64,000 nt of DNA from assembly GCA_031316115.1 (NCBI GenBank), contig JALDRC010000008.1, positions 1 through 64,000 on the forward strand, given 5' to 3'. The position numbers were made by a program, and so were the translations under genes. This stretch comes from Nitrososphaeraceae archaeon (lineage in GTDB: Archaea; Thermoproteota; Nitrososphaeria; Nitrososphaerales; Nitrososphaeraceae). Positions 1 through 64,000 of the stretch are shown here, piece after piece; positions within the stretch are counted from its first letter, which is position 1; each line of letters starts with the position of its first letter. Under the pieces are notes generated by a model. The model was not told where the DNA came from, ran no database searches, and saw only the letters and a list, made by a program, of their open reading frames with translations.

Positions 1-540
1 AACTATTGTTATCTACTTTGAAAGTGTTGGAATTTGAATACTCCGTTTGATAGAAAAATAATTTTATCAGTTTATAATTAATTGCTTGAATTATATTTAG
101 ATTTTTAATACGAATTATTCAAAATTTCTTGTATTTAACCTGCTTGTCTTCAAAAAATTTTTTCAACTTTGGTATACCATACCGAGATGGATTCTAATTT
201 TTCAACTAAAAACAGGGAGGTTTTATCTTCTCTTTCGATAGTAATACAGTCTTCATTGTTAATCTTTTTGTAACTTGTTGTTTAGAAGAAGGAATGCGGT
301 TATAATACTTATTTTGATGGATGGATCATGTTGACCAGTATTTTGATTAGTTATTCGATTTTGATTATTTGAATATTCTAAATATATCGATCCTTTTTCA
401 ATTCTAATAATATCAAGAATTTTATTGACTATTTTTTCTAGCATATTGTCAGATTATGTTTGACTGTTTTCATATGACAATCTCTCATGATGAATGGTAT
501 TTTATGGTCAGATTTAGATAATATAAAATAATAATTTGAA
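1..540. other. AT-rich region without a supported gene
   Basis: No convincing gene was found. A 61-codon frame on the minus strand (259-444) starts with ATG but has no recognisable domain, so it is not called. The right edge meets the decayed left end of the first IS6-like copy. Confidence 0.4.
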
Positions 541-541
541 T

Positions 542-1259
542 TGTTCTGTTCAGATAAACAGTAAAAGCTATAGCTAAGAACATTCTAAATATATTATGAA
601 AAAAATTAAATTTGAAAGAAATAAAACCTCTACTTTTATTGTAATGTATTCTTTGTATCTATATTTTCTTGGATTGAGCTTACATAGTACTAAGGCATTA
701 GTAATATTTAGAGATGAAAAGCGAAGTCATGTTTCTGTTTGGAATCAAATACAAAGATTTGGATCTTGTCAGATCTACAGAAAGAGGTCAGTAACTGCTT
801 TCATAATAGACGAATCCATCATTCAGATAGGACATAAACATTTCTGGTTATGGTTTTGTAGTGAACCAGTTCACAGTAGTGTGTTGGGAATGTATATTTC
901 AGAGAATAGATATATACTTGATGCTGAAAAATTCATCAGATCTCTTGTATCCAAATACGGTAAACATACCAGCTATACTGATGGTGGTACATGGTATGAT
1001 CAAGCATGCAACACAATTGGATTAAAACACTATCTACATTCTTCAATAGAGAAAAGTTTGATGGAAAGATTAAACTAATACCTGAAAGATCGTATAGAAA
1101 GTTTTGATGATTACTATCCATATAGACAACAGGAATGTAATTTATTTCATGTACATAACTGGATACAATTTTTTATTTCTATATACAATAATACTATATC
1201 AAATAATAATCATTTTGAGTTAGAAAAGGAGGTGAGTATTATCTTAAATTAACAGAGCC
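542..1259 (+). mobile_element. IS6-like element, copy A (full length, decayed left end)
   Basis: The right end ends in TTAACAGAGCC, the terminal repeat also seen in the copies at 3786 and 61633. The left end is a diverged version of the same terminus, followed by the shared leader GCTATAGCTAAGAACATTCT just before the transposase ATG. No matching 8-base target duplication is visible, so one flank was lost or changed. IS6 membership is inferred from the GGCTCTGTTAA-type termini, the length of about 720 bases and the DDE transposase. Confidence 0.8.
596..1252 (+). pseudogene. IS6-like DDE transposase with premature stop (copy A)
   Basis: The frame runs 160 codons to a TAA at 1076-1078 and then continues in the same frame to a stop at 1250-1252, matching the other copies throughout. 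The first catalytic Asp is in FIIDESIIQIG, the second in YTDGG and the Glu in SLMERLN, directly before the premature stop. Comparison with other copies shows a Gln codon (CAA/CAG type) changed to TAA. The product would lack its C-terminal quarter and is probably inactive. Confidence 0.8.
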
Positions 1260-1333
1260 TTTTTCATTAAAAAAATTATAAAATAAAAACTATTTCTTCT
1301 TAAAATATATTGGGAAAACATATACTATTTATC

Positions 1334-1738
1334 ATGTTAGGGAACTTAATTTATGAAGGAAAATATAAGATTACAAATTCCAGAGTTTTAAACGTAGAAG
1401 AAAACAAAATTGAACATACTCTTACAGAAGATGGCAGAATCAAAGACATCAATACTAAAATGTTAGGGACTTTTTGGAATGTTTCAGTAGGTAATGGTGT
1501 AGTTTATGGTGAAGGGCAAGATGTAATAACTACTGAAGATGGAGAAACAGCTACCTATAAAGCCTATGGCGTAGGAAGATTGAATGTAGAATCCAAAGGT
1601 ATTAGTTTCCGTGGATCTGTATTTTATAAGACATCTTCAAATGGCAAACTTGCTTTCTTAAACAACATGGTAGGAATATTTGAAGCAGAAACAGATGAAT
1701 CGGGACAGGGTGTTATAAAGATTTGGCAATGGAAATAA
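1334..1738 (+). CDS. Conserved beta-rich hypothetical protein, paralogue of the 3214-3624 gene
   Basis: The function is unknown. The frame is open from a TTG at 1310, but the ATG at 1334 gives the N-terminus MLGNLIYEGK, which aligns with MLGDKIGELAGK of the paralogue at 3214-3624, so it is preferred. The protein is about 134 residues, has no signal peptide or membrane segment, and alternates short polar and hydrophobic stretches as expected of a beta-barrel. The shared C-terminal block is G-S-x-F-[YF]-K-T-S-S, then F-L-N-N, then G-[IV]-F-E, D-E-S and a final W-[EQ]-W-[KR]. A lipocalin- or dirigent-like barrel is possible but unproven. IS6-like DNA lies directly upstream. Confidence 0.65.
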   Translation: MLGNLIYEGKYKITNSRVLNVEENKIEHTLTEDGRIKDINTKMLGTFWNVSVGNGVVYGEGQDVITTEDGETATYKAYGVGRLNVESKGISFRGSVFYKTSSNGKLAFLNNMVGIFEAETDESGQGVIKIWQWK

Positions 1739-2269
1739 ATAATATTATCCATTTTTCTTTGGAAAATAGAAATAGCAACAAAAATATGTTTTAAATAAAG
1801 TTGAATTAATCGATCATCTTTAATTATTTTTTACAAAATATCACTTTAAGAAAAGAGAAATAATTACAACATTTGATACTCCATCTTTCGATAAAACTCA
1901 TTAACATAGTCAGATCTTCCTTTGAGAACATTATTATTAGCTCTCCAAGTTTCACAAAATAGATGTATCTGTGATTTAGCTATTACAAATCTATGTTAAT
2001 TGGATTATTTGAAAGAAACGATATATCTATATCTATAATAAACTAGGCTTTTTTTGTATTTGTGTTTTCTTGTGAAAGTTTCGAAATAAATCCGATATAG
2101 TCGAACTTTTTTAACCTCAGTATAGGAATTATGTTATGATTTGGGACTGAATTTAACAATTTTGGTTTATTGTGGATTGTCAACGGGAAGATAATTACCC
2201 GTATTCATAATGAATCAAATTATATTTCAGTATGTTAATTGCATTTATAATTATTTACTTGTTTGTATT
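1739..2269. other. Intergenic DNA with a startless minus-strand frame
   Basis: No intact gene was seen. On the minus strand, 1995 down to 1864 reads as 43 codons without a start, including FCETWRANNNVLKGRSDY and ending in EYQML. It looks like the C-terminal scrap of a once larger gene; I do not recognise the family. Confidence 0.3.
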
Positions 2270-2500
2270 AAAATAGTTAAGAGATCTTTGCTTTTAATAC
2301 ATATTTCAAAAGAAACATGTTTGTAGCAGATAATTTTATTAAATCTTGCGTTTCAAAGTATGATGTATGAGCAATTAATTCTTATTGTGATAGATGATAT
2401 CCTCAAGAATATTGATCTTCTACATGTATACAATTAGATCTGGATATTCGTTTGTTTATATATTACAAGAGTCTGAAAAGGCACATATTCAAAATTGAAG
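2270..2500 (+). mobile_element. IS6-like remnant (short, internal fragment)
   Basis: The stretch around 2310-2370 matches the transposase segment that encodes [18 protein letters not shown] in better copies, but carries many substitutions and stops. A further weak match near 2430-2460 recalls the 3-prime part. No termini remain. Confidence 0.5.
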
Positions 2501-2567
2501 GAGAATAAGCCTTAACAAAGCATATTTGAAGATATATTTAAATTTGAAATATAACATAAAACTAGAT

Positions 2568-3165
2568 TGTAAGATATTCGTTTGTATTCCATTTATCTAT
2601 ATTTTTAGTCCGAATTTACGTGATAAATCTAAGGCTTTACTAATATTTAGGGAAATACAAAAAATATGATTATGTTTGGAAATAGATTCAAAGGTTTTCT
2701 TGTTATATCTTAAAGAAAACTGCAAATGTTACAGATGAAACATTTATTTATATAGACTATCAGCATATTTGGTTATGATTTTGTATTGACTAGATTCATT
2801 CTTTATAGATTTGAATCTATCTGTCAGAGAATAGAATCGTTGTTGTTTCTGAAAAATTTATTAGACTGGTGATTAAAAAATATTGTAAACATACAGTTTA
2901 CACAATAAAGTTAGTTTGATTAAGCGTCTAGTTTAATGGAATTAAAACATTATTTACCCTTATCACTTCAGAAAGTCTAATGGAAGAGATTAATCAATAT
3001 TTGAAAGTTCAAATAGAATTTTTAAGTCACCATTATCTCTGTATTAAAGAATACTGTAAGTTATTTCATGTCTATAACTGGCTACAACTCATTGTATCTA
3101 TGTACAATAACATAATAGTGAATAATAATCATAACTTATTTAGAGAATAGAAAATTTGATTAAAT
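2568..3165 (+). mobile_element. IS6-like remnant, copy B
   Basis: A heavily mutated transposase copy can be followed from the segment for [13 protein letters not shown] (about 2580) to the tail NNIIVNNNHNLF (about 3110-3145). All three frames are broken repeatedly, including the catalytic regions. The terminal repeats are not recognisable. Confidence 0.65.
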
Positions 3166-3213
3166 TAACATTTCCAAAAAAAATAATTTAGAGTGATAAA
3201 TTTTGGGATTTAT

Positions 3214-3624
3214 TCATCTCCATTCCCAAAGTCTTATTATTGAGTTATTTGATTCATCTATATCGTTTTCAAAAACTCCTAATACATTATTTAGAAATGA
3301 AAGATTTCCATTTATAGATGAAGTTTTGAAAAAAATACTACCTATATATCTCATCTTTCCATTTCCAGTATTATAGCCTACAGCATGTCCTGTAAAACTA
3401 GCGCTTTCACTACCGTTTTTGACCATGACTATTCCATTTGTTTGACCGTATGGAATTCCATCCAATCCAACCACACTAACATATGTATGAAATTCTGTGA
3501 CTTCTAAATTTCTAAAGGTTCCGGATGTAGAGACATTAAATTCAATCTTCTGATTTTCTGTCACGTCTAGAACTCTTTGACTAGAAATTTTTCCTGCTAG
3601 TTCTCCTATTTTATCTCCTAACAT
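3214..3624 (-). CDS. Conserved beta-rich hypothetical protein, paralogue of the 1334-1738 gene
   Basis: This 136-residue protein is of unknown function. It starts at an ATG (MLGDKIGEL) and shares its whole length with the gene at 1334-1738, most clearly in the GSIFFKTSS, LSFLNN, LGVFE and RLWEWR blocks. No signal peptide or transmembrane helix is present, so it is probably cytosolic. The two paralogues face each other across about 1.5 kb of decayed IS6-like DNA, which suggests a local duplication later invaded by insertion sequences. Only the family relationship is well supported. Confidence 0.65.
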   Translation of the reverse strand: MLGDKIGELAGKISSQRVLDVTENQKIEFNVSTSGTFRNLEVTEFHTYVSVVGLDGIPYGQTNGIVMVKNGSESASFTGHAVGYNTGNGKMRYIGSIFFKTSSINGNLSFLNNVLGVFENDIDESNNSIIRLWEWR

Positions 3625-3785
3625 ATAACATAATAAAATAAAAAGCTATTTAAGGATATTTTTAATTTATTGGTTAATTCACCAATAATTTATTTTATTC
3701 CAACTAGTTATATCTAAAAGATATGAAACTATCACACAATTTTATCTTTAATTCCATTTCTGTTATCCAAGTTAATACTTTTCAC

Positions 3786-4502
3786 GGCTCTGTTAACCTA
3801 AGCAGAAACAGCTATAGCTAAGAACATTCTATTTATCATATGAATCAAATCAAATTTGAAAGAACTAGAACAGCTTCTTTTATTGTAATGTATTCTCTTT
3901 ATCTGTACTTTCTTGGTTTGAGTTTGCGGAATACATCTAAAGCATTGACTATATTTAGAGATGATAAAAGAAGTTATGTTTCTGTTTGGAATTGGATACA
4001 AAGATTTGGTTCCTCCCGGATCTACAAAAGAAAAAGAGTAACTGCTTTTGTTATAGATGAAACAGTTATTCAGATTGGTAACCAGCATTTTTGGTTATGG
4101 ATTTGTATTGAACCAATTAACTCTTCAGTGCTTGGAATCTATATTTCTGAAGAGAGAAACATGTTTGTGGCAGAGAATTTTATCAGATCTCTTGTATCCA
4201 GATATGGAAAACATACTGTCTATACAGATGGTGGTACTGGTATAATCAAGCATGTAATGTAATTGGATTGAAACACTATCTACATTCTTCAATAGAAAAA
4301 GTTTGATGGAAAGAGTAAACCAGTTTTTTAAAGACAGGATAGAAAGTTTTGATGATTATTATCCATGTATCAAAGAAGAATGTAATCTATTTCATATATA
4401 ACTGGATACAATTCTTTATCTCTATGTACAATGATACCATAGCAAATAATAATCATTTTGAGTTAGAAAAGGAGGTGAATATTATTTTATCTTAACAGAG
4501 CC
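3786..4502 (+). mobile_element. IS6-like element, copy C, with 8-base target duplication
   Basis: Termini are GGCTCTGTTAA at the left and TTAACAGAGCC at the right. The 8 bases CTTTTCAC occur directly before (3778-3785) and directly after (4503-4510) the element, giving a perfect 8-base target-site duplication, which is typical of the IS6 family. GGAGGTGAA lies at 4471-4479, 23 bases from the right end. Confidence 0.9.
3840..4495 (+). pseudogene. IS6-like transposase, frameshifted (copy C)
   Basis: The first 130 or so codons are intact, including the Asp in FVIDETVIQIG and the Asp in VYTDGG. After TDGGT the frame shifts because bases are missing relative to copies reading TDGGTWYDQACN. Further small deletions follow near 4300 and 4398. 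The catalytic Glu region (LMERVNQFFKDR) is still readable in another frame. The target duplication is intact, so decay followed a fairly recent insertion. Confidence 0.85.
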
Positions 4503-4529
4503 CTTTTCACCCTCAATATTAGATATAGA

Positions 4530-5215
4530 TTAACTTCTAATTTTAGATATACATAAAAATGAATATTATGATTTAATTGTATACATGTTCTAGATCACGA
4601 TTGTTATTACTATATTTTTGCTTGATACAAGGATAGTAATCATCAAAACATTCTGTTATGGCATTAAAATACTGCATTACTCTTTCGATCAGACTTTTCT
4701 CTAAAAATGAGTGCAATCTATTGTTTGAAATATAAAAAGTTACATGCTTGTGGATTACGGATATCTCCTTCTTTGTATATTGTATGTTTATCATATATTG
4801 ATCCAAGATACCTGATAAAATTCTCTGCTACAAATATATTTATGTCTTGGAAAATGTAAAATCCAAGGAGAGATCTATTTAACGGTTCTATACAAATCTA
4901 CAATGAAAATGTGAACCACTGATCTGAATTATAGTTCCATCTATTATGAATTCAGAACCCCTTTTTCGTTGATAAATCTGATCGGATTCAAATCTTTGAA
5001 TCCAATTCCAAACAGAAACATAACTTTTTTTTGTTCGATGAAGAGTTTTAGTGCTTTGGACGGATTTCTTAAACTCAAACGAAGAAAATACAAGAACAGT
5101 GAAGACATAACTACAATAATTGATGTTATGTTTCTGACAAATCTTATCTACATATATTGTCATAGGAGAACGTTCACAGCTAACTCTCTTTCGTTAAGTT
5201 AATACAGCTTTCAAC
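4530..5215 (-). mobile_element. IS6-like remnant, copy D (subtype of the 56500 copy)
   Basis: Minus-strand pieces at 4888-5163 and 4573-4806 encode scrambled parts of the transposase (AYVSVWNWIQRF-like and [10 protein letters not shown]). The end near 5165-5215 resembles the terminus of the intact copy at 56500-57223 (CAGCTAA then CTCTTTCGTTAA), so it belongs to that second subtype. Many frameshifts are present and it is inactive. Confidence 0.65.
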
Positions 5216-5269
5216 TATAAAGAAATTCTTAGATATAGCTATCGCGGATTAGATTAACTGAAGGATTTT

Positions 5270-5650
5270 TATGACTGCTTTTATAACATCTACAGATACT
5301 CATGGTGTTACTATTTTAGTTTTAATTGACTATATTCTCATGAAACGCCTAACATAATCCATACCAACTTCTAACTAAGGAGTAAACAGGATTTATATCT
5401 TGACTAAGCATATAACTCCAAAAAAATAGAACACGAAATCATAAAAAGAAGATACGTACCACATATACTTCACAAAAGAGAAAAAAATTTATTCCAAACA
5501 AAAATCATGTTAGAAGATTGGTTGTAGACGGAAGAAATATAGGACATAACAGATTCAGGAAATTATTTACAAGGTATGAAAAGAAAGATGAGAACTATAT
5601 TGTTCTTGTAGAATGTGGTAGTAGTATCAGTTACATGAAACTAATTTAGG
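5270..5650 (+). pseudogene. Remnant of an IS5-type transposase (C-terminal part)
   Basis: In the plus strand, 5400-5645 reads with few interruptions as a C-terminal DDE transposase segment: a degraded DKAYDS motif, then IEHEIIKRRYVPHIP, then RRLVVDGRNIGHNRFRKLF, then ENYIVLVECG. This resembles the common IS5-family ending in which the catalytic Glu lies in an RWVVER motif; here the Glu is replaced (VVDGR). No start or terminal repeats were found. Confidence 0.5.
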
Positions 5651-5849
5651 GATCGGCTTTTAGTTTGAGATCAGGTTTATATCTAATCACACTATGCCAT
5701 AAGATTTTCTTAATCATATAATATTAAAAAAAATAAAATATGGATCATAAACTAAGTTTAAAATCATGTTGGAATTAAAAGTAAAGCAACAGACCTTTTA
5801 AAGAGATATACATAAATAATTACATAGATATTTTCACATACAACAGGGC

Positions 5850-6242
5850 ATGACAATCATCAAACCTCGAGTTTTTGTGGTAACAAACAACACTGATGTA
5901 AATAATCTTATAGCAGGTATGCTTTGGTTAAAAGGTACAGATCCATACAAATTTTCCAATGCTCAGGACTGTATACAAAAATTCAAAGAAATGGAAGGAA
6001 AGGTTGATGTAGTATTAGCAGGAGCGGAAATCGCAAGCGATAGAGAGAGTATGTTGATCGTGAATGTAAAGAAGATTAATCCTAATACTAAGATTTTGGC
6101 CATTGGGGATGCAAATACTCATAAAACACGAATTTTAGACTATGGTGCAGATGAATTTAGTCTTGTGCCTCTGAGTCCTGAAAATGTTGCAGATAAAGTC
6201 TTTATGTTAATATCTAGAGAAGCAGTCGAGGACAATAGATAA
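5850..6242 (+). CDS. Response-regulator receiver-like protein without the usual phosphoacceptor Asp
   Basis: This 130-residue single-domain protein has the alternating fold of a CheY-like receiver: VFVVTNN at the first strand, VDVVLAGAEI at the third, TKILAIGD at the fourth and the C-terminal switch region near YGADEFSLVPLSPENV. In canonical receivers the third strand ends in the phosphorylated Asp; here the equivalent place reads Ala-Gly. The acidic pair after the first strand is also missing (TNNTD instead of DD). It is probably a pseudo-receiver acting by protein contact. No output domain or adjacent kinase gene was found. Confidence 0.65.
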   Translation: MTIIKPRVFVVTNNTDVNNLIAGMLWLKGTDPYKFSNAQDCIQKFKEMEGKVDVVLAGAEIASDRESMLIVNVKKINPNTKILAIGDANTHKTRILDYGADEFSLVPLSPENVADKVFMLISREAVEDNR

Positions 6243-6598
6243 GAAAATTAAATGTTGTGGAGAAATTTCATTTAATATGATTAATATAAAATAGTTCGTG
6301 TTATTTTTGTAAGAATTTTCGTTCTATTTTTATATCTTTTAACGGTAGATATGTTTTTTGAAATCACTGATCTGTTAAATCTATTATTTTTATCCTGGAA
6401 AAGTGAAACTATTCTATAGACAATGAATCTTAGATATAATGTGGTAAAATATTAATATTGAGTTTAAATCCCAAAGACCAGAATTAGAGATTTAGAGTAT
6501 TATATTAGTATTCATTCTATAGATTAGAAACCAAATGCATATTTAAATAGTATATTAAAATAAGTAAATATATATTTAGTAGAATAGTATACAAAATA
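6243..6598. other. Intergenic region, promoter side of the GYD gene
   Basis: No gene was seen. The only supported element is a TATA-like box near its right end (see 6565-6577). Confidence 0.4.
6565..6577 (+). promoter_or_regulatory. Putative TATA box of the GYD gene
   Basis: An AAATATATATTTA stretch is centred about 27 bases before the ATG at 6599, the spacing expected for an archaeal promoter giving a leaderless mRNA. The background is AT-rich, so confidence is limited. Confidence 0.4.
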
Positions 6599-6889
6599 AT
6601 GGGATATTATCTATTTCTATTGTCAATTACACAACAAGGAATTGAACATATGAAGCAAATTCCAAATCGTGTAGAAGACTTTAAAAAATTATGTGACAGC
6701 AAAGGGGTAACTATCCATGGTCATTACTTTACCTTTGGTAGATATGACGTTGTATTGATATTGGAAGCAGAAGATGATGAGAAGATTATGTCTACTATAC
6801 TATCTCTGGAAAAGTTAGGTAACGTAAGGAGTGAAACTCTTAAAGCATTTACCTATGAAGAAGCAAAAACAATAATAGAGAAGCTATAA
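6599..6889 (+). CDS. GYD domain protein
   Basis: A 96-residue protein covering one GYD domain (PF08734-type) with the family signature in FTFGRYDVVLILEAEDDE at about residues 47-64. The family forms a ferredoxin-like alpha/beta fold and its biochemical role is not established. The start ATG lies about 27 bases after a TATA-like box, with no Shine-Dalgarno sequence, which fits leaderless expression. The neighbours are not functionally informative. Confidence 0.75.
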   Translation: MGYYLFLLSITQQGIEHMKQIPNRVEDFKKLCDSKGVTIHGHYFTFGRYDVVLILEAEDDEKIMSTILSLEKLGNVRSETLKAFTYEEAKTIIEKL

Positions 6890-7459
6890 ATCATAATCTA
6901 ATCTAAACCAATTATTTTTTTTGTTTTTGAATTTCTATCTTTTTAAAAATTCTAACAATAAATTAACCACATTTAAATTGAATAAATAAAGATACAGTAA
7001 TTGGATATTTTCGAAATCTAAGTGACTTTATATCATACTATGAAATTTAATCCTTGTATATGACCAAGAACATTATCATGAATTTTTCTTTTTTAATGAT
7101 ATTAAAAATATTTGGTCCAATAGTGATAATTTTATCTAGATCATTTTAACCTGATATAAAGAATTAAGGATAATACGATTCGAGCCTGCAGATCTCTTCC
7201 AAATCCAAATATAAAAAGGAATGAATACAATCAATAACATTTATGTCCAAGATATAAAAACGGCTTTCAAAGGTACTATACAGTTTATGATATTATTTAT
7301 GTTTTAACAAATTGTATAAATTTAAAATCATGGAGTCTCCTATGAAGAAACCAATCGATTATACATTTAAGGCATATGAGAGATTTTTCTAATTATGAAA
7401 ATTCTATTGTCAACATATAGATGGCAGCTTCCAATATTGTTGTCTAATTGTAAAAAATC
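6890..7459. other. AT-rich intergenic region
   Basis: No open frame with coding character or RNA gene was recognised on either strand. It ends at the intact-looking left terminus of IS6-like copy E. Confidence 0.4.
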
Positions 7460-8025
7460 GGCTGTGTTAACTTAAGCAGTAAAAGCTATAGCTAAGAACA
7501 TTCTAAATATATTATGAATAAAATAAGATTTGAAAGAAATAGAACACATAATTATATTGTAATGTATTCTCTTTATCTATACTTTCTTGGTTTAAGGTTA
7601 CGTAGTACATCTAAAGCATTAGTGATATTTAGAGATGATAAAAGGAGTTATGTTGCTGTTTGGAACTGGATTCAGATATTTGGTTAATTACAGATTTAAA
7701 AGAGAAAAAAATTAATTGTTTTTATTATATAAGAAACTATTATTCAGATAGGAAAAAACCATTTTTGGTTATGGATAGCCATATAACCAATTAATAGTTC
7801 TGTGATTAGAATATATGTACTAGCGGAGCGAAACATGATTATTGCAGAAAATTTCATTCGATCGCTTGTATCCGAATACGAAAAAAATACCATAGATACA
7901 GATGGGGGTGAATGGTATAAGGAAACATCTATGGTTATTGGATTGACACACTATCTATACTCTCCATTTCAGAAAAATCTAATGTAGCGGGTTAATTAGT
8001 ATTTGAAAGATAGAGTAAAAAAAAT
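7460..8025 (+). mobile_element. IS6-like element, copy E (right end lost)
   Basis: The left terminus GGCTGTGTTAACTTAAG and the leader GCTATAGCTAAGAACATTCT are preserved, but the transposase carries stops (for example after the segment for WIQIFG) and the element breaks off at about 8025, beside the DUF1264 gene. Bases 7531-7872 are identical, in reverse orientation, to 10146-10487 in copy G, including the inactivating mutations. Confidence 0.8.
7531..7872 (+). repeat. 342-base inverted duplicate, left arm
   Basis: Base-by-base reading shows this segment equals the reverse complement of 10146-10487 with no difference found. It lies within a decayed transposase and includes its stop codons. 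Confidence 0.9.
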
Positions 8026-8031
8026 AGGGAT

Positions 8032-8652
8032 TTAGTAATCTAAGCTCTGAGTATAACTTCCAATATGTGTTTCTGGAGTTGAGGATTTATTCACCATATC
8101 TGGATGTTGAACTATGGGGATCTGAGGCGGGAAAGCAGGAAGTTGATCATTTGGATTCCAAGTTAAAATTACCTTGCCATATGAATCCTCGATCATCTTT
8201 AGAACTTTTTTCTCATCTTCTGCAGATAACTGAGGGAAATGCGGATCTGCTCGGTTTGGTGCAAATTCTGTTACATGATAATGCCAATAGGGTTTTTCTC
8301 TTTCTGGAAGTTTATTATAGTCATCTGGTGTAAGCATATATTCTATTCCTATCAATGTTGCGTTCTTTTGATTTGTATCAAAGAGCGTACATACAGCCAT
8401 TATCAAATGATGGGGAGTACAGTAATGGAATACTCTTAATGTCGGATCATCAAAAATATGTCTTACCGCTGTCAGGGGTCCTGCACGTAATACTAGGTTT
8501 GAATCCTCTCCTTCTGAAGTTGTAGTATTAGTTTGTGCCATTGCTAACATTCCTCCCCCTAAACTATTATTCCCAATCGATCCTATTGCCATAATCAATG
8601 AGAATGCCAAAAAACTAGAAAAGAGTCTGTTAAATTTTTGACTTTTTAGCAT
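8032..8652 (-). CDS. Secreted DUF1264 (oil-body-associated-protein-like) protein
   Basis: The C-terminal part matches the DUF1264 family, known from plant oil-body-associated proteins and many microbes: VFHYCTPHHLIMAVCTLFD, then LIGIEYMLTPDDYNKLPEREK, then YWHYHVTEF. The biochemical function is unknown; the His/Cys-rich blocks could bind metal. The frame is open from an ATG at 8721, but the internal ATG at 8652 begins a good signal peptide (basic N-terminus, hydrophobic core to about residue 40 ending in AMAQ), so this start is preferred. Export from the cell is inferred. Its 3-prime end abuts the truncated IS6-like copy E. Confidence 0.75.
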   Translation of the reverse strand: MLKSQKFNRLFSSFLAFSLIMAIGSIGNNSLGGGMLAMAQTNTTTSEGEDSNLVLRAGPLTAVRHIFDDPTLRVFHYCTPHHLIMAVCTLFDTNQKNATLIGIEYMLTPDDYNKLPEREKPYWHYHVTEFAPNRADPHFPQLSAEDEKKVLKMIEDSYGKVILTWNPNDQLPAFPPQIPIVQHPDMVNKSSTPETHIGSYTQSLDY

Positions 8653-8833
8653 TAAAATTTCCGTTCTTATCTGATATTTATAGGATTTGTTTATTTTGCA
8701 TTCATATGTACACTCAAACACAAAATTTATTTAAACAGATGCTATGATAAATAATGGGTTGTCATCTTCCACTTAAAACACTACTTCTACTACTACAATT
8801 ACTTTTCGAATCAGTAAACAATATGAGGAGTAT

Positions 8834-9298
8834 TTGCGTAAGAGAGCAAAACAGGATAAAGTTAGTATTAATATAATAGCAAATAAAATTCTTGGAGAGT
8901 ACATAGAGTGGCTTCAGTTTATTGAAAAATTTGGTACTATTATTTTAAGTAAAGATGCATTTTCTGCGTTAGTTAAAGTGATAGATGAAAAAGAATTAAT
9001 TAGTTTAGCTCTAAAAATTGGACAAAAAACTCCTAAAGAATTCATTCTATTTAAATGGAAAAAAATAACAGATCGAAATGTAATAGAATTTATAAACATG
9101 TTTTCACACCACTGCATGAATGGGGAGTGTGATTATAATACTACCCCCGATAATAAAATTACAATAAGCCTCAAACACAATATGGGCAGAAAAGTCTCTA
9201 TATTTTTAAAATATTATGTTCAATCTATTATACGAGAAACACTAAAAAGAGATTCTGAGACTGAAATTATGGAAAATTTGATAACTATAAACTTTTAA
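8834..9298 (+). CDS. Ribbon-helix-helix-like conserved protein with unclear start
   Basis: The first track-able start is a TTG at 8834, giving 154 residues. In-frame sequence upstream (from 8777 after a TAA) still reads naturally as TTTITFRISKQYEEYLRKRA, which with DKVSINIIANKILGEY forms a typical ribbon-helix-helix DNA-binding N-terminus (strand, then two helices). The remaining 100 or so residues are helical and unlike a known domain. No ATG or GTG precedes this segment in frame, so either an unusual start (ATT at 8798) is used or the N-terminus was cut by mutation. A DNA-binding regulator is inferred. Confidence 0.55.
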   Translation: MRKRAKQDKVSINIIANKILGEYIEWLQFIEKFGTIILSKDAFSALVKVIDEKELISLALKIGQKTPKEFILFKWKKITDRNVIEFINMFSHHCMNGECDYNTTPDNKITISLKHNMGRKVSIFLKYYVQSIIRETLKRDSETEIMENLITINF

Positions 9299-9429
9299 AT
9301 CCTTTGATCTAATACATAAAAATCATTAAATACGAAATACCAATTATCTGTATTAAGCTGGTAATTTACTAATCTAGTTTTAGCTACGAAAATTCCATTC
9401 TCACAATACATGTTATTAAAATCTATTAG

Positions 9430-9837
9430 AAATATAACATTCTAATTGATGAAAGATAATGTTTAAATTAATATTTCCTTAGTTTGAGTATGAATCATTC
9501 TTTCAAGTGTTTAGTAATATTAAGATACAAAAAAGTCATATTATAATTTCTTACTGGATTTAGATGATCGGTTCCTTCCATATTTATAGAAAACCTATAA
9601 AAATTTATACGTCGTTCATCTTTGAAAAAATTATTAAGGGATCGTCATCTTTGGTTTTAGGCTTGTTCTGAACCAATTCAATCTTCAGTATTTGGAATAT
9701 AAATTTCATATACAAAAAACATGTTAGCTACTGAAAAAATCATACGATATTTAGTTTAAAAATATGAAAAATATAATGTTTACAAATACAGTGTGAGATG
9801 ATGGTATGATGATGGATTTAATTCTATTATATTAGAG
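9430..9837 (+). mobile_element. IS6-like remnant, copy F, truncated by copy G
   Basis: A heavily decayed transposase can be traced from the FLGLSLRS segment (about 9475) through the FRDDKRSY and VWNWIQRFGS segments to the YTDGG region (about 9790-9830), where it stops abruptly at the terminus of copy G at 9838. Copy G therefore probably inserted into it. Confidence 0.6.
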
Positions 9838-10575
9838 GGCTGTGTTAATTTAAGATAATATTCACCTCCTTTAATAAAAAATCATCATTATTATTTACTA
9901 TCATATCATTGTATATAGAAACAAAGAATTGTATCCAGTTATGTAAATGAAATAGATTACATTCTTCTTTGATACAAGGATAATAATCATCAAAACTTTC
10001 TATCCTGTCTTTAAAAAACTGGTTTACTCTTTCCATCAAACTTTTTTCTATTGAAGAATGCAGATAGTGTTTTAATCCAATTATGTTACATGCTTGATCA
10101 TACCATGTTCCACCATCTGTATAGACGGTATGTTTTCAATATTTTGATACAAGCGATCGAATGAAATTTTCTGCAATAATCATGTTTCGCTCCGCTAGTA
10201 CATATATTCTAATCACAGAACTATTAATTGGTTATATGGCTATCCATAACCAAAAATGGTTTTTTCCTATCTGAATAATAGTTTCTTATATAATAAAAAC
10301 AATTAATTTTTTTCTCTTTTAAATCTGTAATTAACCAAATATCTGAATCCAGTTCCAAACAGCAACATAACTCCTTTTATCATCTCTAAATATCACTAAT
10401 GCTTTAGATGTACTACGTAACCTTAAACCAAGAAAGTATAGATAAAGAGAATACATTACAATATAATTATGTGTTCTATTTCTTTCACGTTTGATTTTAT
10501 TCAGGTAATGTGTTTATTCTTACTTTTGATTTTATTCAGTATTAAATAGAAGGTTCTTAGCTATATATCTTACTA
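9838..10575 (-). mobile_element. IS6-like element, copy G (chimeric)
   Basis: The transposase 3-prime side (9838-10145) keeps the terminus GGCTGTGTTAA and is close to the copy at 55626. The rest (10146-10487) is identical in inverted orientation to decayed copy E. Beyond 10487 the sequence changes again and contains a doubled TTGATTTTATTCAG motif. The product is non-functional. The abrupt change between good and decayed sequence points to a recombinant. Confidence 0.8.
10146..10487 (-). repeat. 342-base inverted duplicate, right arm
   Basis: This is the reverse complement of 7531-7872 with no difference found by reading. The homology stops at both edges at the same positions in both arms. 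Confidence 0.9.
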
Positions 10576-11195
10576 ATTAAATTAAAACCTCAAATAATTA
10601 TGACTTTTTGTCATACAGTAAAAATTAATGAGATAGTAGTTGTATTAGTTATAAGCCTTTTCAAATCAATTAGCAATTGATGAAAAAATTAGATGTTTTT
10701 TAGTACTCCTAAAAAATACTTAAATCATTTCAAACCGGAAGTTGGTATTAGGTAAATTTTGAGATGAATGGTTAATTACTATTAAATAACAAAACAATCA
10801 AGAATTACAAGAAATTAGAGAGGAAAAATAGGCTATACCAATTCAGTTAAAAAATACTCACATTCTAGACGAATTACGAAAAGTAGAATAACAGAATAGG
10901 TTTAATGCTGTGCTCCTAGCATAGACATATTAAGAAATTTATTAATTAGTGTTTTTCTTTTAATCACTATTCAAATTTTTTACATTAAAAATTTTTCAAT
11001 TGTCTATTTTCAATATTCGTGTGAACCTAGCTCCATCTCACATAGATCTTGTATTGATAATAAGAGATTGTTGATTTTTCAAAATTAAGAATAGCAATCA
11101 ATAAAAAATGTTTCAAATAATGTTTTATTGATAAAATTAAGATATTTTGATGTTCTTCACTAAAATCAGGGTATACGTAGCATTTGTAGGTAGTT
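10576..11195. other. Decayed DNA with a broken plus-strand frame
   Basis: Around 10785-10930 the plus strand reads, with TAG/TAA interruptions, as a hydrophilic helical stretch including NQELQEIREEK, PIQLKNTHILDELRKVE and QNRFNAVLLA. It is probably a remnant of a coiled-coil gene. Nothing else was recognised. Confidence 0.3.
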
Positions 11196-11789
11196 TTAGT
11201 CTTTCATCCATTCTCTTTCTTCCAAGAATTTAATTAGAACTACCATTTCCTGTATTCTTATTTCACCACCAGCCTGATTCTTACACATCTCGTAATGCTT
11301 CAATAACATTTCATCTTCCTCATTTGTTATTACATTTTTTTCATCAACCAAGTCAAAGAATCTATCCTCTTTTGCGGTATGATCATCTATAAACACTGCA
11401 TAGGATTTTAAGAATCTGGCAATTGGTTCCATGTTTATAGGATCTTGTTTATTTGTTTTGTGCTTGGATTGTTCTTTCCTCTTCTCTTTCACTTCATTTA
11501 ATTCTCTCCTCAACATAATAGCGATTCGTCTTCCTAATTCGTGTTCGATAAGAAATTTGCGAATATCCTCGGCAAATCCATTCTTTTCTTTTGTATCCGG
11601 AAAATAAGCTTTTTCTTCCTTACCATGATGGAAGTGATCAACAAATTCTTCTATTATTACAGAGATGATTTCAACGTCTTCTATTGGTACATAGCGATCT
11701 GCATATAATCTATCTGAACATTTTTGAGCAATATCCTTAACTCTTCGTATTGTAATATGATCATTTTTTAGATTCCTGGTTGCATTCAT
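11196..11789 (-). CDS. Hemerythrin-like (HHE) domain protein
   Basis: A 197-residue soluble protein with the metal-ligand pattern of the HHE/hemerythrin fold: NDHITIRR near the N-terminus, DHFHHGKEE around residue 51-59, EHELGRR around residue 84 and DDHTAKEDRFF around residue 140. These His and Glu residues would hold a di-iron centre in a four-helix bundle. Such proteins bind oxygen or nitric oxide or respond to redox and metal stress; the exact ligand is not deducible. A loop rich in Lys and Gln splits the two helical halves. The start ATG gives MNATRNLKNDH. Confidence 0.75.
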   Translation of the reverse strand: MNATRNLKNDHITIRRVKDIAQKCSDRLYADRYVPIEDVEIISVIIEEFVDHFHHGKEEKAYFPDTKEKNGFAEDIRKFLIEHELGRRIAIMLRRELNEVKEKRKEQSKHKTNKQDPINMEPIARFLKSYAVFIDDHTAKEDRFFDLVDEKNVITNEEDEMLLKHYEMCKNQAGGEIRIQEMVVLIKFLEEREWMKD

Positions 11790-11912
11790 TTTATAATTGG
11801 ATAATGTAATAGATTAATAAATGTGAATAAATTAGTTAAAGTAATATTATAAAGTATAGACAAATATAGTACAATATATTTATACAAAAAAATAATGATG
11901 AAAATATTGCAG

Positions 11913-12134
11913 TTATCTAGTAAGATTCTGTTGTTCTTCAGTAAGCAGAGATTTCCATTCAGAAGGAAAATATTGGACCCATCCATTGTAAACTAAAGGA
12001 ATTGGTAGTACACCCATGTCTCCTGTACCAGCTAAAGCATCTATCTTGTCATCTATCTTAGTATTAGGAGATGTTATTAGAGAAATTCGTCTTGCATTTG
12101 TCGCATCTCTCGGATCTCTATCATTATTATGAGT
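11913..12134 (-). pseudogene. Startless C-terminal gene fragment
   Basis: From a TGA at 12135-12137 the minus strand stays open for 73 codons with strong coding character, including RDPRDATNARRISLI, then SPNTKIDDKIDALAGTGDMG and WVQYFPSEWKSLLTEEQQNL, and stops at 11913-11915. No start codon is present upstream, so it appears to be the 3-prime end of a truncated gene. The family is not recognised. Confidence 0.45.
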
Positions 12135-12191
12135 TCATGAATAATAATACTTTTTTCCGATATAATATTTTTTATTACCCATACAAAAAAA

Positions 12192-13007
12192 CTAATTTTT
12201 TTCTTTTGTTATTATCATAGTTAGTAAATAATCTAATTTTAATATATTATCAGATATGAAAGGGTCTATGGCTTTTATGAAATTTCTTCTTAGATTCTCT
12301 TTATTTCCATCATCAAGTGATTTAATAGCATTTATTACAGGTCCATATCTTGTACTCATTTCATACCAGTAATGATTGGAACTTAATATAGGTACATTAA
12401 TAATACCACGTTCAAAATGAATATCATTAATTTTATTCTCAAAATATTTTTTAATAATTTCTGGAATTCCCCAATTCATTGGAGATGGCGGATAATTTGA
12501 ATCACGTGGAATTTGTTTTGAAATCGCTGCAAAGATTCTTCCTACAGCATGTTCTGGTGGCCAAGTCGTAAAAGAAATACGTCCATGTGGTTTTGTTACC
12601 CTAAGAAGTTCTTTTGTAACTACTTCGGGGTTAGGGGCAAACATATGACCTACACTAGATAAAACTACATCAAATGAATTATCTTCAAATGGAAGATTTT
12701 CTACATTGCCTTCTTCCCATTTTATGCCTTTTACTTCAGCAATAGTTGCTTCCTGACTAGCACGTTCGAGTAATTCAGGAGTAAGATCTAATCCTACTAC
12801 TACTTCTGCACCTATTTTTTTTGCTGTTATGGCTGTATTTCCTGGACCACACGCTACATCCAATACGTGATCTTTGGCATTTACTTTCGTAGAACGTATT
12901 AAATGAGATGACATAGGTGGAAGCATTTTAGCAACATCACCATAAGAACCTAAAGCCCATACTGTCTTTGTTTTTTTAAGATTCTGGTTATTATTCATAA
13001 AAAACAA
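12192..13007 (-). CDS. Class I SAM-dependent methyltransferase
   Basis: This 271-residue protein has the Methyltransf_11/UbiE-like fold: motif I VLDVACGPGNTA at about residues 48-59 binds SAM, the acidic residue of VVGLDLTPELL ends the second strand, and NLPFEDNSFDVVLSS is the family's motif preceding the fourth strand. The C-terminal part is variable and should determine the acceptor, which is unknown. It could begin at either of two nearby Met codons (residue 1 or 4). It has no operon partner in this window. Confidence 0.8.
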   Translation of the reverse strand: MFFMNNNQNLKKTKTVWALGSYGDVAKMLPPMSSHLIRSTKVNAKDHVLDVACGPGNTAITAKKIGAEVVVGLDLTPELLERASQEATIAEVKGIKWEEGNVENLPFEDNSFDVVLSSVGHMFAPNPEVVTKELLRVTKPHGRISFTTWPPEHAVGRIFAAISKQIPRDSNYPPSPMNWGIPEIIKKYFENKINDIHFERGIINVPILSSNHYWYEMSTRYGPVINAIKSLDDGNKENLRRNFIKAIDPFISDNILKLDYLLTMIITKEKN

Positions 13008-13571
13008 GTTATTTTATTTCCTTATAAATTTTGATTTCGCTTTTAGAATAGGAAGATATGATATCAAATCGTTCATGTAATGTGTAATTTATTTTTACTC
13101 GAAATATATCTACTTAATAATTATACGTCCAAAATTTAAGATATTTTTATAAAATTTTAATAACAGGTTTTGATAGGTGTTTTATGGAATATTTGATTGT
13201 TACATTTACTACTTAAGTAAAACTGGTAAATGACTAATGTGTTAGTACATATTATAATTGGTTTTGTCTAAATCTATAAACGTTTTTTAATCTCAAATAT
13301 ACAATAATATGGACTAAATTCGTATAGGTGAAATTGCTATTCTTTTTTTTAAAAGTCGGAATACATGTAGTTCCCTATCTAATAAATTATAAAACTAACA
13401 GTAATGGAACAATTATACCATAGTAAAGTATTAACTTTTTTGAACCAAAATTCAAATCAATCATAATTTAAGTATATCAAAATCTATATACAACTTTTTC
13501 ACTAGTGTTAAAGGCACAAATATGATTATTGCGAATTTACAAATAAAGAGATCGGAATAATTAACTGATTA
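13008..13571. other. AT-rich intergenic region
   Basis: No coding frame, RNA gene or insertion-sequence remnant was recognised. Confidence 0.4.
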
Positions 13572-13961
13572 TTACTTTGATTTCATATATTCACTAATTT
13601 GTTGCACTTCTTTTGCAAAGGTGTCATAATCATAGTTTTGAGTGTGTAATATATTACTCCAAAATGAAGTCAGTCCTACAATAACAGCTAGTTCCTTTAA
13701 TTCTTCCTCTGTAGCACCAAACATTTTAGAAACTACCTTGTGATAAGTTTGACAATATGGACATTTGGTAGCTGCTGCTGCCGCTAACATCATCATCTCT
13801 CTGTATTTGTCAGGGATTACAGATTTTCCTATTTGATATTTTTTAAATAAAGGTCACATCTGTGGAAGAATATCTTCTGGGGTATTTTTCATGAATTCAG
13901 GGAAAATCCCAAACGTATTTTCTATCTCTTTAACTGTTTCTTCATAACTCATATTAGTCAT
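13572..13961 (-). pseudogene. AhpD/carboxymuconolactone decarboxylase-like gene with an in-frame TGA
   Basis: Read from the ATG at 13961, the frame encodes MTNMSYEETVKEIE, then ILPQM, a TGA at 13854-13856, then PLFKKYQIGKSVIPDKYREMMMLAAAAATKCPYCQTYH and on to SEYMKSK, 129 codons in all. The CPYC redox motif with downstream His is typical of AhpD-like peroxidase partners. A single G-to-A type change of a Trp codon (TGG) would explain the stop. Downstream re-initiation at ATG 13796 would leave a 74-residue CPYC half. It may be a recent pseudogene or a truncated but functional domain. Confidence 0.7.
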
Positions 13962-15044
13962 TTAGGTGAAGTAATAAAAAAATATTATGATATTTTATAT
14001 AAATAATGACTAGAACTGATTTCTTTACTCATTAATAAAGTATAATCAAATAGAGCATATTTAGAATACAAAAAAAGAATATCTTAACTATTAAATGGAT
14101 TTAATTTTGATAATCATGACTCAACATTTGATTAATATCGTTTTTACCAAATAATTACAAATATACTTTCCAATGTTATTAGTGATACTCTTTTATGATA
14201 ATTGGCTCATAATAACCTTTAAAATTTAACTATTAGGATTTATACTATTATCTATTAACTTTTTTTTAATCAAAATCATTTTTACAGTGAACTGCCTGAT
14301 AAGTTAATACTACAAATGCAGTGGAGATTATCCACGGAATTAAATTAGGAGTTGGAAAAAATACAATTAAAAAATATGAATTAAGAGATAGAGTACTGGC
14401 TAAATTAGCAAAAATTATAATCTTTTGGAGATTTGCCTCAATACATGGTAGTTAATATATTAAAATATTCATGTCATTAGAGCTAAAGTAATAATATTTT
14501 TACATAAAAATACTGTTTAAATAGTTACATAATATTTTGAACAGCTTAATATAAATTAGGAATAATTTCCAAAATTTTCTAAAGCAGAATAGGTTTTTGG
14601 AAGATGTTTTATTATCAGTTGGTTGAATCTAATTAGGTCTTTTAATATTTGTCAGAGAAGATTATGTTTAGAAGATTGTTATATAGAATATAGGATAACA
14701 TAAAATTTACTAAATTTTACTAGAATTAATACCTAAATGTATTTGTCTCATCTGTCATTAATTATGAAATATCAACTTTTTTTTAGTTATCTTTGCTATC
14801 AAAAGATCAGATTAAGATTTTTAAATAATTTTATTTCTTATTTTTAAATTTCGAGTATTATTGACAAAATGTAAACAATAAATTTTAGATCATTATTTAT
14901 AGTCTTAATAGTAGTAAACTATTAAATTTTTATAGAATATAAATTAAACAAGAAAAATATAATATAATTATTTTGATTATTAAAAAATAATTTAACTAGC
15001 GAGTATCTTCATGAACAACGAAGTAAATTTTATTTTTAAATATT
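13962..15044. other. Long AT-rich region with one small relic frame
   Basis: The only coding-like sign is at 14303-14455 on the plus strand: a startless frame including VEIIHGIKLGVGKNTIKKY and LRDRVLAKLAKI, with an IHG-x-x-x-G pattern slightly recalling Smr-type domains. It is too short and lacks a start codon, so no gene is called. The rest shows no feature. Confidence 0.35.
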
Positions 15045-15164
15045 TTACAGAGAAAATATTCCTTTTTTAGACATTAAATAACCGACCGCTCCTATTGTGA
15101 GATAGCAGATAAATGCTAATGATAAACCAGCACACACGTATTGCAATAACACAATTTTTTTCAT
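15045..15164 (-). CDS. Small single-pass membrane protein, 39 residues
   Basis: An ATG at 15164 opens a 39-codon frame, MKKIVLLQYV then CAGLSLAFICYLTIGAVGYLM and SKKGIFSL. It has a basic N-terminus, one hydrophobic helix of about 22 residues and a basic tail. Base composition is less AT-biased than in the surrounding DNA, which supports coding. The function is unknown and no neighbour gives a clue. Confidence 0.4.
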   Translation of the reverse strand: MKKIVLLQYVCAGLSLAFICYLTIGAVGYLMSKKGIFSL

Positions 15165-15817
15165 ATTTATATTTCAAGATTATTTCTAATAAGTTTTTGG
15201 GTTAAATTGATTTTTCTAACTGACTATGTGAATTTGAATACAAAAATGTTTTGATCACTTATGAAATAAATGAGAGTATTATTAAAGAGAACTCATATTG
15301 ATTTGCTATGCACCTGTAGCGTTTCGAGAGTTGTTATCTTGGTGGAAACTACAATTCGCATCCAATGGTTCTAACCATTGATAATTGCTAGTGTATAAAA
15401 TACAATCTAAGAACATAACCTGTAAGCTATTATCATCACAAAAAACCAGATATCATAAAAACCAAGACTATCAATTTAAGAATAAAGTTATAAATTTGCT
15501 TTATTTTTCTATTATATTTTGTGTTAGATTTCAATATATTTTTTCAACTAAAATATCAAAATATTCTTTTTCTAAATACAGTCGAAAATATTAATCAAAG
15601 TACTTTTTTAGTATTGATTTTTTTGCTTAATTAGAATATAAAAAGCTGTGTTTTTAAGAATTTATGTTTTAATATGTTTTCCTGTTGTTTTATAAAAATT
15701 TAATATAACCATGGTATTATAATTATTACATTGAAATTATATACAAATACATCATGTTCAAATAGTAGATAATTATTATTCCAACCATAGATATATTTTA
15801 TTGGAAATATCATACCA
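15165..15817. other. AT-rich region before the secreted protein gene
   Basis: No convincing gene. The short stretch 15310-15390 is richer in G and C but does not fold as a tRNA by eye. A TATA-like run (about 15788-15800) lies about 24 bases before the ATG at 15818. Confidence 0.35.
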
Positions 15818-16222
15818 ATGGAGAGTTCCAAATTTAGAAACGGGACAATATTCATCATGATAGCAGTTTTAGTTGCCGGCACCATTTCTATGCTTATGCC
15901 CACATCTTTTGCTGAACCATACGAACAAAAATTCAATAAAGATCCATATGCAAAAGATAACTATAAAAAATCATTAGGTCTAAGTGTACAGAAAATAAAA
16001 TGTGTAAATTTCAACGTTAATCTCAATGGAATTGATATCAAACCACACCTGGGCGATAACATGGGAACAGCAGAAGCACAAACAGCTCAAGATGGAGCTA
16101 AAAATCAAAACAGAATCATGAATGAAAATGGAAATGATGGTATTAACATCGATAAAAACCTTGTAAACATCTGTGTTAATGTAAATATCAATAATCAAGA
16201 TGACAAGGTTGGAAATTGGTAA
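15818..16222 (+). CDS. Secreted Asn-rich protein of unknown function
   Basis: The 134-residue product starts with a signal peptide (basic SSKFR, hydrophobic IFIMIAVLVAGTISMLMP, cleavage likely after SFA). The mature part contains two similar beta-like blocks, IKCVNFNVNLNGIDI and NICVNVNINNQD, each with one Cys, that may be paired in a disulfide. The rest is rich in Asn, Asp and Lys. Comparable small secreted proteins are common in soil thaumarchaea, but no biochemical role is known to me. A TATA-like box about 24 bases upstream suggests a leaderless mRNA. Confidence 0.65.
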   Translation: MESSKFRNGTIFIMIAVLVAGTISMLMPTSFAEPYEQKFNKDPYAKDNYKKSLGLSVQKIKCVNFNVNLNGIDIKPHLGDNMGTAEAQTAQDGAKNQNRIMNENGNDGINIDKNLVNICVNVNINNQDDKVGNW

Positions 16223-17028
16223 AATATTACCGTGATTTTTTACATAATCAATTCATTATTTTTTTATTATCTCTATATAGTTATTGGTTAATTGATTCAT
16301 CTTTTTTTTTTGCATAACTATTAATAATAGATAATGGTGTCCAGATGATTTATATTCTATTATTGATAGAAAGAATAACTTGTTTTCCATATTCATCTCA
16401 TTATAGAATGAGACCTACTATAACCACTGATATTGATCCTAGTAAAAATTTCTCAATAGGCATTATTATTGTTATCTTTGACAATGGAATTCATTCAGCT
16501 AAGTTCTATTCAAGAATATATTATGATATAAACTACCTTTTTCGATAACCCTTCAAAATAACATATCCACAGATATTTTCAATATATTTTTCACAAATAA
16601 CCTATAAACCAAAAAGAGTGGTTATAGACAATATTGCTGATATAATGAGTCAGGTTTAGTGTTAACCTCTCAATCTATTTGATCATTAAAGTTTAATCTG
16701 ATAAATAAATGATTTATTTTTGTTTGTTTATATATTTAAGGTTCTTTAGAGTTATTTTTTAAAATCACCAAGAGTCGAGAGAAAAGAGTAGTTATTGTCA
16801 TGTTTTATGTAATTATATTTTATATTCTTATAGATTTAATAGAAAACCAAATATATATTGTGTGAGTCTGCCTCCAACATTTATCAATATAGAATATACG
16901 AGACAATCTATCTTTAAATCGAAATAAATCGGGGGATTATACTGGTAAAAAGGTTACAAATTTAAAATATCCTCAATAATTTGGAAGAAGATATATTAAT
17001 GGATATTATTATAGTGTTTGTTTCCCAA
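16223..17028. other. Intergenic region
   Basis: A 67-codon frame at 16345-16548 is present but has no recognisable domain or coding bias and is not called. No RNA gene was seen. Confidence 0.35.
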
Positions 17029-17838
17029 ATGTTTGTGGAATTGAATAATGGATTTAAAATTAGATATGATGAATACGGTAAAGAGAAACAAAAACATATC
17101 TTGTTTATTCATGGGCTTGGTTCATCTTTGCTTGTATGGAGAGATATTCCACAAGCTTTATCAGAGCATTTTCATGTGCTCGCTGTTGATTTAATAGGTT
17201 TTGGTCAAAGTGATAAACCACAAGCAGATTATACAATAGAGTATTTTACAGAATTTATCAGAGATTTTATTAGAAAAATAGGAATAAAAGATAAGGATAA
17301 AATCACATTAATAGGACATTCGCTAGGTGGATATATAGCGTTAAATTACGCGATTCAGAATAAAAGACAAATTGATAGACTTGTATTGATAGACTCTTCG
17401 GGTATGCTTGAAGGGCCTACTAGTTTATTGAAACAATATTTGGATGCAGCTATGGAAGAAGATGTTGATCTACGATTTAAGAAAGTAACAAGTGTATTTG
17501 AAAACCTATTGGCAGAACCATATAGGTTACTTCCAGTTTTTGTAAATATTTTCATATCAGTAATTGATAAACATGGAGCAAAACAAGCATTCCAATCCGC
17601 TTTTAAAAATAGTACTTCTACTTGTGTTAAAGAAGACGAGTTAAGGAAAATCAAAGATATTCCTTGTCTAATAATATGGGGAGAAAAAGATAGATTAATA
17701 CCGGTAGATCATATTAATAAGTTCCGATTGATTGAGAATTCTGAATCTGTAGTAATCATTGACGCAGGTCATTCCCCATTTGTAGAGAAGACAGCAATAG
17801 TATATCAAAGACTATTATCATTTTTGAATGACAAATAA
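17029..17838 (+). CDS. Alpha/beta hydrolase
   Basis: The fold and catalytic triad are clear: HGLGSS oxyanion-hole motif, nucleophile Ser in GHSLGGY, acid in GEKDRLIP and final His in DAGHSPFVE. Length (about 270 residues) is normal for a single-domain esterase, haloperoxidase-like or C-C bond hydrolase; the substrate cannot be predicted. The frame is open from a TTG at 16981 and an ATG at 16999, but the ATG at 17029 gives MFVELNNGFKIRYDEYG, the usual N-terminal strand pair of the family. The gene stands alone. Confidence 0.8.
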   Translation: MFVELNNGFKIRYDEYGKEKQKHILFIHGLGSSLLVWRDIPQALSEHFHVLAVDLIGFGQSDKPQADYTIEYFTEFIRDFIRKIGIKDKDKITLIGHSLGGYIALNYAIQNKRQIDRLVLIDSSGMLEGPTSLLKQYLDAAMEEDVDLRFKKVTSVFENLLAEPYRLLPVFVNIFISVIDKHGAKQAFQSAFKNSTSTCVKEDELRKIKDIPCLIIWGEKDRLIPVDHINKFRLIENSESVVIIDAGHSPFVEKTAIVYQRLLSFLNDK

Positions 17839-18411
17839 GATTATTCATTTAATAATGTATTTTTTATAATATAGATTTTTGATAACAACGGGACAAATAA
17901 AAACTGTCAAATCTTATTATATTACCATTTTTAAAATAGCAGTAAAAAGTTTCAGTATATCACTGTTCAAAGTATAAACTTAACAGGGAGTTGTATGTTT
18001 TTTTGATTAGAATCACATTAGATTGCAAATCTTTCGAATTCCCGATAATTGAAAAATGATGCCCTAAATTCTTTTTGTTCATGATGAAATATAGATCATA
18101 ATTATAAGACATATCAAATCGAAATATAGGTTTTGATGGTTAGTTAAGCATTTGGTTGAAGAGAACCTTTAAATGCGGAGTACAAACCAAAAGAACTTAC
18201 TAGTCGAGTATTTAAATATACTAGGATAAAAACTATCTTCCCTTAACAAAATTATAATTATACTTTTGAGTTTCGCCTTTTTTTACAGAATTAAGATTAT
18301 TTTGGTAAAATATTTTATTAATTTCTCTTGGGTTTACTGGTTGGTCAGTATTTGTAATCTAAAATAAAAAGATCTTGACATCTTACTACTTAATATGATA
18401 ATTCAAGATCC
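17839..18411. other. Intergenic region
   Basis: No gene was recognised. A stretch near 18030-18055 vaguely recalls a tRNA anticodon arm but no full cloverleaf can be drawn. Confidence 0.35.
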
Positions 18412-19149
18412 TTATCCATAAATTTTTTCTTTAGACCTATCTAATGTTTGACTTCGTATTGTTTTTAAATTACTTTCTATATTTTCAGCTTCTCTAATTA
18501 AAGGTTGAATTTCACAAAATGCTTCAGGAACGATTTTACTAACAACTTGAGCAACATTAGCTGCCGCTCTAAAATCTGGTATTCCAGCGATAACATCAAC
18601 AACGAAAACTACTACATCAATATTTTTCCAATTTGTTTCATTTAAAAGGAGTCCTGGTATCCCTTCTATTGTCCCATTCTTTAATGTCAATACTCCTACA
18701 TCATTTAATAGTTTTGTTATAATGGGAGAATTGGAAATAACATGAAGTGTGGATTCTTTTTTCGTTTGATTTTCTTGTTTAATTGCCCTACCTGCTATAC
18801 TTATTATTGTCTTACATTTGTGCGAATCTACCCAGTCTAATATCGTTTGGCCTAAATGTCTATGGGCATATGAATCTAGTATTAATTCGGAAACAAAGAA
18901 TGCTAATTTTTTTTCCTCGTTTGCATAAATTCTAGCTGGAAAATGAGGTTTAGCGTCATATATAACAGATAATGAAGGAAAAATGGGGGAATCTAAAACG
19001 GCTACTAATTCAGTTTTCAAGGAATTGATAAAACATCCACAAGCTATGGTTCCAGCAAGTCCTATACCATGAAAACCATCAAACACAACACCGCCTTCAA
19101 CATTAATTTCCTTTAATGTTCGAACTTTAATGATTGGTTCAGTAGTCAT
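18412..19149 (-). CDS. PAC2 family protein (proteasome-assembly-chaperone-like)
   Basis: This 245-residue soluble protein matches the archaeal PAC2 family (PF09754-type): GVVFDGFHGIGLAG near residue 20, VIYDAKPHFPARIY around residue 63-76, HRHLGQTILDWV and GTIEGIPGLLLNE around residue 160. Eukaryotic PAC2 helps proteasome assembly; archaeal members have been proposed as proteasome-related but their role is uncertain. No proteasome subunit gene is adjacent. The start ATG gives MTTEPIIKVRTL. Confidence 0.8.
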   Translation of the reverse strand: MTTEPIIKVRTLKEINVEGGVVFDGFHGIGLAGTIACGCFINSLKTELVAVLDSPIFPSLSVIYDAKPHFPARIYANEEKKLAFFVSELILDSYAHRHLGQTILDWVDSHKCKTIISIAGRAIKQENQTKKESTLHVISNSPIITKLLNDVGVLTLKNGTIEGIPGLLLNETNWKNIDVVVFVVDVIAGIPDFRAAANVAQVVSKIVPEAFCEIQPLIREAENIESNLKTIRSQTLDRSKEKIYG

Positions 19150-19589
19150 GAAAATGTTAATATTTTCATTATATTAAACTATTTATATAATCATGGTAAA
19201 CTCTAATGATTTTTCCTTTTAATTAATCTTTTAGATATATAAAGCATTATTGAAAATAATCACTGAAAGGCAAAAGACTAATTCTAAATCCTTTAAATTG
19301 CTTGTTCTTGTAAAATTCTGGATATTGGTTATAGGATCAAAATCAAAAATTTATAATAAAAAGCTGATACGTATCTTAACTCTAAAACTCAACTAATTCA
19401 AATATGCAGGATATGACAAATAATATATCATACATTAGAAAGAGAAATTAGTGACTCGATATTGTAGAAAAAGACAGAATTTACAAATTTCAATATAATA
19501 TTTCAATAATTATTGAAAATAAAATTAACAAATATATACATTGATGTTAGAGAAAATAATCTATTATTAAGGTAGCCATTAAAAACTAG
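19150..19589. other. AT-rich intergenic region
   Basis: No gene or recognisable relic was seen up to the start of the IS6-like remnant near 19590. Confidence 0.4.
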
Positions 19590-20250
19590 ATCTAAGAACA
19601 TCCTGTTTTTGACGTAGATAAAACTGGATTTAAAACAAACAGAAGATATTTTTATATATTTGCTTTATGTGTATTTTCTTGTCTTAAGAATAAAGACTAC
19701 TTCTGAAGAATTAATAATTTATTACAACAAAGAAGATGCATCTATGGAATTGTAATCAAATATTGGAACCTGTCATATCTATATGAGAAAAGGTATAAGG
19801 ATTCAAAATAATTAAGACTATTTTCAAAATAGCGACTACTATGATTGGTTATGGTTATGTATCTGATCAATATATACTACTATGCTTAGAATCTATATTT
19901 CTGAAGAAACATGGTCAATACTGCTAAACTCTTACAATATCCTATATCAAGCATATACCAGATCTGCATTTGGTTCACTAATACATGTAGAAAGTATGAT
20001 TATAAATCTAGTAACATAAAACGATTCAAATACTAGCTAGATCATTCTTTAATATGTAGAATAAAAATGGGGGAAACAATTCAGTATATGAAATGTAGAA
20101 TGGAAAGTTTCGATCATATCTATATATGTACCCAAATAGAGAAATACAATCTTTTGTATTGAAATAGAGGTATACGATTAACTGTTTCTAACTATAATAA
20201 TATCTTCAAAAATAATTTTCAGTTATATTTTAGGATCGATATTATCTTAT
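19590..20250 (+). mobile_element. IS6-like remnant, copy H
   Basis: A very degraded copy begins with an AAGAACATCCT leader, followed by a degraded YFYIFALCVFSCL segment matching [11 protein letters not shown], and ends near a degraded NNIFKNNFQLYF tail (about 20190-20235). Numerous stops and indels are present and termini are lost. Confidence 0.5.
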
Positions 20251-20762
20251 TATCTCGCTCAAAATGTTATATTGTTCCTCTTATCGTTAGATTCATCAAG
20301 AGGTCGACTATGCTGGATTTTTTGTAGGAAATCGATTTAGTTTTATTCGGTCAAATCTAAGATAAATTGATTTCAAGATGTTAACTCAATCTTGGTAGGA
20401 TAGCGGTAGTATCTTTTTCTACAATTTGATTTCTGTTTTTTTGTTTTTCCTAATATATTAGCTGTATGTCGTTTTATAATTATCTTTTAGTTTATTTAAT
20501 CTCTTATTTGTAGATATCTATTTCAGGATCTATAGTAAATGACTTATTCTTTATAGGCATTAACGTTTATAGATAACGCTTTATGATTTGAGTTAATAGA
20601 TTTTAAAACCTCATTTTATGTTTTCTAGATCATGTTAATAATTCATCTTGTCTAACAATCTGTCTTCTATTACCAGATAAACAAATTGAATAGGTATCGT
20701 CGGAAAATACATTTTCTACTAATAATACGAGTATTTATATAAATTAATGTAGTAAGAATATT
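20251..20762. other. Intergenic region before a small secreted protein gene
   Basis: No gene recognised; the right edge holds the TATA-like box listed separately. Confidence 0.4.
20734..20743 (+). promoter_or_regulatory. Putative TATA box of the 20763 gene
   Basis: TTTATATAAA is centred about 25 bases before the ATG at 20763, with no Shine-Dalgarno sequence between, as expected for a leaderless archaeal mRNA. Confidence 0.5.
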
Positions 20763-21032
20763 ATGAAATATATAGCAATAGTAGTAATTTTACTGGTTGC
20801 AATATCACTAGTACCGGTTGCTTTTGCACAATTTACTGCTGATGTATTGATTAATCATATGCGTGAAACCCATACTATACTGGAAAGAAATGTAGATGAG
20901 GCAATTACTTTACTACAAAATAATAATACAGCTGAAGCTTTGAACCTTCTAGAAGGTATAGATATAAGGATCAAGCATATGAATTCTATGTTCGATGATT
21001 TAGTATGGGAATTGTCAAACAGAGGACATTGA
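20763..21032 (+). CDS. Small secreted helical protein, related to the 63688 gene
   Basis: This 89-residue protein has a signal peptide (MKYIAIVVILLVAISLVPVAFAQ, cleavage likely after FAQ or AFA). The mature part is an amphipathic helical hairpin: ILERNVDEAITLLQNNNTAEALNLLEGID then HMNSMFDDLVWELSNRGH. The protein at 63688-63960 has the same plan, with LQKGDLIEALQHLNNVDEELLLLSSNI near its end, so both probably belong to one family. The function is unknown; a surface or periplasm-like location is inferred. Confidence 0.7.
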   Translation: MKYIAIVVILLVAISLVPVAFAQFTADVLINHMRETHTILERNVDEAITLLQNNNTAEALNLLEGIDIRIKHMNSMFDDLVWELSNRGH

Positions 21033-21419
21033 ACAATAATCAATTTTACTGAATGTGGTAATAAAGATCTTCAATCCAACTGTTTTAGATTTTCATATGG
21101 ACTGACGATACGTTAGTAATCGGCTCACATTATTCTTATGAAAATATTGAAATGTAGAGGTCTTTTGTTGATGAATTTTTTATACCATTCATAAAAATCA
21201 TTTTTTTACATACTTAAATACAGGAAAATTCTACCTGCTATAAGTTAACTAATATCATTTAGGGTACATTTCTGTTTCTTTGGTGTAAAAAACACAACAT
21301 AGTTAAGCATTGATAAAACAAATAAAAAAATGTTGTATAGTTAAACTTAAACCATCTTAAAATATAATCAGGAGAATAGGTTCTATATCCTTATGATCAC
21401 GATAACAATAACAATATCA

Positions 21420-21930
21420 ATAATTATAATGACTATTTTGACTTTAAATTAAGGATGAATAAAATGAAATAAAAAACGGAGGCATTATTGGGTTGAATAA
21501 AACAAGGTAGAACTGTGAAGTTATGAAATAAACTATGGCAAATTTTTCACTAGATTATTGGGAAAAATTCAAAATATCATCGATAAGACTGTTTGATTTA
21601 TAAAGATAAGTGCGACTTTTTATGACCAAAATGGAAATAGGATTGCAATTGATTAGTTTTACATATTCAGAACCTAGTGATCTGCAACGAAATACCGAAA
21701 GACAGTTTTGAATGTATGTCGATTATGATGTTCTAAATCAAGGAGAAAATTATGCTTTTACCATAACATGTAATTGACAAGGCGATCTGCAACTCAATTG
21801 GAATGTTTATGAAAGTATGAATCAAACTCAACAACAATAACAACAGCAGCACCAGTAGAAGTAATATTTCCAGAGAATCTAACTACAGAAAATTGAAAAA
21901 ATTTATTATAAAATCATACAATATTTTGTA
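21420..21930 (+). pseudogene. Decayed secreted-protein gene
   Basis: The plus strand reads with several in-frame stops as one former protein: EIGLQLISFTYSEPSDLQRN, then MYVDYDVLNQGENYAFTITCN, a stop, QGDLQLNWNVYESMNQTQQQ, then a Gln/Thr-like linker and EVIFPENLTTEN in a neighbouring frame. The pattern recalls an extracellular beta-rich domain followed by a low-complexity linker. No start or complete end can be fixed. Confidence 0.45.
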
Positions 21931-22079
21931 AGTCAAAGATCTGGTTATTTTTGCTAATCTATTCAATTGAAATGTTACCATAAAATCGAATTAATCAATA
22001 TTATTTAATAATAAGAATACATCTGATTTCTTTATTAGTCTATCTTCAAAGTTTCGAGATTTATTACTCTACCAAATAC

Positions 22080-22290
22080 TCATTCAAATAAGAATTAATA
22101 TTTAGATATGTGTTTTCTATAAATTTGAGATAAACCTGCAATTTGAATCTCATTCCAAACAGACATGTAATTCCTTTTCTCATCTCTAAATATATTTAAG
22201 GATTATGTTTTACGTAAACTGAAGATGTAAAAATTCAGAATCAAAAAGTACATCAAAATATTAGCAGAGGTTTTCTTTCTTCAACTTAAA
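22080..22290 (-). mobile_element. IS6-like remnant, copy I (N-terminal fragment)
   Basis: About 22135-22260 matches the minus-strand transposase segment for the FRDDKRSYVSVWNWIQRF region and the preceding Leu-rich helix, with many substitutions. No termini or catalytic residues remain. Confidence 0.5.
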
Positions 22291-22378
22291 TTTCCATATA
22301 TTTAATAGGAGATTATTAGTTAAAGCTTTTAATGCTTAATTTCAAAAACTAAAAATGTAAAAAAATAGAATAAGGACT

Positions 22379-22930
22379 TTAGTAATAAGATCTTTCGATT
22401 TTATTTAGAAAATCCATATAACTTTTAACTGATTCGTTGTAATATTTTTGTCCAATTTCCATTGTTTTGTTGAAAAATTCTGAATATTCCAATGTAATTT
22501 CATTGATTATTCTACTAGTATCGATAGAGTTACCAGAAATTTTTTTATTTGTTTCATTATAGGCATTACTGAATCTTCCTGGAACCATGAAGTTTTTCCA
22601 ATAATCATTTGAGATATTATTTACAATTTTAGAAAATGTTGACTCGTATAGTTTGTAAATATTGTTTTGGATTTCAAGGTAATTTTCTGATATTGATTGG
22701 AATGTTTCGAGAGTTTGATCAGCTAGTTTATTCGTTGATTTGATATTGGTCTGAATAAAATCATTATTATTTTTTTGATATTCATTAGTAGTGTTATTGA
22801 TATTGTCTAATGTCTTAGCTGTGTTGGATTTTACAGTATCTAGTTGATTCTTTTGTTGTTCTGCCACCTGGGCTATTTCTTTTTTTTCTTCTAGATTTTG
22901 ATTTTTAATTTCTTCTTTTTGGGTTGTCAT
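22379..22930 (-). CDS. Coiled-coil protein, possibly phasin-like
   Basis: This 183-residue, Asn/Glu/Lys-rich protein is almost wholly helical. Residues 1-90 form a likely coiled coil (EEIKNQNLEEKKEIAQVAEQ onward, with KLADQTLETFQSISENYLEI). The second half has aromatic-rich helices (YESTFSKIVNN, YWKNFMVP, YSEFFNKTMEIGQKYYNESV). There is no signal peptide or membrane segment. Length and amphipathic, repeated aromatic pattern recall phasins that coat polyhydroxyalkanoate granules, which soil thaumarchaea can make, but no pha gene is in the window and the assignment is weak. It is divergent from the cluster starting at 23073. Confidence 0.5.
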   Translation of the reverse strand: MTTQKEEIKNQNLEEKKEIAQVAEQQKNQLDTVKSNTAKTLDNINNTTNEYQKNNNDFIQTNIKSTNKLADQTLETFQSISENYLEIQNNIYKLYESTFSKIVNNISNDYWKNFMVPGRFSNAYNETNKKISGNSIDTSRIINEITLEYSEFFNKTMEIGQKYYNESVKSYMDFLNKIERSYY

Positions 22931-23072
22931 AATGTAAAGCTAGACAAACCAGTATATTAAGCAAAATAAACTTAGATACAAAAAGTAATGTTAAAGTGAT
23001 AGTTTTAAAAATAATTTTTAGGGATCTTTAACTACTAAAATTATATTTAAGATTCCAGTTCATAACTCTAAT

Positions 23073-23747
23073 TTGAGTTTTGAGGGCAGCTTTATAGCAA
23101 GAAAATTCTTTTCTTCTCTAAATGCATCTAGCTATGACCTTGTTGTTAAATATACAACATTTGGAAAGGATTCTACATGGAAAAAACATATTGTTAAACA
23201 TATCAAGGAATATCATAAATGTATACTCGACCTAGCATGCGGCACAGGAATATGTTCTACGTTTATAAAATCTGAAAAATTAGACCTATATGGTGCAGAT
23301 CTGACATTTGAATACATTTTAAAGGCAAAAAAAAGGATGAAATATTCATTACTTACAAACTCTATAGCAGAATTTTTACCATTTAAATCAAATATGTTTG
23401 ATCTTGTTATTTCATCATATTTAGCCAAATACGCCAATATTAAACTATTAGTAGAAGAAATTTGGCGCATTACCAAGAAAAATGGATCTGTAGTCTTTCA
23501 TGACTTTACCTTTCCGAATAATATATTTATGAAATTTTTTTGGCACAAATATTTTAGAATTCTAAATTTCATAGGAAAAATAGCAAAGCCTTGGGAATCA
23601 GTTTTATCAAATTTAGATAACTTAATCAAAGAAACTAAATGGACTACAATGCTTTTAAATGCCTTGGGCAATAAGGGATTCAAATCCATTGTTATTGAAT
23701 CACACACATTTGGAACATCTGCGATAGTCTCAGCTATAAAACCATGA
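23073..23747 (+). CDS. UbiE/MenG-like SAM-dependent methyltransferase
   Basis: The 224-residue product has the SAM-binding motif ILDLACGTG at residues 51-59, a second-strand acidic residue in LYGADLT, LPFKSNMFDLVISS before the fourth strand, and WRITKKNGSVVFHDFTFP after it. The start is a TTG (MSFEGSF). The stop overlaps the start of the next gene by four bases (ATGA at 23744-23747), implying translational coupling. With the following membrane protein and UbiC-like lyase, methylation of an aromatic headgroup is a reasonable inference; direct evidence for the substrate is lacking. Confidence 0.7.
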   Translation: MSFEGSFIARKFFSSLNASSYDLVVKYTTFGKDSTWKKHIVKHIKEYHKCILDLACGTGICSTFIKSEKLDLYGADLTFEYILKAKKRMKYSLLTNSIAEFLPFKSNMFDLVISSYLAKYANIKLLVEEIWRITKKNGSVVFHDFTFPNNIFMKFFWHKYFRILNFIGKIAKPWESVLSNLDNLIKETKWTTMLLNALGNKGFKSIVIESHTFGTSAIVSAIKP

Positions 23748-24448
23748 AAGAATCTACTCGTATTAATGAATGGTTTGTTCCACGTTTCGGACCATTAAAA
23801 TTTAGAGCATTCATCGGATTACTATTTCTACCCTATACCTTTATGTGCATATCGTTTACTATCATAGGATCAGTAACTTCCATAACCATATTCTGGGATA
23901 GAACTATTGCGATAATTTTAATATATTTTTTAGCACTGGGCATTTCAGCTCATGCTGCTGATAACTTAGGATCAAAAAAAAATAAACCTTGGGGAAATTA
24001 CTTTTCTGAAAAAGAACTTAAAGTAATGATCATAGGAGGTCTATCTCTGGCATATATTATAGGTGTATATTATGTACTTACTTCTGCCTTTGTACTATTG
24101 TTTATTGGAATAATAGAAGGTTTTTTCTTATTCGCTTATAACTTGGAACTTTTCAAAGGTTTCTTTCACAATAATTTTTGGTTTGCTCTATCGTGGGGAA
24201 GTCTTCCTTTATTAGCAGGTTATATAATACAAACAAACACTATTTCAGAAATAGCTTTAGTCTCAGCCTCATTCGCATTTTTAATTTCATTTATTCATAT
24301 AAGAATATCTAGAAGATATAAAGCATTAAAAAAAACTAGTCCTTATAACCTAAAAGCAAATCAATTAGAATATTATCTTAAAATCATTAGTTTCTCAACA
24401 ATTTCATTTTCTATATTTTTGGTACTTGTAAGAGTTTATCTGTTATAA
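23744..24448 (+). CDS. Polytopic membrane protein, possibly UbiA-like prenyltransferase
   Basis: The 234-residue protein has about seven hydrophobic helices. A polar loop after helix 2 reads GISAHAADNLGSKKNKPWG, and a second polar segment AYNLELFKGFFHNNFWFALSWG follows helix 5. The His/Asp loop sits where UbiA-superfamily enzymes carry an Asp-rich metal/diphosphate motif, but the canonical N-D-x-x-D-x-x-x-D is absent, so a divergent UbiA relative is only a hypothesis. It overlaps the upstream methyltransferase by four bases and is followed after 32 bases by the UbiC-like gene, so the three are probably one transcript. Confidence 0.6.
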   Translation: MKESTRINEWFVPRFGPLKFRAFIGLLFLPYTFMCISFTIIGSVTSITIFWDRTIAIILIYFLALGISAHAADNLGSKKNKPWGNYFSEKELKVMIIGGLSLAYIIGVYYVLTSAFVLLFIGIIEGFFLFAYNLELFKGFFHNNFWFALSWGSLPLLAGYIIQTNTISEIALVSASFAFLISFIHIRISRRYKALKKTSPYNLKANQLEYYLKIISFSTISFSIFLVLVRVYLL

Positions 24449-24480
24449 GATATTAAATTAAAGCTACTATTGAATGTAAT

Positions 24481-24984
24481 ATGAAACTTGTTTTAAAAAT
24501 CAGCAATCCATATCAAGTCTCCATTAATGACATAGCTAAATTAGAAAAGATGTGTAAAATTAAATTTAATAACTTTGAAAAAATACTTCTTGCTCACAAT
24601 GGTACTACCGAGCTAATTCTTCGAATTTTATTAAATAAACCTACAAAAATTAATATAATTAGTCAGAAAGAATCTAAAGATATTCTTACACGAGAATCTC
24701 AGATAGTTACTCATCAATTAAAACCAACTGTGTTGATTCAAGCTCATTCTAAAGTCTATTTAAACAGAATTCCTTCTGAAATTATTGACAAATTGAGATT
24801 AGGCCATGAAGGAATAGGTATGATTTTACTAAAACACAGAATTGAGACATATAAAAAAATAACAAAAATAGGATATCATTTAGAAAAAAAATCTATTTGT
24901 CGTATGTATAGAATATCTTATAAATATCAAAATATATGTGAAATAAACGAAAAATTTATGATCAATTTCGAAAAACTAGTCTAA
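24481..24984 (+). CDS. UbiC/DUF98-like chorismate-pyruvate-lyase family protein
   Basis: The 167-residue protein has the layout of the chorismate lyase-like fold: ILLAHNGTTELILRILL near residue 35, the Arg of ILTRESQIV near residue 70, VLIQAHSKVYLNRIP near residue 91, and GIGMILLKHRIETYKKI near residue 113, which includes the Gly-Ile-Gly-x-I-L and Arg/Glu positions of the family. UbiC converts chorismate into 4-hydroxybenzoate and pyruvate; archaeal DUF98 members are thought to act likewise but few are tested. Placement behind a membrane protein and a methyltransferase suggests aromatic prenyl-quinone-like synthesis. The first ATG is used. Confidence 0.6.
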   Translation: MKLVLKISNPYQVSINDIAKLEKMCKIKFNNFEKILLAHNGTTELILRILLNKPTKINIISQKESKDILTRESQIVTHQLKPTVLIQAHSKVYLNRIPSEIIDKLRLGHEGIGMILLKHRIETYKKITKIGYHLEKKSICRMYRISYKYQNICEINEKFMINFEKLV

Positions 24985-25703
24985 AGATTATATCTATCTA
25001 AAATGACTATGAAATAGTTCTTGTGATTGTGTTTACTATTATACTTTGGTTTTTATTTAAAATATTACAAATATTAAAAAGATCCACACTCAAGATTATT
25101 AGTTATTTGTTCAAATTTTCTGTGTCTTAATATAATAACTTGGTCATGCGTAATCTCTCATCTTATTATTTGTATTTATTTATGTTATTATAATATTAAA
25201 TCCACTTTAAATTTATTAAAAGGTAATATTTTTAGAATGAGCCTATTTACTTGATTTTTTATCTGGTTTTTGTATTGCCCAGACAAATGAATATTCCTCA
25301 ACCAAGACAGATCATCTACATATTTTGAAAAATATTTCTTGTTTCAAAATAATTCAGACCATATGATATCTTTTGCGTGTGATGTTATCTGCTATCATAA
25401 CTAAAAGATCTTTCTTTGCTTATATTGAATTAATTTGTTATAATTTGATAATATATATTAGTTTGACAAATATAGAATAGATGAGAAAATTTTATTTTCA
25501 TTTATTATAATAATAATCAATATATTAATTTGCATTAATAGATACATAAATTTACTTATATCTTGTATAACTTCTTTCCAAATAAAATATAGATAGTTTT
25601 ACCATATTTCATTAAAGGTCCTATTTTTTTGCTTATGATAAAAATAGGTAGAACAACAAATTTTTCAATACAGGTTTAAATGTAGAGAAGGTCGTATATA
25701 GTT
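24985..25703. other. AT-rich intergenic region
   Basis: Nothing recognisable on either strand apart from simple AT-rich runs. Confidence 0.4.
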
Positions 25704-25868
25704 ATGAAAGTATGGGTAATATGGAACGAAGATGAAAATAGAACAATAGAGGGCATATTTTCTACTGAAGAAAAGGCATTAGTTTATATTAATAGTTTAA
25801 AAGAACGTGATAATTCTGAAAAAAATATTGAAGAATTCGAATTAGACCATCTTTTAAAAAATAAGTAA
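25704..25868 (+). CDS. Small acidic protein, 54 residues
   Basis: An ATG at 25704 opens 54 codons: MKVWVIWNEDENRTIEGIF, then STEEKALVYINSLKERDN, then a Glu-rich helix ending in HLLKNK. The pattern strand-hairpin-helix, with an F-S-T-E-E-K-A helix start, resembles small proteins often seen as orphans in archaea and bacteria, where the first strand reads VWVLW or similar. The function is unknown. The frame is unusually rich in coding-type composition compared with the flanking AT-rich DNA. Confidence 0.6.
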   Translation: MKVWVIWNEDENRTIEGIFSTEEKALVYINSLKERDNSEKNIEEFELDHLLKNK

Positions 25869-26906
25869 AAATAATGTAAAACATTTACTTCATAAAGATA
25901 ATTTTACTTACAAACAAAAATAATGTTTTGAAGCTATTAAAACCCTAATTTGATACTTTTCAGCCCATAAAATAAATTATTTATATTTTTACTGAATGCT
26001 AGTCGCAGATGATGTTTGATTCCGAATTTTAATTTGTGCTGATATTCATCTAATCGTGTATGTATCAAGCTAAAAATTTGTATTTTAATTGAAAAGTCTA
26101 CTGAAATTTATCATAAAAAAATAGAACAATAAAGAATATCCATTGTCTCTTTTTTAACTGAACAGGAGTATTCTGAAATTTGTGTTTATTAATAACCAGT
26201 AGGAGATAAAGTCAATACCTAAATATTGAGAAATAAATCCAAAAATTTCGATATTTATTTGCAATCATAATAATCCTATTATATTCGATCGAATTTCCTT
26301 CTTGTTTTGTTTTTATCACAATTAACGGGATAAGAAATGCTAGAGTTAGATCTTAGGATTTAAACTTATCATTAGAAATATGTCTCTAGAATAAAGACAA
26401 ATTGATCAAAAGAATTAGTTAATTTTACAAATCTACTATTTTTAGTTAAAAAATTTTTCAATTAGTTATGCATATGTTGCCATCTGATAAACGACTTTAA
26501 ATCAACCGATGTACAAATGAATTACTTTTATGAATAATTTGTTAATAACTATTAGATGTGACTAGTTTGTTTTACTGTAAATTGGGAGTAATGAGACAAT
26601 AGATAGATATAATACAACACTGGAGATACGAATTCCTAAAACTAGCATATATAAATAATAAATCAAAAGAAATATTTCTATGAAATTATTTAATGATATT
26701 ATCTTACAATTTGTAAACTTTAGAAAATCATAAGAAGGTTATACGTACATAATTATAGAATTTATTAAAATAAATTAATTATATTCGAATTCTTCCTATT
26801 TTCTAAGTTTGTTATAAATTAACGTGTATTCTTAACTATGGTATTTAGTTTATCGTAATTTACTTACAATGATTTATATGAGAATATTATGAGGAATTAA
26901 TATTAC
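25869..26906. other. Long AT-rich gap
   Basis: About 1 kb with no coding frame, insertion-sequence similarity or structured RNA that I can recognise. A TATA-like TTTATATGAG lies at about 26873-26882, upstream of the aldehyde dehydrogenase. Confidence 0.4.
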
Positions 26907-28307
26907 ATGCTATCATTAAAGTTTAAGACAACCAATCCTGCTACTGAAGAAATTTTAAATGAGTATGAGAATATGACATTTGAAGAAATTTCTAATATTA
27001 TATTAAAGGCTAAAAGATCTTTTCCTTCTTGGAAGGAAAATTACAAAAAGCGAGCAGATTATTTGTATGCTTTTGCAAATCAATTTAGAAAGAATAAGGA
27101 TAACTTAGCGAAGGTTGCATCTCAGGAAATGGGAAAACCTGTCCGAGAGGCAAAGACAGAGATAGAAAAATGTGCTTGGACTATGGAATATTTTGCAGAT
27201 AATGGACAAGTCTTTATGACCGATGAAATTATCAACACCGATGCAAGAAAGAGTTTCATAACCTTTGAACCGCTTGGTGTTATTGGTAGCATTATGCCAT
27301 GGAATTTTCCTTATTGGCAAGCTTTAAGATTTGCAGCTCCATCCTTAATAGCTGGAAATACTATTGTCCTAAAACCAGCTAGTGCTACAATGCAATGTGG
27401 TTTAGAAATTGAAAAAATATTTGAAAAAATAGGATTACCGTCAGGGGTATTTCGAACAATCGTAGGAAATTCCAGTGTTGCAGAATATTTAATAGATGCT
27501 AAAAACGTAAATGCTGTCACTTTTACAGGAAGTGTACCTGTTGGTTCAAAAGTAGCACAGAGAGCGACATATCAATTAAAGAAAACTGTATTAGAACTTG
27601 GAGGAAGTGATCCTTTCATAGTATGTGCTGATGCGAATATAGATAAAGCAGCAGCCGGTGCCGTAAAAGGACGGTTTATTAATTGTGGTCAAAGTTGTAT
27701 AGCAAGTAAACGATTCTTCGTAGTAAAAGATGTAGCAGAAAAATTTACAGATAAATTCGTTGAAAATACTGAAAAGCTTAACATTGGAGATCCATTAGAT
27801 GAAAGTACAGATATTGGTCCTCTAGTTAACCTTCAAGGACTCGAATTCATAGATAAAGTTATTCATGATTCTATAAAACAAGGAGCGGAGCTTTTGCTTG
27901 GTGGAGAAAGGATTGACAGAAAAGGATACTTCTACAAGCCAACAATCCTAAAAAATGTTAGTCCTAATATGCCTGTAGCAGAAGAAGAAACCTTTGGACC
28001 TGTGGCCCCCATAACAATCGTAGAAAATGAATTAGAAGCAATCAAATTTGCTAACAAATCTGAATTTGGCCTTGGATGTAGTATCTGGACACAAGACCTT
28101 GATAAAGCAGAAAGACTTTCAAGATTAGTCGAATCTGGAATCGTCACAGTGAATAACGTTGTTGTATCTGACCCTCGGGTTCCATTTGGAGGAATTAAAC
28201 ATAGTGGTTTTGGCAGGGAATTATCAAAGTATGGAATACTTGAGTTTGTTAATATTAAATCAATAAGATTTTATGATAACCTAATACGAAACCATCATGT
28301 AGAATAA
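26907..28307 (+). CDS. NAD(P)-dependent aldehyde dehydrogenase, succinate-semialdehyde type
   Basis: This 466-residue enzyme oxidises an aldehyde to the acid using NAD(P). Visible motifs: IMPWNFPYWQALRFAAPSL near residue 130 (cofactor site), GSVPVGSKVA near residue 210, general-base Glu in LELGGSDPF near residue 231 and catalytic Cys in NCGQSCIASKR near residue 263. Length and the NPATEE opening fit the succinate-semialdehyde dehydrogenase group. In ammonia-oxidising archaea succinate semialdehyde is an intermediate of the 3-hydroxypropionate/4-hydroxybutyrate cycle, so a role in its side oxidation is plausible, but the substrate is inferred only. Confidence 0.85.
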   Translation: MLSLKFKTTNPATEEILNEYENMTFEEISNIILKAKRSFPSWKENYKKRADYLYAFANQFRKNKDNLAKVASQEMGKPVREAKTEIEKCAWTMEYFADNGQVFMTDEIINTDARKSFITFEPLGVIGSIMPWNFPYWQALRFAAPSLIAGNTIVLKPASATMQCGLEIEKIFEKIGLPSGVFRTIVGNSSVAEYLIDAKNVNAVTFTGSVPVGSKVAQRATYQLKKTVLELGGSDPFIVCADANIDKAAAGAVKGRFINCGQSCIASKRFFVVKDVAEKFTDKFVENTEKLNIGDPLDESTDIGPLVNLQGLEFIDKVIHDSIKQGAELLLGGERIDRKGYFYKPTILKNVSPNMPVAEEETFGPVAPITIVENELEAIKFANKSEFGLGCSIWTQDLDKAERLSRLVESGIVTVNNVVVSDPRVPFGGIKHSGFGRELSKYGILEFVNIKSIRFYDNLIRNHHVE

Positions 28308-28509
28308 CATCATATCATTACACTCAAATTGGATAATTCAATAACTAATCAATTTACTTATTTTCTTTAAATTTTAGATAAGTATTTCTATACTTGATAA
28401 GTTATATTTCGGATAAGCAATTAACGAAGTTCTTATATCAATTAAAATTTAATGAGTAAAGATATTATATTTAATGAAAATTTTTATTCTATGACGTAGG
28501 TGTATTATT

Positions 28510-30060
28510 ATGAATTTTAGTAAAGTTTATGGTCAAAGTAATAAACAAAGTAATCAACAAATGAATAACGAAAAGATTCCTGAAGCGAACGATAATTATG
28601 ATATTAAAGAAATTGAGTTTATTCAAATAAGATATACTGATGTAATTGGTAAATTCTTAGCTAAATATTTTCAAACAACCAGAGATTGTATTTATGAGAT
28701 TCTTAGAACCGGAGTTAGTCTTGATGGGTCCTCTGTGAAGGGTTTTGCCACTATCGATGAGTCAGATATGCTTTTACTTCCAGACAGATCAACTGAGAGA
28801 CAAATTACACTTTCAAATAACAACTTAACGTCAGTAATAGCGGATGTTTATAAAGGATTTAACAAAGGACGTTCCATTAGAGATCCAAGATATGTTGCTC
28901 AAAAGATGGAAGATTATTTGGCAATGAACCAAATTACATGTCAAGTAGGTGCAGAAGTTGAATGCTTCATTTTTGATAATATTATATTTTCTAATGGTTC
29001 TAAAGAAACAGACTCTATTAAAGGAAATTTGAATGAACCATTTGATTTTTCTAGTGATAGCTCAAATGTACGTGTTATGTCAACAGAGGAAGTGGGAACT
29101 GGTAAATATCCTATTCGCCCAAAATCCGGATATGACACTACCCCATTTCAGGATTCTTTAATTGATCTCAGATTTGAAATAGCCAGGACATTAAATAAAT
29201 ATTATTCTATTCAGGTTACAAATCTGAATCACGAAGTCGCAAGTAACGGACAGATTGAGATAAATTTTCTTCATGACACCCTAACCAAAACTTCTGATAA
29301 TGTTCAGTTATACAAGGATGTTGTAAGAAATGTAGCAAAAGATTACAACAAAATTGCAAATTTTATGCCTAAACCCATATTTGATGAATATCAACCCACA
29401 AAAGGAGATAATGGCTCTGGTATGCATGTTAGTTTAAGTCTATGGAAAAAATCTGGATCTAGTACGAAACATTCCAATCTTTTTTATGACCAAGATGATG
29501 AATATGCGGAACTAAGTCAAACAGGTCGTTATTTCGTCGGTGGTATTCTTGATCACGCCTCATCACTTTCTGCAATTGTTTCACCTACTGTCAACTCTTA
29601 TTATAGAATAATACCTGGATTTGAAGCTCCTGTTTATATTGCTTGGGCTAGAGGAAATAGGTCTGCAGTAGTAAGGATACCGATAAATGATAAAGGGAAT
29701 GATACATCAAAAAGAATGGAATTCAGATCTCCAGACCCTTCTGCAAATCCTTATCTGGCTTTTTCAGCAATTGTAGCAGCTGGGATGGATGGAATCAAGA
29801 ATAAAATTGATCCGCATAATCCAACTAATGAGGATATTTATAAGATGTCAGATCATAAAAAAAATAGTCTCGGAATAAAGACTCTTCCATCTTCTCTTGA
29901 GGAGGCATTAAACTCTTTAAAAAGTGATTCGGAATATTTAGAAATAAGTTTTAACAAGGAGCTGATATCAACATATATTGATTTAAAATTTCAAGAAATT
30001 GCCGAAGTAGGAGATGATAAATCTAAATCGAAACAGTTTTTGTACTATTATGATGTTTAG
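28510..30060 (+). CDS. glnA: Glutamine synthetase, type I
   Basis: This cytosolic enzyme makes glutamine from glutamate, ammonia and ATP, the main ammonia assimilation step. Family blocks are DGSSVKGF near residue 72, KGDNGSGMHVSLSLW near residue 298, YYRIIPGFEAPVYIAW near residue 362 and NRSAVVRIP near residue 383, followed by RMEFRSPDPSANPYLAFSA. At 516 residues it is longer than many bacterial enzymes owing to a 30-residue Asn/Gln-rich N-terminus and an extended loop around residues 155-205. No adenylylation-type regulator is adjacent. An AT-rich TTTTTATTCT about 25 bases upstream could be its TATA box. Confidence 0.95.
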   Translation: MNFSKVYGQSNKQSNQQMNNEKIPEANDNYDIKEIEFIQIRYTDVIGKFLAKYFQTTRDCIYEILRTGVSLDGSSVKGFATIDESDMLLLPDRSTERQITLSNNNLTSVIADVYKGFNKGRSIRDPRYVAQKMEDYLAMNQITCQVGAEVECFIFDNIIFSNGSKETDSIKGNLNEPFDFSSDSSNVRVMSTEEVGTGKYPIRPKSGYDTTPFQDSLIDLRFEIARTLNKYYSIQVTNLNHEVASNGQIEINFLHDTLTKTSDNVQLYKDVVRNVAKDYNKIANFMPKPIFDEYQPTKGDNGSGMHVSLSLWKKSGSSTKHSNLFYDQDDEYAELSQTGRYFVGGILDHASSLSAIVSPTVNSYYRIIPGFEAPVYIAWARGNRSAVVRIPINDKGNDTSKRMEFRSPDPSANPYLAFSAIVAAGMDGIKNKIDPHNPTNEDIYKMSDHKKNSLGIKTLPSSLEEALNSLKSDSEYLEISFNKELISTYIDLKFQEIAEVGDDKSKSKQFLYYYDV

Positions 30061-30527
30061 TGTAGTTTTAGAAGGGTGACTATTAACATAACATATTGAA
30101 GAAATATTTGATTTTATAACTTCTCTTACTATAACTTAATTTATCTCTCAAAATTGTAATACAATTTGTTCAGATAAAAAAAAGAAATTGATGATAACCC
30201 TCAAAAAACAATCTTAGAGTAAAAGAATGAAAGGAAAATTATAAAATACCATTTTTCAATCATGTGATCGATGTAATTCTCTTTACCTTGAGCATCCTCT
30301 ATTTAATATATTTCATAAATTAAATCAGTACAGGTTGAGTTGTTTAAAATACTATTCAATTAAAGTTAATATTAGTTTTTTTCTTTTTGCAGATAACTTG
30401 CCCACCTAAAAAATTGGGAAATCTTTAAACCTGTATCAAGTTTTTTGCATGAAATGCGAATCTGGAAATCCGAACCTAGTTTAAAGAATAAAACTAATAT
30501 TTTTTGATATTTTTAATATACTATTCT
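30061..30527. other. Intergenic region
   Basis: No gene or structured element was recognised. Confidence 0.4.
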
Positions 30528-31397
30528 ATGCACTTCCATTTATCAATGGGATCTCAAGATAAAAATTTAAAATTTATCCTCTTGTTATCTATATCTTTCA
30601 TCTTTGTTGAGGTAATAGGTGGATTATTATTAAATAGCCTAGTCCTGATCGCAGATGCTGGACATATGTTTGTTGATATCTGTGGACTATTTTTAGCCTG
30701 GTTTGCAATAAAGTTTTCTCAAAAGCCAGCCACTCCTCATAAAACTTACGGATTCTATCGCGTTGAGATACTAGCAGCATTGTTAAATGGAATAATAGTT
30801 ACATTAGTAGTATCATATATTATCTATGAAGGTTATCTTGACTTATTCTCTTCGGATAAAATAATTGAACCAATTCCAATAATCATAATTGGAGTTATTG
30901 GTTTAGGGATAAATATAATTGGTATTTCTTTATTAAAAAATGATGCCAAAAAGAATCTAAATATCGAAGGAGCATATCTTGAAGTAATAAAGGATGCTAT
31001 AGGATCCATAGCGATAATTCTAACTGGCATAGTATTATATTTTACAAATTTTTACCTCATAGATCCTCTCATCAGTATTATTTTAGTGTTATTTATTATC
31101 CCTCGAATATGGTTGCTTGTAAAAAAATCTATCCACATATTGATGGAAGGTGTTCCTCCAAATATATCGTATGAAGAAGTTAAAAAATCTATCTTAGACA
31201 TCAAAGGGGTAACTGGAATTTTCGATTTGCATATCTGGACAATATCATCTAATCAGAATGCATTAACAGCTCATGTAGTAATTAGTGATATGACTAAATC
31301 TAATTTAATACTAAAAGAAATAATGTCTATTTTGGAAAATAAATTTAGAATTTCGCATAATACAATTCAGTTAGAAACTTATCATCAAGGAGATTAG
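30528..31397 (+). CDS. Cation diffusion facilitator (CzcD-like) metal transporter with altered site
   Basis: The protein has six hydrophobic helices and a C-terminal cytoplasmic domain, as in the CDF family that exports divalent metals in exchange for protons. Helix 2 keeps the His-Asp site (ADAGHMFVDICG). In helix 5, zinc-type members have H-x-x-x-D, but here the segment reads GAYLEVIKDAIGS, so His is replaced by Glu. Between helices 4 and 5 the His-rich loop is also missing. The C-terminal domain includes DLHIWTISSNQNALTAHVV. The upstream TTG at 30504 is possible, but the ATG at 30528 or 30546 is more likely. Confidence 0.85.
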   Translation: MHFHLSMGSQDKNLKFILLLSISFIFVEVIGGLLLNSLVLIADAGHMFVDICGLFLAWFAIKFSQKPATPHKTYGFYRVEILAALLNGIIVTLVVSYIIYEGYLDLFSSDKIIEPIPIIIIGVIGLGINIIGISLLKNDAKKNLNIEGAYLEVIKDAIGSIAIILTGIVLYFTNFYLIDPLISIILVLFIIPRIWLLVKKSIHILMEGVPPNISYEEVKKSILDIKGVTGIFDLHIWTISSNQNALTAHVVISDMTKSNLILKEIMSILENKFRISHNTIQLETYHQGD

Positions 31398-32430
31398 AAA
31401 TAAGAAAATTTCCTTAATTTTATCTATTACCCTTTGAATCTAAGATAAATAAAAAAATCAATCTAAGTTGTTTTTTAAATTGTGATTAAATTTTAATAGT
31501 ATCTTTAACATTTATTTTTCTTAATCACTTTAATATATTGCTAGATATCTTATCTAACTATATGAATGAACTAGATTTCTTATATTGTAGAGATATTAAA
31601 AGCTCGTTTTTTAATAAATGATACAATTCTTTGTTTTAATATATAATGATATAATTGTGAAAAATAATCTGTATTTTTGTTAAAAAGATTAGAATATTTT
31701 CTTATTGTAAAATAGCAGATACTATACAAATCGTGGGAGGAGATAGGGAAAGTTATTTGTTGATTGTCAAATTATATTGAAAAGTTTTATCTCATTACAT
31801 ATTAGAAAAATAATAAATATGTTTTGATTAATTTGATAATAACATTTAGAAATAAAATTATAAAATAGTTTTAGATATTTTGACTTCATTAATCTTAACC
31901 AGAAATAAAAGAGAATGAGATTAAATTATATGTTACATTTTATTGTTCTAAGAAATCAAAATATAATATTATACTCAGTTTAGGAATAAAAACTCTGAAT
32001 ATAGATACTCCCAACATGTTTTTCAACTGATTTCAGTTAAGACATATACCAAATAGTAATCAAAATATGTTTATATTTACAAATAAATATTACATATTCT
32101 AAAACATTATCCTATTTTATTATATAATCATAACAAGTACTCTCACATCTATATACCATCACAATATTTAGTATAATAACAGGATAATATTACTATGATT
32201 TATAATAGGTGTATGAAATGAATGGTTGAAAAAAATAAGTTATTTCTTGATTCTCTAAAATACCACATTCTAAAAGAGAAGATTTGTCTAGATACAATAC
32301 TATAATATCAAGCAGGATAATCTTTTTATTTATCTTCTGGGAATGTTCAAAAAATATTAGTTTTTATGATGTATATGATTTTAAAATAAGATAAACAAAT
32401 TTTCAGACTTCTTTAATATATATAATTACT
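31398..32430. other. Long AT-rich gap
   Basis: About 1 kb of AT-rich DNA with no supported gene or relic on either strand. Confidence 0.4.
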
Positions 32431-33364
32431 GCTCTGCAGAAATCAATACCATAACAACCAACTTTACCGTTCTATGAACATTGTATGCTATGCATCTGAA
32501 TGTGAATTACCTGTTCTACATTCTTATCAGTCTGGATGAGATATGTCCTCCAAACAATCTCTTTATGATAGACAATATTTTCATCTTTATTACGCTAGGC
32601 TGATTGTATATAATCTGTTTATCCACGTTTCATTTCCTTTCTATATTTACCATGAGTTTTATATACGCATTTCTATATATCTTGAAGGTATGGATACTTG
32701 GAATCGATGTAGTTTATTTCTTACAAAGCATACGATTATCTTCACTGTCGTAGCCTTTATCTGGCAAAATAACTAGTTGATAATTTTTATTTTTGATATT
32801 TTTGTCATTAACGATCCAAAAATCACATTATCATGTCTTGTTGGCTTCGTCTTATCTTGATATTGGGTAGATTATTTGTTTAAGAACATCTATGATAATT
32901 TTTAGCATATTTTTGTTGATTTAAATCTGTTAGTATAATACTCTGATGCAAACGTTATTTTGAATCCGTTACATCTATGCAAGTAAATAGGTATCTCGTA
33001 TTTTATAGGATGGTGATGAGACTATCTTTCCTAGCATCATGATATTTATTCTATCTGTGAATTTTAATGTTGTATAATGATATTTTGGATAATTTGAGAA
33101 ACAACCTCAAGTAATATGCCTCAACAAGCCAATCTGTAAACATTCTGTGTCTCTTACCTTCATACTGTCTTATTGTAGCAAATACAATATATGTTGCCAT
33201 ACTGTGTAGATATTGTTGCTTTTTCTATGTAAGTATAATTGATTTCTACAATGTTTTAATATACTAAATAACTGCTCTGCTAATCTAACATATTTTGACT
33301 GTTTGTTCATAACATTAACTATAGAAATATTACAGTGATGATACATTTTCTTACATAGCATCAA
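32431..33364 (-). pseudogene. Decayed DDE transposase, IS5-like
   Basis: Reading the minus strand with frame changes gives an N-terminal piece (33364-33170, HCNISIVNVMNKQSKYVRLA and LFSILKHCRNQLYLHRKSNN), a central LPDKGYDSEDNRMLCKK around 32750 containing the second catalytic Asp, and a C-terminal IIKRLFGGHISSRLIRM followed by TFRCIAYNVHRT near 32560-32470. This arrangement matches an IS5-family-like transposase. Many stops and shifts make it dead. Terminal repeats were not found. Confidence 0.55.
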
Positions 33365-34051
33365 TTACCAATATGTTTAACTATCTTTTGTATTAGATTC
33401 TAAATAAAATATTATGTAATATTAGCAACAGGTCATGCCTTAAAACATAAGATAGATTTCAAATACAGGTATTCAAAAATAAGAAAAATCGAAAAATATT
33501 GGTTTTTTAAGCTAAAGATTATGAGTGTGCAAATCTAATGAATTACAAGAAACATACAAATGAATTGAGTATCACCCAAGAATAGATTAGAGTATATCAT
33601 GGAAATTATACGATATCTAGAAGTAATTAAACTATTATACAACAAGATGCTTTAAACTCATATAATCCATGAAGAAATTATTATATCTGAAATAAAGATT
33701 TTATTAGGATAACATATAAAATAGTCTTTGATAATAATTAGAGAATTGACCTGAATATTTATAGGATCCATGGTAAGAATTGTAAATTTAACTATTACGA
33801 GATAGTTTCTGCAAAGATAAATACTTATTCAAATCATAAATAATAAGATCCTCACTTTTATAGCAAAATTATATTAGAAACCTAGAATATAGTTTAACTG
33901 GATTTTTAGAAATATATGAGATATTCTTATTTAATATTGAATCTTTTTTTTATATAAAAAAGCTATTTTCTAAAATAAGTTAAAAGTCGAATAAACTATT
34001 ATGAGTGTAAATGAATCGATTAAATAACGTGTTTGATCAATTAAATTAAGA
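33365..34051. other. AT-rich region upstream of cdc48
   Basis: No gene recognised. A TTATATAAAAAAG run at about 33950-33962 is a possible promoter element roughly 95 bases before the cdc48 ATG. Confidence 0.35.
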
Positions 34052-36304
34052 ATGAGTAAAGAAAATAACGATAAAAAAAATTTAAGCCTTAAAGTAGCAG
34101 AAGCTGAACAAAGAGATGTAGGAAGAAAAATTGCACGTATAGACCCCAACTTAGCTTCTGAATTACAACTATCTTCAGGTGATGTCATCGAAATTTCATC
34201 AGTCCTTAATAAAATCACAGTATTAAACTGGCCCGCAAGAGAGGTTGACAGGGGAAAAGGACTAATCAGGATCGATGGATATATTCGAAATAGACTAGAA
34301 GTTGGAATAAATGATCTTGTTGAAATTAAAAAGGTTGAATCTAAAGATGCCCAAAGTATAACGCTAGCACCAACGGAGCCTTTGAGAATAGTTGGAGCGG
34401 AAGGATACCTTGGAGAATACTTGCTAGGTAATCTTGTGTCCACAGGAGATGTTATTCCCTTAATTATAATGAGCCAGAGAGTTGATCTGGTTGTTATCGC
34501 TACAAAACCTTCCGGACCAGTACTTATCAATGAATCCACTGAAATAATAATTTCAGAAGAAAGTGCAAAAGCTGTTCAGATTGCGAAGGAAGGATCTTTT
34601 CCATCAATAACCTATGAAGATATTGGTGGGATCAAAAATCAAGTCTCAAGGGTGCGGGAAATGATAGAACTTCCTTTAAGGCATCCGGAATTGTTCAGAA
34701 GACTTGGAGTTGAAGCTCCTAAAGGAGTGTTATTACATGGTCCTCCTGGAACTGGGAAAACACTACTTGCAAAAGCCATAGCAAATGAAACGAATGCCAA
34801 TTATTATACTATTGGTGGTCCGGAAATCATGAGCAAATATTATGGAGAGTCAGAAGAAAAATTGCGAAATGTGTTCAAACAGGCTGAACAAAATGCACCT
34901 TCTGTAATCTTTATAGATGAAATTGATTCCATTGCGCCTAACAGGGAAGAAGTTAGTGGAGAAGTTGAAAGAAGAATTGTTGCACAGCTCTTATCATTGA
35001 TGGACGGAATGTCATCTAGAGGCAAAGTAGTAGTAATAGGAGCTACAAATAGATTAAATGCCATTGATCCAGCATTAAGACGTCCTGGAAGGTTTGATCG
35101 AGAGATAGAAATAGGTGTTCCAGATAAGGAAGGAAGATATGAAATTCTTCAGATTCATACACGTGGAATGCCGCTTTCAAAAGATGTTGATCTTGAAAAA
35201 ATTGCTAATCTCTCTCATGGGTTTGTAGGTGCCGATCTGTTTGCATTAGGTAAAGAGGCAGCAATGCGTTCGTTAAGGAAGGTACTTCCTGAAATGGATT
35301 TAGCAAAGGATAGCATTCCTTCTGATACTTTAAAGAAAATAGTAGTTACTATGCAAGATTTTCTTGATGTACTCAAAGAAATGGAACCCTCAGCATTAAG
35401 AGAGGTTTTTGTAGAGGTACCAGATGTCAAATGGAATGACATAGGGGGTCTTGAAATCATCAAGCAAGAGTTACAAGAGGCAGTAGAATGGCCTCTCAAA
35501 TATCAAGGACTTTTTAATCATACTGATGCTACACCACCCAAGGGTGTTCTGTTATATGGACCTCCAGGTACAGGGAAAACTCTTATAGCAAAAGCTGCAG
35601 CTAACGAAAGTGAGGCTAATTTTATTAGCATAAAAGGACCAGAACTTTTATCTAAATGGGTTGGCGAATCAGAAAAAGGAGTAAGAGAAATATTTAGAAA
35701 AGCGAGACAGGCAGCTCCCTGTTTAATTTTCTTTGATGAGATAGATGCAATAACTCCTATACGAGGAGGAGCAGGCAGTGATTCTCATGTTACAGAACGT
35801 GTAATTAGTCAATTGTTGACAGAACTTGATGGTTTGGAGATTCTTACAAATGTGGTTGTTATAGCATCTACTAATAGACCAGATATAATAGATCCAGCGT
35901 TGCTTAGACCAGGAAGATTTGATAGATTATTGTATGTCGGTCCTCCAGATGAGGAATCTAGGAAGCAGATATTTATGATCCATACAAAAAAGAAGCCTCT
36001 TTCTGATGATGTAAAAATAAGTGAATTAGTAGAGAAAACTAAAGGATATACTGGGGCAGATATTGCCGCATTGACTTCTGCCGCAGTAATGTTATCACTC
36101 AGAGAACACATAACAAAGTACAAAGATCCGAAAGAAGCTGAATCTAAAAAAGATGAATTAAAAATAACTATGCGTCATTTTGAAGATGCTATGAAAAAAA
36201 TTAGACCATTATCAAGTCAAGAAATTAACATGTATGAAAAAGTTGCAGAAAGATTTGGAAAGCCGAGTATTAATGGTAAAGCTTATGAAAACATAATAAC
36301 ATAG
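34052..36304 (+). CDS. cdc48: CDC48/VCP-type AAA+ ATPase
   Basis: This 750-residue hexameric unfoldase pulls proteins out of complexes and can feed the proteasome. Order: N-domain (residues about 10-190, with a double-psi barrel segment [19 protein letters not shown]), D1 domain with Walker A GPPGTGKT near residue 231, Walker [11 protein letters not shown] near residue 287 and arginine fingers in RRPGRFDRE, then D2 with Walker A near residue 503, Walker [11 protein letters not shown] near residue 559 and [16 protein letters not shown]. Both ATPase sites look intact. Length is standard for archaeal CDC48. It stands alone between two long gaps. Confidence 0.95.
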
Positions 36305-36671
36305 TCCCATTTTTCTCTTTTATTTTAAAGTAGTTTTTTATATTGAACAAATATTTTGACTAATACAAATATTTATTTTAATGTGTGCCCAAATTGCTTA
36401 TAAAAGAGTACCTATACTCGAAAAAAAGAAAAAAATTCAAATAAATTGGAGAACACTTGTCTAAATGTTGTTATCTAATTATTTATTCTTAAAAGATGTT
36501 TATTCTTAAAGCATTCTACTAAAAATGCTAGTTCAAATCTTAGTTTAATTTGAAAGAGAATGCTATATTATAAATGATTGAATGGGATTTAAAATAATGA
36601 TTTTTTATAAATCTTACCATATAATAACCTAAAAGTAATTCTTTTATAAGCAAGACTTTTATAAAATAATT
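36305..36671. other. Intergenic region
   Basis: No gene recognised; a promoter-like box at its right end is listed separately. Confidence 0.4.
36641..36650 (+). promoter_or_regulatory. Putative TATA box of the 36672 gene
   Basis: CTTTTATAAG is centred about 26 bases before the ATG at 36672. A second similar run (CTTTTATAAAA, 36656-36666) lies closer and is too near the start to serve. Confidence 0.45.
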
Positions 36672-36929
36672 ATGGAAAAAACATGGATTTTAATATTTCC
36701 GATAATAGCCGTCCTTTTTTCCGCAATATATCCAAGTGATATCTATGCACAGACACCAGAGAGCCTTTCACAAATGTCAATTGAGGAAGCTGAAAATGCT
36801 ACTGCGTTTGAGAATATCAATGACACATTCGCACCTTCACAGACACCAGAGAGCCTTTCACAAATGTCAATTGAGGAAGCTGAAAATGCTACTGCGTTTG
36901 ACAATGCAGACGACACAATACAAAAATAA
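36672..36929 (+). CDS. Small secreted protein built of two identical repeats
   Basis: The 85-residue product has a signal peptide (MEKTWILIFPIIAVLFSAIYP, cleavage likely after IYA) and then two copies of a 30-residue unit beginning SQTPESLSQMSIEEAENATAF. In DNA, 36748-36811 and 36838-36901 are identical over 64 bases. The unit is acidic and probably helical. The function is unknown. The exact nucleotide identity points to a recent duplication or ongoing gene conversion. Confidence 0.65.
   Translation: MEKTWILIFPIIAVLFSAIYPSDIYAQTPESLSQMSIEEAENATAFENINDTFAPSQTPESLSQMSIEEAENATAFDNADDTIQK
36748..36901 (+). repeat. Two 64-base direct repeats with 90-base period
   Basis: 36748-36811 is repeated exactly at 36838-36901. 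Both lie inside the secreted protein gene and keep the frame because the period (90) is a multiple of three. Confidence 0.9.
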
Positions 36930-37763
36930 TTTTAATAAAATCTAATTCTCTAATTGTATTAAAAAATACTTCAACCTTTTTTGTAGGTCTTAGTATCTCT
37001 ATGCTTAGGTCAATGTTTAGGTAAATCACAAGTTTATTTGTTTTATAAGATAACTTGGATTAATTTTATTAAATAATAGTTTAACATTAACAAGGAGACA
37101 GTCGAACTTATCTTTCAATGTTAAAAAATCAGTCAAAGACTTGTAAAAAGTTAAAGACAATCAATAACTGCATTAAATAATATCTTAATATCCTTCACTG
37201 TTCTTCCGTCGTTGAGAATTAGTTAAATAATTTTAGATTTTAAATGTCTCTTGATTTATTATATTTTTACTTCTAATGTTTTAAGGTAACAAGTATACAG
37301 AATAATACATGATAATAGAAAATAGAATATATGTTTATAATAAGTATAAACTAAATTTGTTAACCTACACCATCATAAAAAAGACTTTTCCATATTAATT
37401 AAACATTCGATAACTATTGTAATAATAGGATGAAATAAAAGTAACAACTTTTAAGAAAATCCTAAGTAATATTCTAAATTAGAAAAATAGTTTACCTAGT
37501 GAACCCTTTTAATTGTAAAAATTATGGATTTTTCTTTTTCATATGGAAAAAATAGATTTCTATTTTCCTGATATTATACAATTTTTTATTAAAAAAAAGA
37601 CTGATTTTTCAGAAATTATTTGTTGAATTCGTTAATAATTTACTAATTAGTTATAAAATAAATATAATAATATTTGAAACAAGTTCATGATGGTTTAACT
37701 TTAATTTATGACTTAAAGTAGGAGGGTAAATTTTTATACTTAAAAACTCCATAATATTATTAT
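36930..37763. other. AT-rich region upstream of asnB
   Basis: About 0.8 kb without a recognisable gene or RNA; the asnB promoter box lies at its right end. Confidence 0.4.
37731..37742 (+). promoter_or_regulatory. Putative TATA box of asnB
   Basis: TTTTTATACTTA is centred about 27 bases before the asnB ATG (37764). A GGAGGG at 37721-37726 lies upstream of it and is too far from the start to act as a ribosome binding site, consistent with a leaderless mRNA. Confidence 0.5.
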
Positions 37764-39416
37764 ATGTGTGGTATAGCTGGTATAAGAAGCAAAAATGGCA
37801 AAAATCTAATCGTAAAAAGATTATATGAAATGTTGGAAGAAATTCAACATCGTGGCCCCGATGGGGCGGGTATAACTATTAACAATGATATTCTATATGG
37901 TAGAACAGTTGGAGACATAGAGTCAACTTCTTCAAATGTTGATGCTGCTATAGGACATGTCAGACTTGCAATTGTAGGAGGTACCTGTGGATCGCAACCT
38001 TTTCAGAGCTGTGATAAAAAATTTACAGTGGAGCATAACGGTGAAATCTATAATTATAAAGAACTAAAGTCAAAGCTGCTGGAAAAAAATCACAAATTTA
38101 TCACAGACACTGATAGCGAAGTAATAGTTCACCTATTGGAAGAAAATTATAAAAAATCTGATAATATCATAGGGGCCATAAAAAAAACTATTCAAGAATT
38201 GGATGGATATTATGCAATAGTAATCAAAGACAAAACTGGAAAGGTATATTTAGTTAGAGATAAGATTGGTGTTAGACAACTTTACTATGGAGAAAATAAA
38301 AAATTTTTAGCATTTGCGTCTGAAAAAAAAGCATTATGGAAACTGGATATAAATGACAATATACGAACTTTATCTCCTGGTCACTATGTTGTACTTACAT
38401 CCAAAGGTTTTTCAGATGAATTACCATATTGGGAGAATAATTTAGACAAACTTCCTGTCAAATACGAACAAATGGAAGATGCAGTTGAAGTATATTATGA
38501 TGTATTATTACAATCTATGAGGAAAAGAACACAGGATTTACAAAGGGTAGGCATTGTTTTTTCAGGTGGAATTGATAGTGTAATAATAGCAGCATTAGCA
38601 AAGAAATTAGTTCCTGAGGTAATATGTTATACATCCGGTTTTAAGAATTCTAGTGACGTGCTATTTGCAAGAAAAGTTGCAGAACAGTTAGGTCTGACTT
38701 TAAAAATTAACGAACTTACCGATAGTGATGTTGAAAAAATGCTTCCCCAATTAAGTAATATTATAGAAACCAATAATCTCTTGCAGCTAGAAGTTGCTAT
38801 CCCTATTTATGCATCTATATCTCTAGCTAGTAAAGATAAAATTCGTGTCATGTTTTCTGGACAAGGTGCAGACGAGCTTTTTGCTGGATATCCATGGTAT
38901 TCTAAAATTGTAGATAGTGCAGGTTATAAAAAATTGAGGGAATATATGACCAAAGACCTATTTTTGTTATATAAAGAATCCCTCGAAAGGGAGGACAAAA
39001 TTTCAATGTCTAATGCGATAGAATTACGTGTTCCTTATTTAGATGTAGATGTAATTGAAACAGCTATGCAAATCGATCTAAAACTCAACTTAATAGATGG
39101 GAAAGACGACATGGGTAAAAGAGTTCATAGAGAATTAGCAAAGCAAAAATTGCATATTCCAGATAACATAGCATATAGAAGCAAGGAAGCAGCTCAACAT
39201 GGGTCTGGAATGCACGACGTAATAAGAAGATTAGCAATAGCACATGGCTACACTGAAGATAATATAACTAGCGAATACATTGAACAATTGAAAAAAAGAG
39301 AGAAATTAGGAAGTTCACAAAGGTATGGTTATCTATATGGAGATGCTCTTAATTGGAATGACGAACCTAATGTACAAAAATACGTAGATGCCATTGCTAT
39401 AAAACGTAAGAAATAA
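37764..39416 (+). CDS. asnB: Asparagine synthase, glutamine-hydrolysing
   Basis: This 550-residue enzyme makes asparagine from aspartate, glutamine and ATP. The N-terminal glutaminase domain begins MCGIAGI, placing the nucleophile at Cys2, and continues with QHRGPDGAG and VEHNGEIYNY. The synthetase domain carries the PP-loop FSGGIDSV near residue 267 and SGQGADELFAGYPWY near residue 369, with RVPYLDVDV near residue 428. Both domains look intact and the length is normal for archaeal AsnB. A TATA-like box at the expected distance suggests a leaderless mRNA. No operon partner follows on the same strand. Confidence 0.95.
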   Translation: MCGIAGIRSKNGKNLIVKRLYEMLEEIQHRGPDGAGITINNDILYGRTVGDIESTSSNVDAAIGHVRLAIVGGTCGSQPFQSCDKKFTVEHNGEIYNYKELKSKLLEKNHKFITDTDSEVIVHLLEENYKKSDNIIGAIKKTIQELDGYYAIVIKDKTGKVYLVRDKIGVRQLYYGENKKFLAFASEKKALWKLDINDNIRTLSPGHYVVLTSKGFSDELPYWENNLDKLPVKYEQMEDAVEVYYDVLLQSMRKRTQDLQRVGIVFSGGIDSVIIAALAKKLVPEVICYTSGFKNSSDVLFARKVAEQLGLTLKINELTDSDVEKMLPQLSNIIETNNLLQLEVAIPIYASISLASKDKIRVMFSGQGADELFAGYPWYSKIVDSAGYKKLREYMTKDLFLLYKESLEREDKISMSNAIELRVPYLDVDVIETAMQIDLKLNLIDGKDDMGKRVHRELAKQKLHIPDNIAYRSKEAAQHGSGMHDVIRRLAIAHGYTEDNITSEYIEQLKKREKLGSSQRYGYLYGDALNWNDEPNVQKYVDAIAIKRKK

Positions 39417-39950
39417 TTTCCTTTATCTTTTGTACCACCAATAAAAATGGATTCTATCATATTTGGTTAGTTAACAATTAAAGTAATTTGTTCATATATT
39501 CAGTGAGCGAAATCATATTCACATTAATTTTTAAAAGATAATAATAAATTATGTCAGATTTAATACACAATATAAAGAATAAAACTGAATAAAGATCTTA
39601 TCTTCAAACTATATTTATTCCAAATATACTATAAAATTATTTTATGAAATGCATAGCATAAAAATATCGAAAATAAATACATATTGTTCTTTAAATGTAT
39701 ATTTTCATGATTTAGCTAAAATTCTACTAAGGTTTACAAAAAATATTTTCTGATATTTAAAATAAGTTACCAATATAAGTATTCATATATAACAATAAGA
39801 TAGATAGCCTTAAAAGCAGTCTTACATAGTCTAACTATAATTAGTAAAGTTATTAGTAATTTAAACAAGATAGATAAGTCGTTTCTTTATAATCAAAATA
39901 TATAATATTAATCAAACTGAAACTTCTGAAAGATTTTTTGAGGTTTCTAA
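39417..39950. other. AT-rich intergenic region
   Basis: No gene or relic recognised. Confidence 0.4.
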
Positions 39951-40187
39951 TTATGTGCTTTCAGATGCTACCAATGTCAAAGTTGACATCAATCGATCAA
40001 TCTGCTTAATTTCGTTTTGAAATCTTTCCCTCATATCTTCCATGGTCTCAAACAAAGCCTCTAAAATCAGATCATAAGCTCCATTAACAATGTCAACGTT
40101 AACTACATTTTCAATTTTTTTAAGATGTTTAGCAATCTCATACTTATGGCCTGGTTCACATATGATCAAGATATATGCTTTTATCAT
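39951..40187 (-). CDS. Stand-alone Lrp/AsnC ligand-binding (RAM) domain
   Basis: The 78-residue protein contains just the C-terminal effector domain of Lrp/AsnC regulators: MIKAYILIICEPGHKYEIAK as first strand and helix, NVVNVDIVNGAYDLILEA as the central strands and RFQNEIKQIDRLMSTLTLVA at the end. It lacks the DNA-binding helix-turn-helix. Such proteins bind amino acids as dimers or decamers and may modulate full-length regulators. It lies near asnB, and an amino acid signalling link is possible but not shown. Confidence 0.85.
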   Translation of the reverse strand: MIKAYILIICEPGHKYEIAKHLKKIENVVNVDIVNGAYDLILEALFETMEDMRERFQNEIKQIDRLMSTLTLVASEST

Positions 40188-40359
40188 TCACCTATATGTA
40201 GCATAGTTCCATTAAAAAAGCCTCCTTTTTTCAATCTTATTATTTTAACCTTTAAGAGTTATCTATTCTAATATCATTTTATTTATTATAATTTTTCAAT
40301 AAAATTTAAAAGTGGCTCTTAAAATAAAAAGATATTCCCATCCTATAATAAAAAATAAT

Positions 40360-40766
40360 CGTTATCATTCGCTGTTCTGTATCATTATAAAGAGAAATAA
40401 AGACATGGATCAGTCTATGTAAATGAAATAGATTGGAGTCTTATTTAATACAATGATAAAAATCATCTAAACTTTCTGTTCTATATTTTATTAATAATTT
40501 ACTTTTTCCATCAAATTTTTCCCTTTTGATGAATATAGTTAGTGTTTTAATGTAATTAAGATGTAGGATTCAAAATCAAGCTATTTTCATCCGGCTGTGC
40601 AAGTACTATGTTTTCAATATTTCTAAACATATTAACGAATAAATTGCATAGTAACAAGCATGTTTTTCTCCTCAAAAAGATATTATTCCAAGTATAGAAC
40701 AGTTTATTAGTTTAATACATGGTTATAACAAAAAATATTTATTATCTATATATGTGTTTCATCTAC
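40360..40766 (-). mobile_element. IS6-like remnant, copy J, left part
   Basis: The minus strand carries decayed segments for FHVHNWIQF-, ESLDDFYHC- and LMEKVN-like transposase parts (40400-40560) up to the region for FIIDETII (about 40750), where an IS5-family element interrupts it. The other part continues at 41773. Confidence 0.6.
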
Positions 40767-41772
40767 TGCTTTGTTGCGTAATCCATTTAGATAATCAATT
40801 TATTATGTTATAACTAACGATTATCTAACAGTTATACTCTGAAACAAGTTATACAATGATGCTTTTAACATAATCTCTTTGATCATGTTCTCAAATCTGA
40901 TAGCAGTAACATATTCTCCAAACATTCTCTTGATATATGAAAAGACAGTTTCTGCAATCCATCTCTGTCCATAGCTGACGCTATCCTTCCATTGTTGTAA
41001 ATTATTTTTCTGCATCTTTACAGAATTGTTTCTGAGATGATGATTTGTTTTCCTACATCTTGAATTCTTTCTAACCTTTATTGCTGGCTTGATTCCTTTA
41101 AATGATAATATCTGGAAAATTTTGTTATTATCATAAGCACAATCTGAAATTACAGTATCTATTTCCTTATTCTGTTTTATTGTAACATCTTCAACTATTT
41201 TAGATAATACTTTACCATCATGTACTTCTTCACTTGTGACATCTACGGATAAAATTCTCTTTTTTCTTATGTCAACTGCTATATGTATTTTGAGATAACC
41301 TCTTTTTACATTCCATTTATGTCTGATCCATCCACCTCTTCTGTTTGTAACTTTAACACCAGTTGCATCAATTGCAATTACAAAATTATCATCATGTGTA
41401 TTGGATTTATCATCACAAATTTTGATAGTTAATTTGTTAATCCTTCTACAAATCCTACTATAATCTGGAATAGATGGTAATGTGTTTGAAGCATGTTCTT
41501 TTACTACTCCTTCAGTCTGTCTGTATGGTAGGTGAAAGTATGCTCTCATATATCCAAGCAATCTGATAAATGAATCTGGGTATACAAATTTTCTACCTTT
41601 CTTGTTCTTATTCATCTTCTCCAATTCGTATTCCCAATTATCTATAACATCAAAATCAAGTAATATCTCTCCTCTTCTTACCAGAGATTCATTGTATTTC
41701 TTCCAGTTCACATAATATGACTACAATTGGTTAGCTAAATGTGTTAGCAATGATGAATTAGGCAACAAAGCA
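40767..41772 (-). mobile_element. IS5-family element (ISH1-like) inserted in IS6-like copy J
   Basis: Ends are TGCTTTGTTGCGTAATCCAT on the left and its near-perfect inverted copy on the right (ATGAATTAGGCAACAAAGCA), two mismatches in 20. Flanks are TCATCTAC (40759-40766) and CCATCTAC (41773-41780), an 8-base duplication with one change. Both sides continue the same IS6-like reading, proving insertion there. An 8-base duplication fits the ISH1 group of IS5. Confidence 0.85.
40821..41711 (-). CDS. IS5-family DDE transposase
   Basis: The frame is intact for 296 residues. Catalytic residues are visible as Asp in VIAIDATGVKV near residue 118, Asp in DTVISDCAYDNNKIF near residue 190, and Glu in ERWIAETVFSYIKRMFG-like RWIAETVFSYIKRMFGE near residue 261. 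The N-terminus has the IS5-type helical region (YPDSFIRLLGYMRAYFHLP). A complete frame, good terminal repeats and a near-perfect target duplication suggest a recent and possibly still mobile insertion. No relative at full length occurs elsewhere in this window. Confidence 0.9.
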   Translation of the reverse strand: MNWKKYNESLVRRGEILLDFDVIDNWEYELEKMNKNKKGRKFVYPDSFIRLLGYMRAYFHLPYRQTEGVVKEHASNTLPSIPDYSRICRRINKLTIKICDDKSNTHDDNFVIAIDATGVKVTNRRGGWIRHKWNVKRGYLKIHIAVDIRKKRILSVDVTSEEVHDGKVLSKIVEDVTIKQNKEIDTVISDCAYDNNKIFQILSFKGIKPAIKVRKNSRCRKTNHHLRNNSVKMQKNNLQQWKDSVSYGQRWIAETVFSYIKRMFGEYVTAIRFENMIKEIMLKASLYNLFQSITVR

Positions 41773-42000
41773 CCATCTACTATAAATTTATAAACTCTTG
41801 TAAATCTGCAAGTATCCACACCTTTGAATCCAGTTTCAAACAGAAATAATACTGGTTTTTTTCGTTCCTAGATCGTATGCTTTACATGTATTATTCAGGC
41901 TCAACCTAATAAAGTGTAGATCAATAGATATATTGTGGATAAGAAGAAGAGGTTCTGTTCCTTTCAAATTTGGTTTTATTCATATATTCATTAAAAATTT
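41773..42000 (-). mobile_element. IS6-like remnant, copy J, right part
   Basis: Continues copy J from the duplicated CATCTACTATAAA site through degraded segments for VWNWIQRF and the N-terminal helix to a degraded MNKTKFERNRT-like start near 41980. Many stops and shifts are present. Confidence 0.6.
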
Positions 42001-42155
42001 CTTAGCCTTATCTTTCACTGGTAAAATTAAGAAAGTTAAGTCTTATTAATCCCTCTATTCCATATTTAATTATTTGAATACCATCCGCTGTTTACTAGAT
42101 CTGTTAAAGAAAAACCCAAATGCCATAGTCTAAATTTATTGCTCAGCCAAACCAA

Positions 42156-42662
42156 CTAATTTTTGTTATTTAACATATTGTTTATCTCTAAAACAAGTTT
42201 CTGGATATTTTTTATATGGGATCCCTCCCAATAGAGTTTTTTACAGTTTTCACAATAATAAAATATTGAATTTGATTTTTTTACTTTTTCAGGAATGTCC
42301 AGATAAGATTGTATTTGAGAAAGCCTTTTTATTTTTGTGTTACACAATGCACATCGAGAATTGAAAAAGTCATATGAAATTCTATCGAGTTTACATAGTG
42401 TAAAAATTTTTAATAGATTGTCTACCTCACTACTCTTACTATCAAAAAATATAACTTGACAATTTTTCCTTAAAATCTTTTGAAAGAACATTTTATCTTT
42501 CGTTAATATTATTCTATCTTCACTTTTACCTTTTTCTAATATTTTTTCATCTCCTATATGTTTAATATATAATGTATTAAATCCCAATATCCTTAACTTC
42601 CTGGCGATGGTTCCTAACATTTCATCTGCTATAAATTTAGGATATTGAGAAGAATTTTTCAA
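42156..42662 (-). CDS. Mut7-C PIN-like RNase domain protein
   Basis: The 168-residue protein fits the Mut7-C family (PF01927-type), a PIN-like nuclease fold with a zinc ribbon. Acidic catalytic-type residues occur in KFIADEMLGTIARKLRILG (residues 9-27) and in DRIILTKDK (near residue 50). The C-terminal zinc ribbon uses RCALCNTKI and YYCENCKKLYWEGSH. The substrate is thought to be RNA but is not established for archaeal members. It is encoded alone, on the same strand as the downstream UspA gene. Confidence 0.85.
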   Translation of the reverse strand: MKNSSQYPKFIADEMLGTIARKLRILGFNTLYIKHIGDEKILEKGKSEDRIILTKDKMFFQKILRKNCQVIFFDSKSSEVDNLLKIFTLCKLDRISYDFFNSRCALCNTKIKRLSQIQSYLDIPEKVKKSNSIFYYCENCKKLYWEGSHIKNIQKLVLEINNMLNNKN

Positions 42663-42877
42663 CTCGTAAACTTTTGATATCTAATGGAATATTATAAAAC
42701 TAGATACATATTGTCAAGATATATTTTTCTAATCTCTAATAATATTTTAAACAATACGAAATAAAATAGTAAAAGTATAAATGTTGAAATAGGTTTGATT
42801 TCTACTCAAAGTACTTACATTTTTTTTGGTAGTTGTTAAACCTTTTATTATGCCTCATATTTTTTTTTAATTTTTAT

Positions 42878-43480
42878 TTATTGTATTATCATAACAGGTT
42901 TACTTATGTTGCTTATTATTTTTCTAGCATCACTGAATAAGGATCTGAACCATGAATCAATATGAGAACTCGATAAAATGACAAGATCATAATTGTTATT
43001 GGTGTCGTTTATCTCATTTACAATTTCATGAACAGCATGTCCAGCTAGAAATTTATATGATATTCTATTTTTACACCCAGCTTCTGCACATTGTTTTATT
43101 TTACTTTCCATAGCATCTATAATTTCTCCTTTTATTGTTCGTTTAAAATTTTGATTATCGGATAGTGACTCATTTGCATTGTTTGTCCCCTCTACAGAAA
43201 CATTCTCCAATTTATCTACGTGTTCGGCTATATGTAAAATAACTAATTCTGCTGAAGTATAATTTGATAAAGCTACTGCATAACTTAACACCTTGTTTGT
43301 GGGATCCTTACCATCATCGGTTACAAGAATTTTTTTAAGAGAAGGAATTTTATCTCTTTCCAGAAAATTATCCCTTACTGTTTTTGATACATCATCAAAT
43401 TCGATTTCCGGAATGACACTTCCATCTGGATTTATAATTTCTTCTCCATCGCTAGATATTAGATCCTTTTCAGTACTCAT
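42878..43480 (-). CDS. Universal stress protein (UspA) domain protein
   Basis: The 200-residue protein has an acidic N-terminal extension of about 45 residues and then one UspA domain: KKILVTDDGKDPTNKVLSYAVALSNYT, LVILHIAEHV, KFLAGHAVHEIV, and YDLVILSSSHID leading to SKPVMIIQ. In ATP-binding members the last loop has G-2x-G-9x-G-[ST]; here it reads SSSHIDSWFRSLFSDA, without the glycines, so it probably belongs to the non-ATP-binding type. The role is stress-related signalling by inference from the family. Confidence 0.85.
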   Translation of the reverse strand: MSTEKDLISSDGEEIINPDGSVIPEIEFDDVSKTVRDNFLERDKIPSLKKILVTDDGKDPTNKVLSYAVALSNYTSAELVILHIAEHVDKLENVSVEGTNNANESLSDNQNFKRTIKGEIIDAMESKIKQCAEAGCKNRISYKFLAGHAVHEIVNEINDTNNNYDLVILSSSHIDSWFRSLFSDARKIISNISKPVMIIQ

Positions 43481-44107
43481 AAGAAAGTTTATTGATTGTA
43501 ATATTTATAACTTTGTAAAGATATCATGAAGTTTAAAACTTTTCATTTTTTACCTAAGCTGATTAAATAACTTATATTAAAAATGATTTAGATAAAGATT
43601 TAATTAAAGATAATTATAAATCAAAATGTTACAATAATAAATTTACATATTTTGGATCGTTATGAATTGTTTTAGTAACCGCTGATATTTAATGTCCATT
43701 TAAGAATTTATTTTATCTGATGTTCTATCTTAATTTTATTATTAATAAATAAAAGATTAATAATGTGAGAAAAAAATTCCACAAGGGGTTGAATTATCCC
43801 AATTATGTTTCCACTTGCATTTTATTTGTTAGCAATGTTGTAGCATTTCCTCCTTTTACTTCTTTTACAAGTACATCACCATCTATCGATGACTGGCTGT
43901 AGTTGTCCTGTTCCCATAGCATTCTGTGAAGACAACAGTAGAATAACTAAAACAGGTGCCTACTGTTATTACTATTAACATTCTATATATCTAGATTAGT
44001 CAACTCTTGATTTATTGTCATAGAATGAAAGATAGATAAAGCAGAAAATTATATACTTATTTAATTACAATCATTTCTGCTAGTCTAGTATTATCATTCT
44101 TCTCATG
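43481..44107. other. Intergenic region
   Basis: No intact gene. Around 43805-43900 the plus strand briefly reads MFPLAFYLLAMLVAFPPFTS before stops, possibly a relic of a secreted protein. Confidence 0.3.
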
Positions 44108-44251
44108 CTAATTCGCTCCTCTTTCTTCCTTATCCCATAAACAAAATATACAGTTTCCAGATTTATCCCAAGGGGTAATTAATTCACATTTTTTACAATA
44201 TTTAGTCGGTTCAAGATAATTCTTGTTAATTGTGGCATTTGTTGGACTCAT
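44108..44251 (-). CDS. Tiny zinc-ribbon protein, 47 residues
   Basis: The frame from ATG 44251 encodes MSPTNATINKNYLEPTKYCK, then KCELITPWDKSGNCIFCLWD and KEERGAN. Two C-x-x-C pairs (YCKKC and NCIFC) separated by 11 residues form a likely zinc ribbon. The start overlaps the stop of the C2H2-like gene upstream by the four bases ATGA, so the two are translationally coupled and probably act together. A DNA- or RNA-binding or protein-contact role is inferred; the family is not named. Confidence 0.65.
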   Translation of the reverse strand: MSPTNATINKNYLEPTKYCKKCELITPWDKSGNCIFCLWDKEERGAN

Positions 44252-44478
44252 TCCCCTGGATTCCCCTTTGGTGCAATGTTATAATCCCATTTATCCTGTA
44301 TTATCTGAATCATACCTAAATTGGGTTGTTTAGGTTCTTTTGGATGAATTCCTGAATTATGAATCCAGTATTCCCCTTCATTAGCAAACTCTTTTTTACA
44401 GTAATAACACTTTAACGATAATTTTCTAATACTTTTCCTATTTTTACTCATATCTGTGCTATTATTAGTACAAAACAC
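44248..44478 (-). CDS. Small C2H2 zinc-finger protein
   Basis: The 76-residue protein has one finger-like unit: CYYCKKEFANEGEYWIHNSG then IHPKEP, i.e. C-x2-C-x12-H-x4-H, the classic C2H2 pattern. The N-terminus is basic (SKNRKSIRKLSLK) and may begin at Met10 (44451) rather than Met1. The tail, IIQDKWDYNIAPKGNPGE, runs into the ATGA overlap with the zinc-ribbon gene at 44108-44251. Such single-finger proteins are frequent in archaeal viruses and soil thaumarchaea and usually bind DNA. Confidence 0.75.
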   Translation of the reverse strand: MFCTNNSTDMSKNRKSIRKLSLKCYYCKKEFANEGEYWIHNSGIHPKEPKQPNLGMIQIIQDKWDYNIAPKGNPGE

Positions 44479-45733
44479 CTACTTAATCATGTCACTGATT
44501 AATTGATTATCTAACTAGTTGGTTTAACCGTTACTCATTCTATCAATAATATAATATAATATAATATAATGTCTTGAATCTACTCTTGTTTGTGATACTA
44601 TCTCAAACAAAATATCTTTTATTAAGATGGTTATTTTGTTTGTTGCTAGTCTAGTCTCAATGTATTTCTGTAATTGAGTAGTAAAATAGTAGTGGTAATA
44701 TCAAACCATGATCAGAAAAGGTTAGAGGTGGAACTCTCTGACATATCAAATATATGGACTGAGTGAACGACTTGGTTTCATTTATCATATACGCCGCCCT
44801 TAATTTTTACTTCCAATTTGGAATATGAATGTGATAGTGTTGGATAAAATGAAAGAATGGCATAACAACTATACAAGTTGAATATGAATACTTTAACAAT
44901 GAAAAAATGATTTCCAGTACTCCGAAATTGACAATAAAAAAGAAGAGAAATAGAAATGGTTAGACTATAAGGTAACAAAAGACCAGTACCAAAAAAATTA
45001 TTGGCCATATTTATAGAATTGGATAAAAAAGTATCAGGGATAAAAGAAAGTCACAAAACAATTGACGACTTTATCAACAAATTTTCGAACAATGGTTAGA
45101 GTGACGTGATACTATCCCACTTATATAAGAGGACCATCAGAAGCAGTCCAGGACCACTAAATGCTATATGAAGGAAATAGAAAGATTGAAGCACAATCAA
45201 TTACACTTGGAGGGAATTATAGAAACAACTCACATTTTTCATTCAATCATTAGATTTTCTTAAACTAATTAGTGTCTATTCTTGACCAAAAGCCAATTTT
45301 ATCTAATAATTTTATAAAATAAATTTAATCTTTTGAACAATGTTAACTTAAATATTTATTCTTGTTATAAAACAAGATTATCATAAATTTAATGTTATCA
45401 AATTCCTAAAAACATTATACTAATACATTATATTCAAACAACAGACATAAGAGATCCGTAAGTTCGTTAAGAAAGGATCAATAGAAGATATAGAAATGCA
45501 TATCTGAACCTGTATTTATAAAATTGCTAAATCTAATAAGCTAGTGATATTTATTTTAACAATAGACGTAAAAATAGCTGGAAGGTTTATTAGGAAAGTT
45601 GTATAGGACGGTTTATGAATATAACGCCAGATAATTTTGTTATTATAAAGATATTTTGAGTTGTTTAATTACTAACATAACCATACATATAAATCCTAAA
45701 GTATTAAATCCGATAAAGGGAAGTGATATCTTA
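44479..45733. other. Long gap with relic coding sequence and a microsatellite
   Basis: A plus-strand relic at about 44975-45200 reads KKLLAIFIELDKKVSGIKES, then HKTIDDFINKFSNNG, a stop, SDVILSHLYKRTIRS, suggesting a recently dead gene of unknown family. A 78-codon minus frame at 44778-45008 is its shadow and not called. The AT microsatellite is listed separately. Confidence 0.35.
44545..44570. repeat. AATAT microsatellite
   Basis: The 5-base unit AATAT occurs about 4.6 times in tandem between the zinc-finger gene and the relic region. Confidence 0.85.
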
Positions 45734-46099
45734 GTGAAATTATATAAAAAATTAACTATAATTAACGCTTCTCTTGGATTAACGATAGCTATTATTTTTT
45801 TATCATCTTATTTTCTTGTAAATAGTTTTATAGGAATACCAATCCTCGGTTTATTTTTGGGTAATGTCTTGGTACATGTTTTGATTATTTTAGCGATAAA
45901 TATAGCTGGCCTGGTAGTTATTTTTTACATTAAAAACGAACAATTTATAGGCTTATCATTAATAGGATGTGGAGTCTTGATTTTATTTTCATTGACGTAC
46001 ATAGGAATACCTTCATTTATTTTATTCATAATTGCAGGAATATTAGCACTAAGAGGTAAAAATAATAACAGAGACATCGAAAGATCTAAAGTTGAATAG
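45734..46099 (+). CDS. Small membrane protein with about three to four helices
   Basis: The frame is open from a TTG at 45656, but the first 26 codons look non-coding, and the GTG at 45734 gives VKLYKKLTIINASLGL, a basic start before the first membrane helix; this start is preferred. Hydrophobic helices follow at LTIAIIFLSSYFLV, IPILGLFLGNVLVHVLIILA, GLVVIFYI and GVLILFSLTYIGIPSFILFIIAGILAL. The C-terminus is polar (RGKNNNRDIERSKVE). The function is unknown. Confidence 0.55.
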   Translation: MKLYKKLTIINASLGLTIAIIFLSSYFLVNSFIGIPILGLFLGNVLVHVLIILAINIAGLVVIFYIKNEQFIGLSLIGCGVLILFSLTYIGIPSFILFIIAGILALRGKNNNRDIERSKVE

Positions 46100-46630
46100 A
46101 AAAAAGTATTAATTTTCAGAATCAAAATTAATTTTTAGACGAAATGATAGATATAAAAGTTGATGGTGATATTTTAGTAAATGTGATCGAATCTTAATCA
46201 TATGGTTGTTGATATCATTTTAATCTTGAACCGTTCTTTTAAATTTAGATGTTTTAGGATTGTCTACATATTTACGAATTTTTACTAGATGTGAGTCGGT
46301 TTGATAAAATAATGTTACTCAAAAACCAAATTTCTTAGTATATGTAAAGCTCTTTTACAATGCAGAGAAACAGCAAAAATAGAAAAAAAGATGTTCCAAC
46401 TTCCTACTCTCCCTCTAGAAATATTGATGAGCTATTTTTTAAAACTCTATGTGCTTTCCTACTGATCAACCAACAATTATAATTTCATAGTTAAAGTATT
46501 TTATAGTACATGCTAAGAAATTTAGTATTCGAATTCTTTTAAATTGAGTAATACCTCAAATTATTATACCAAAACCAAATCTATCTTTCTAACATAATCC
46601 ATAAAAAGATAATCTACTATAGCATATACA
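46100..46630. other. Intergenic region
   Basis: No gene or structured RNA was recognised. Confidence 0.4.
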
Positions 46631-47266
46631 ATGATTATTGACCTTACGCAATCCATATCACCTAGTCTTAAACAATTTCCAGGTTCACCAAATGTTCATT
46701 TTATAAAGTGGTCTAAATATGAATTCGAAGGTTATAACTTGGAAGCCATGTTTTTAAGTACACATGCAGGTACACACATGGATGCTCCTTCACATTTTAT
46801 AAAAGATGGTGATTCGATTGATAAAATTGAAGTAAATAGATTTTATTCTGCTAGAACACATCTTATCAACATTGAGAAAAATAGAAATGAGTTGATTACC
46901 TTAGATGATATTCTCCTTAATGAATTATCTATTTCATCTGGAGATTCTGTAGTATTTTCAACAGGCTGGGAAAAATGTTATAAGCTTGATGATTATATGT
47001 ATTCTAATCCTGGTTTATCTCCTGATGCTGCAAAATATTTGGTTGATAAGAAGATAAATTCTGTTGTGATAGATTGTCCCAGTATTGATCCTGGTAAAGA
47101 TGCTTCATTTAGTACACATCACGTATTATTAAATAATAATATCCTAATTATTGAAAATGTCTGTAACCTGAATAAAATAAATAAAAGTCCATTTATATTA
47201 TTAACAGTACCTTTAAAACTTGTCAAATCTACAGGATCTCCTATAAGGGCATTGGCAATTGTTTAA
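46631..47266 (+). CDS. Cyclase family protein (kynurenine-formamidase-like)
   Basis: The 211-residue protein has the metal-binding signature of the cyclase/KynB family, HAGTHMDAPSHF at residues 45-56 (H-x-G-T-H-x-D-x-P-x-H), after LTQSISPSLKQFPGSP. Further family blocks are VVFSTGWEK and FSTHHVLL. Members are amidohydrolases such as arylformamidase or isatin hydrolase; the substrate here is unknown, and no other tryptophan catabolism gene is nearby. The first ATG gives a normal length. Confidence 0.85.
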   Translation: MIIDLTQSISPSLKQFPGSPNVHFIKWSKYEFEGYNLEAMFLSTHAGTHMDAPSHFIKDGDSIDKIEVNRFYSARTHLINIEKNRNELITLDDILLNELSISSGDSVVFSTGWEKCYKLDDYMYSNPGLSPDAAKYLVDKKINSVVIDCPSIDPGKDASFSTHHVLLNNNILIIENVCNLNKINKSPFILLTVPLKLVKSTGSPIRALAIV

Positions 47267-48451
47267 TGCATACTAAAGATAGTAATTAAACATGTAATAT
47301 AGATTCTGCGTTATTATTTAGATATCTGTACACGGTAAAATATACAATTTGAATAATTTATAATCGTATCTATACTAATTCATCAATAAAATAACAATAT
47401 GGAAAACGAAACTTTATCAATATCACATTTTGACACTAAGAAAAACATCTGCCTTGCTTATAATACTTTAACATGTTATATGTTAAGAGTTGTTAGCGAT
47501 AGAATAACCTTCTTTCATCTTATCGATTCCTATTTGCAAAATATATCAATCATCGAAAGTTTTCAAATCTGACATTACTTGTTAAGTTGTTATTTAATTT
47601 GTTTCTTTTGTATATAATAAATACAAACTTTTGTAATCTCATTATCAAAGTAGGATTAATAGCTAAATGATTGATAGTAATATTTTATGTTGTAAAAATT
47701 GAATCAGATCAATGATATCGATAATGTTTGACTGTTCCTTTATATCTAATAGGAGATCTCAGAATGTCACCTGTTTTCAGATAGGATTGACAGTACTGAT
47801 ATTACGAAATATTTCTTAATTGTGGTATCAAATCCTACAATATCTTGTTTTCTATCAGATGAAATCATAGGCAATAATATAAAGGTCATTTTATGAGTCA
47901 TTCTTTCTAATGATTGCTTACAAAATGGATTGCAAACAACAGTTACTATTGTTATGAGCATGCTGAACTCTACCAATAATAACAATTATGATAAGATTCA
48001 TACTCGTTTATATAATACTGCGTACTATCGCTATAATAAATCTATGCTAGTAAATATAGTAACCGAGAATATTTTAATTATAATCTAATCTTTTTATTAG
48101 AGATAAATGATCAAATGTTTTAACATCTTGCAAATAAATTATCTAATATAAAATTAATTGATAGGACATATTCGTCTGTTTCAATAAGTAAATCCGAATA
48201 CTCCGACCTACTTGTTATATTTTATCAAGAAAGGATAAAGTAATTGCTTCTTAATTTTACAGAATTTTTAGATATATGAAAATAACAATTTAAATGGGAT
48301 TATTGCAAGAGTTTAGAATAATACCTCAATTAGAAATATTATCAATAACTGTATTCTAACTGAACTCATCTAATACAAAAAATCTATAATTATAAAAAAA
48401 TCAAAACATCAAGATAATTTAATAAAGAACATAAAATAAAAGATAGTGATC
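47267..48451. other. Long gap
   Basis: A 72-codon minus frame (47767-47985) including CKQSLERMTHKMTFILLPM lacks a recognisable domain and lies in AT-rich DNA. Its surroundings look decayed, so it is not called. Nothing else was recognised. Confidence 0.35.
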
Positions 48452-49315
48452 TCACCCTTTTAGAGAGCTTGCAGTAAGCCCATGTACTAGTTGTTTTTGA
48501 AATAATAACATCAATATCACTATTGGAATAAGCGCAATATTGATTCCAGCTGTAAGATAACCCCATTCGATTCTATAAATAGAAATAAATTGATATAATG
48601 CAAGTTGGAAAACTAAAGAATCAGGTCTATTAGCTAATACAATTGGTAGTAGAAATTCATTCCATGAAAACCTAAATGCTAATACTGATGCTATGGCTAA
48701 TCCTGGAGTAGATAAAGGAAGGATAATCCTTCTTAAAATTCCAAATCTGGAACAACCATCAACTAATGCAGCTTCTTCAATTTCCCTAGGGATAGTTTCA
48801 AAATAATTTTTTAAAAGAAAAATGTTTAACGGTATTATTAAGATTTGAAATGTAATTATTAAAGAGAATATAGAATTTAGTAGTCCAATTTCAGAAAGCA
48901 TTAGATATAAAGGTATTATGTTTATTACTATAGGTATCATGAAAAAACCTAATATAATACTTAAAAGCAAATTTTTACCTTTAAATTTGAACCTAGCGAA
49001 CGAATAGCCTCCCAATGCACTTATAGCAACGCTTAACACGGTACTTCCTAAACTGACCAAAAGACTGTTTATTAGACTATGAACTAAACGTGGTTCAGTA
49101 ATAACAAAAACATAGTTTTCGAGCGTTGGTTCAGAGGGCACAAATTCTGGAGGTAGAGATATAGCTAAATCATTAGGTTTTAGAGATGTAGAAAAAACCC
49201 ATACCAATGGAATTAAAGTGATAAAGATATAAGTAAAAATAATTGAATAAATCAGCCATTTGTCACTTAATGTATGTTTAATATTATCTCTATAGCTATT
49301 TTTCATTTTGATCAC
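48452..49315 (-). CDS. Carbohydrate ABC transporter permease, MalG type
   Basis: The 287-residue inner-membrane permease has six hydrophobic helices and the EAA coupling loop EEAALVDGCSRFGILRRIIL near residues 180-200 that contacts the ATPase. Family: CUT1 sugar importers (MalG/UgpE-like). It starts with GTG at 49315 or ATG at 49306, overlapping the end of the MalF-type gene, so the two are translationally coupled. It is the third gene of the binding-protein operon. The transported compound is unknown. Confidence 0.9.
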   Translation of the reverse strand: MIKMKNSYRDNIKHTLSDKWLIYSIIFTYIFITLIPLVWVFSTSLKPNDLAISLPPEFVPSEPTLENYVFVITEPRLVHSLINSLLVSLGSTVLSVAISALGGYSFARFKFKGKNLLLSIILGFFMIPIVINIIPLYLMLSEIGLLNSIFSLIITFQILIIPLNIFLLKNYFETIPREIEEAALVDGCSRFGILRRIILPLSTPGLAIASVLAFRFSWNEFLLPIVLANRPDSLVFQLALYQFISIYRIEWGYLTAGINIALIPIVILMLLFQKQLVHGLTASSLKG

Positions 49316-50186
49316 TTGTTTTCCTATTAAAAATTTTTACGTATACAAATGTTAATAACAAGTTCATAACAATTAGGAAAATCCCAATGGTCGCTCCGCC
49401 TGAAAATGAACCGAATTCAAATGCTTCTCTGTACATATATAATGAAGTAGTAGTAGTAGAAAACAATGGTCCACCTCCTGTCATAATTAGTTGTAAATCA
49501 AAAAAATTAATACTCCATACCGTTATGAGAATTAGATTCGTAATTATAAATTGCCTTAAAAGTGGAATAGTAATAAAAAAAAATCTTTTTATTTTTGTTG
49601 CCCCATCAATAATAGCAGCTTCATAAAGATGTGGATTTATAGAATGAAGCCCAGCAGTTAAAAATAGAATAGTGAATGGTGTACCATACCAGATATTTGC
49701 CAGAACTATAGACCATATTGCAATATTTGGATCTGATAACCATCCAACAGCATCCAATCCTATTGATTCCAATACATAGTTGACGATTCCAAAATTATCA
49801 TCATACATAAATTTGAATGAAAAAGCGGTTATTACGGTAGACACGCTCCAGGGAATTATTAGTAGAGTTCTGAGAACATGTGTTCCTTTTATTTGTTGAT
49901 TGAGTAGAACGGCTAGTAATAGCCCAATTCCAAATTGAGCTGAAACAGACCCAGCAACAAAAAATAATGTGAGTTTTAATGATTCATAAAATTTAGGATC
50001 AGAAAAAAGATCATAAAAATTTTTCAACCCCACAAAATCCCATTTTTTAAGTATTGTTAAAATTGAAACATCATGTGTAGAGACATAAATGTTCCATAAT
50101 AGTGGAAATAATAATAGAGATACCAAAATAAATAAACTTGGGAGTAGATATAAATAAGGTTCTACATTAACTTTATTTTTCTGCAT
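49296..50186 (-). CDS. Carbohydrate ABC transporter permease, MalF type
   Basis: The 296-residue membrane protein pairs with the MalG-type permease. Six helices and the coupling loop EAAIIDGATKIKRFFFITIP near residues 185-205 are visible. It lies 59 bases downstream of the binding protein gene and overlaps the next permease gene. Its short periplasmic loop, compared with enterobacterial MalF, is usual for the UgpA/LacF type. Confidence 0.9.
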   Translation of the reverse strand: MQKNKVNVEPYLYLLPSLFILVSLLLFPLLWNIYVSTHDVSILTILKKWDFVGLKNFYDLFSDPKFYESLKLTLFFVAGSVSAQFGIGLLLAVLLNQQIKGTHVLRTLLIIPWSVSTVITAFSFKFMYDDNFGIVNYVLESIGLDAVGWLSDPNIAIWSIVLANIWYGTPFTILFLTAGLHSINPHLYEAAIIDGATKIKRFFFITIPLLRQFIITNLILITVWSINFFDLQLIMTGGGPLFSTTTTSLYMYREAFEFGSFSGGATIGIFLIVMNLLLTFVYVKIFNRKTSDQNEK

Positions 50187-50245
50187 TTAAATAAAAACCC
50201 ATGAAAATAATGAACTGGATAACTAATTATATTATGAATGAATTA

Positions 50246-51610
50246 CTAACGCCATCCAAGTACGTCCATAGAACTCTCTGCTGCTTTATCAAGAGCTTGT
50301 TTTGGATCTGCTCCGTGATAAACTTCTTCAATTGCCATACGAATGTGATCCGCTATTTGAGGATATTCGGGGATATTTGGTCTACCTTTTCCATATGGTA
50401 TCAATGAAATCAATTCATCATAATAAGGAATTGTTGATGCTAATTCTTTTGAATAATTTCCTTCTGCGATGCTTTTTTGTGTAGGTAGATATCCTTGTTC
50501 TAACAGCATTGGTACAAGAATTTTTGGTTCTAACATTATAGTTATTAATTCCCATGCCAGATCTTTATGTTTTGAGGTTTCAGGAATACCCAACAACCAC
50601 CCACCCATTAGGGTGGATGTTTTTGTTTTGTTATCAGGAACTGGGAACATTGGAATTAAACCTATTTTTTTTTCGAGATCGGGCCATTGATCTCTAGAAA
50701 ATTGACCCAGAAGCCAAGAACCTTCTAACATAACAGCAAATTTTTTATCGGCGAATTCTTGACCCCAGAAATGATTTATTTGAGGTTTGATTCCAATCTC
50801 TGTTTGATTTTTCAGGAATTCTAATGCTTTGATTCCTGCTTCGCTATTGTAAACTGGATACCAATATGATCCTTTAGAGGGATGGTTATTCTTCATTTCT
50901 AATATATCTCCTCCTAGCATCCACAAATAAGGATACCACATATCAGGAACATGATTTGCACTAGTGAGATGGATTGGTTGAATATTTTTATCGAGATTCT
51001 TTGATAATTTCAGAAAGCTATCCAAATAACCTTTCCAGGTCTTTAGTTTATCTGGAGATACTTCTGATTGGTTCAAAAGATCTTTCCAATACCATAACGC
51101 TCGTACATCAGTCCAAGCCCATATTCCCTTTACCTGATTATCATATATTCCTCCTAGCCAATTATTCTCATACCAATCAGAAGATTTGTTCCAAAGTTTG
51201 GTTCTATCTGTTAAATCTGTTAGAAATCCAGCTTCAGCAAACTCGCCCAGCCATATTTGATCGATAGAAACAAGATCTAAATCAGACCTTCCTGCTAAAG
51301 TAGTTACTATCTGCGTTCGTGTATCAGAATATGGTAGAACACTGTAATCAACACTAATCTTTTTATCTGGATATTTTTTATTTAATTCTTCAAGAGCGTT
51401 TTCAAATAATAAATCCCACCTCTCTTTCGGCTCGGCTACTATGGCAGTTAGTATGATAGTCTCCTCCTGACCGACTACCTCTGGTAAAACATAAGAACTG
51501 AAAATACTAAAAATATATAAAAAAAATATACTAAAAACACATAAACAAACTTTATTTATATCAGAATAATATTTTTTTAATGGTTGATTATATCTATTCC
51601 TATTCATCAA
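50246..51610 (-). CDS. Extracellular sugar-type solute-binding protein
   Basis: The 454-residue protein has a long N-terminal hydrophobic anchor or signal (about residues 20-45, VCLCVFSIFFLYIFSIFSSY) followed by a type-1 periplasmic-binding fold of the UgpB/MalE family: ETIILTAIVAEPKERWD, DLDLVSIDQIWLGEFAEAGF, DVRALWYWKDLL, FAVMLEGSWLLG and LMGGWLLGIP. No lipobox is obvious, so membrane anchoring by the N-terminal helix is likely. It is the first gene of the permease operon. The ligand is not deducible; abundant Trp residues suggest a sugar or polyol. Confidence 0.9.
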   Translation of the reverse strand: MMNRNRYNQPLKKYYSDINKVCLCVFSIFFLYIFSIFSSYVLPEVVGQEETIILTAIVAEPKERWDLLFENALEELNKKYPDKKISVDYSVLPYSDTRTQIVTTLAGRSDLDLVSIDQIWLGEFAEAGFLTDLTDRTKLWNKSSDWYENNWLGGIYDNQVKGIWAWTDVRALWYWKDLLNQSEVSPDKLKTWKGYLDSFLKLSKNLDKNIQPIHLTSANHVPDMWYPYLWMLGGDILEMKNNHPSKGSYWYPVYNSEAGIKALEFLKNQTEIGIKPQINHFWGQEFADKKFAVMLEGSWLLGQFSRDQWPDLEKKIGLIPMFPVPDNKTKTSTLMGGWLLGIPETSKHKDLAWELITIMLEPKILVPMLLEQGYLPTQKSIAEGNYSKELASTIPYYDELISLIPYGKGRPNIPEYPQIADHIRMAIEEVYHGADPKQALDKAAESSMDVLGWR

Positions 51611-51642
51611 ATAGTAAAGAAAATGATATTTTTTAAGCTTAT

Positions 51643-51670
51643 CTCTTAGATAACTTCAGATATCTAAGAG
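51643..51670. promoter_or_regulatory. Perfect 10-base inverted repeat between divergent ABC transporter genes
   Basis: CTCTTAGATA (51643-51652) and TATCTAAGAG (51661-51670) are exact inverse copies with an 8-base spacer. The site lies 33-60 bases before the binding protein start and about 58 bases before the ATPase start, just upstream of an AT-rich TATA-like stretch for the minus-strand operon. It is a strong candidate operator for a dimeric regulator that controls both transcripts. Confidence 0.6.
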
Positions 51671-51727
51671 GCCAAAAAAATGGCTAAAATTAAATATTCT
51701 AATTAATTTAAATATCAGTGAATTTAT

Positions 51728-52846
51728 CTGAGTGATGTAAATCTAAAAGGTTTAAAAAAAAAATATGGTGATTTTACTGCAATAGAAAATTTTTCCATCC
51801 ATATAGAAGAGGGTGAATTTTTAGTGTTATTAGGACCTTCTGGATGTGGAAAAACTACAATAATACGCTGTATAGCTGGATTAATTGATCCAGATGAAGG
51901 TCAGATATTTATCGGAGATAAATTGGTTAATCGAATTGCCCCAAAAGACCGTGATGTAGCAGTCGTTTTCCAGAATTACGCATTATATCCACACATGACA
52001 GTTTATGATAATATTGCTTTTCCCTTGAAAATGAGAAAATTATCTAAAGAGAAAATACAAGAAAAGGTCATAAAGATATCAAAAGTTCTTGAAATTTCAG
52101 AATTATTGAAAAGAAAACCACGTGAATTGAGTGGAGGGCAAATGCAAAGAGTTGCATTGGGTAGAGCATTAGTCCGGGAGCCTAAAGTATTTTTGTTAGA
52201 TGAACCATTAAGCAATTTAGACTCTAAACTTAGGATACAAATGAGAACAGAAATAAAAAAACTTCAAAAGAAAGTTGGTGTGACCACTATATACATTACA
52301 CATGATCAAATCGAAGCTATGGGGATGGGAGATAGAATAGCAATTTTGAATAATGGGGTCATTCAACAGATTGGAACACCAGAAGAGGTTTATAAAAATC
52401 CGCAAAATTTATTTGTAGCAAATTTTATAGGGAATCCTCAAATTAATATTCTAAGGTTTGAAATACTCAGAAGTAATCATGGTAAATTTATTTCAATTAA
52501 CTCTAAAAATTCTTTCGTAGAAGTATCTGATCAATGGTTACAAAAATTTCTCAACGATAGTATTATTCAAAATATATCAATAGGAATTAGACCTAAAGAT
52601 ATATCTAGGTCTATTGGGAAAAATTCCGATTCTATGAGATTTAAAGGAAAACTTTCCTTCATAGAAAGACTAGGAGATGAAACAATATTTGAATTCATGC
52701 TTTTAGATGAAAGTGTTATTCACGTAGTTAATTCTACTTTGGATACTTCATCTCTAAAAATTGGTAGTGATCTTATTTTGGAAACAGAATATGATAATAT
52801 TCTTCTTTTCGATTCTGATACTGGAAATAGAATATATCAAATCTAA
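51728..52846 (+). CDS. CUT1-type ABC transporter ATPase (MsmK/UgpC/MalK-like) with non-standard start
   Basis: The ATPase powers the adjacent sugar permeases. Visible: A-loop Tyr in KKKYGDFTAI, Walker A GPSGCGKTT, Q-loop VVFQNYALYPHMT, signature LSGGQMQRVALGRAL, Walker B VFLLDEPLSNLD, His switch THDQIEAM, and a C-terminal regulatory domain with IGIRPKDIS. The first GTG (51824) lies directly before Walker A and would remove the first strand and the A-loop. The natural N-terminus LSDVNLKGLKKKYG is encoded upstream, where only CTG (51728) or ATT (51722) can serve as start after a TGA at 51719. The 3-prime end overlaps the convergent VTT gene by four bases. Confidence 0.8.
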   Translation: MSDVNLKGLKKKYGDFTAIENFSIHIEEGEFLVLLGPSGCGKTTIIRCIAGLIDPDEGQIFIGDKLVNRIAPKDRDVAVVFQNYALYPHMTVYDNIAFPLKMRKLSKEKIQEKVIKISKVLEISELLKRKPRELSGGQMQRVALGRALVREPKVFLLDEPLSNLDSKLRIQMRTEIKKLQKKVGVTTIYITHDQIEAMGMGDRIAILNNGVIQQIGTPEEVYKNPQNLFVANFIGNPQINILRFEILRSNHGKFISINSKNSFVEVSDQWLQKFLNDSIIQNISIGIRPKDISRSIGKNSDSMRFKGKLSFIERLGDETIFEFMLLDESVIHVVNSTLDTSSLKIGSDLILETEYDNILLFDSDTGNRIYQI

Positions 52847-53466
52847 AAAATAAATTTTTTTGGTCTAATAAACCCAAATTTTCTTTCCGAAATAACTTTG
52901 TTCCAATCTACAAGTAAAATGATTACGGTCATTAACACACCGACTATATCTATTGTTATTATTGAATTAAAGTTAAGATCAAATATATCTTTGATTGATC
53001 CCAAAATGTTTTTTGAAATATAGATCATCAATATATATACCGCGAATCTTCCTAACCAAAAACCAATTATTATTTGAAGAGATCTTACATTCATCAATCC
53101 ATATGAGACAAAAAGCATATTGCTTGGTAATGGTAAGAAAGCAAAAAGTAAAGTACCTACAAAATAGCCATATTTTGTTTGTTCCAATCGATTTTTTAAC
53201 TTTTCTAAGCTATTTTTACGTTGTTGGCTAATCATAGTCCTTCCGAGCGAGCTAAACTTCATCAATGAAAATCTCCCTATTGTAGCTGCAGTAGCACTGA
53301 CTATGGAAAGTATGATAGGATCAAAAGAGGGATTTAGGTCATAAGATGAGACAACTATCATCCAAGATGGAGGTGTCAAAATAGGAATTAAACTAAGGAT
53401 TAATATCAAAATGAATACAATGAGGTATGAATTTTCTTCCGAGTATAGAAGATCTATAAATTCCAA
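52843..53466 (-). CDS. VTT/DedA-like membrane protein
   Basis: The 207-residue protein has five or six hydrophobic segments and the re-entrant loop patterns of the SNARE-associated/VTT (DedA) family: PILTPPSWMIVVSSYDLNPS near residue 30, SATAATIGRFSLMKFSS with a G-R motif near residue 60, and LLFAFLPLPSNMLFVSYGLM near residue 107. DedA-like proteins are lipid scramblases or transporters. Its 3-prime end overlaps the ABC ATPase stop by four bases on the opposite strand. The role is inferred from the family. Confidence 0.7.
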   Translation of the reverse strand: MEFIDLLYSEENSYLIVFILILILSLIPILTPPSWMIVVSSYDLNPSFDPIILSIVSATAATIGRFSLMKFSSLGRTMISQQRKNSLEKLKNRLEQTKYGYFVGTLLFAFLPLPSNMLFVSYGLMNVRSLQIIIGFWLGRFAVYILMIYISKNILGSIKDIFDLNFNSIITIDIVGVLMTVIILLVDWNKVISERKFGFIRPKKFIF

Positions 53467-53823
53467 TTAGTCTTTTTAATTAACTCTCGCCGTATATTTC
53501 TTGGCTTATTTTTATAAATTTGAATTTAATAGATCGGATGTTTACATATAAATAACATTTCGCTGGAAATTCTATCTGAGCAGTGTTCTATTTCCCAAAT
53601 ATAAAAGTCACAAACTTTTTCTATATGTATATAAGGTCATAATTGTTCCATATTTTAGGATAATTAAAGAGAAAATTTAGGTTTATTATTAAACTAAAAA
53701 AGAAACTTTTATAGAAATATTTACTTGAAAATTTAAAGGTATCATAATTACAATTATTTCTTTAGAATAATTGTAAAATACCTATTTTAGTATGAAGAGC
53801 TATTGTAAAAAACATAGGTTAAA
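53467..53823. other. Intergenic region
   Basis: No gene recognised; AT-rich promoter-type DNA before the RTX-like gene. Confidence 0.4.
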
Positions 53824-54468
53824 TTGATCTCAGTTAAACTTCATCATTATATTATCTTTGTATTATCACTTACAATTCTTCCTGTTTATAACTCAGTTGG
53901 ACAAGAAATAGTAGATAATGAATCAGTGAATGAAGATTTGGCGGCTATTGCTACACCCATTGCTCATGTTAGAATAGAAGGAACAGAATTAGATGACAGA
54001 CTTAATGGCGGGTCAGGAGATGATACTATAGACGGTAAAGAAGGAAATGATGACTTGCAAGGCAGAGAAGGTGATGATGAGTTACAAGGAGGAGAGGGAG
54101 ATGATACTATTGATGGTGGGCCAGGAGATGATGAGTTACAAGGAGGAGAGGGAGATGATACTATTGATGGTGGGCCAGGAGATGACGAAATCGAAGGTGA
54201 TTCTGGAGATGATTATTTAGTAGGAGGAGAAGATGATGACGAATTAGATGGAGGCAAGGGAGATGATGTATTGGAAGGAGGACCTGGGAAGGATGAATTA
54301 AAAGGCGGAAAAGGAGCAGATAAATTTATTTGTGATAAAAAAGATACAATCAAGGATTTTAACTCATTAGAAAAAGATCGGATTTCTGGAGATTGTGAAT
54401 ATATTGATAAAGGAATTATAGTTCCAAAAACACCTAAAACATCATTGTTTGGAAAATCTAGTAAATAA
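53824..54468 (+). CDS. Secreted acidic RTX-like calcium-binding repeat protein 1
   Basis: The 214-residue product starts with TTG and a signal peptide (VKLHHYIIFVLSLTILPVY, cleavage around SVGQ). Residues about 58-165 are G-G-x-G-x-D-type nonapeptide repeats (for example GGEGDDTIDGGPGDDELQ), which form a beta-roll that binds calcium between turns. Two Cys residues in the C-terminal cap (FICDKKDTIKDFNS and ISGDCEYID) could form a disulfide. No protease, lipase or secretion ATPase is adjacent, so it is probably a surface or matrix protein. A 54-base unit is tandemly duplicated within the gene. Confidence 0.8.
   Translation: MISVKLHHYIIFVLSLTILPVYNSVGQEIVDNESVNEDLAAIATPIAHVRIEGTELDDRLNGGSGDDTIDGKEGNDDLQGREGDDELQGGEGDDTIDGGPGDDELQGGEGDDTIDGGPGDDEIEGDSGDDYLVGGEDDDELDGGKGDDVLEGGPGKDELKGGKGADKFICDKKDTIKDFNSLEKDRISGDCEYIDKGIIVPKTPKTSLFGKSSK
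54073..54180 (+). repeat. Perfect 54-base tandem duplication inside the RTX-like gene
   Basis: The unit at 54073-54126 is repeated exactly at 54127-54180 (18 residues per unit, two calcium-binding turns). Identity at synonymous positions indicates recent duplication. Confidence 0.9.
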
Positions 54469-54830
54469 TATATGCTCTGGAACTAAAAATCAAAATAATC
54501 TACCGAAATTATTTTAAAATGGGATGTGCAACAATAACAGAATACCATTTCTTTTTCATTCTTTTTGATCCTATATATTTACTTCAAATTAATATAAAGG
54601 GTATAAAATAAGTACATATTAAGATTAAGACTGTTTAATATAATTTTTTATGAATAGATTTTTGACATTGAATTGGTTTTTATATTATCTTAAATGAGGT
54701 ATTCTGACAACTTTCAGATCCTTTAAACTAATTAGAAATTATGAGTAGTTAAATGATTTATATTATCAAAACTATTATAAAAAATTAAATATCGATTAAT
54801 TTTTTAGTCATCTATGCATTTTAAAATATA
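54469..54830. other. Intergenic region between the two RTX-like genes
   Basis: No gene recognised. The spacing suggests separate promoters for the two paralogues. Confidence 0.4.
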
Positions 54831-55415
54831 ATGCATATATTAAATAAGATGTTTTTTAGTATTGAGATTTCTTTATTATTACTTCTGAGCTTGATTATTT
54901 TAATGTCTAATGAGGTAGATGGTCAGAGTAATTTTTCCAATAGCATTGAAAATGAAGTAGCAAAAGATTATGATCCTTCTGGAAATTTGCAGATCGATGT
55001 AACTATTGAAGGTACCGCTTATGATGATAAACTGAGAGGAGGAGATGGTAATGATAAAATATTTGGCAAGGAAGGAAATGATATTATTATTGGCGAGGAT
55101 GGAGATGATCTCTTATTAGGGAATGAAGGTGATGACATTTTGACCGGAAAAGAAGGGGATGATGAACTTGAAGGAGGAGAAGGAAACGATCAACTAGATG
55201 GTGGTCTTGGTGAAGATAAACTAGAGGGAGGAGAGGGCTCAGATGAATTCATTTGCGATTTGGATGATGAAATAATTGATTTTGACTATATTGAAGGAGA
55301 TACCACGAATGGGACATGTGAGATCAAGGACAAAAGTCCATCATCATATAAGTATGAAGGTAAAAATAACGATAAATATAACAAAGATTCTAATGGTAAA
55401 ATATTTCCAAATTAA
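54831..55415 (+). CDS. Secreted acidic RTX-like calcium-binding repeat protein 2
   Basis: The 194-residue paralogue of the 53824 gene has a signal peptide (FFSIEISLLLLLSLIILM, cleavage around VDGQS), then IDVTIEGTAYDDKLRGGDGN and G-x-x-G-D-D repeats through about residue 140, then the same cap, GSDEFICDLDDEIIDFDYIE with a second Cys in NGTCEIKD. The C-terminal tail is rich in Lys, Asn and Tyr. It lies 362 bases downstream, probably as a tandem gene duplicate. Calcium-dependent folding outside the cell is inferred from the motif. Confidence 0.8.
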   Translation: MHILNKMFFSIEISLLLLLSLIILMSNEVDGQSNFSNSIENEVAKDYDPSGNLQIDVTIEGTAYDDKLRGGDGNDKIFGKEGNDIIIGEDGDDLLLGNEGDDILTGKEGDDELEGGEGNDQLDGGLGEDKLEGGEGSDEFICDLDDEIIDFDYIEGDTTNGTCEIKDKSPSSYKYEGKNNDKYNKDSNGKIFPN

Positions 55416-55625
55416 AGTATTGTATTTTAACTTTGTTACCCATCTTAGGTTTTATTACTTTATAAAATATATTGGTTAAAAAGTCAAATATGCAAATTAT
55501 ATGTAGTACTTACTAAAATATAGAAAAGTTGGCAACAATAATGAAAGTATGGAATTTGTAAAATTCTTTTACTTGAAAATTTCATTAAACGGATTTAAAT
55601 TTATTTTATATTGTTATATTTTCGA

Positions 55626-56345
55626 GGCTGTGTTAATTTAAGATAATATTCACCTCCTTTAATAAAAAATCATGATTATTATTTACTATCATATCATTGT
55701 ACATAGAAACAAAGAATTGTATCCAGTTATACACATGAAATAGATTACATTCTTCTTTGATACAAGGATAATAATCATCAAAACTTTCTATCCTGTCTTT
55801 CAAAAACTGGTTTACTCTTTCCATCAAACTTTTTTCTATTGAAGAATGCAGATAGTGCTTTAATCCAATTATGTTAGATGCTTTATAATACCAGGTACCA
55901 CCATCTGTATAGACGGTATGTTTTCCATATTTTGATACAAGCGATCGAATGAATTTCTCAGCAACAATCATGCTTCTCTCTTCTGAAATATAGATTCCAA
56001 TTACAAAACTGTGAACTGGTTCAATACATAACCATAACCAATAATGCTTGTTACCAATCTGAATAATTGTTTCATCTATAATAAAAGCCGTTACTCTTTT
56101 TCTTTTGTAAATCTGACAGATCCAAACCTCTGAATCCAATTCCAAACAGCAACATAACTCCTTTTATCATCTCTAAATATTACTAATGCTTTAGATGTAC
56201 TACGTAAACTTAAACCAAGAAAGTATAGATAAAGAGAATACATAACAATATAATTATGTGTTCTATTTCTTTCAAATCTTATTTTATTCATAATATATTT
56301 AGAATGTTCTTAGCTATAGCTTTTACTGTTTAAGTTAACACAGCC
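55626..56345 (-). mobile_element. IS6-like element, copy K, with 8-base target duplication
   Basis: Ends are GGCTGTGTTAA and its inverse TTAACACAGCC. ATTTTCGA occurs directly before (55618-55625) and directly after (56346-56353), a perfect 8-base duplication. On the minus strand, GGAGGTGAA (complement of 55649-55657) lies 23 bases inside the transposase 3-prime terminus. Confidence 0.9.
55633..56291 (-). pseudogene. IS6-like transposase, single frameshift (copy K)
   Basis: The N-terminal 60 or so codons (MNKIRFERNRT through WNWIQRFGS) end in a frame different from the remaining 160, because one base is missing near 56118 relative to copies with the same text. The catalytic residues all remain: [17 protein letters not shown] and SLMERVNQFLKDR. 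Only one disabling lesion is visible, so inactivation is recent; programmed frameshifting cannot be excluded but no slippery site stands out. Confidence 0.85.
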
Positions 56346-56499
56346 ATTTTCGATATTATATCTAGTAGATTATTAAACAAATATATCTAGATATATCTGA
56401 TTCCGTTAAATAATAATGTTTGTCACCCTTTCAAGATGTATATTTTGTTGTTGATGACATTTATTTACATATCATAATAAATTTTTAAACTACTGAATA

Positions 56500-57223
56500 G
56501 GTGCTGTTAAGTTAAGAGTATTTCACCTCCAATTTTGAATAAAATAATATTTCTAACTTTTGAATTATAGATATAAATAAATAATTTCATCCAATTGTAT
56601 ACATGCTGTAGATCACATTTTATACTACTATTCTTGGTAAATGGATAGTAATCATCAAAACATTCTGTTCTATCCTTAAAATACTGCATTACTCTTTCAA
56701 TCAAACTCTTATCCAATGGTGGATGTAATCTATGTTTCAAATGCAAAAAGTTACATGCTTGAGGATACCATGTAACACCATCTGTGAAGACTGTATGTCT
56801 ACCATATTTAGATACAAGAGATCTGATAAAATTCTCTGCTACAAACATGTTTCTCTCTTCTGATATATGGATTCCAAGCACAGATCTCTGAATTGGTTCA
56901 ATACAAATCCATAACCAATAATGTTGGTTACCAATCTGAATAATTGTTTCATCTATAATAAAAGCAGTTACTCTTTTTCTCCTGAAAATCTGTAATGAAC
57001 CAAAACGTTGAATCCACTCCCAAATTGCAACATAACTTCTATTCTGATCCTTAAACGGTTCTAGTGCTTTAGACGTATTTCGTAGACTAAGACCAAGAAA
57101 GTACAAATACAAAGAATACATTACTATACATGTGGATGTTCTGTTTCTTTCAAATAATCTAATGACCATAGATTAGAAATAGAACATTCACAGCTAAAGC
57201 TCTTTCGTTAACTTAACAGCACC
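56500..57223 (-). mobile_element. IS6-like element, copy L (intact), with 8-base target duplication
   Basis: Ends are GGTGCTGTTAAGTTAA and TTAACTTAACAGCACC, a perfect 16-base inverted repeat. ACTGAATA flanks it on both sides (56492-56499 and 57224-57231). It is a different subtype from copies A, C, E, G, K and M. It lies 155 bases from copy K in the same orientation. Confidence 0.95.
56507..57169 (-). CDS. IS6-like DDE transposase, intact
   Basis: This is the one complete transposase frame of the family in the window (220 residues). It has an N-terminal helical region ([20 protein letters not shown]), then the catalytic core with Asp in [11 protein letters not shown] near residue 79, Asp in VFTDGVTWY near residue 136 and Glu in [13 protein letters not shown] near residue 165. 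The C-terminus ends in KIGGEILLT, where GGAGGTGAA is read in a different frame from that in copy K. It lies 22 bases from the element end. It could act on its own element; whether it recognises the other subtype's ends is unknown. Confidence 0.9.
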
Positions 57224-57312
57224 ACTGAATAAATGATAATCTTAATAATGATTACTTTGATAAGATTGTAGAATTCTCAATATTTATAATTCACCAAGCA
57301 GATATCAAAGCT

Positions 57313-58578
57313 ATGGAGATTTTCCCTTCCAAGAATGAAAGGCTAAATCCTTTTCCATTTTATACTAGAATGAGAAGATTAAATCCAATAGCATTTGATG
57401 ATAAAAATCAAATCTGGGGAATTTTTAATTATACATATAGCAAAGAAATTCTTTCCAATCATAAAATTTTTTCTTCTGATATTCATAAATTACTATTTCT
57501 CCAAAATCAAGTTAAAAAAAATACGCATGAACAGATAAATCACGATATAAAAAAAAATGTTGCGAATGATACGAAAAATATAAGGTCTAGTATCCTAACT
57601 TTAGATCCTCCACGTCACAGACAATTAAGGAATGTAATTTTATCTGCATTTACGCCAAACAGAATATATAATCTAAATTCAAGAATAGAAGAGGTAAGTA
57701 AAAAGCTTCTAAATAATGCCATAAAAAAAGGAGAAATAGATATCATAGGGGATCTTGCATATCCGTTACCGGTTACAATTATTGCTGAACTTATTGGGAT
57801 TCCTTATAGAGATCATAATCTATTTAAAGAATGGGCAGATAGACTACTTGGAGCAAATGCAAATACAACTAATTTTCTAGATAGAAAATTAGAACCAGAT
57901 TTTAAAAAAATACAAGAAGAAATGGATGATTATTTTAATAAAATTATACAAATAAGAGAAAAAGAACCTAAAAATGATCTCATTTCTAATTTAATAGTCT
58001 CAACAATAGACAATAATAGATTAACAACCGAAGAAATCCTCTCGTTTTGTTCCCTGTTGTTGTTGGCAGGACATGTCACTACTGTAAATCTAATTGGTAA
58101 CACCATTAGATCATTACTTGAAAACCCTCTTCAACTAAGAAAATTAAAAAAGAATCCTAGTGCATTGATACCATCAACAATAGAAGAATCTTTGCGCTAT
58201 AGATCCCCTGTACAAGCATTATTCCGTTTTCTTCTTGAGGACTGGGATTTTAATAATTATAAAATGTCTAGAGGTCAACGGATAGTAATTTGGCTTGGAT
58301 CTGCAAATCATGATGAAGCTATCTTTAAAAATCCTGAAGAATTTGATATACTCAGACAACCAAATGAACATATAGCTTTTGGTTATGGTATTCATTTTTG
58401 CATAGGTTCAACCTTAGCTAGATTAGAAGGTCAAAGTGTCTTGAAGCAGATACTAGAACAATTAGAAGATATAAGTTTTATGGATAACTACACCGAAGGT
58501 TCATTAAAACCTATGCATGATGTATTTTTAATGGGAGTCAGCAATCTACATATAAAATTCAAAGAACGAAAGAAGTAG
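57313..58578 (+). CDS. Cytochrome P450
   Basis: The 421-residue soluble haem monooxygenase resembles bacterial class I P450s. Visible are LTLDPPRHRQLRNVILSAF with the C-helix His/Arg near residue 97, the oxygen-binding I-helix LLLLAGHVTTVNLIG near residue 247, ExxR in IEESLRYRSPVQ near residue 292, and the haem loop FGYGIHFCIGSTLARLE with proximal Cys near residue 363. No ferredoxin or reductase gene is next to it, so electrons must come from elsewhere. It starts 82 bases after the target duplication of IS6-like copy L. The substrate is unknown. Confidence 0.92.
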   Translation: MEIFPSKNERLNPFPFYTRMRRLNPIAFDDKNQIWGIFNYTYSKEILSNHKIFSSDIHKLLFLQNQVKKNTHEQINHDIKKNVANDTKNIRSSILTLDPPRHRQLRNVILSAFTPNRIYNLNSRIEEVSKKLLNNAIKKGEIDIIGDLAYPLPVTIIAELIGIPYRDHNLFKEWADRLLGANANTTNFLDRKLEPDFKKIQEEMDDYFNKIIQIREKEPKNDLISNLIVSTIDNNRLTTEEILSFCSLLLLAGHVTTVNLIGNTIRSLLENPLQLRKLKKNPSALIPSTIEESLRYRSPVQALFRFLLEDWDFNNYKMSRGQRIVIWLGSANHDEAIFKNPEEFDILRQPNEHIAFGYGIHFCIGSTLARLEGQSVLKQILEQLEDISFMDNYTEGSLKPMHDVFLMGVSNLHIKFKERKK

Positions 58579-58982
58579 AAAATAAATTATAAAAGCTTTA
58601 GTGCAATTCTAAAAATAAAAAACATCAGCTTTTAATACTAATAGGTCATAAATCTTATTTTCATGTTCGCAAATTTGAAATTCTTAGATGGTTATGATCG
58701 TATTATGTACTAATTCTGTCTATCAAAGAAATAAAATAAGATCTTGAGTGATTTCATACTATGTTATTTAGCTTTATGTTATATTCATTTTAGAGATATT
58801 ACTCAATCCTAAAAAAACAGTATTACAGAATATTTTTTTATTACCACAATAACTAAATTCTAATGATAAGATCTATTTGAAAATAACTAAAAATCCTTCA
58901 ACAGCAATAAATTAAATCCAATTATATATCGAGGTTTTATGTTTAATAAAAAAAAAAGTAATAGTAAAAATAGATTATATTA
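58579..58982. other. Intergenic region
   Basis: No gene recognised between the convergent P450 and SIMPL genes. Confidence 0.4.
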
Positions 58983-59786
58983 TTATCTGCTTGAAAAATA
59001 GACAATAGTTACGCTAACTGATACCTCTTGTTGGCCTTCTAAAACAGGGGTTACTGAATATGCTTCAGAACCTATTGACTTTGCAGACAATGATGGGCTA
59101 GGGTAAGGCATTATAGGAGGAGGCATTCCAAGCCCTCCAACGGTAATTGATTTGATTCCTGTTAGATTTAATCCTGCTGCGGATGATACTATTTCTGCCT
59201 TGAGTTTGGCATTAGCCACAGCTTGTTTTAGTAAATTATTTTTTATATCTTCTAATTTCTGTTCGGACAAACTAAAAAATATATTATTAATGTTATTAGC
59301 GCCTGCACTCACACCAACGTCAATCCACTTTGAGACTTGACCAATGTTATTACTATCTATTTGAATAGAATTTGAAACGGTAAAATCGGTAAGATTACCT
59401 CTTGTACCATATTGAGAATAATTGTAGTTAGGAGTTATTGTAAATGAAGAAGTGCTTAATTCACTTTCTTGAGCTCCAGCATTTTTTATAGCATTAATAA
59501 CAGCATTCATAATATTGGAATTAGAATATAAAGCCTCTTCTGCTGTAGTATTAGTTGTTTCAACACCCAGTGAAACAATTACTCTATCGGATTTAGCAGT
59601 AGTAGTAGCAGATCCAGTTACTAGAATTGTACTATTCAATCCATCTGTTGAAGATGTTTGTTCATACGCTAGAACAGATGTGTAAAAATTTCCTGAAATG
59701 AATCCCAAAGATATGATTAGAAATGATATGAAAAATAATTGTCTTGTAAATTTAGATTTGTAGGCATTTATTTTTGTTGCATTCAT
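58983..59786 (-). CDS. Secreted SIMPL (DUF541) domain protein
   Basis: The 267-residue protein has an N-terminal signal or anchor (FFISFLIISLGFISGNFYTSVLAY) followed by one SIMPL domain: ILVTGSATTTAKSDRVIVSLGVETTNTTAEEAL, then TSSFTITPNYNYSQYGTRGN, LTDFTVSNSIQI and the final VSVSVTIVYFSS strand. SIMPL proteins are outer-surface or periplasmic and may form oligomers; no enzyme activity is established. Probably extracytoplasmic. No operon partner is evident. Confidence 0.88.
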   Translation of the reverse strand: MNATKINAYKSKFTRQLFFISFLIISLGFISGNFYTSVLAYEQTSSTDGLNSTILVTGSATTTAKSDRVIVSLGVETTNTTAEEALYSNSNIMNAVINAIKNAGAQESELSTSSFTITPNYNYSQYGTRGNLTDFTVSNSIQIDSNNIGQVSKWIDVGVSAGANNINNIFFSLSEQKLEDIKNNLLKQAVANAKLKAEIVSSAAGLNLTGIKSITVGGLGMPPPIMPYPSPSLSAKSIGSEAYSVTPVLEGQQEVSVSVTIVYFSSR

Positions 59787-60439
59787 GTTAATATCTTAAG
59801 AGCATATGCATTTATTATTTAAATTATATCTTTTTTGAACATTAGAAAAAAGGTAATAGATAAATGAGTGGTCATCCAATAAACACAATTGCAATTACAG
59901 AAATTATTATGATGCTTTTGGTTGTAATAGTACAATATTGAATTGAGATAATAAAAAGATTAATTTATTTATTTAATTTGTGACCGTATTATATCTCGAT
60001 TCCTATATTCTATTGGCACTTTTTTAACTGCTCAAGTTCTCTACCGTCTAATACAATACGAACATGCATTTCTACGTTCCTGTAATTATTAGAAAAAATG
60101 TTGTCTTAAAAAAAGTATTTTATTTAGAGAAGAAAAAAGTAAAAATATTTTACAATAGTCAATTATGTTATATGATCAATCTTGAAATATTTGTTTTATC
60201 TACTCAAAGAATTTCTTAATATGCAAAAAAAGATATAATCAAATAAAGATACTTTTTAATGTTTGTTTTAATTTTAATTTTTTAGTTATATTTGATAACA
60301 TCATTAACTAAAAATGAGGTTTGTTACATATAGCAATTATAGTATATTTTGATAATTGATAATTACAAGCAATATCTATCAAAAAGAATAATTCATCATA
60401 ATTAACGCTAGCAATAGTTAGAGTTAAAATAAAGATGTA
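59787..60439. other. Intergenic region
   Basis: A 25-codon plus-strand frame at 59864-59941 (MSGHPINTIAITEIIMMLLV and VIVQY) has one hydrophobic helix; it could be a microprotein but evidence is too thin to call. Otherwise AT-rich DNA with no recognised feature. Confidence 0.35.
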
Positions 60440-61585
60440 TCAAATTTTATCAAATTCGTTATTATTGTCATTATCATCGGATTCATTCATTTTAGAAATC
60501 GTAAATTGATCAATTATGCTATTTTGATAATTTATATAATGATGAGATAATGCTTCTTCATTGGCATAGAAATTCCCTTTCAAATTATTCCCATTAATAT
60601 CGATGTTTAAAAATCCAAAATGTTTATCATCTTGTTTTGCAACAAATGGTGCTTGTTCTTTTATCTCATAAAGAGACCTTCCAGCAGTTCCTATTATGAA
60701 GTAAATAACTCCATCATCCTTATTATAATGATTATTCCGATTCTTATCTACGATTATAGGATTTTTAGAATCTTCACCGAGGCTATTGTATTTTAATGGA
60801 AAAGTCCTTTGATAGTTGTGATTGTCACTTGTAAATACTAAATCAACACCATGTTTATCAAAAAGAGGATGATAAATATCTCTGATTGTTGAATTGCCCA
60901 GATGCTGAGAGGGTGAAGAATAAATGGGAATTGATTCAACAACAAATGTCCAGTCGATATTTGGATTGGTAGAAGCAGTCTTTAAATCATTTTCAATGAA
61001 ATGATATTGAGCAGAACTGTTGCTACTATCAATATAGGGATCTAAGATAGTAAAATGAACATTCTTAATATCAAAAGAATAATATGTTTTTTCTAGGTGC
61101 AAAGGCTTCAGATATTCATTAGTAACACCTACTACTCCTCCCTTGGTATCAGTGTATTCATGATCTCCCATTGCTATTTTCATCTTTGATTTAAGTGGTT
61201 GTATTATATCAAACCAACATTTTGACGATTCTTTATAACTTAAATCACCTCCTGCAATTACAAGTTCAGGATTCTTCTTTTGAATATTTTGTACTGTATT
61301 TATAGTATCTTTTCCGCATCCCCAATCAGAGGTAATTGCAATATTAAAGGAATTTTTATTTGATGTTGTTTTCAAAGTTTTTTGATTAGAACTGTTATTT
61401 TCAATTAATTGGTCTGGAACTATTGATTCTTCTTCATTTTTTGGAAGATCATAATAATCTTCAGGAACTATCTTAAAAAATCCATCATCTTCTGAAAATA
61501 CATTACGAAACTGCAAAGTAAATAATAAGAAAAATAATATAATAAAAACAGTAACAATAAAATAATTTACAGGCATAACGATCAC
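60440..61585 (-). CDS. Secreted metallophosphoesterase (purple-acid-phosphatase-like)
   Basis: The 381-residue protein has an N-terminal membrane anchor or signal (YFIVTVFIILFFLLFTLQF) and a calcineurin-like phosphoesterase domain: AITSDWGCG, LVIAGGDLSYKES, MKIAMGDHEYTD and FTSDNHNYQRT, which supply Asp, Asn/His-type metal ligands. In the usual family text the fourth motif reads V-x-x-H-x-P-x-Y; here it is FVVESIPIYSS, so the His is absent. An extracellular phosphatase role is inferred but activity may be altered. The gene ends an IS-rich interval: copy M begins 48 bases upstream. Confidence 0.82.
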   Translation of the reverse strand: MIVMPVNYFIVTVFIILFFLLFTLQFRNVFSEDDGFFKIVPEDYYDLPKNEEESIVPDQLIENNSSNQKTLKTTSNKNSFNIAITSDWGCGKDTINTVQNIQKKNPELVIAGGDLSYKESSKCWFDIIQPLKSKMKIAMGDHEYTDTKGGVVGVTNEYLKPLHLEKTYYSFDIKNVHFTILDPYIDSSNSSAQYHFIENDLKTASTNPNIDWTFVVESIPIYSSPSQHLGNSTIRDIYHPLFDKHGVDLVFTSDNHNYQRTFPLKYNSLGEDSKNPIIVDKNRNNHYNKDDGVIYFIIGTAGRSLYEIKEQAPFVAKQDDKHFGFLNIDINGNNLKGNFYANEEALSHHYINYQNSIIDQFTISKMNESDDNDNNNEFDKI

Positions 61586-61632
61586 TCAAGGATATTGTTG
61601 TTTTGTATTTAAGAATTGTAGAAGTCTTTTCA

Positions 61633-62351
61633 GGCTCTGTTAAGATAAGATAATATTCACCTCCTTTAACCAAAAATTATTGTTATTATTTGTTATTACA
61701 TCGTTATACATAGAAGTAAAGAATTGTATCCAGTTATGAACATGAAATAGATTACATTCAATTTGCTTACAAGGATAGTAATCATCAAATGATTCAATTC
61801 TATCTTTAAAATACTGGTTTGCTCTTTCCATCAAACTTTTTTCTATTGAAGAATGTAGATAGTGTTTTAATTCAATTACATGACACGCTTCCTCGCAATT
61901 ATACCGCCATCTGTATAGACAGTATGTTTTCCATATTTTGTAACTAATGATCTAATGAATTTTTCTGCAACAAGCATGTTTCTCTCTTCAGAAATATAGA
62001 TTCCAAGCAATGAAGAGTTAATTGGTTCTATACATATCCATAACCAAAAATGTTGACTACCAATCTGAATAATTGTTTCATCTATAATAAAAGCAGTTAC
62101 TCTTTTTCTTTTGTAGATCTGACAGGAACCAAACCTTTGTATCCAATTCCAAACAGAAACATGACTCCTTTTATCATCTCTAAATACTACTAATGCTTTA
62201 GATGTACTGCGTAGGCTCAAACCAAGAAAAGTAGATAAAGAGAATACATTACAATAAAAGAAACTGTTCTATTTCTTTCAAATTTGATTTGATTCATACG
62301 ATAAATATAAAGTTCTTAGCTATAGCTGTTTCTGCTTAAGTTAACAGAACC
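61633..62351 (-). mobile_element. IS6-like element, copy M, with 8-base target duplication
   Basis: Left end GGCTCTGTTAA and right end TTAACAGAACC differ by one base. TCTTTTCA precedes (61625-61632) and follows (62352-62359) the element. GGAGGTGAA (complement of 61656-61664) lies 23 bases from the left end. Confidence 0.9.
61640..62297 (-). pseudogene. IS6-like transposase, several frameshifts (copy M)
   Basis: Two open pieces (62220-61876 and 61834-61640) carry the [11 protein letters not shown] and VYTDGG segments and the LMERANQYFKDR segment. A deletion near 62230 shifts the N-terminal frame, and a change near 61890-61910 (text for TDGGIIARKRVM instead of TDGGTWYDQACN) shifts the core. 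Target duplication is still perfect. Confidence 0.85.
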
Positions 62352-62359
62352 TCTTTTCA

Positions 62360-62879
62360 TAAAAATCATAGAATTCATCATGATTCAATTTATTGAAATC
62401 TGTTCATCAAGTTATGATTTAAAAGAGTTATCGGTTGTCTATAGTAATTTAACAGTAGTTATCAATCCATATATTTAAAATACATATAATAAAGTAGAAT
62501 ATTATATTGTTTGATAACACATGATAGTAGTTTAATTTCTTAATATGCTTAAATATTTCTATTGTTATTCTCTATTCAATAGTTGGTTGGAAAATTTTGT
62601 TATTAATGATATTTTCTTCAGATCCGTATACAGATAACATATAATTTTGATATGATTTATGAATAATAGAATAATTCAAAAACAAATCTTTTAAAAATAA
62701 TCTTTTCAAGTTTTTCTTAATTTTCATTTAATATTTTATAGTTTTTGAAAGTACAGACTAAAAATCTTGAATGTATAATGCACAAAACAAAATAATTAAA
62801 TTATACTGTAATTGAAAAAATATAGCCATAGTTATAATTTTAGAATGATTTTTATTATAACATTTAATAGAAGAAAGAT
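62360..62879. other. AT-rich intergenic region
   Basis: No gene or relic recognised. Confidence 0.4.
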
Positions 62880-63581
62880 TTGTTAATTCAAAATGATCGT
62901 AGATTGAATATTGTTAGATTTTTTATATTCTTTATTAATTTGATTATCATATTCTATTTTTTTTATCCAAATCTCTCTTTTGAACAATTAAATACAAAAC
63001 AATATAGAATGACTGAGCATATTGATGGAATACTTTATTATAAATATGAAAATCCAATGATCGATTTTGTTTTTAAATATCCTTATAATTGGAAATTATT
63101 TGAGCATATTGATCATCCTTCCCTTAAAGATATAAAAGGTATTGGCTTTGAAATACAAGACTCAGAAAATACCAAGATAAAAAAGAATGAACATACCAGC
63201 AAAGATTTTGAAACATTTGATCAATACTATCCACCAATAGTTAACGTTTTGTGGTATAATACAAAATTTAAGCACATTTCAATGACAGAATTAGCAAAGA
63301 TAAAAATTCAAGATTTAGAGAATCTTTTCAAATATAACGATTTTAAAATAGTAAAGAACGAGACTGGAACTATAAATGAAAATATACCTATATTAAAATT
63401 ACAATATACTACAGAACAATATTTTACTAATGAATTGCGGCAAGATTTAAAAATGACATTGTGTATATTAATTCCAAGAGGAGAAGTACTTTATGAAATC
63501 GAATATATTTCATCTCAAGAAGACTATTCTAAAAACCTTGAAGAAGTAAATACTTTTATTAGCTCTATTCGATTCCGTTGA
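62880..63581 (+). CDS. PsbP-like secreted protein
   Basis: The 233-residue protein has a hydrophobic N-terminal segment (FFIFFINLIIIFYFFYPNL) and a domain like the photosystem-II PsbP fold common in thaumarchaea: YYKYENPMIDFVFKYPYNWK, FEIQDSEN, LENLFKYNDFKIVKNETGTI, and a closing LEEVNTFISSIRF helix with strand. In archaea these are thought to be extracytoplasmic, with unknown ligand; no photosystem is implied. The start is a TTG at 62880; a shorter start is possible, since no ATG precedes the hydrophobic segment in frame. Confidence 0.65.
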   Translation: MLIQNDRRLNIVRFFIFFINLIIIFYFFYPNLSFEQLNTKQYRMTEHIDGILYYKYENPMIDFVFKYPYNWKLFEHIDHPSLKDIKGIGFEIQDSENTKIKKNEHTSKDFETFDQYYPPIVNVLWYNTKFKHISMTELAKIKIQDLENLFKYNDFKIVKNETGTINENIPILKLQYTTEQYFTNELRQDLKMTLCILIPRGEVLYEIEYISSQEDYSKNLEEVNTFISSIRFR

Positions 63582-63687
63582 GTTTATTATTTCTAAATAA
63601 AATTGAACCGATTGATAAACACAAAGAGATAGTATCTACACTTTTCTATTGAAACAATATTATATATAACATGTATTTGAATAAATC

Positions 63688-63960
63688 TTGATGAAATTTT
63701 CAATAAAAATTACTATATTTTTACTCTCTATTTTCATTTCAAACTTGTTAATAAATGAATTCACTGAGTTTCTTAAGGTGTATTCAGCTCATGCACTACA
63801 GGAAATAACCCCAGAACATATAAAAGAAATTAGAGAAAATCTTTTAGAAGTAAGACTTGCATTACAGAAGGGAGATCTCATAGAAGCATTACAACACCTT
63901 AATAATGTTGATGAAGAGTTACTTTTGTTATCATCAAATATATCTAATTCAGGTAGGTGA
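63688..63960 (+). CDS. Small secreted helical protein, related to the 20763 gene
   Basis: The 90-residue protein has a hydrophobic signal segment (IKITIFLLSIFISNLLI, cleavage perhaps near AHA) and a helical hairpin: HIKEIRENLLEVRLALQKGD, LIEALQHLNNVDEELLLLSS, ending in NISNSGR. The 20763 protein has the same order with NNNTAEALNLLEGID and ending in SNRGH. The function is unknown. It lies 106 bases after the PsbP-like gene on the same strand, so co-expression is possible. The window ends shortly after. Confidence 0.65.
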   Translation: MMKFSIKITIFLLSIFISNLLINEFTEFLKVYSAHALQEITPEHIKEIRENLLEVRLALQKGDLIEALQHLNNVDEELLLLSSNISNSGR

Positions 63961-64000
63961 GGAAAATTTTCCATGGAACAAAAAAAAACATTCGCAAATA

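Follow-up and report, generated by a model that had tools for sequence, protein, structure and literature searches.

What do three adjacent genes resembling a methyltransferase, a membrane protein and a chorismate lyase make in an ammonia-oxidising archaeon whose quinone is reported as menaquinone? Menaquinone is the quinone credited to ammonia-oxidising archaea (AOA; PMC10030591), and futalosine genes have been reported from Thaumarchaeota (PMC3914697). A 2026 survey of bacterial quinones points out that the overviews of archaeal quinones date back over ten years and that further quinones could still await discovery (PMC13386864). The genes lie in a 64,000-nucleotide stretch (hereafter the window; contig C19 of genome G000) of an archaeal genome of 3.16 Mb in 20 contigs, and a preliminary description had seen in them a possible aromatic or quinone headgroup unit. 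This proposal is supported by the fold and residues of the lyase, the UbiA fold of the membrane protein and the co-occurrence of the genes. We estimate a probability of about 0.6 that the three genes, here called E, A and C, constitute a single operon whose product is a prenylated aromatic membrane lipid and possibly a benzoquinone, with C acting as lyase, A as prenyltransferase and E as methyltransferase.

Gene layout

All three open reading frames are intact and lie on the forward strand. E (23073..23747; 224 aa, TTG start) encodes a UbiE/MenG-like SAM-dependent methyltransferase, A (23744..24448; 234 aa) a divergent UbiA-superfamily membrane protein, and C (24481..24984; 167 aa) a predicted chorismate pyruvate-lyase of the DUF98/Rv2949c type. 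E and A overlap by ATGA (23744-23747) and C starts 32 bases past the stop codon of A, in agreement with the same-strand arrangement first described. A TATA-like element, TTATATTTAA, can be read directly from the sequence at 23041..23050 on the same strand, about 22 bases 5' of the TTG of E, a position compatible with a leaderless archaeal mRNA that begins at E and spans the whole unit.

The neighbouring genes in the window encode a coiled-coil protein, an aldehyde dehydrogenase, a glutamine synthetase and a cation efflux protein, and do not suggest a larger pathway here. The coiled-coil protein (22379-22930; 183 aa) is phasin-like, is transcribed divergently from the operon and has no Pfam match.

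A predicted chorismate lyase and a UbiE-like methyltransferase

C matches the Pfam profile of Rv2949c-like chorismate lyases (PF01947) with an E-value of 7.4e-4 and 19.9 bits, narrowly under the cut-off of 22, and its relatives exceed that cut-off with 24-38 bits (2.7e-9 and 3.4e-5). The profile of the C family finds the solved DUF98 protein 2NWI at 1.8e-22, and 2NWI is also the best Foldseek match of the AF2 model (pLDDT 92.6; 5e-8, TM 0.72), which superposes on E. coli chorismate lyase (1G81/1JD3) with a TM of about 0.6. R71 and E157 of C correspond to the catalytic R76 and E155 of E. coli UbiC (mature numbering), and neither residue varies among 49 aligned sequences, a set that takes in short marine copies and E. 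coli UbiC itself. By profile, modelled fold and catalytic residues, C is a predicted chorismate pyruvate-lyase of the Rv2949c/DUF98 branch (PF01947). The same family includes the Rv2949c chorismate pyruvate-lyase of mycobacterial phenolic glycolipid synthesis, whose product is extended by polyketide synthases and not by a UbiA-type protein.

The preliminary description had raised the prospect that the lyase belongs to a different family, such as UTRA-only proteins. This fold is indeed common to UTRA domains, and the UTRA domain of DasR (1.8e-3) adjoins E. coli chorismate lyase in the fold ranking, as would be expected if C were a UTRA-like ligand-binding or other non-catalytic domain in an operon that is not biosynthetic. 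We consider this very improbable, given that 2NWI is the best match by both sequence and fold, that C has no DNA-binding domain and that its linkage to A is strict. Since C combines the chorismate-lyase fold with the invariant Arg and Glu, the UTRA-only reading was rejected.

E matches the Pfam UbiE/COQ5 family (PF01209) at 1.5e-15, with 57.6 bits against a cut-off of 20.1, and its SAM motif, LDLACGTG, can be read directly in the sequence. Against TIGR01934 it scores 92 bits, under the curated UbiE/MenG cut-off of 158. In a tree of E, the A-linked proteins from both domains fall into a single clade (support 95) apart from other UbiE-like proteins.

A divergent UbiA-superfamily protein

Both the window protein A (2.6e-4) and its Nitrospirales homologue (1.1e-6) match Pfam UbiA below the curated cut-off. 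E. coli UbiA was not reached from A by profile comparison, direct HMM comparison with E. coli UbiA or with canonical UbiA proteins of AOA gave weak matches, and searching the A profile against PDB sequences returned chance matches only. The AF2 model of A (pLDDT 91.6) shows about seven long helices, where classical UbiA has nine. Its top Foldseek matches are A. fulgidus UbiA 4TQ4 (4TQ3-6), UBIAD1 8DJK and the DGGGP synthases 7BPU/6M31; UbiA-type structures are matched with probabilities of 0.99-1.00 and TM values of 0.50-0.57, but with weak E-values of 0.026-0.26. The leading PDB fold matches belong to the UbiA superfamily throughout and no transporter fold was matched, which disposes of the plain transporter that had been considered earlier. 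Pfam and structure matches thus bear out the initial assignment of the three genes to a methyltransferase, a membrane protein and a DUF98/UbiC-type lyase.

The absence of the canonical UbiA Asp motif, remarked on in the preliminary description, extends across the family: where NDxxDxxxD would be expected, AHxxDxxG stands in 95-99% of 110 sequences, with KPWG following it (AH70xxD73xxG..KPWG in the window protein). Also absent is the other canonical Asp-rich motif, the second one, which belongs in the loop that follows helix 6; its place is taken by S189-R190-x-Y192-K193 at the end of helix 169-198, a placement that depends on a weak profile alignment and on the helix order in the model. Strictly conserved among the 110 sequences are H70, D73, E125, Y132, N133, E135, H142, S189, R190, Y192, K193 and E209. 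Judged by alignment and model, A is a divergent, shortened member of the UbiA superfamily in which both Asp-rich motifs appear to be replaced. Because these motifs hold the Mg-diphosphate in known UbiA enzymes, prenyl transfer by A could be lost or differ, and the altered motifs therefore leave room for a role other than that of a prenyltransferase.

Conservation and gene order in Archaea

The lyase is present in 33 of 61 relatives. Among the first 30 lyase loci, A lies beside C in 29 and E does so in 24, and the sole locus without A ends at a contig edge. Of 299 genomes of the phylum, 28 have A, and C occurs in 18 of these, compared with 1 of the 271 that lack A (Fisher p = 7e-21, uncorrected for relatedness). 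Since A lies beside the lyase in nearly every locus and C is almost confined to genomes with A, the grouping of E, A and C is not a product of chance.

Gene order differs between families. Nitrososphaeraceae keep the order E>A>C> in several distinct chromosomal contexts, whereas Nitrosocaldaceae have E> ..A>C> with a prenyl-diphosphate synthase and a geranylgeranyl-reductase-like gene. At the Nitrosocaldaceae-type locus L048, E lies just upstream with a dehydrogenase gene between, and downstream of A>C> come genes for a polyprenyl synthase and for a flavoprotein resembling geranylgeranyl reductase; the A-C-synthase-reductase order of locus L045 is identical. The commonest order among Nitrosopumilaceae carrying A is A>C><E, with E convergent, and some members of this family have A and E without an adjacent C. 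C is absent in Nitrosocosmicus, and in three genomes of Nitrosopumilaceae (G058, G280 and G321) A was found with neither C nor an E-clade gene. The three gene orders show that E, A and C stay together through independent rearrangements, so that the co-occurrence in related genomes, which the preliminary description had made a point to check, holds. In a distant archaeon (L186), a prenyl synthase, an A-like gene and a geranylgeranyl reductase stand in a row.

Several genes near the unit are of separate interest. Downstream of it, a NUDIX hydrolase and a radical SAM protein form a conserved block in many Nitrososphaeraceae (for example L036:10884-13839), which is not found in the window. An extended short-chain dehydrogenase/epimerase is encoded on the opposite strand beside A at L048:8103-9074 and at L094, L096, L097, L101 and L107; it was seen in Nitrosocaldaceae and in the L101 lineage, and is possibly a further pathway step. 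We discarded the idea that the short-chain dehydrogenases of Nitrosocaldaceae and Nitrospirota are one shared part, as their sequences do not find each other.

The gene content of L048 matches a cargo described before: in Ca. Nitrosocaldus cavascurensis, UbiC, UbiA, UbiE, GGPS and CHLP are labelled as cargo of the integrated conjugative element ICE-2 (PMC5797428, Fig. 8 legend), and the two are very probably the same gene set. That report gives figure-legend labels only, without a family analysis, the altered UbiA motif, the bacterial relatives or the chromosomal copies in other AOA, and our literature search found no analysis of the A family, of its altered motif or of its distribution in bacteria. 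Carriage on plasmids or phages was also considered and dropped, as tblastn with A found no match in PLSDB plasmids or INPHARED phages; one IMG/VR contig has a distant copy. On this 55 kb contig (cassette at L144:4272-8892), distant versions of C and A are accompanied by genes for a polyprenyl synthase and for a flavoprotein akin to the reductase of Nitrosocaldaceae, and the cassette may be carried by a mobile element of archaea.

Bacterial relatives and linkage to prenyl synthases

The A alignment was searched against GTDB genomes and the best 80 of 200 relatives were kept. The bacterial members among these 80 show about 47-55% identity and include Nitrospirota of the Nitrospira and Manganitrophus types, Troglogloeales, Thioalkalivibrio and other Ectothiorhodospiraceae, as well as Ramlibacter, a betaproteobacterium and a Syntrophobacterales bacterium. 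At many of the bacterial loci E adjoins A in convergent orientation, and C is not present in the linked bacterial A/E loci. In each of two Nitrospirota genomes in which E does not adjoin A, a single E-clade gene lies at another place, scoring 205 and 198 bits respectively, with the runner-up at 80 and 86. In many Nitrospirota a gene for a YCF48-like (PSII assembly factor) beta-propeller lies directly 5' of A (L126:6084-7988; also L109, L121, L122, L137, L138 and L143).

AOA sequences form one supported group (99) in the A tree, and the same bacterial subgroups recur in the largely congruent A and E trees. Both trees were computed rapidly, with SH-aLRT as the sole measure of support; they show A and E to be co-inherited, and transfer between the domains may have gone either way.

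A polyprenyl synthase directly follows A in Thioalkalivibrio, other Ectothiorhodospiraceae, Ramlibacter and Syntrophobacterales. These A-linked bacterial synthases score 201-263 bits against the synthase of the Nitrosocaldaceae cluster, whereas unlinked synthases from two archaeal loci reach 65-76 bits. This linkage bears on whether A has given up prenyl transfer for another task on prenylated lipids (as a carrier, isomerase or cyclase), with C and E making and methylating a soluble or differently attached aromatic. The exchange of both Asp-rich motifs for a strict but different residue set would suit such a change, as would the shortfall in helices and the occurrence of bacterial A and E without a linked C. 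However, a prenyl-diphosphate synthase accompanies A in two domains, and both this and the gene row of L186 are best explained by a prenyltransferase; we therefore regard a non-transferase role as rather unlikely and retain A as a putative prenyltransferase.

Relation to methyl-plastoquinone and menaquinone pathways

The methyl-plastoquinone (mPQ) pathway of Nitrospirota is likewise a benzoquinone route with UbiA, UbiC and UbiE homologues (MpqA-E), and some Nitrospirota carry A and E too. However, E proteins of both archaea and bacteria score 64-103 bits against the MpqE profile, far under its cut-off of 335, and Nitrospirota with A have a separate string of UbiC-like and canonical UbiA genes, which fits the published mPQ route. 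We thus rejected an mPQ reading of the unit, and since this separate string is present, A and E constitute an additional set in Nitrospirota. At two Nitrospirota loci (L190 and L191), a chorismate-lyase-like gene, a gene for a formylglycine-generating-enzyme-like protein and a canonical UbiA gene are consecutive; these are presumably mPQ genes, the middle one being unexplained.

The archaeal unit could instead serve menaquinone synthesis, with C replacing a missing early chorismate step, A acting as the naphthoate prenyltransferase and E as MenG. UbiE/MenG and UbiA family members do catalyse the final steps of menaquinone synthesis, and in most of the AOA genomes checked PF02621 (MqnA/MqnD-type) is represented by a single gene, leaving one of the two activities that the futalosine route needs without an obvious gene. 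In G000 the single PF02621 gene is located on contig C15 (288336-289115), and NCBIfam did not tell MqnA from MqnD for this gene in AOA. Against this, the same PF02621 gene is retained in complete genomes of marine AOA that have neither A nor C, G000 encodes four canonical UbiA proteins besides A, C carries the Arg/Glu pair of lyases that form 4-hydroxybenzoate, and A and E are present as well in Proteobacteria and in those Nitrospirota that possess separate UbiC and UbiA genes. We consider a menaquinone role improbable and set it aside as the main reading: because archaea that lack the unit keep the futalosine-family gene, E, A and C are additional to the main respiratory-quinone pathway.

Proposed function and implications

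From protein families, gene linkage and conserved residues, the reactions of C, A and E, their order and their product are most likely as follows. C would remove pyruvate from chorismate to give 4-hydroxybenzoate, onto which A, as a non-canonical UbiA-type membrane prenyltransferase, would transfer an isoprenoid (C20 or similar). The isoprenoid could be provided by the prenyl-diphosphate synthase that is linked to A in Nitrosocaldaceae and Proteobacteria and would be encoded elsewhere in the genome of the window. E would methylate the ring or an oxidised or decarboxylated derivative, although the cluster itself has no hydroxylase or decarboxylase gene, and in some lineages an enzyme of the geranylgeranyl-reductase type may saturate the tail. 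Bacteria without a linked C could draw 4-hydroxybenzoate from the host's own chorismate lyase. The product would be an accessory lipid, possibly a benzoquinone, alongside menaquinone in archaea and mPQ or ubiquinone in bacteria; the proteobacterial hosts of A and E are assumed to use ubiquinone. We found no report of such a prenylated aromatic lipid in the literature searched, which counts against the scheme, as do the lack of C in Nitrosocosmicus and in the linked bacterial loci and the Nitrosopumilaceae that carry A by itself.

A similar set of a lyase, a UbiA-superfamily protein and a UbiE-type methyltransferase is known from the ubiCA operon and UbiE of E. coli, where the lyase gene also adjoins a UbiA-type gene. 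Unlike that system, the unit described here has an archaeal host with menaquinone as its reported respiratory quinone, a lyase of the DUF98/Rv2949c branch and no further ubi genes in the cluster, and A differs from E. coli UbiA in lacking both Asp motifs and about two helices. More tentatively, A may represent a new cross-domain class of UbiA-fold prenyltransferases without Asp-rich Mg-diphosphate motifs which, with C and E, makes a so far unseen benzoquinone or prenylphenol as a second redox lipid of AOA. With its replaced motifs, A could show how much departure from the Mg-diphosphate rule prenyl-transfer chemistry tolerates.

AOA dominate nitrification in many soils and oceans, and the unit suggests that they contain a so far undescribed membrane lipid, perhaps a second quinone, through a gene set that recurs in some nitrifiers among the bacteria and in other bacteria. 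A conserved prenyl-lipid unit that is based on 4-hydroxybenzoate and common to nitrite- and manganese-oxidiser lineages predicts a lipid that should be findable by mass spectrometry, and this lipid could alter the picture of electron transport or stress protection in AOA.
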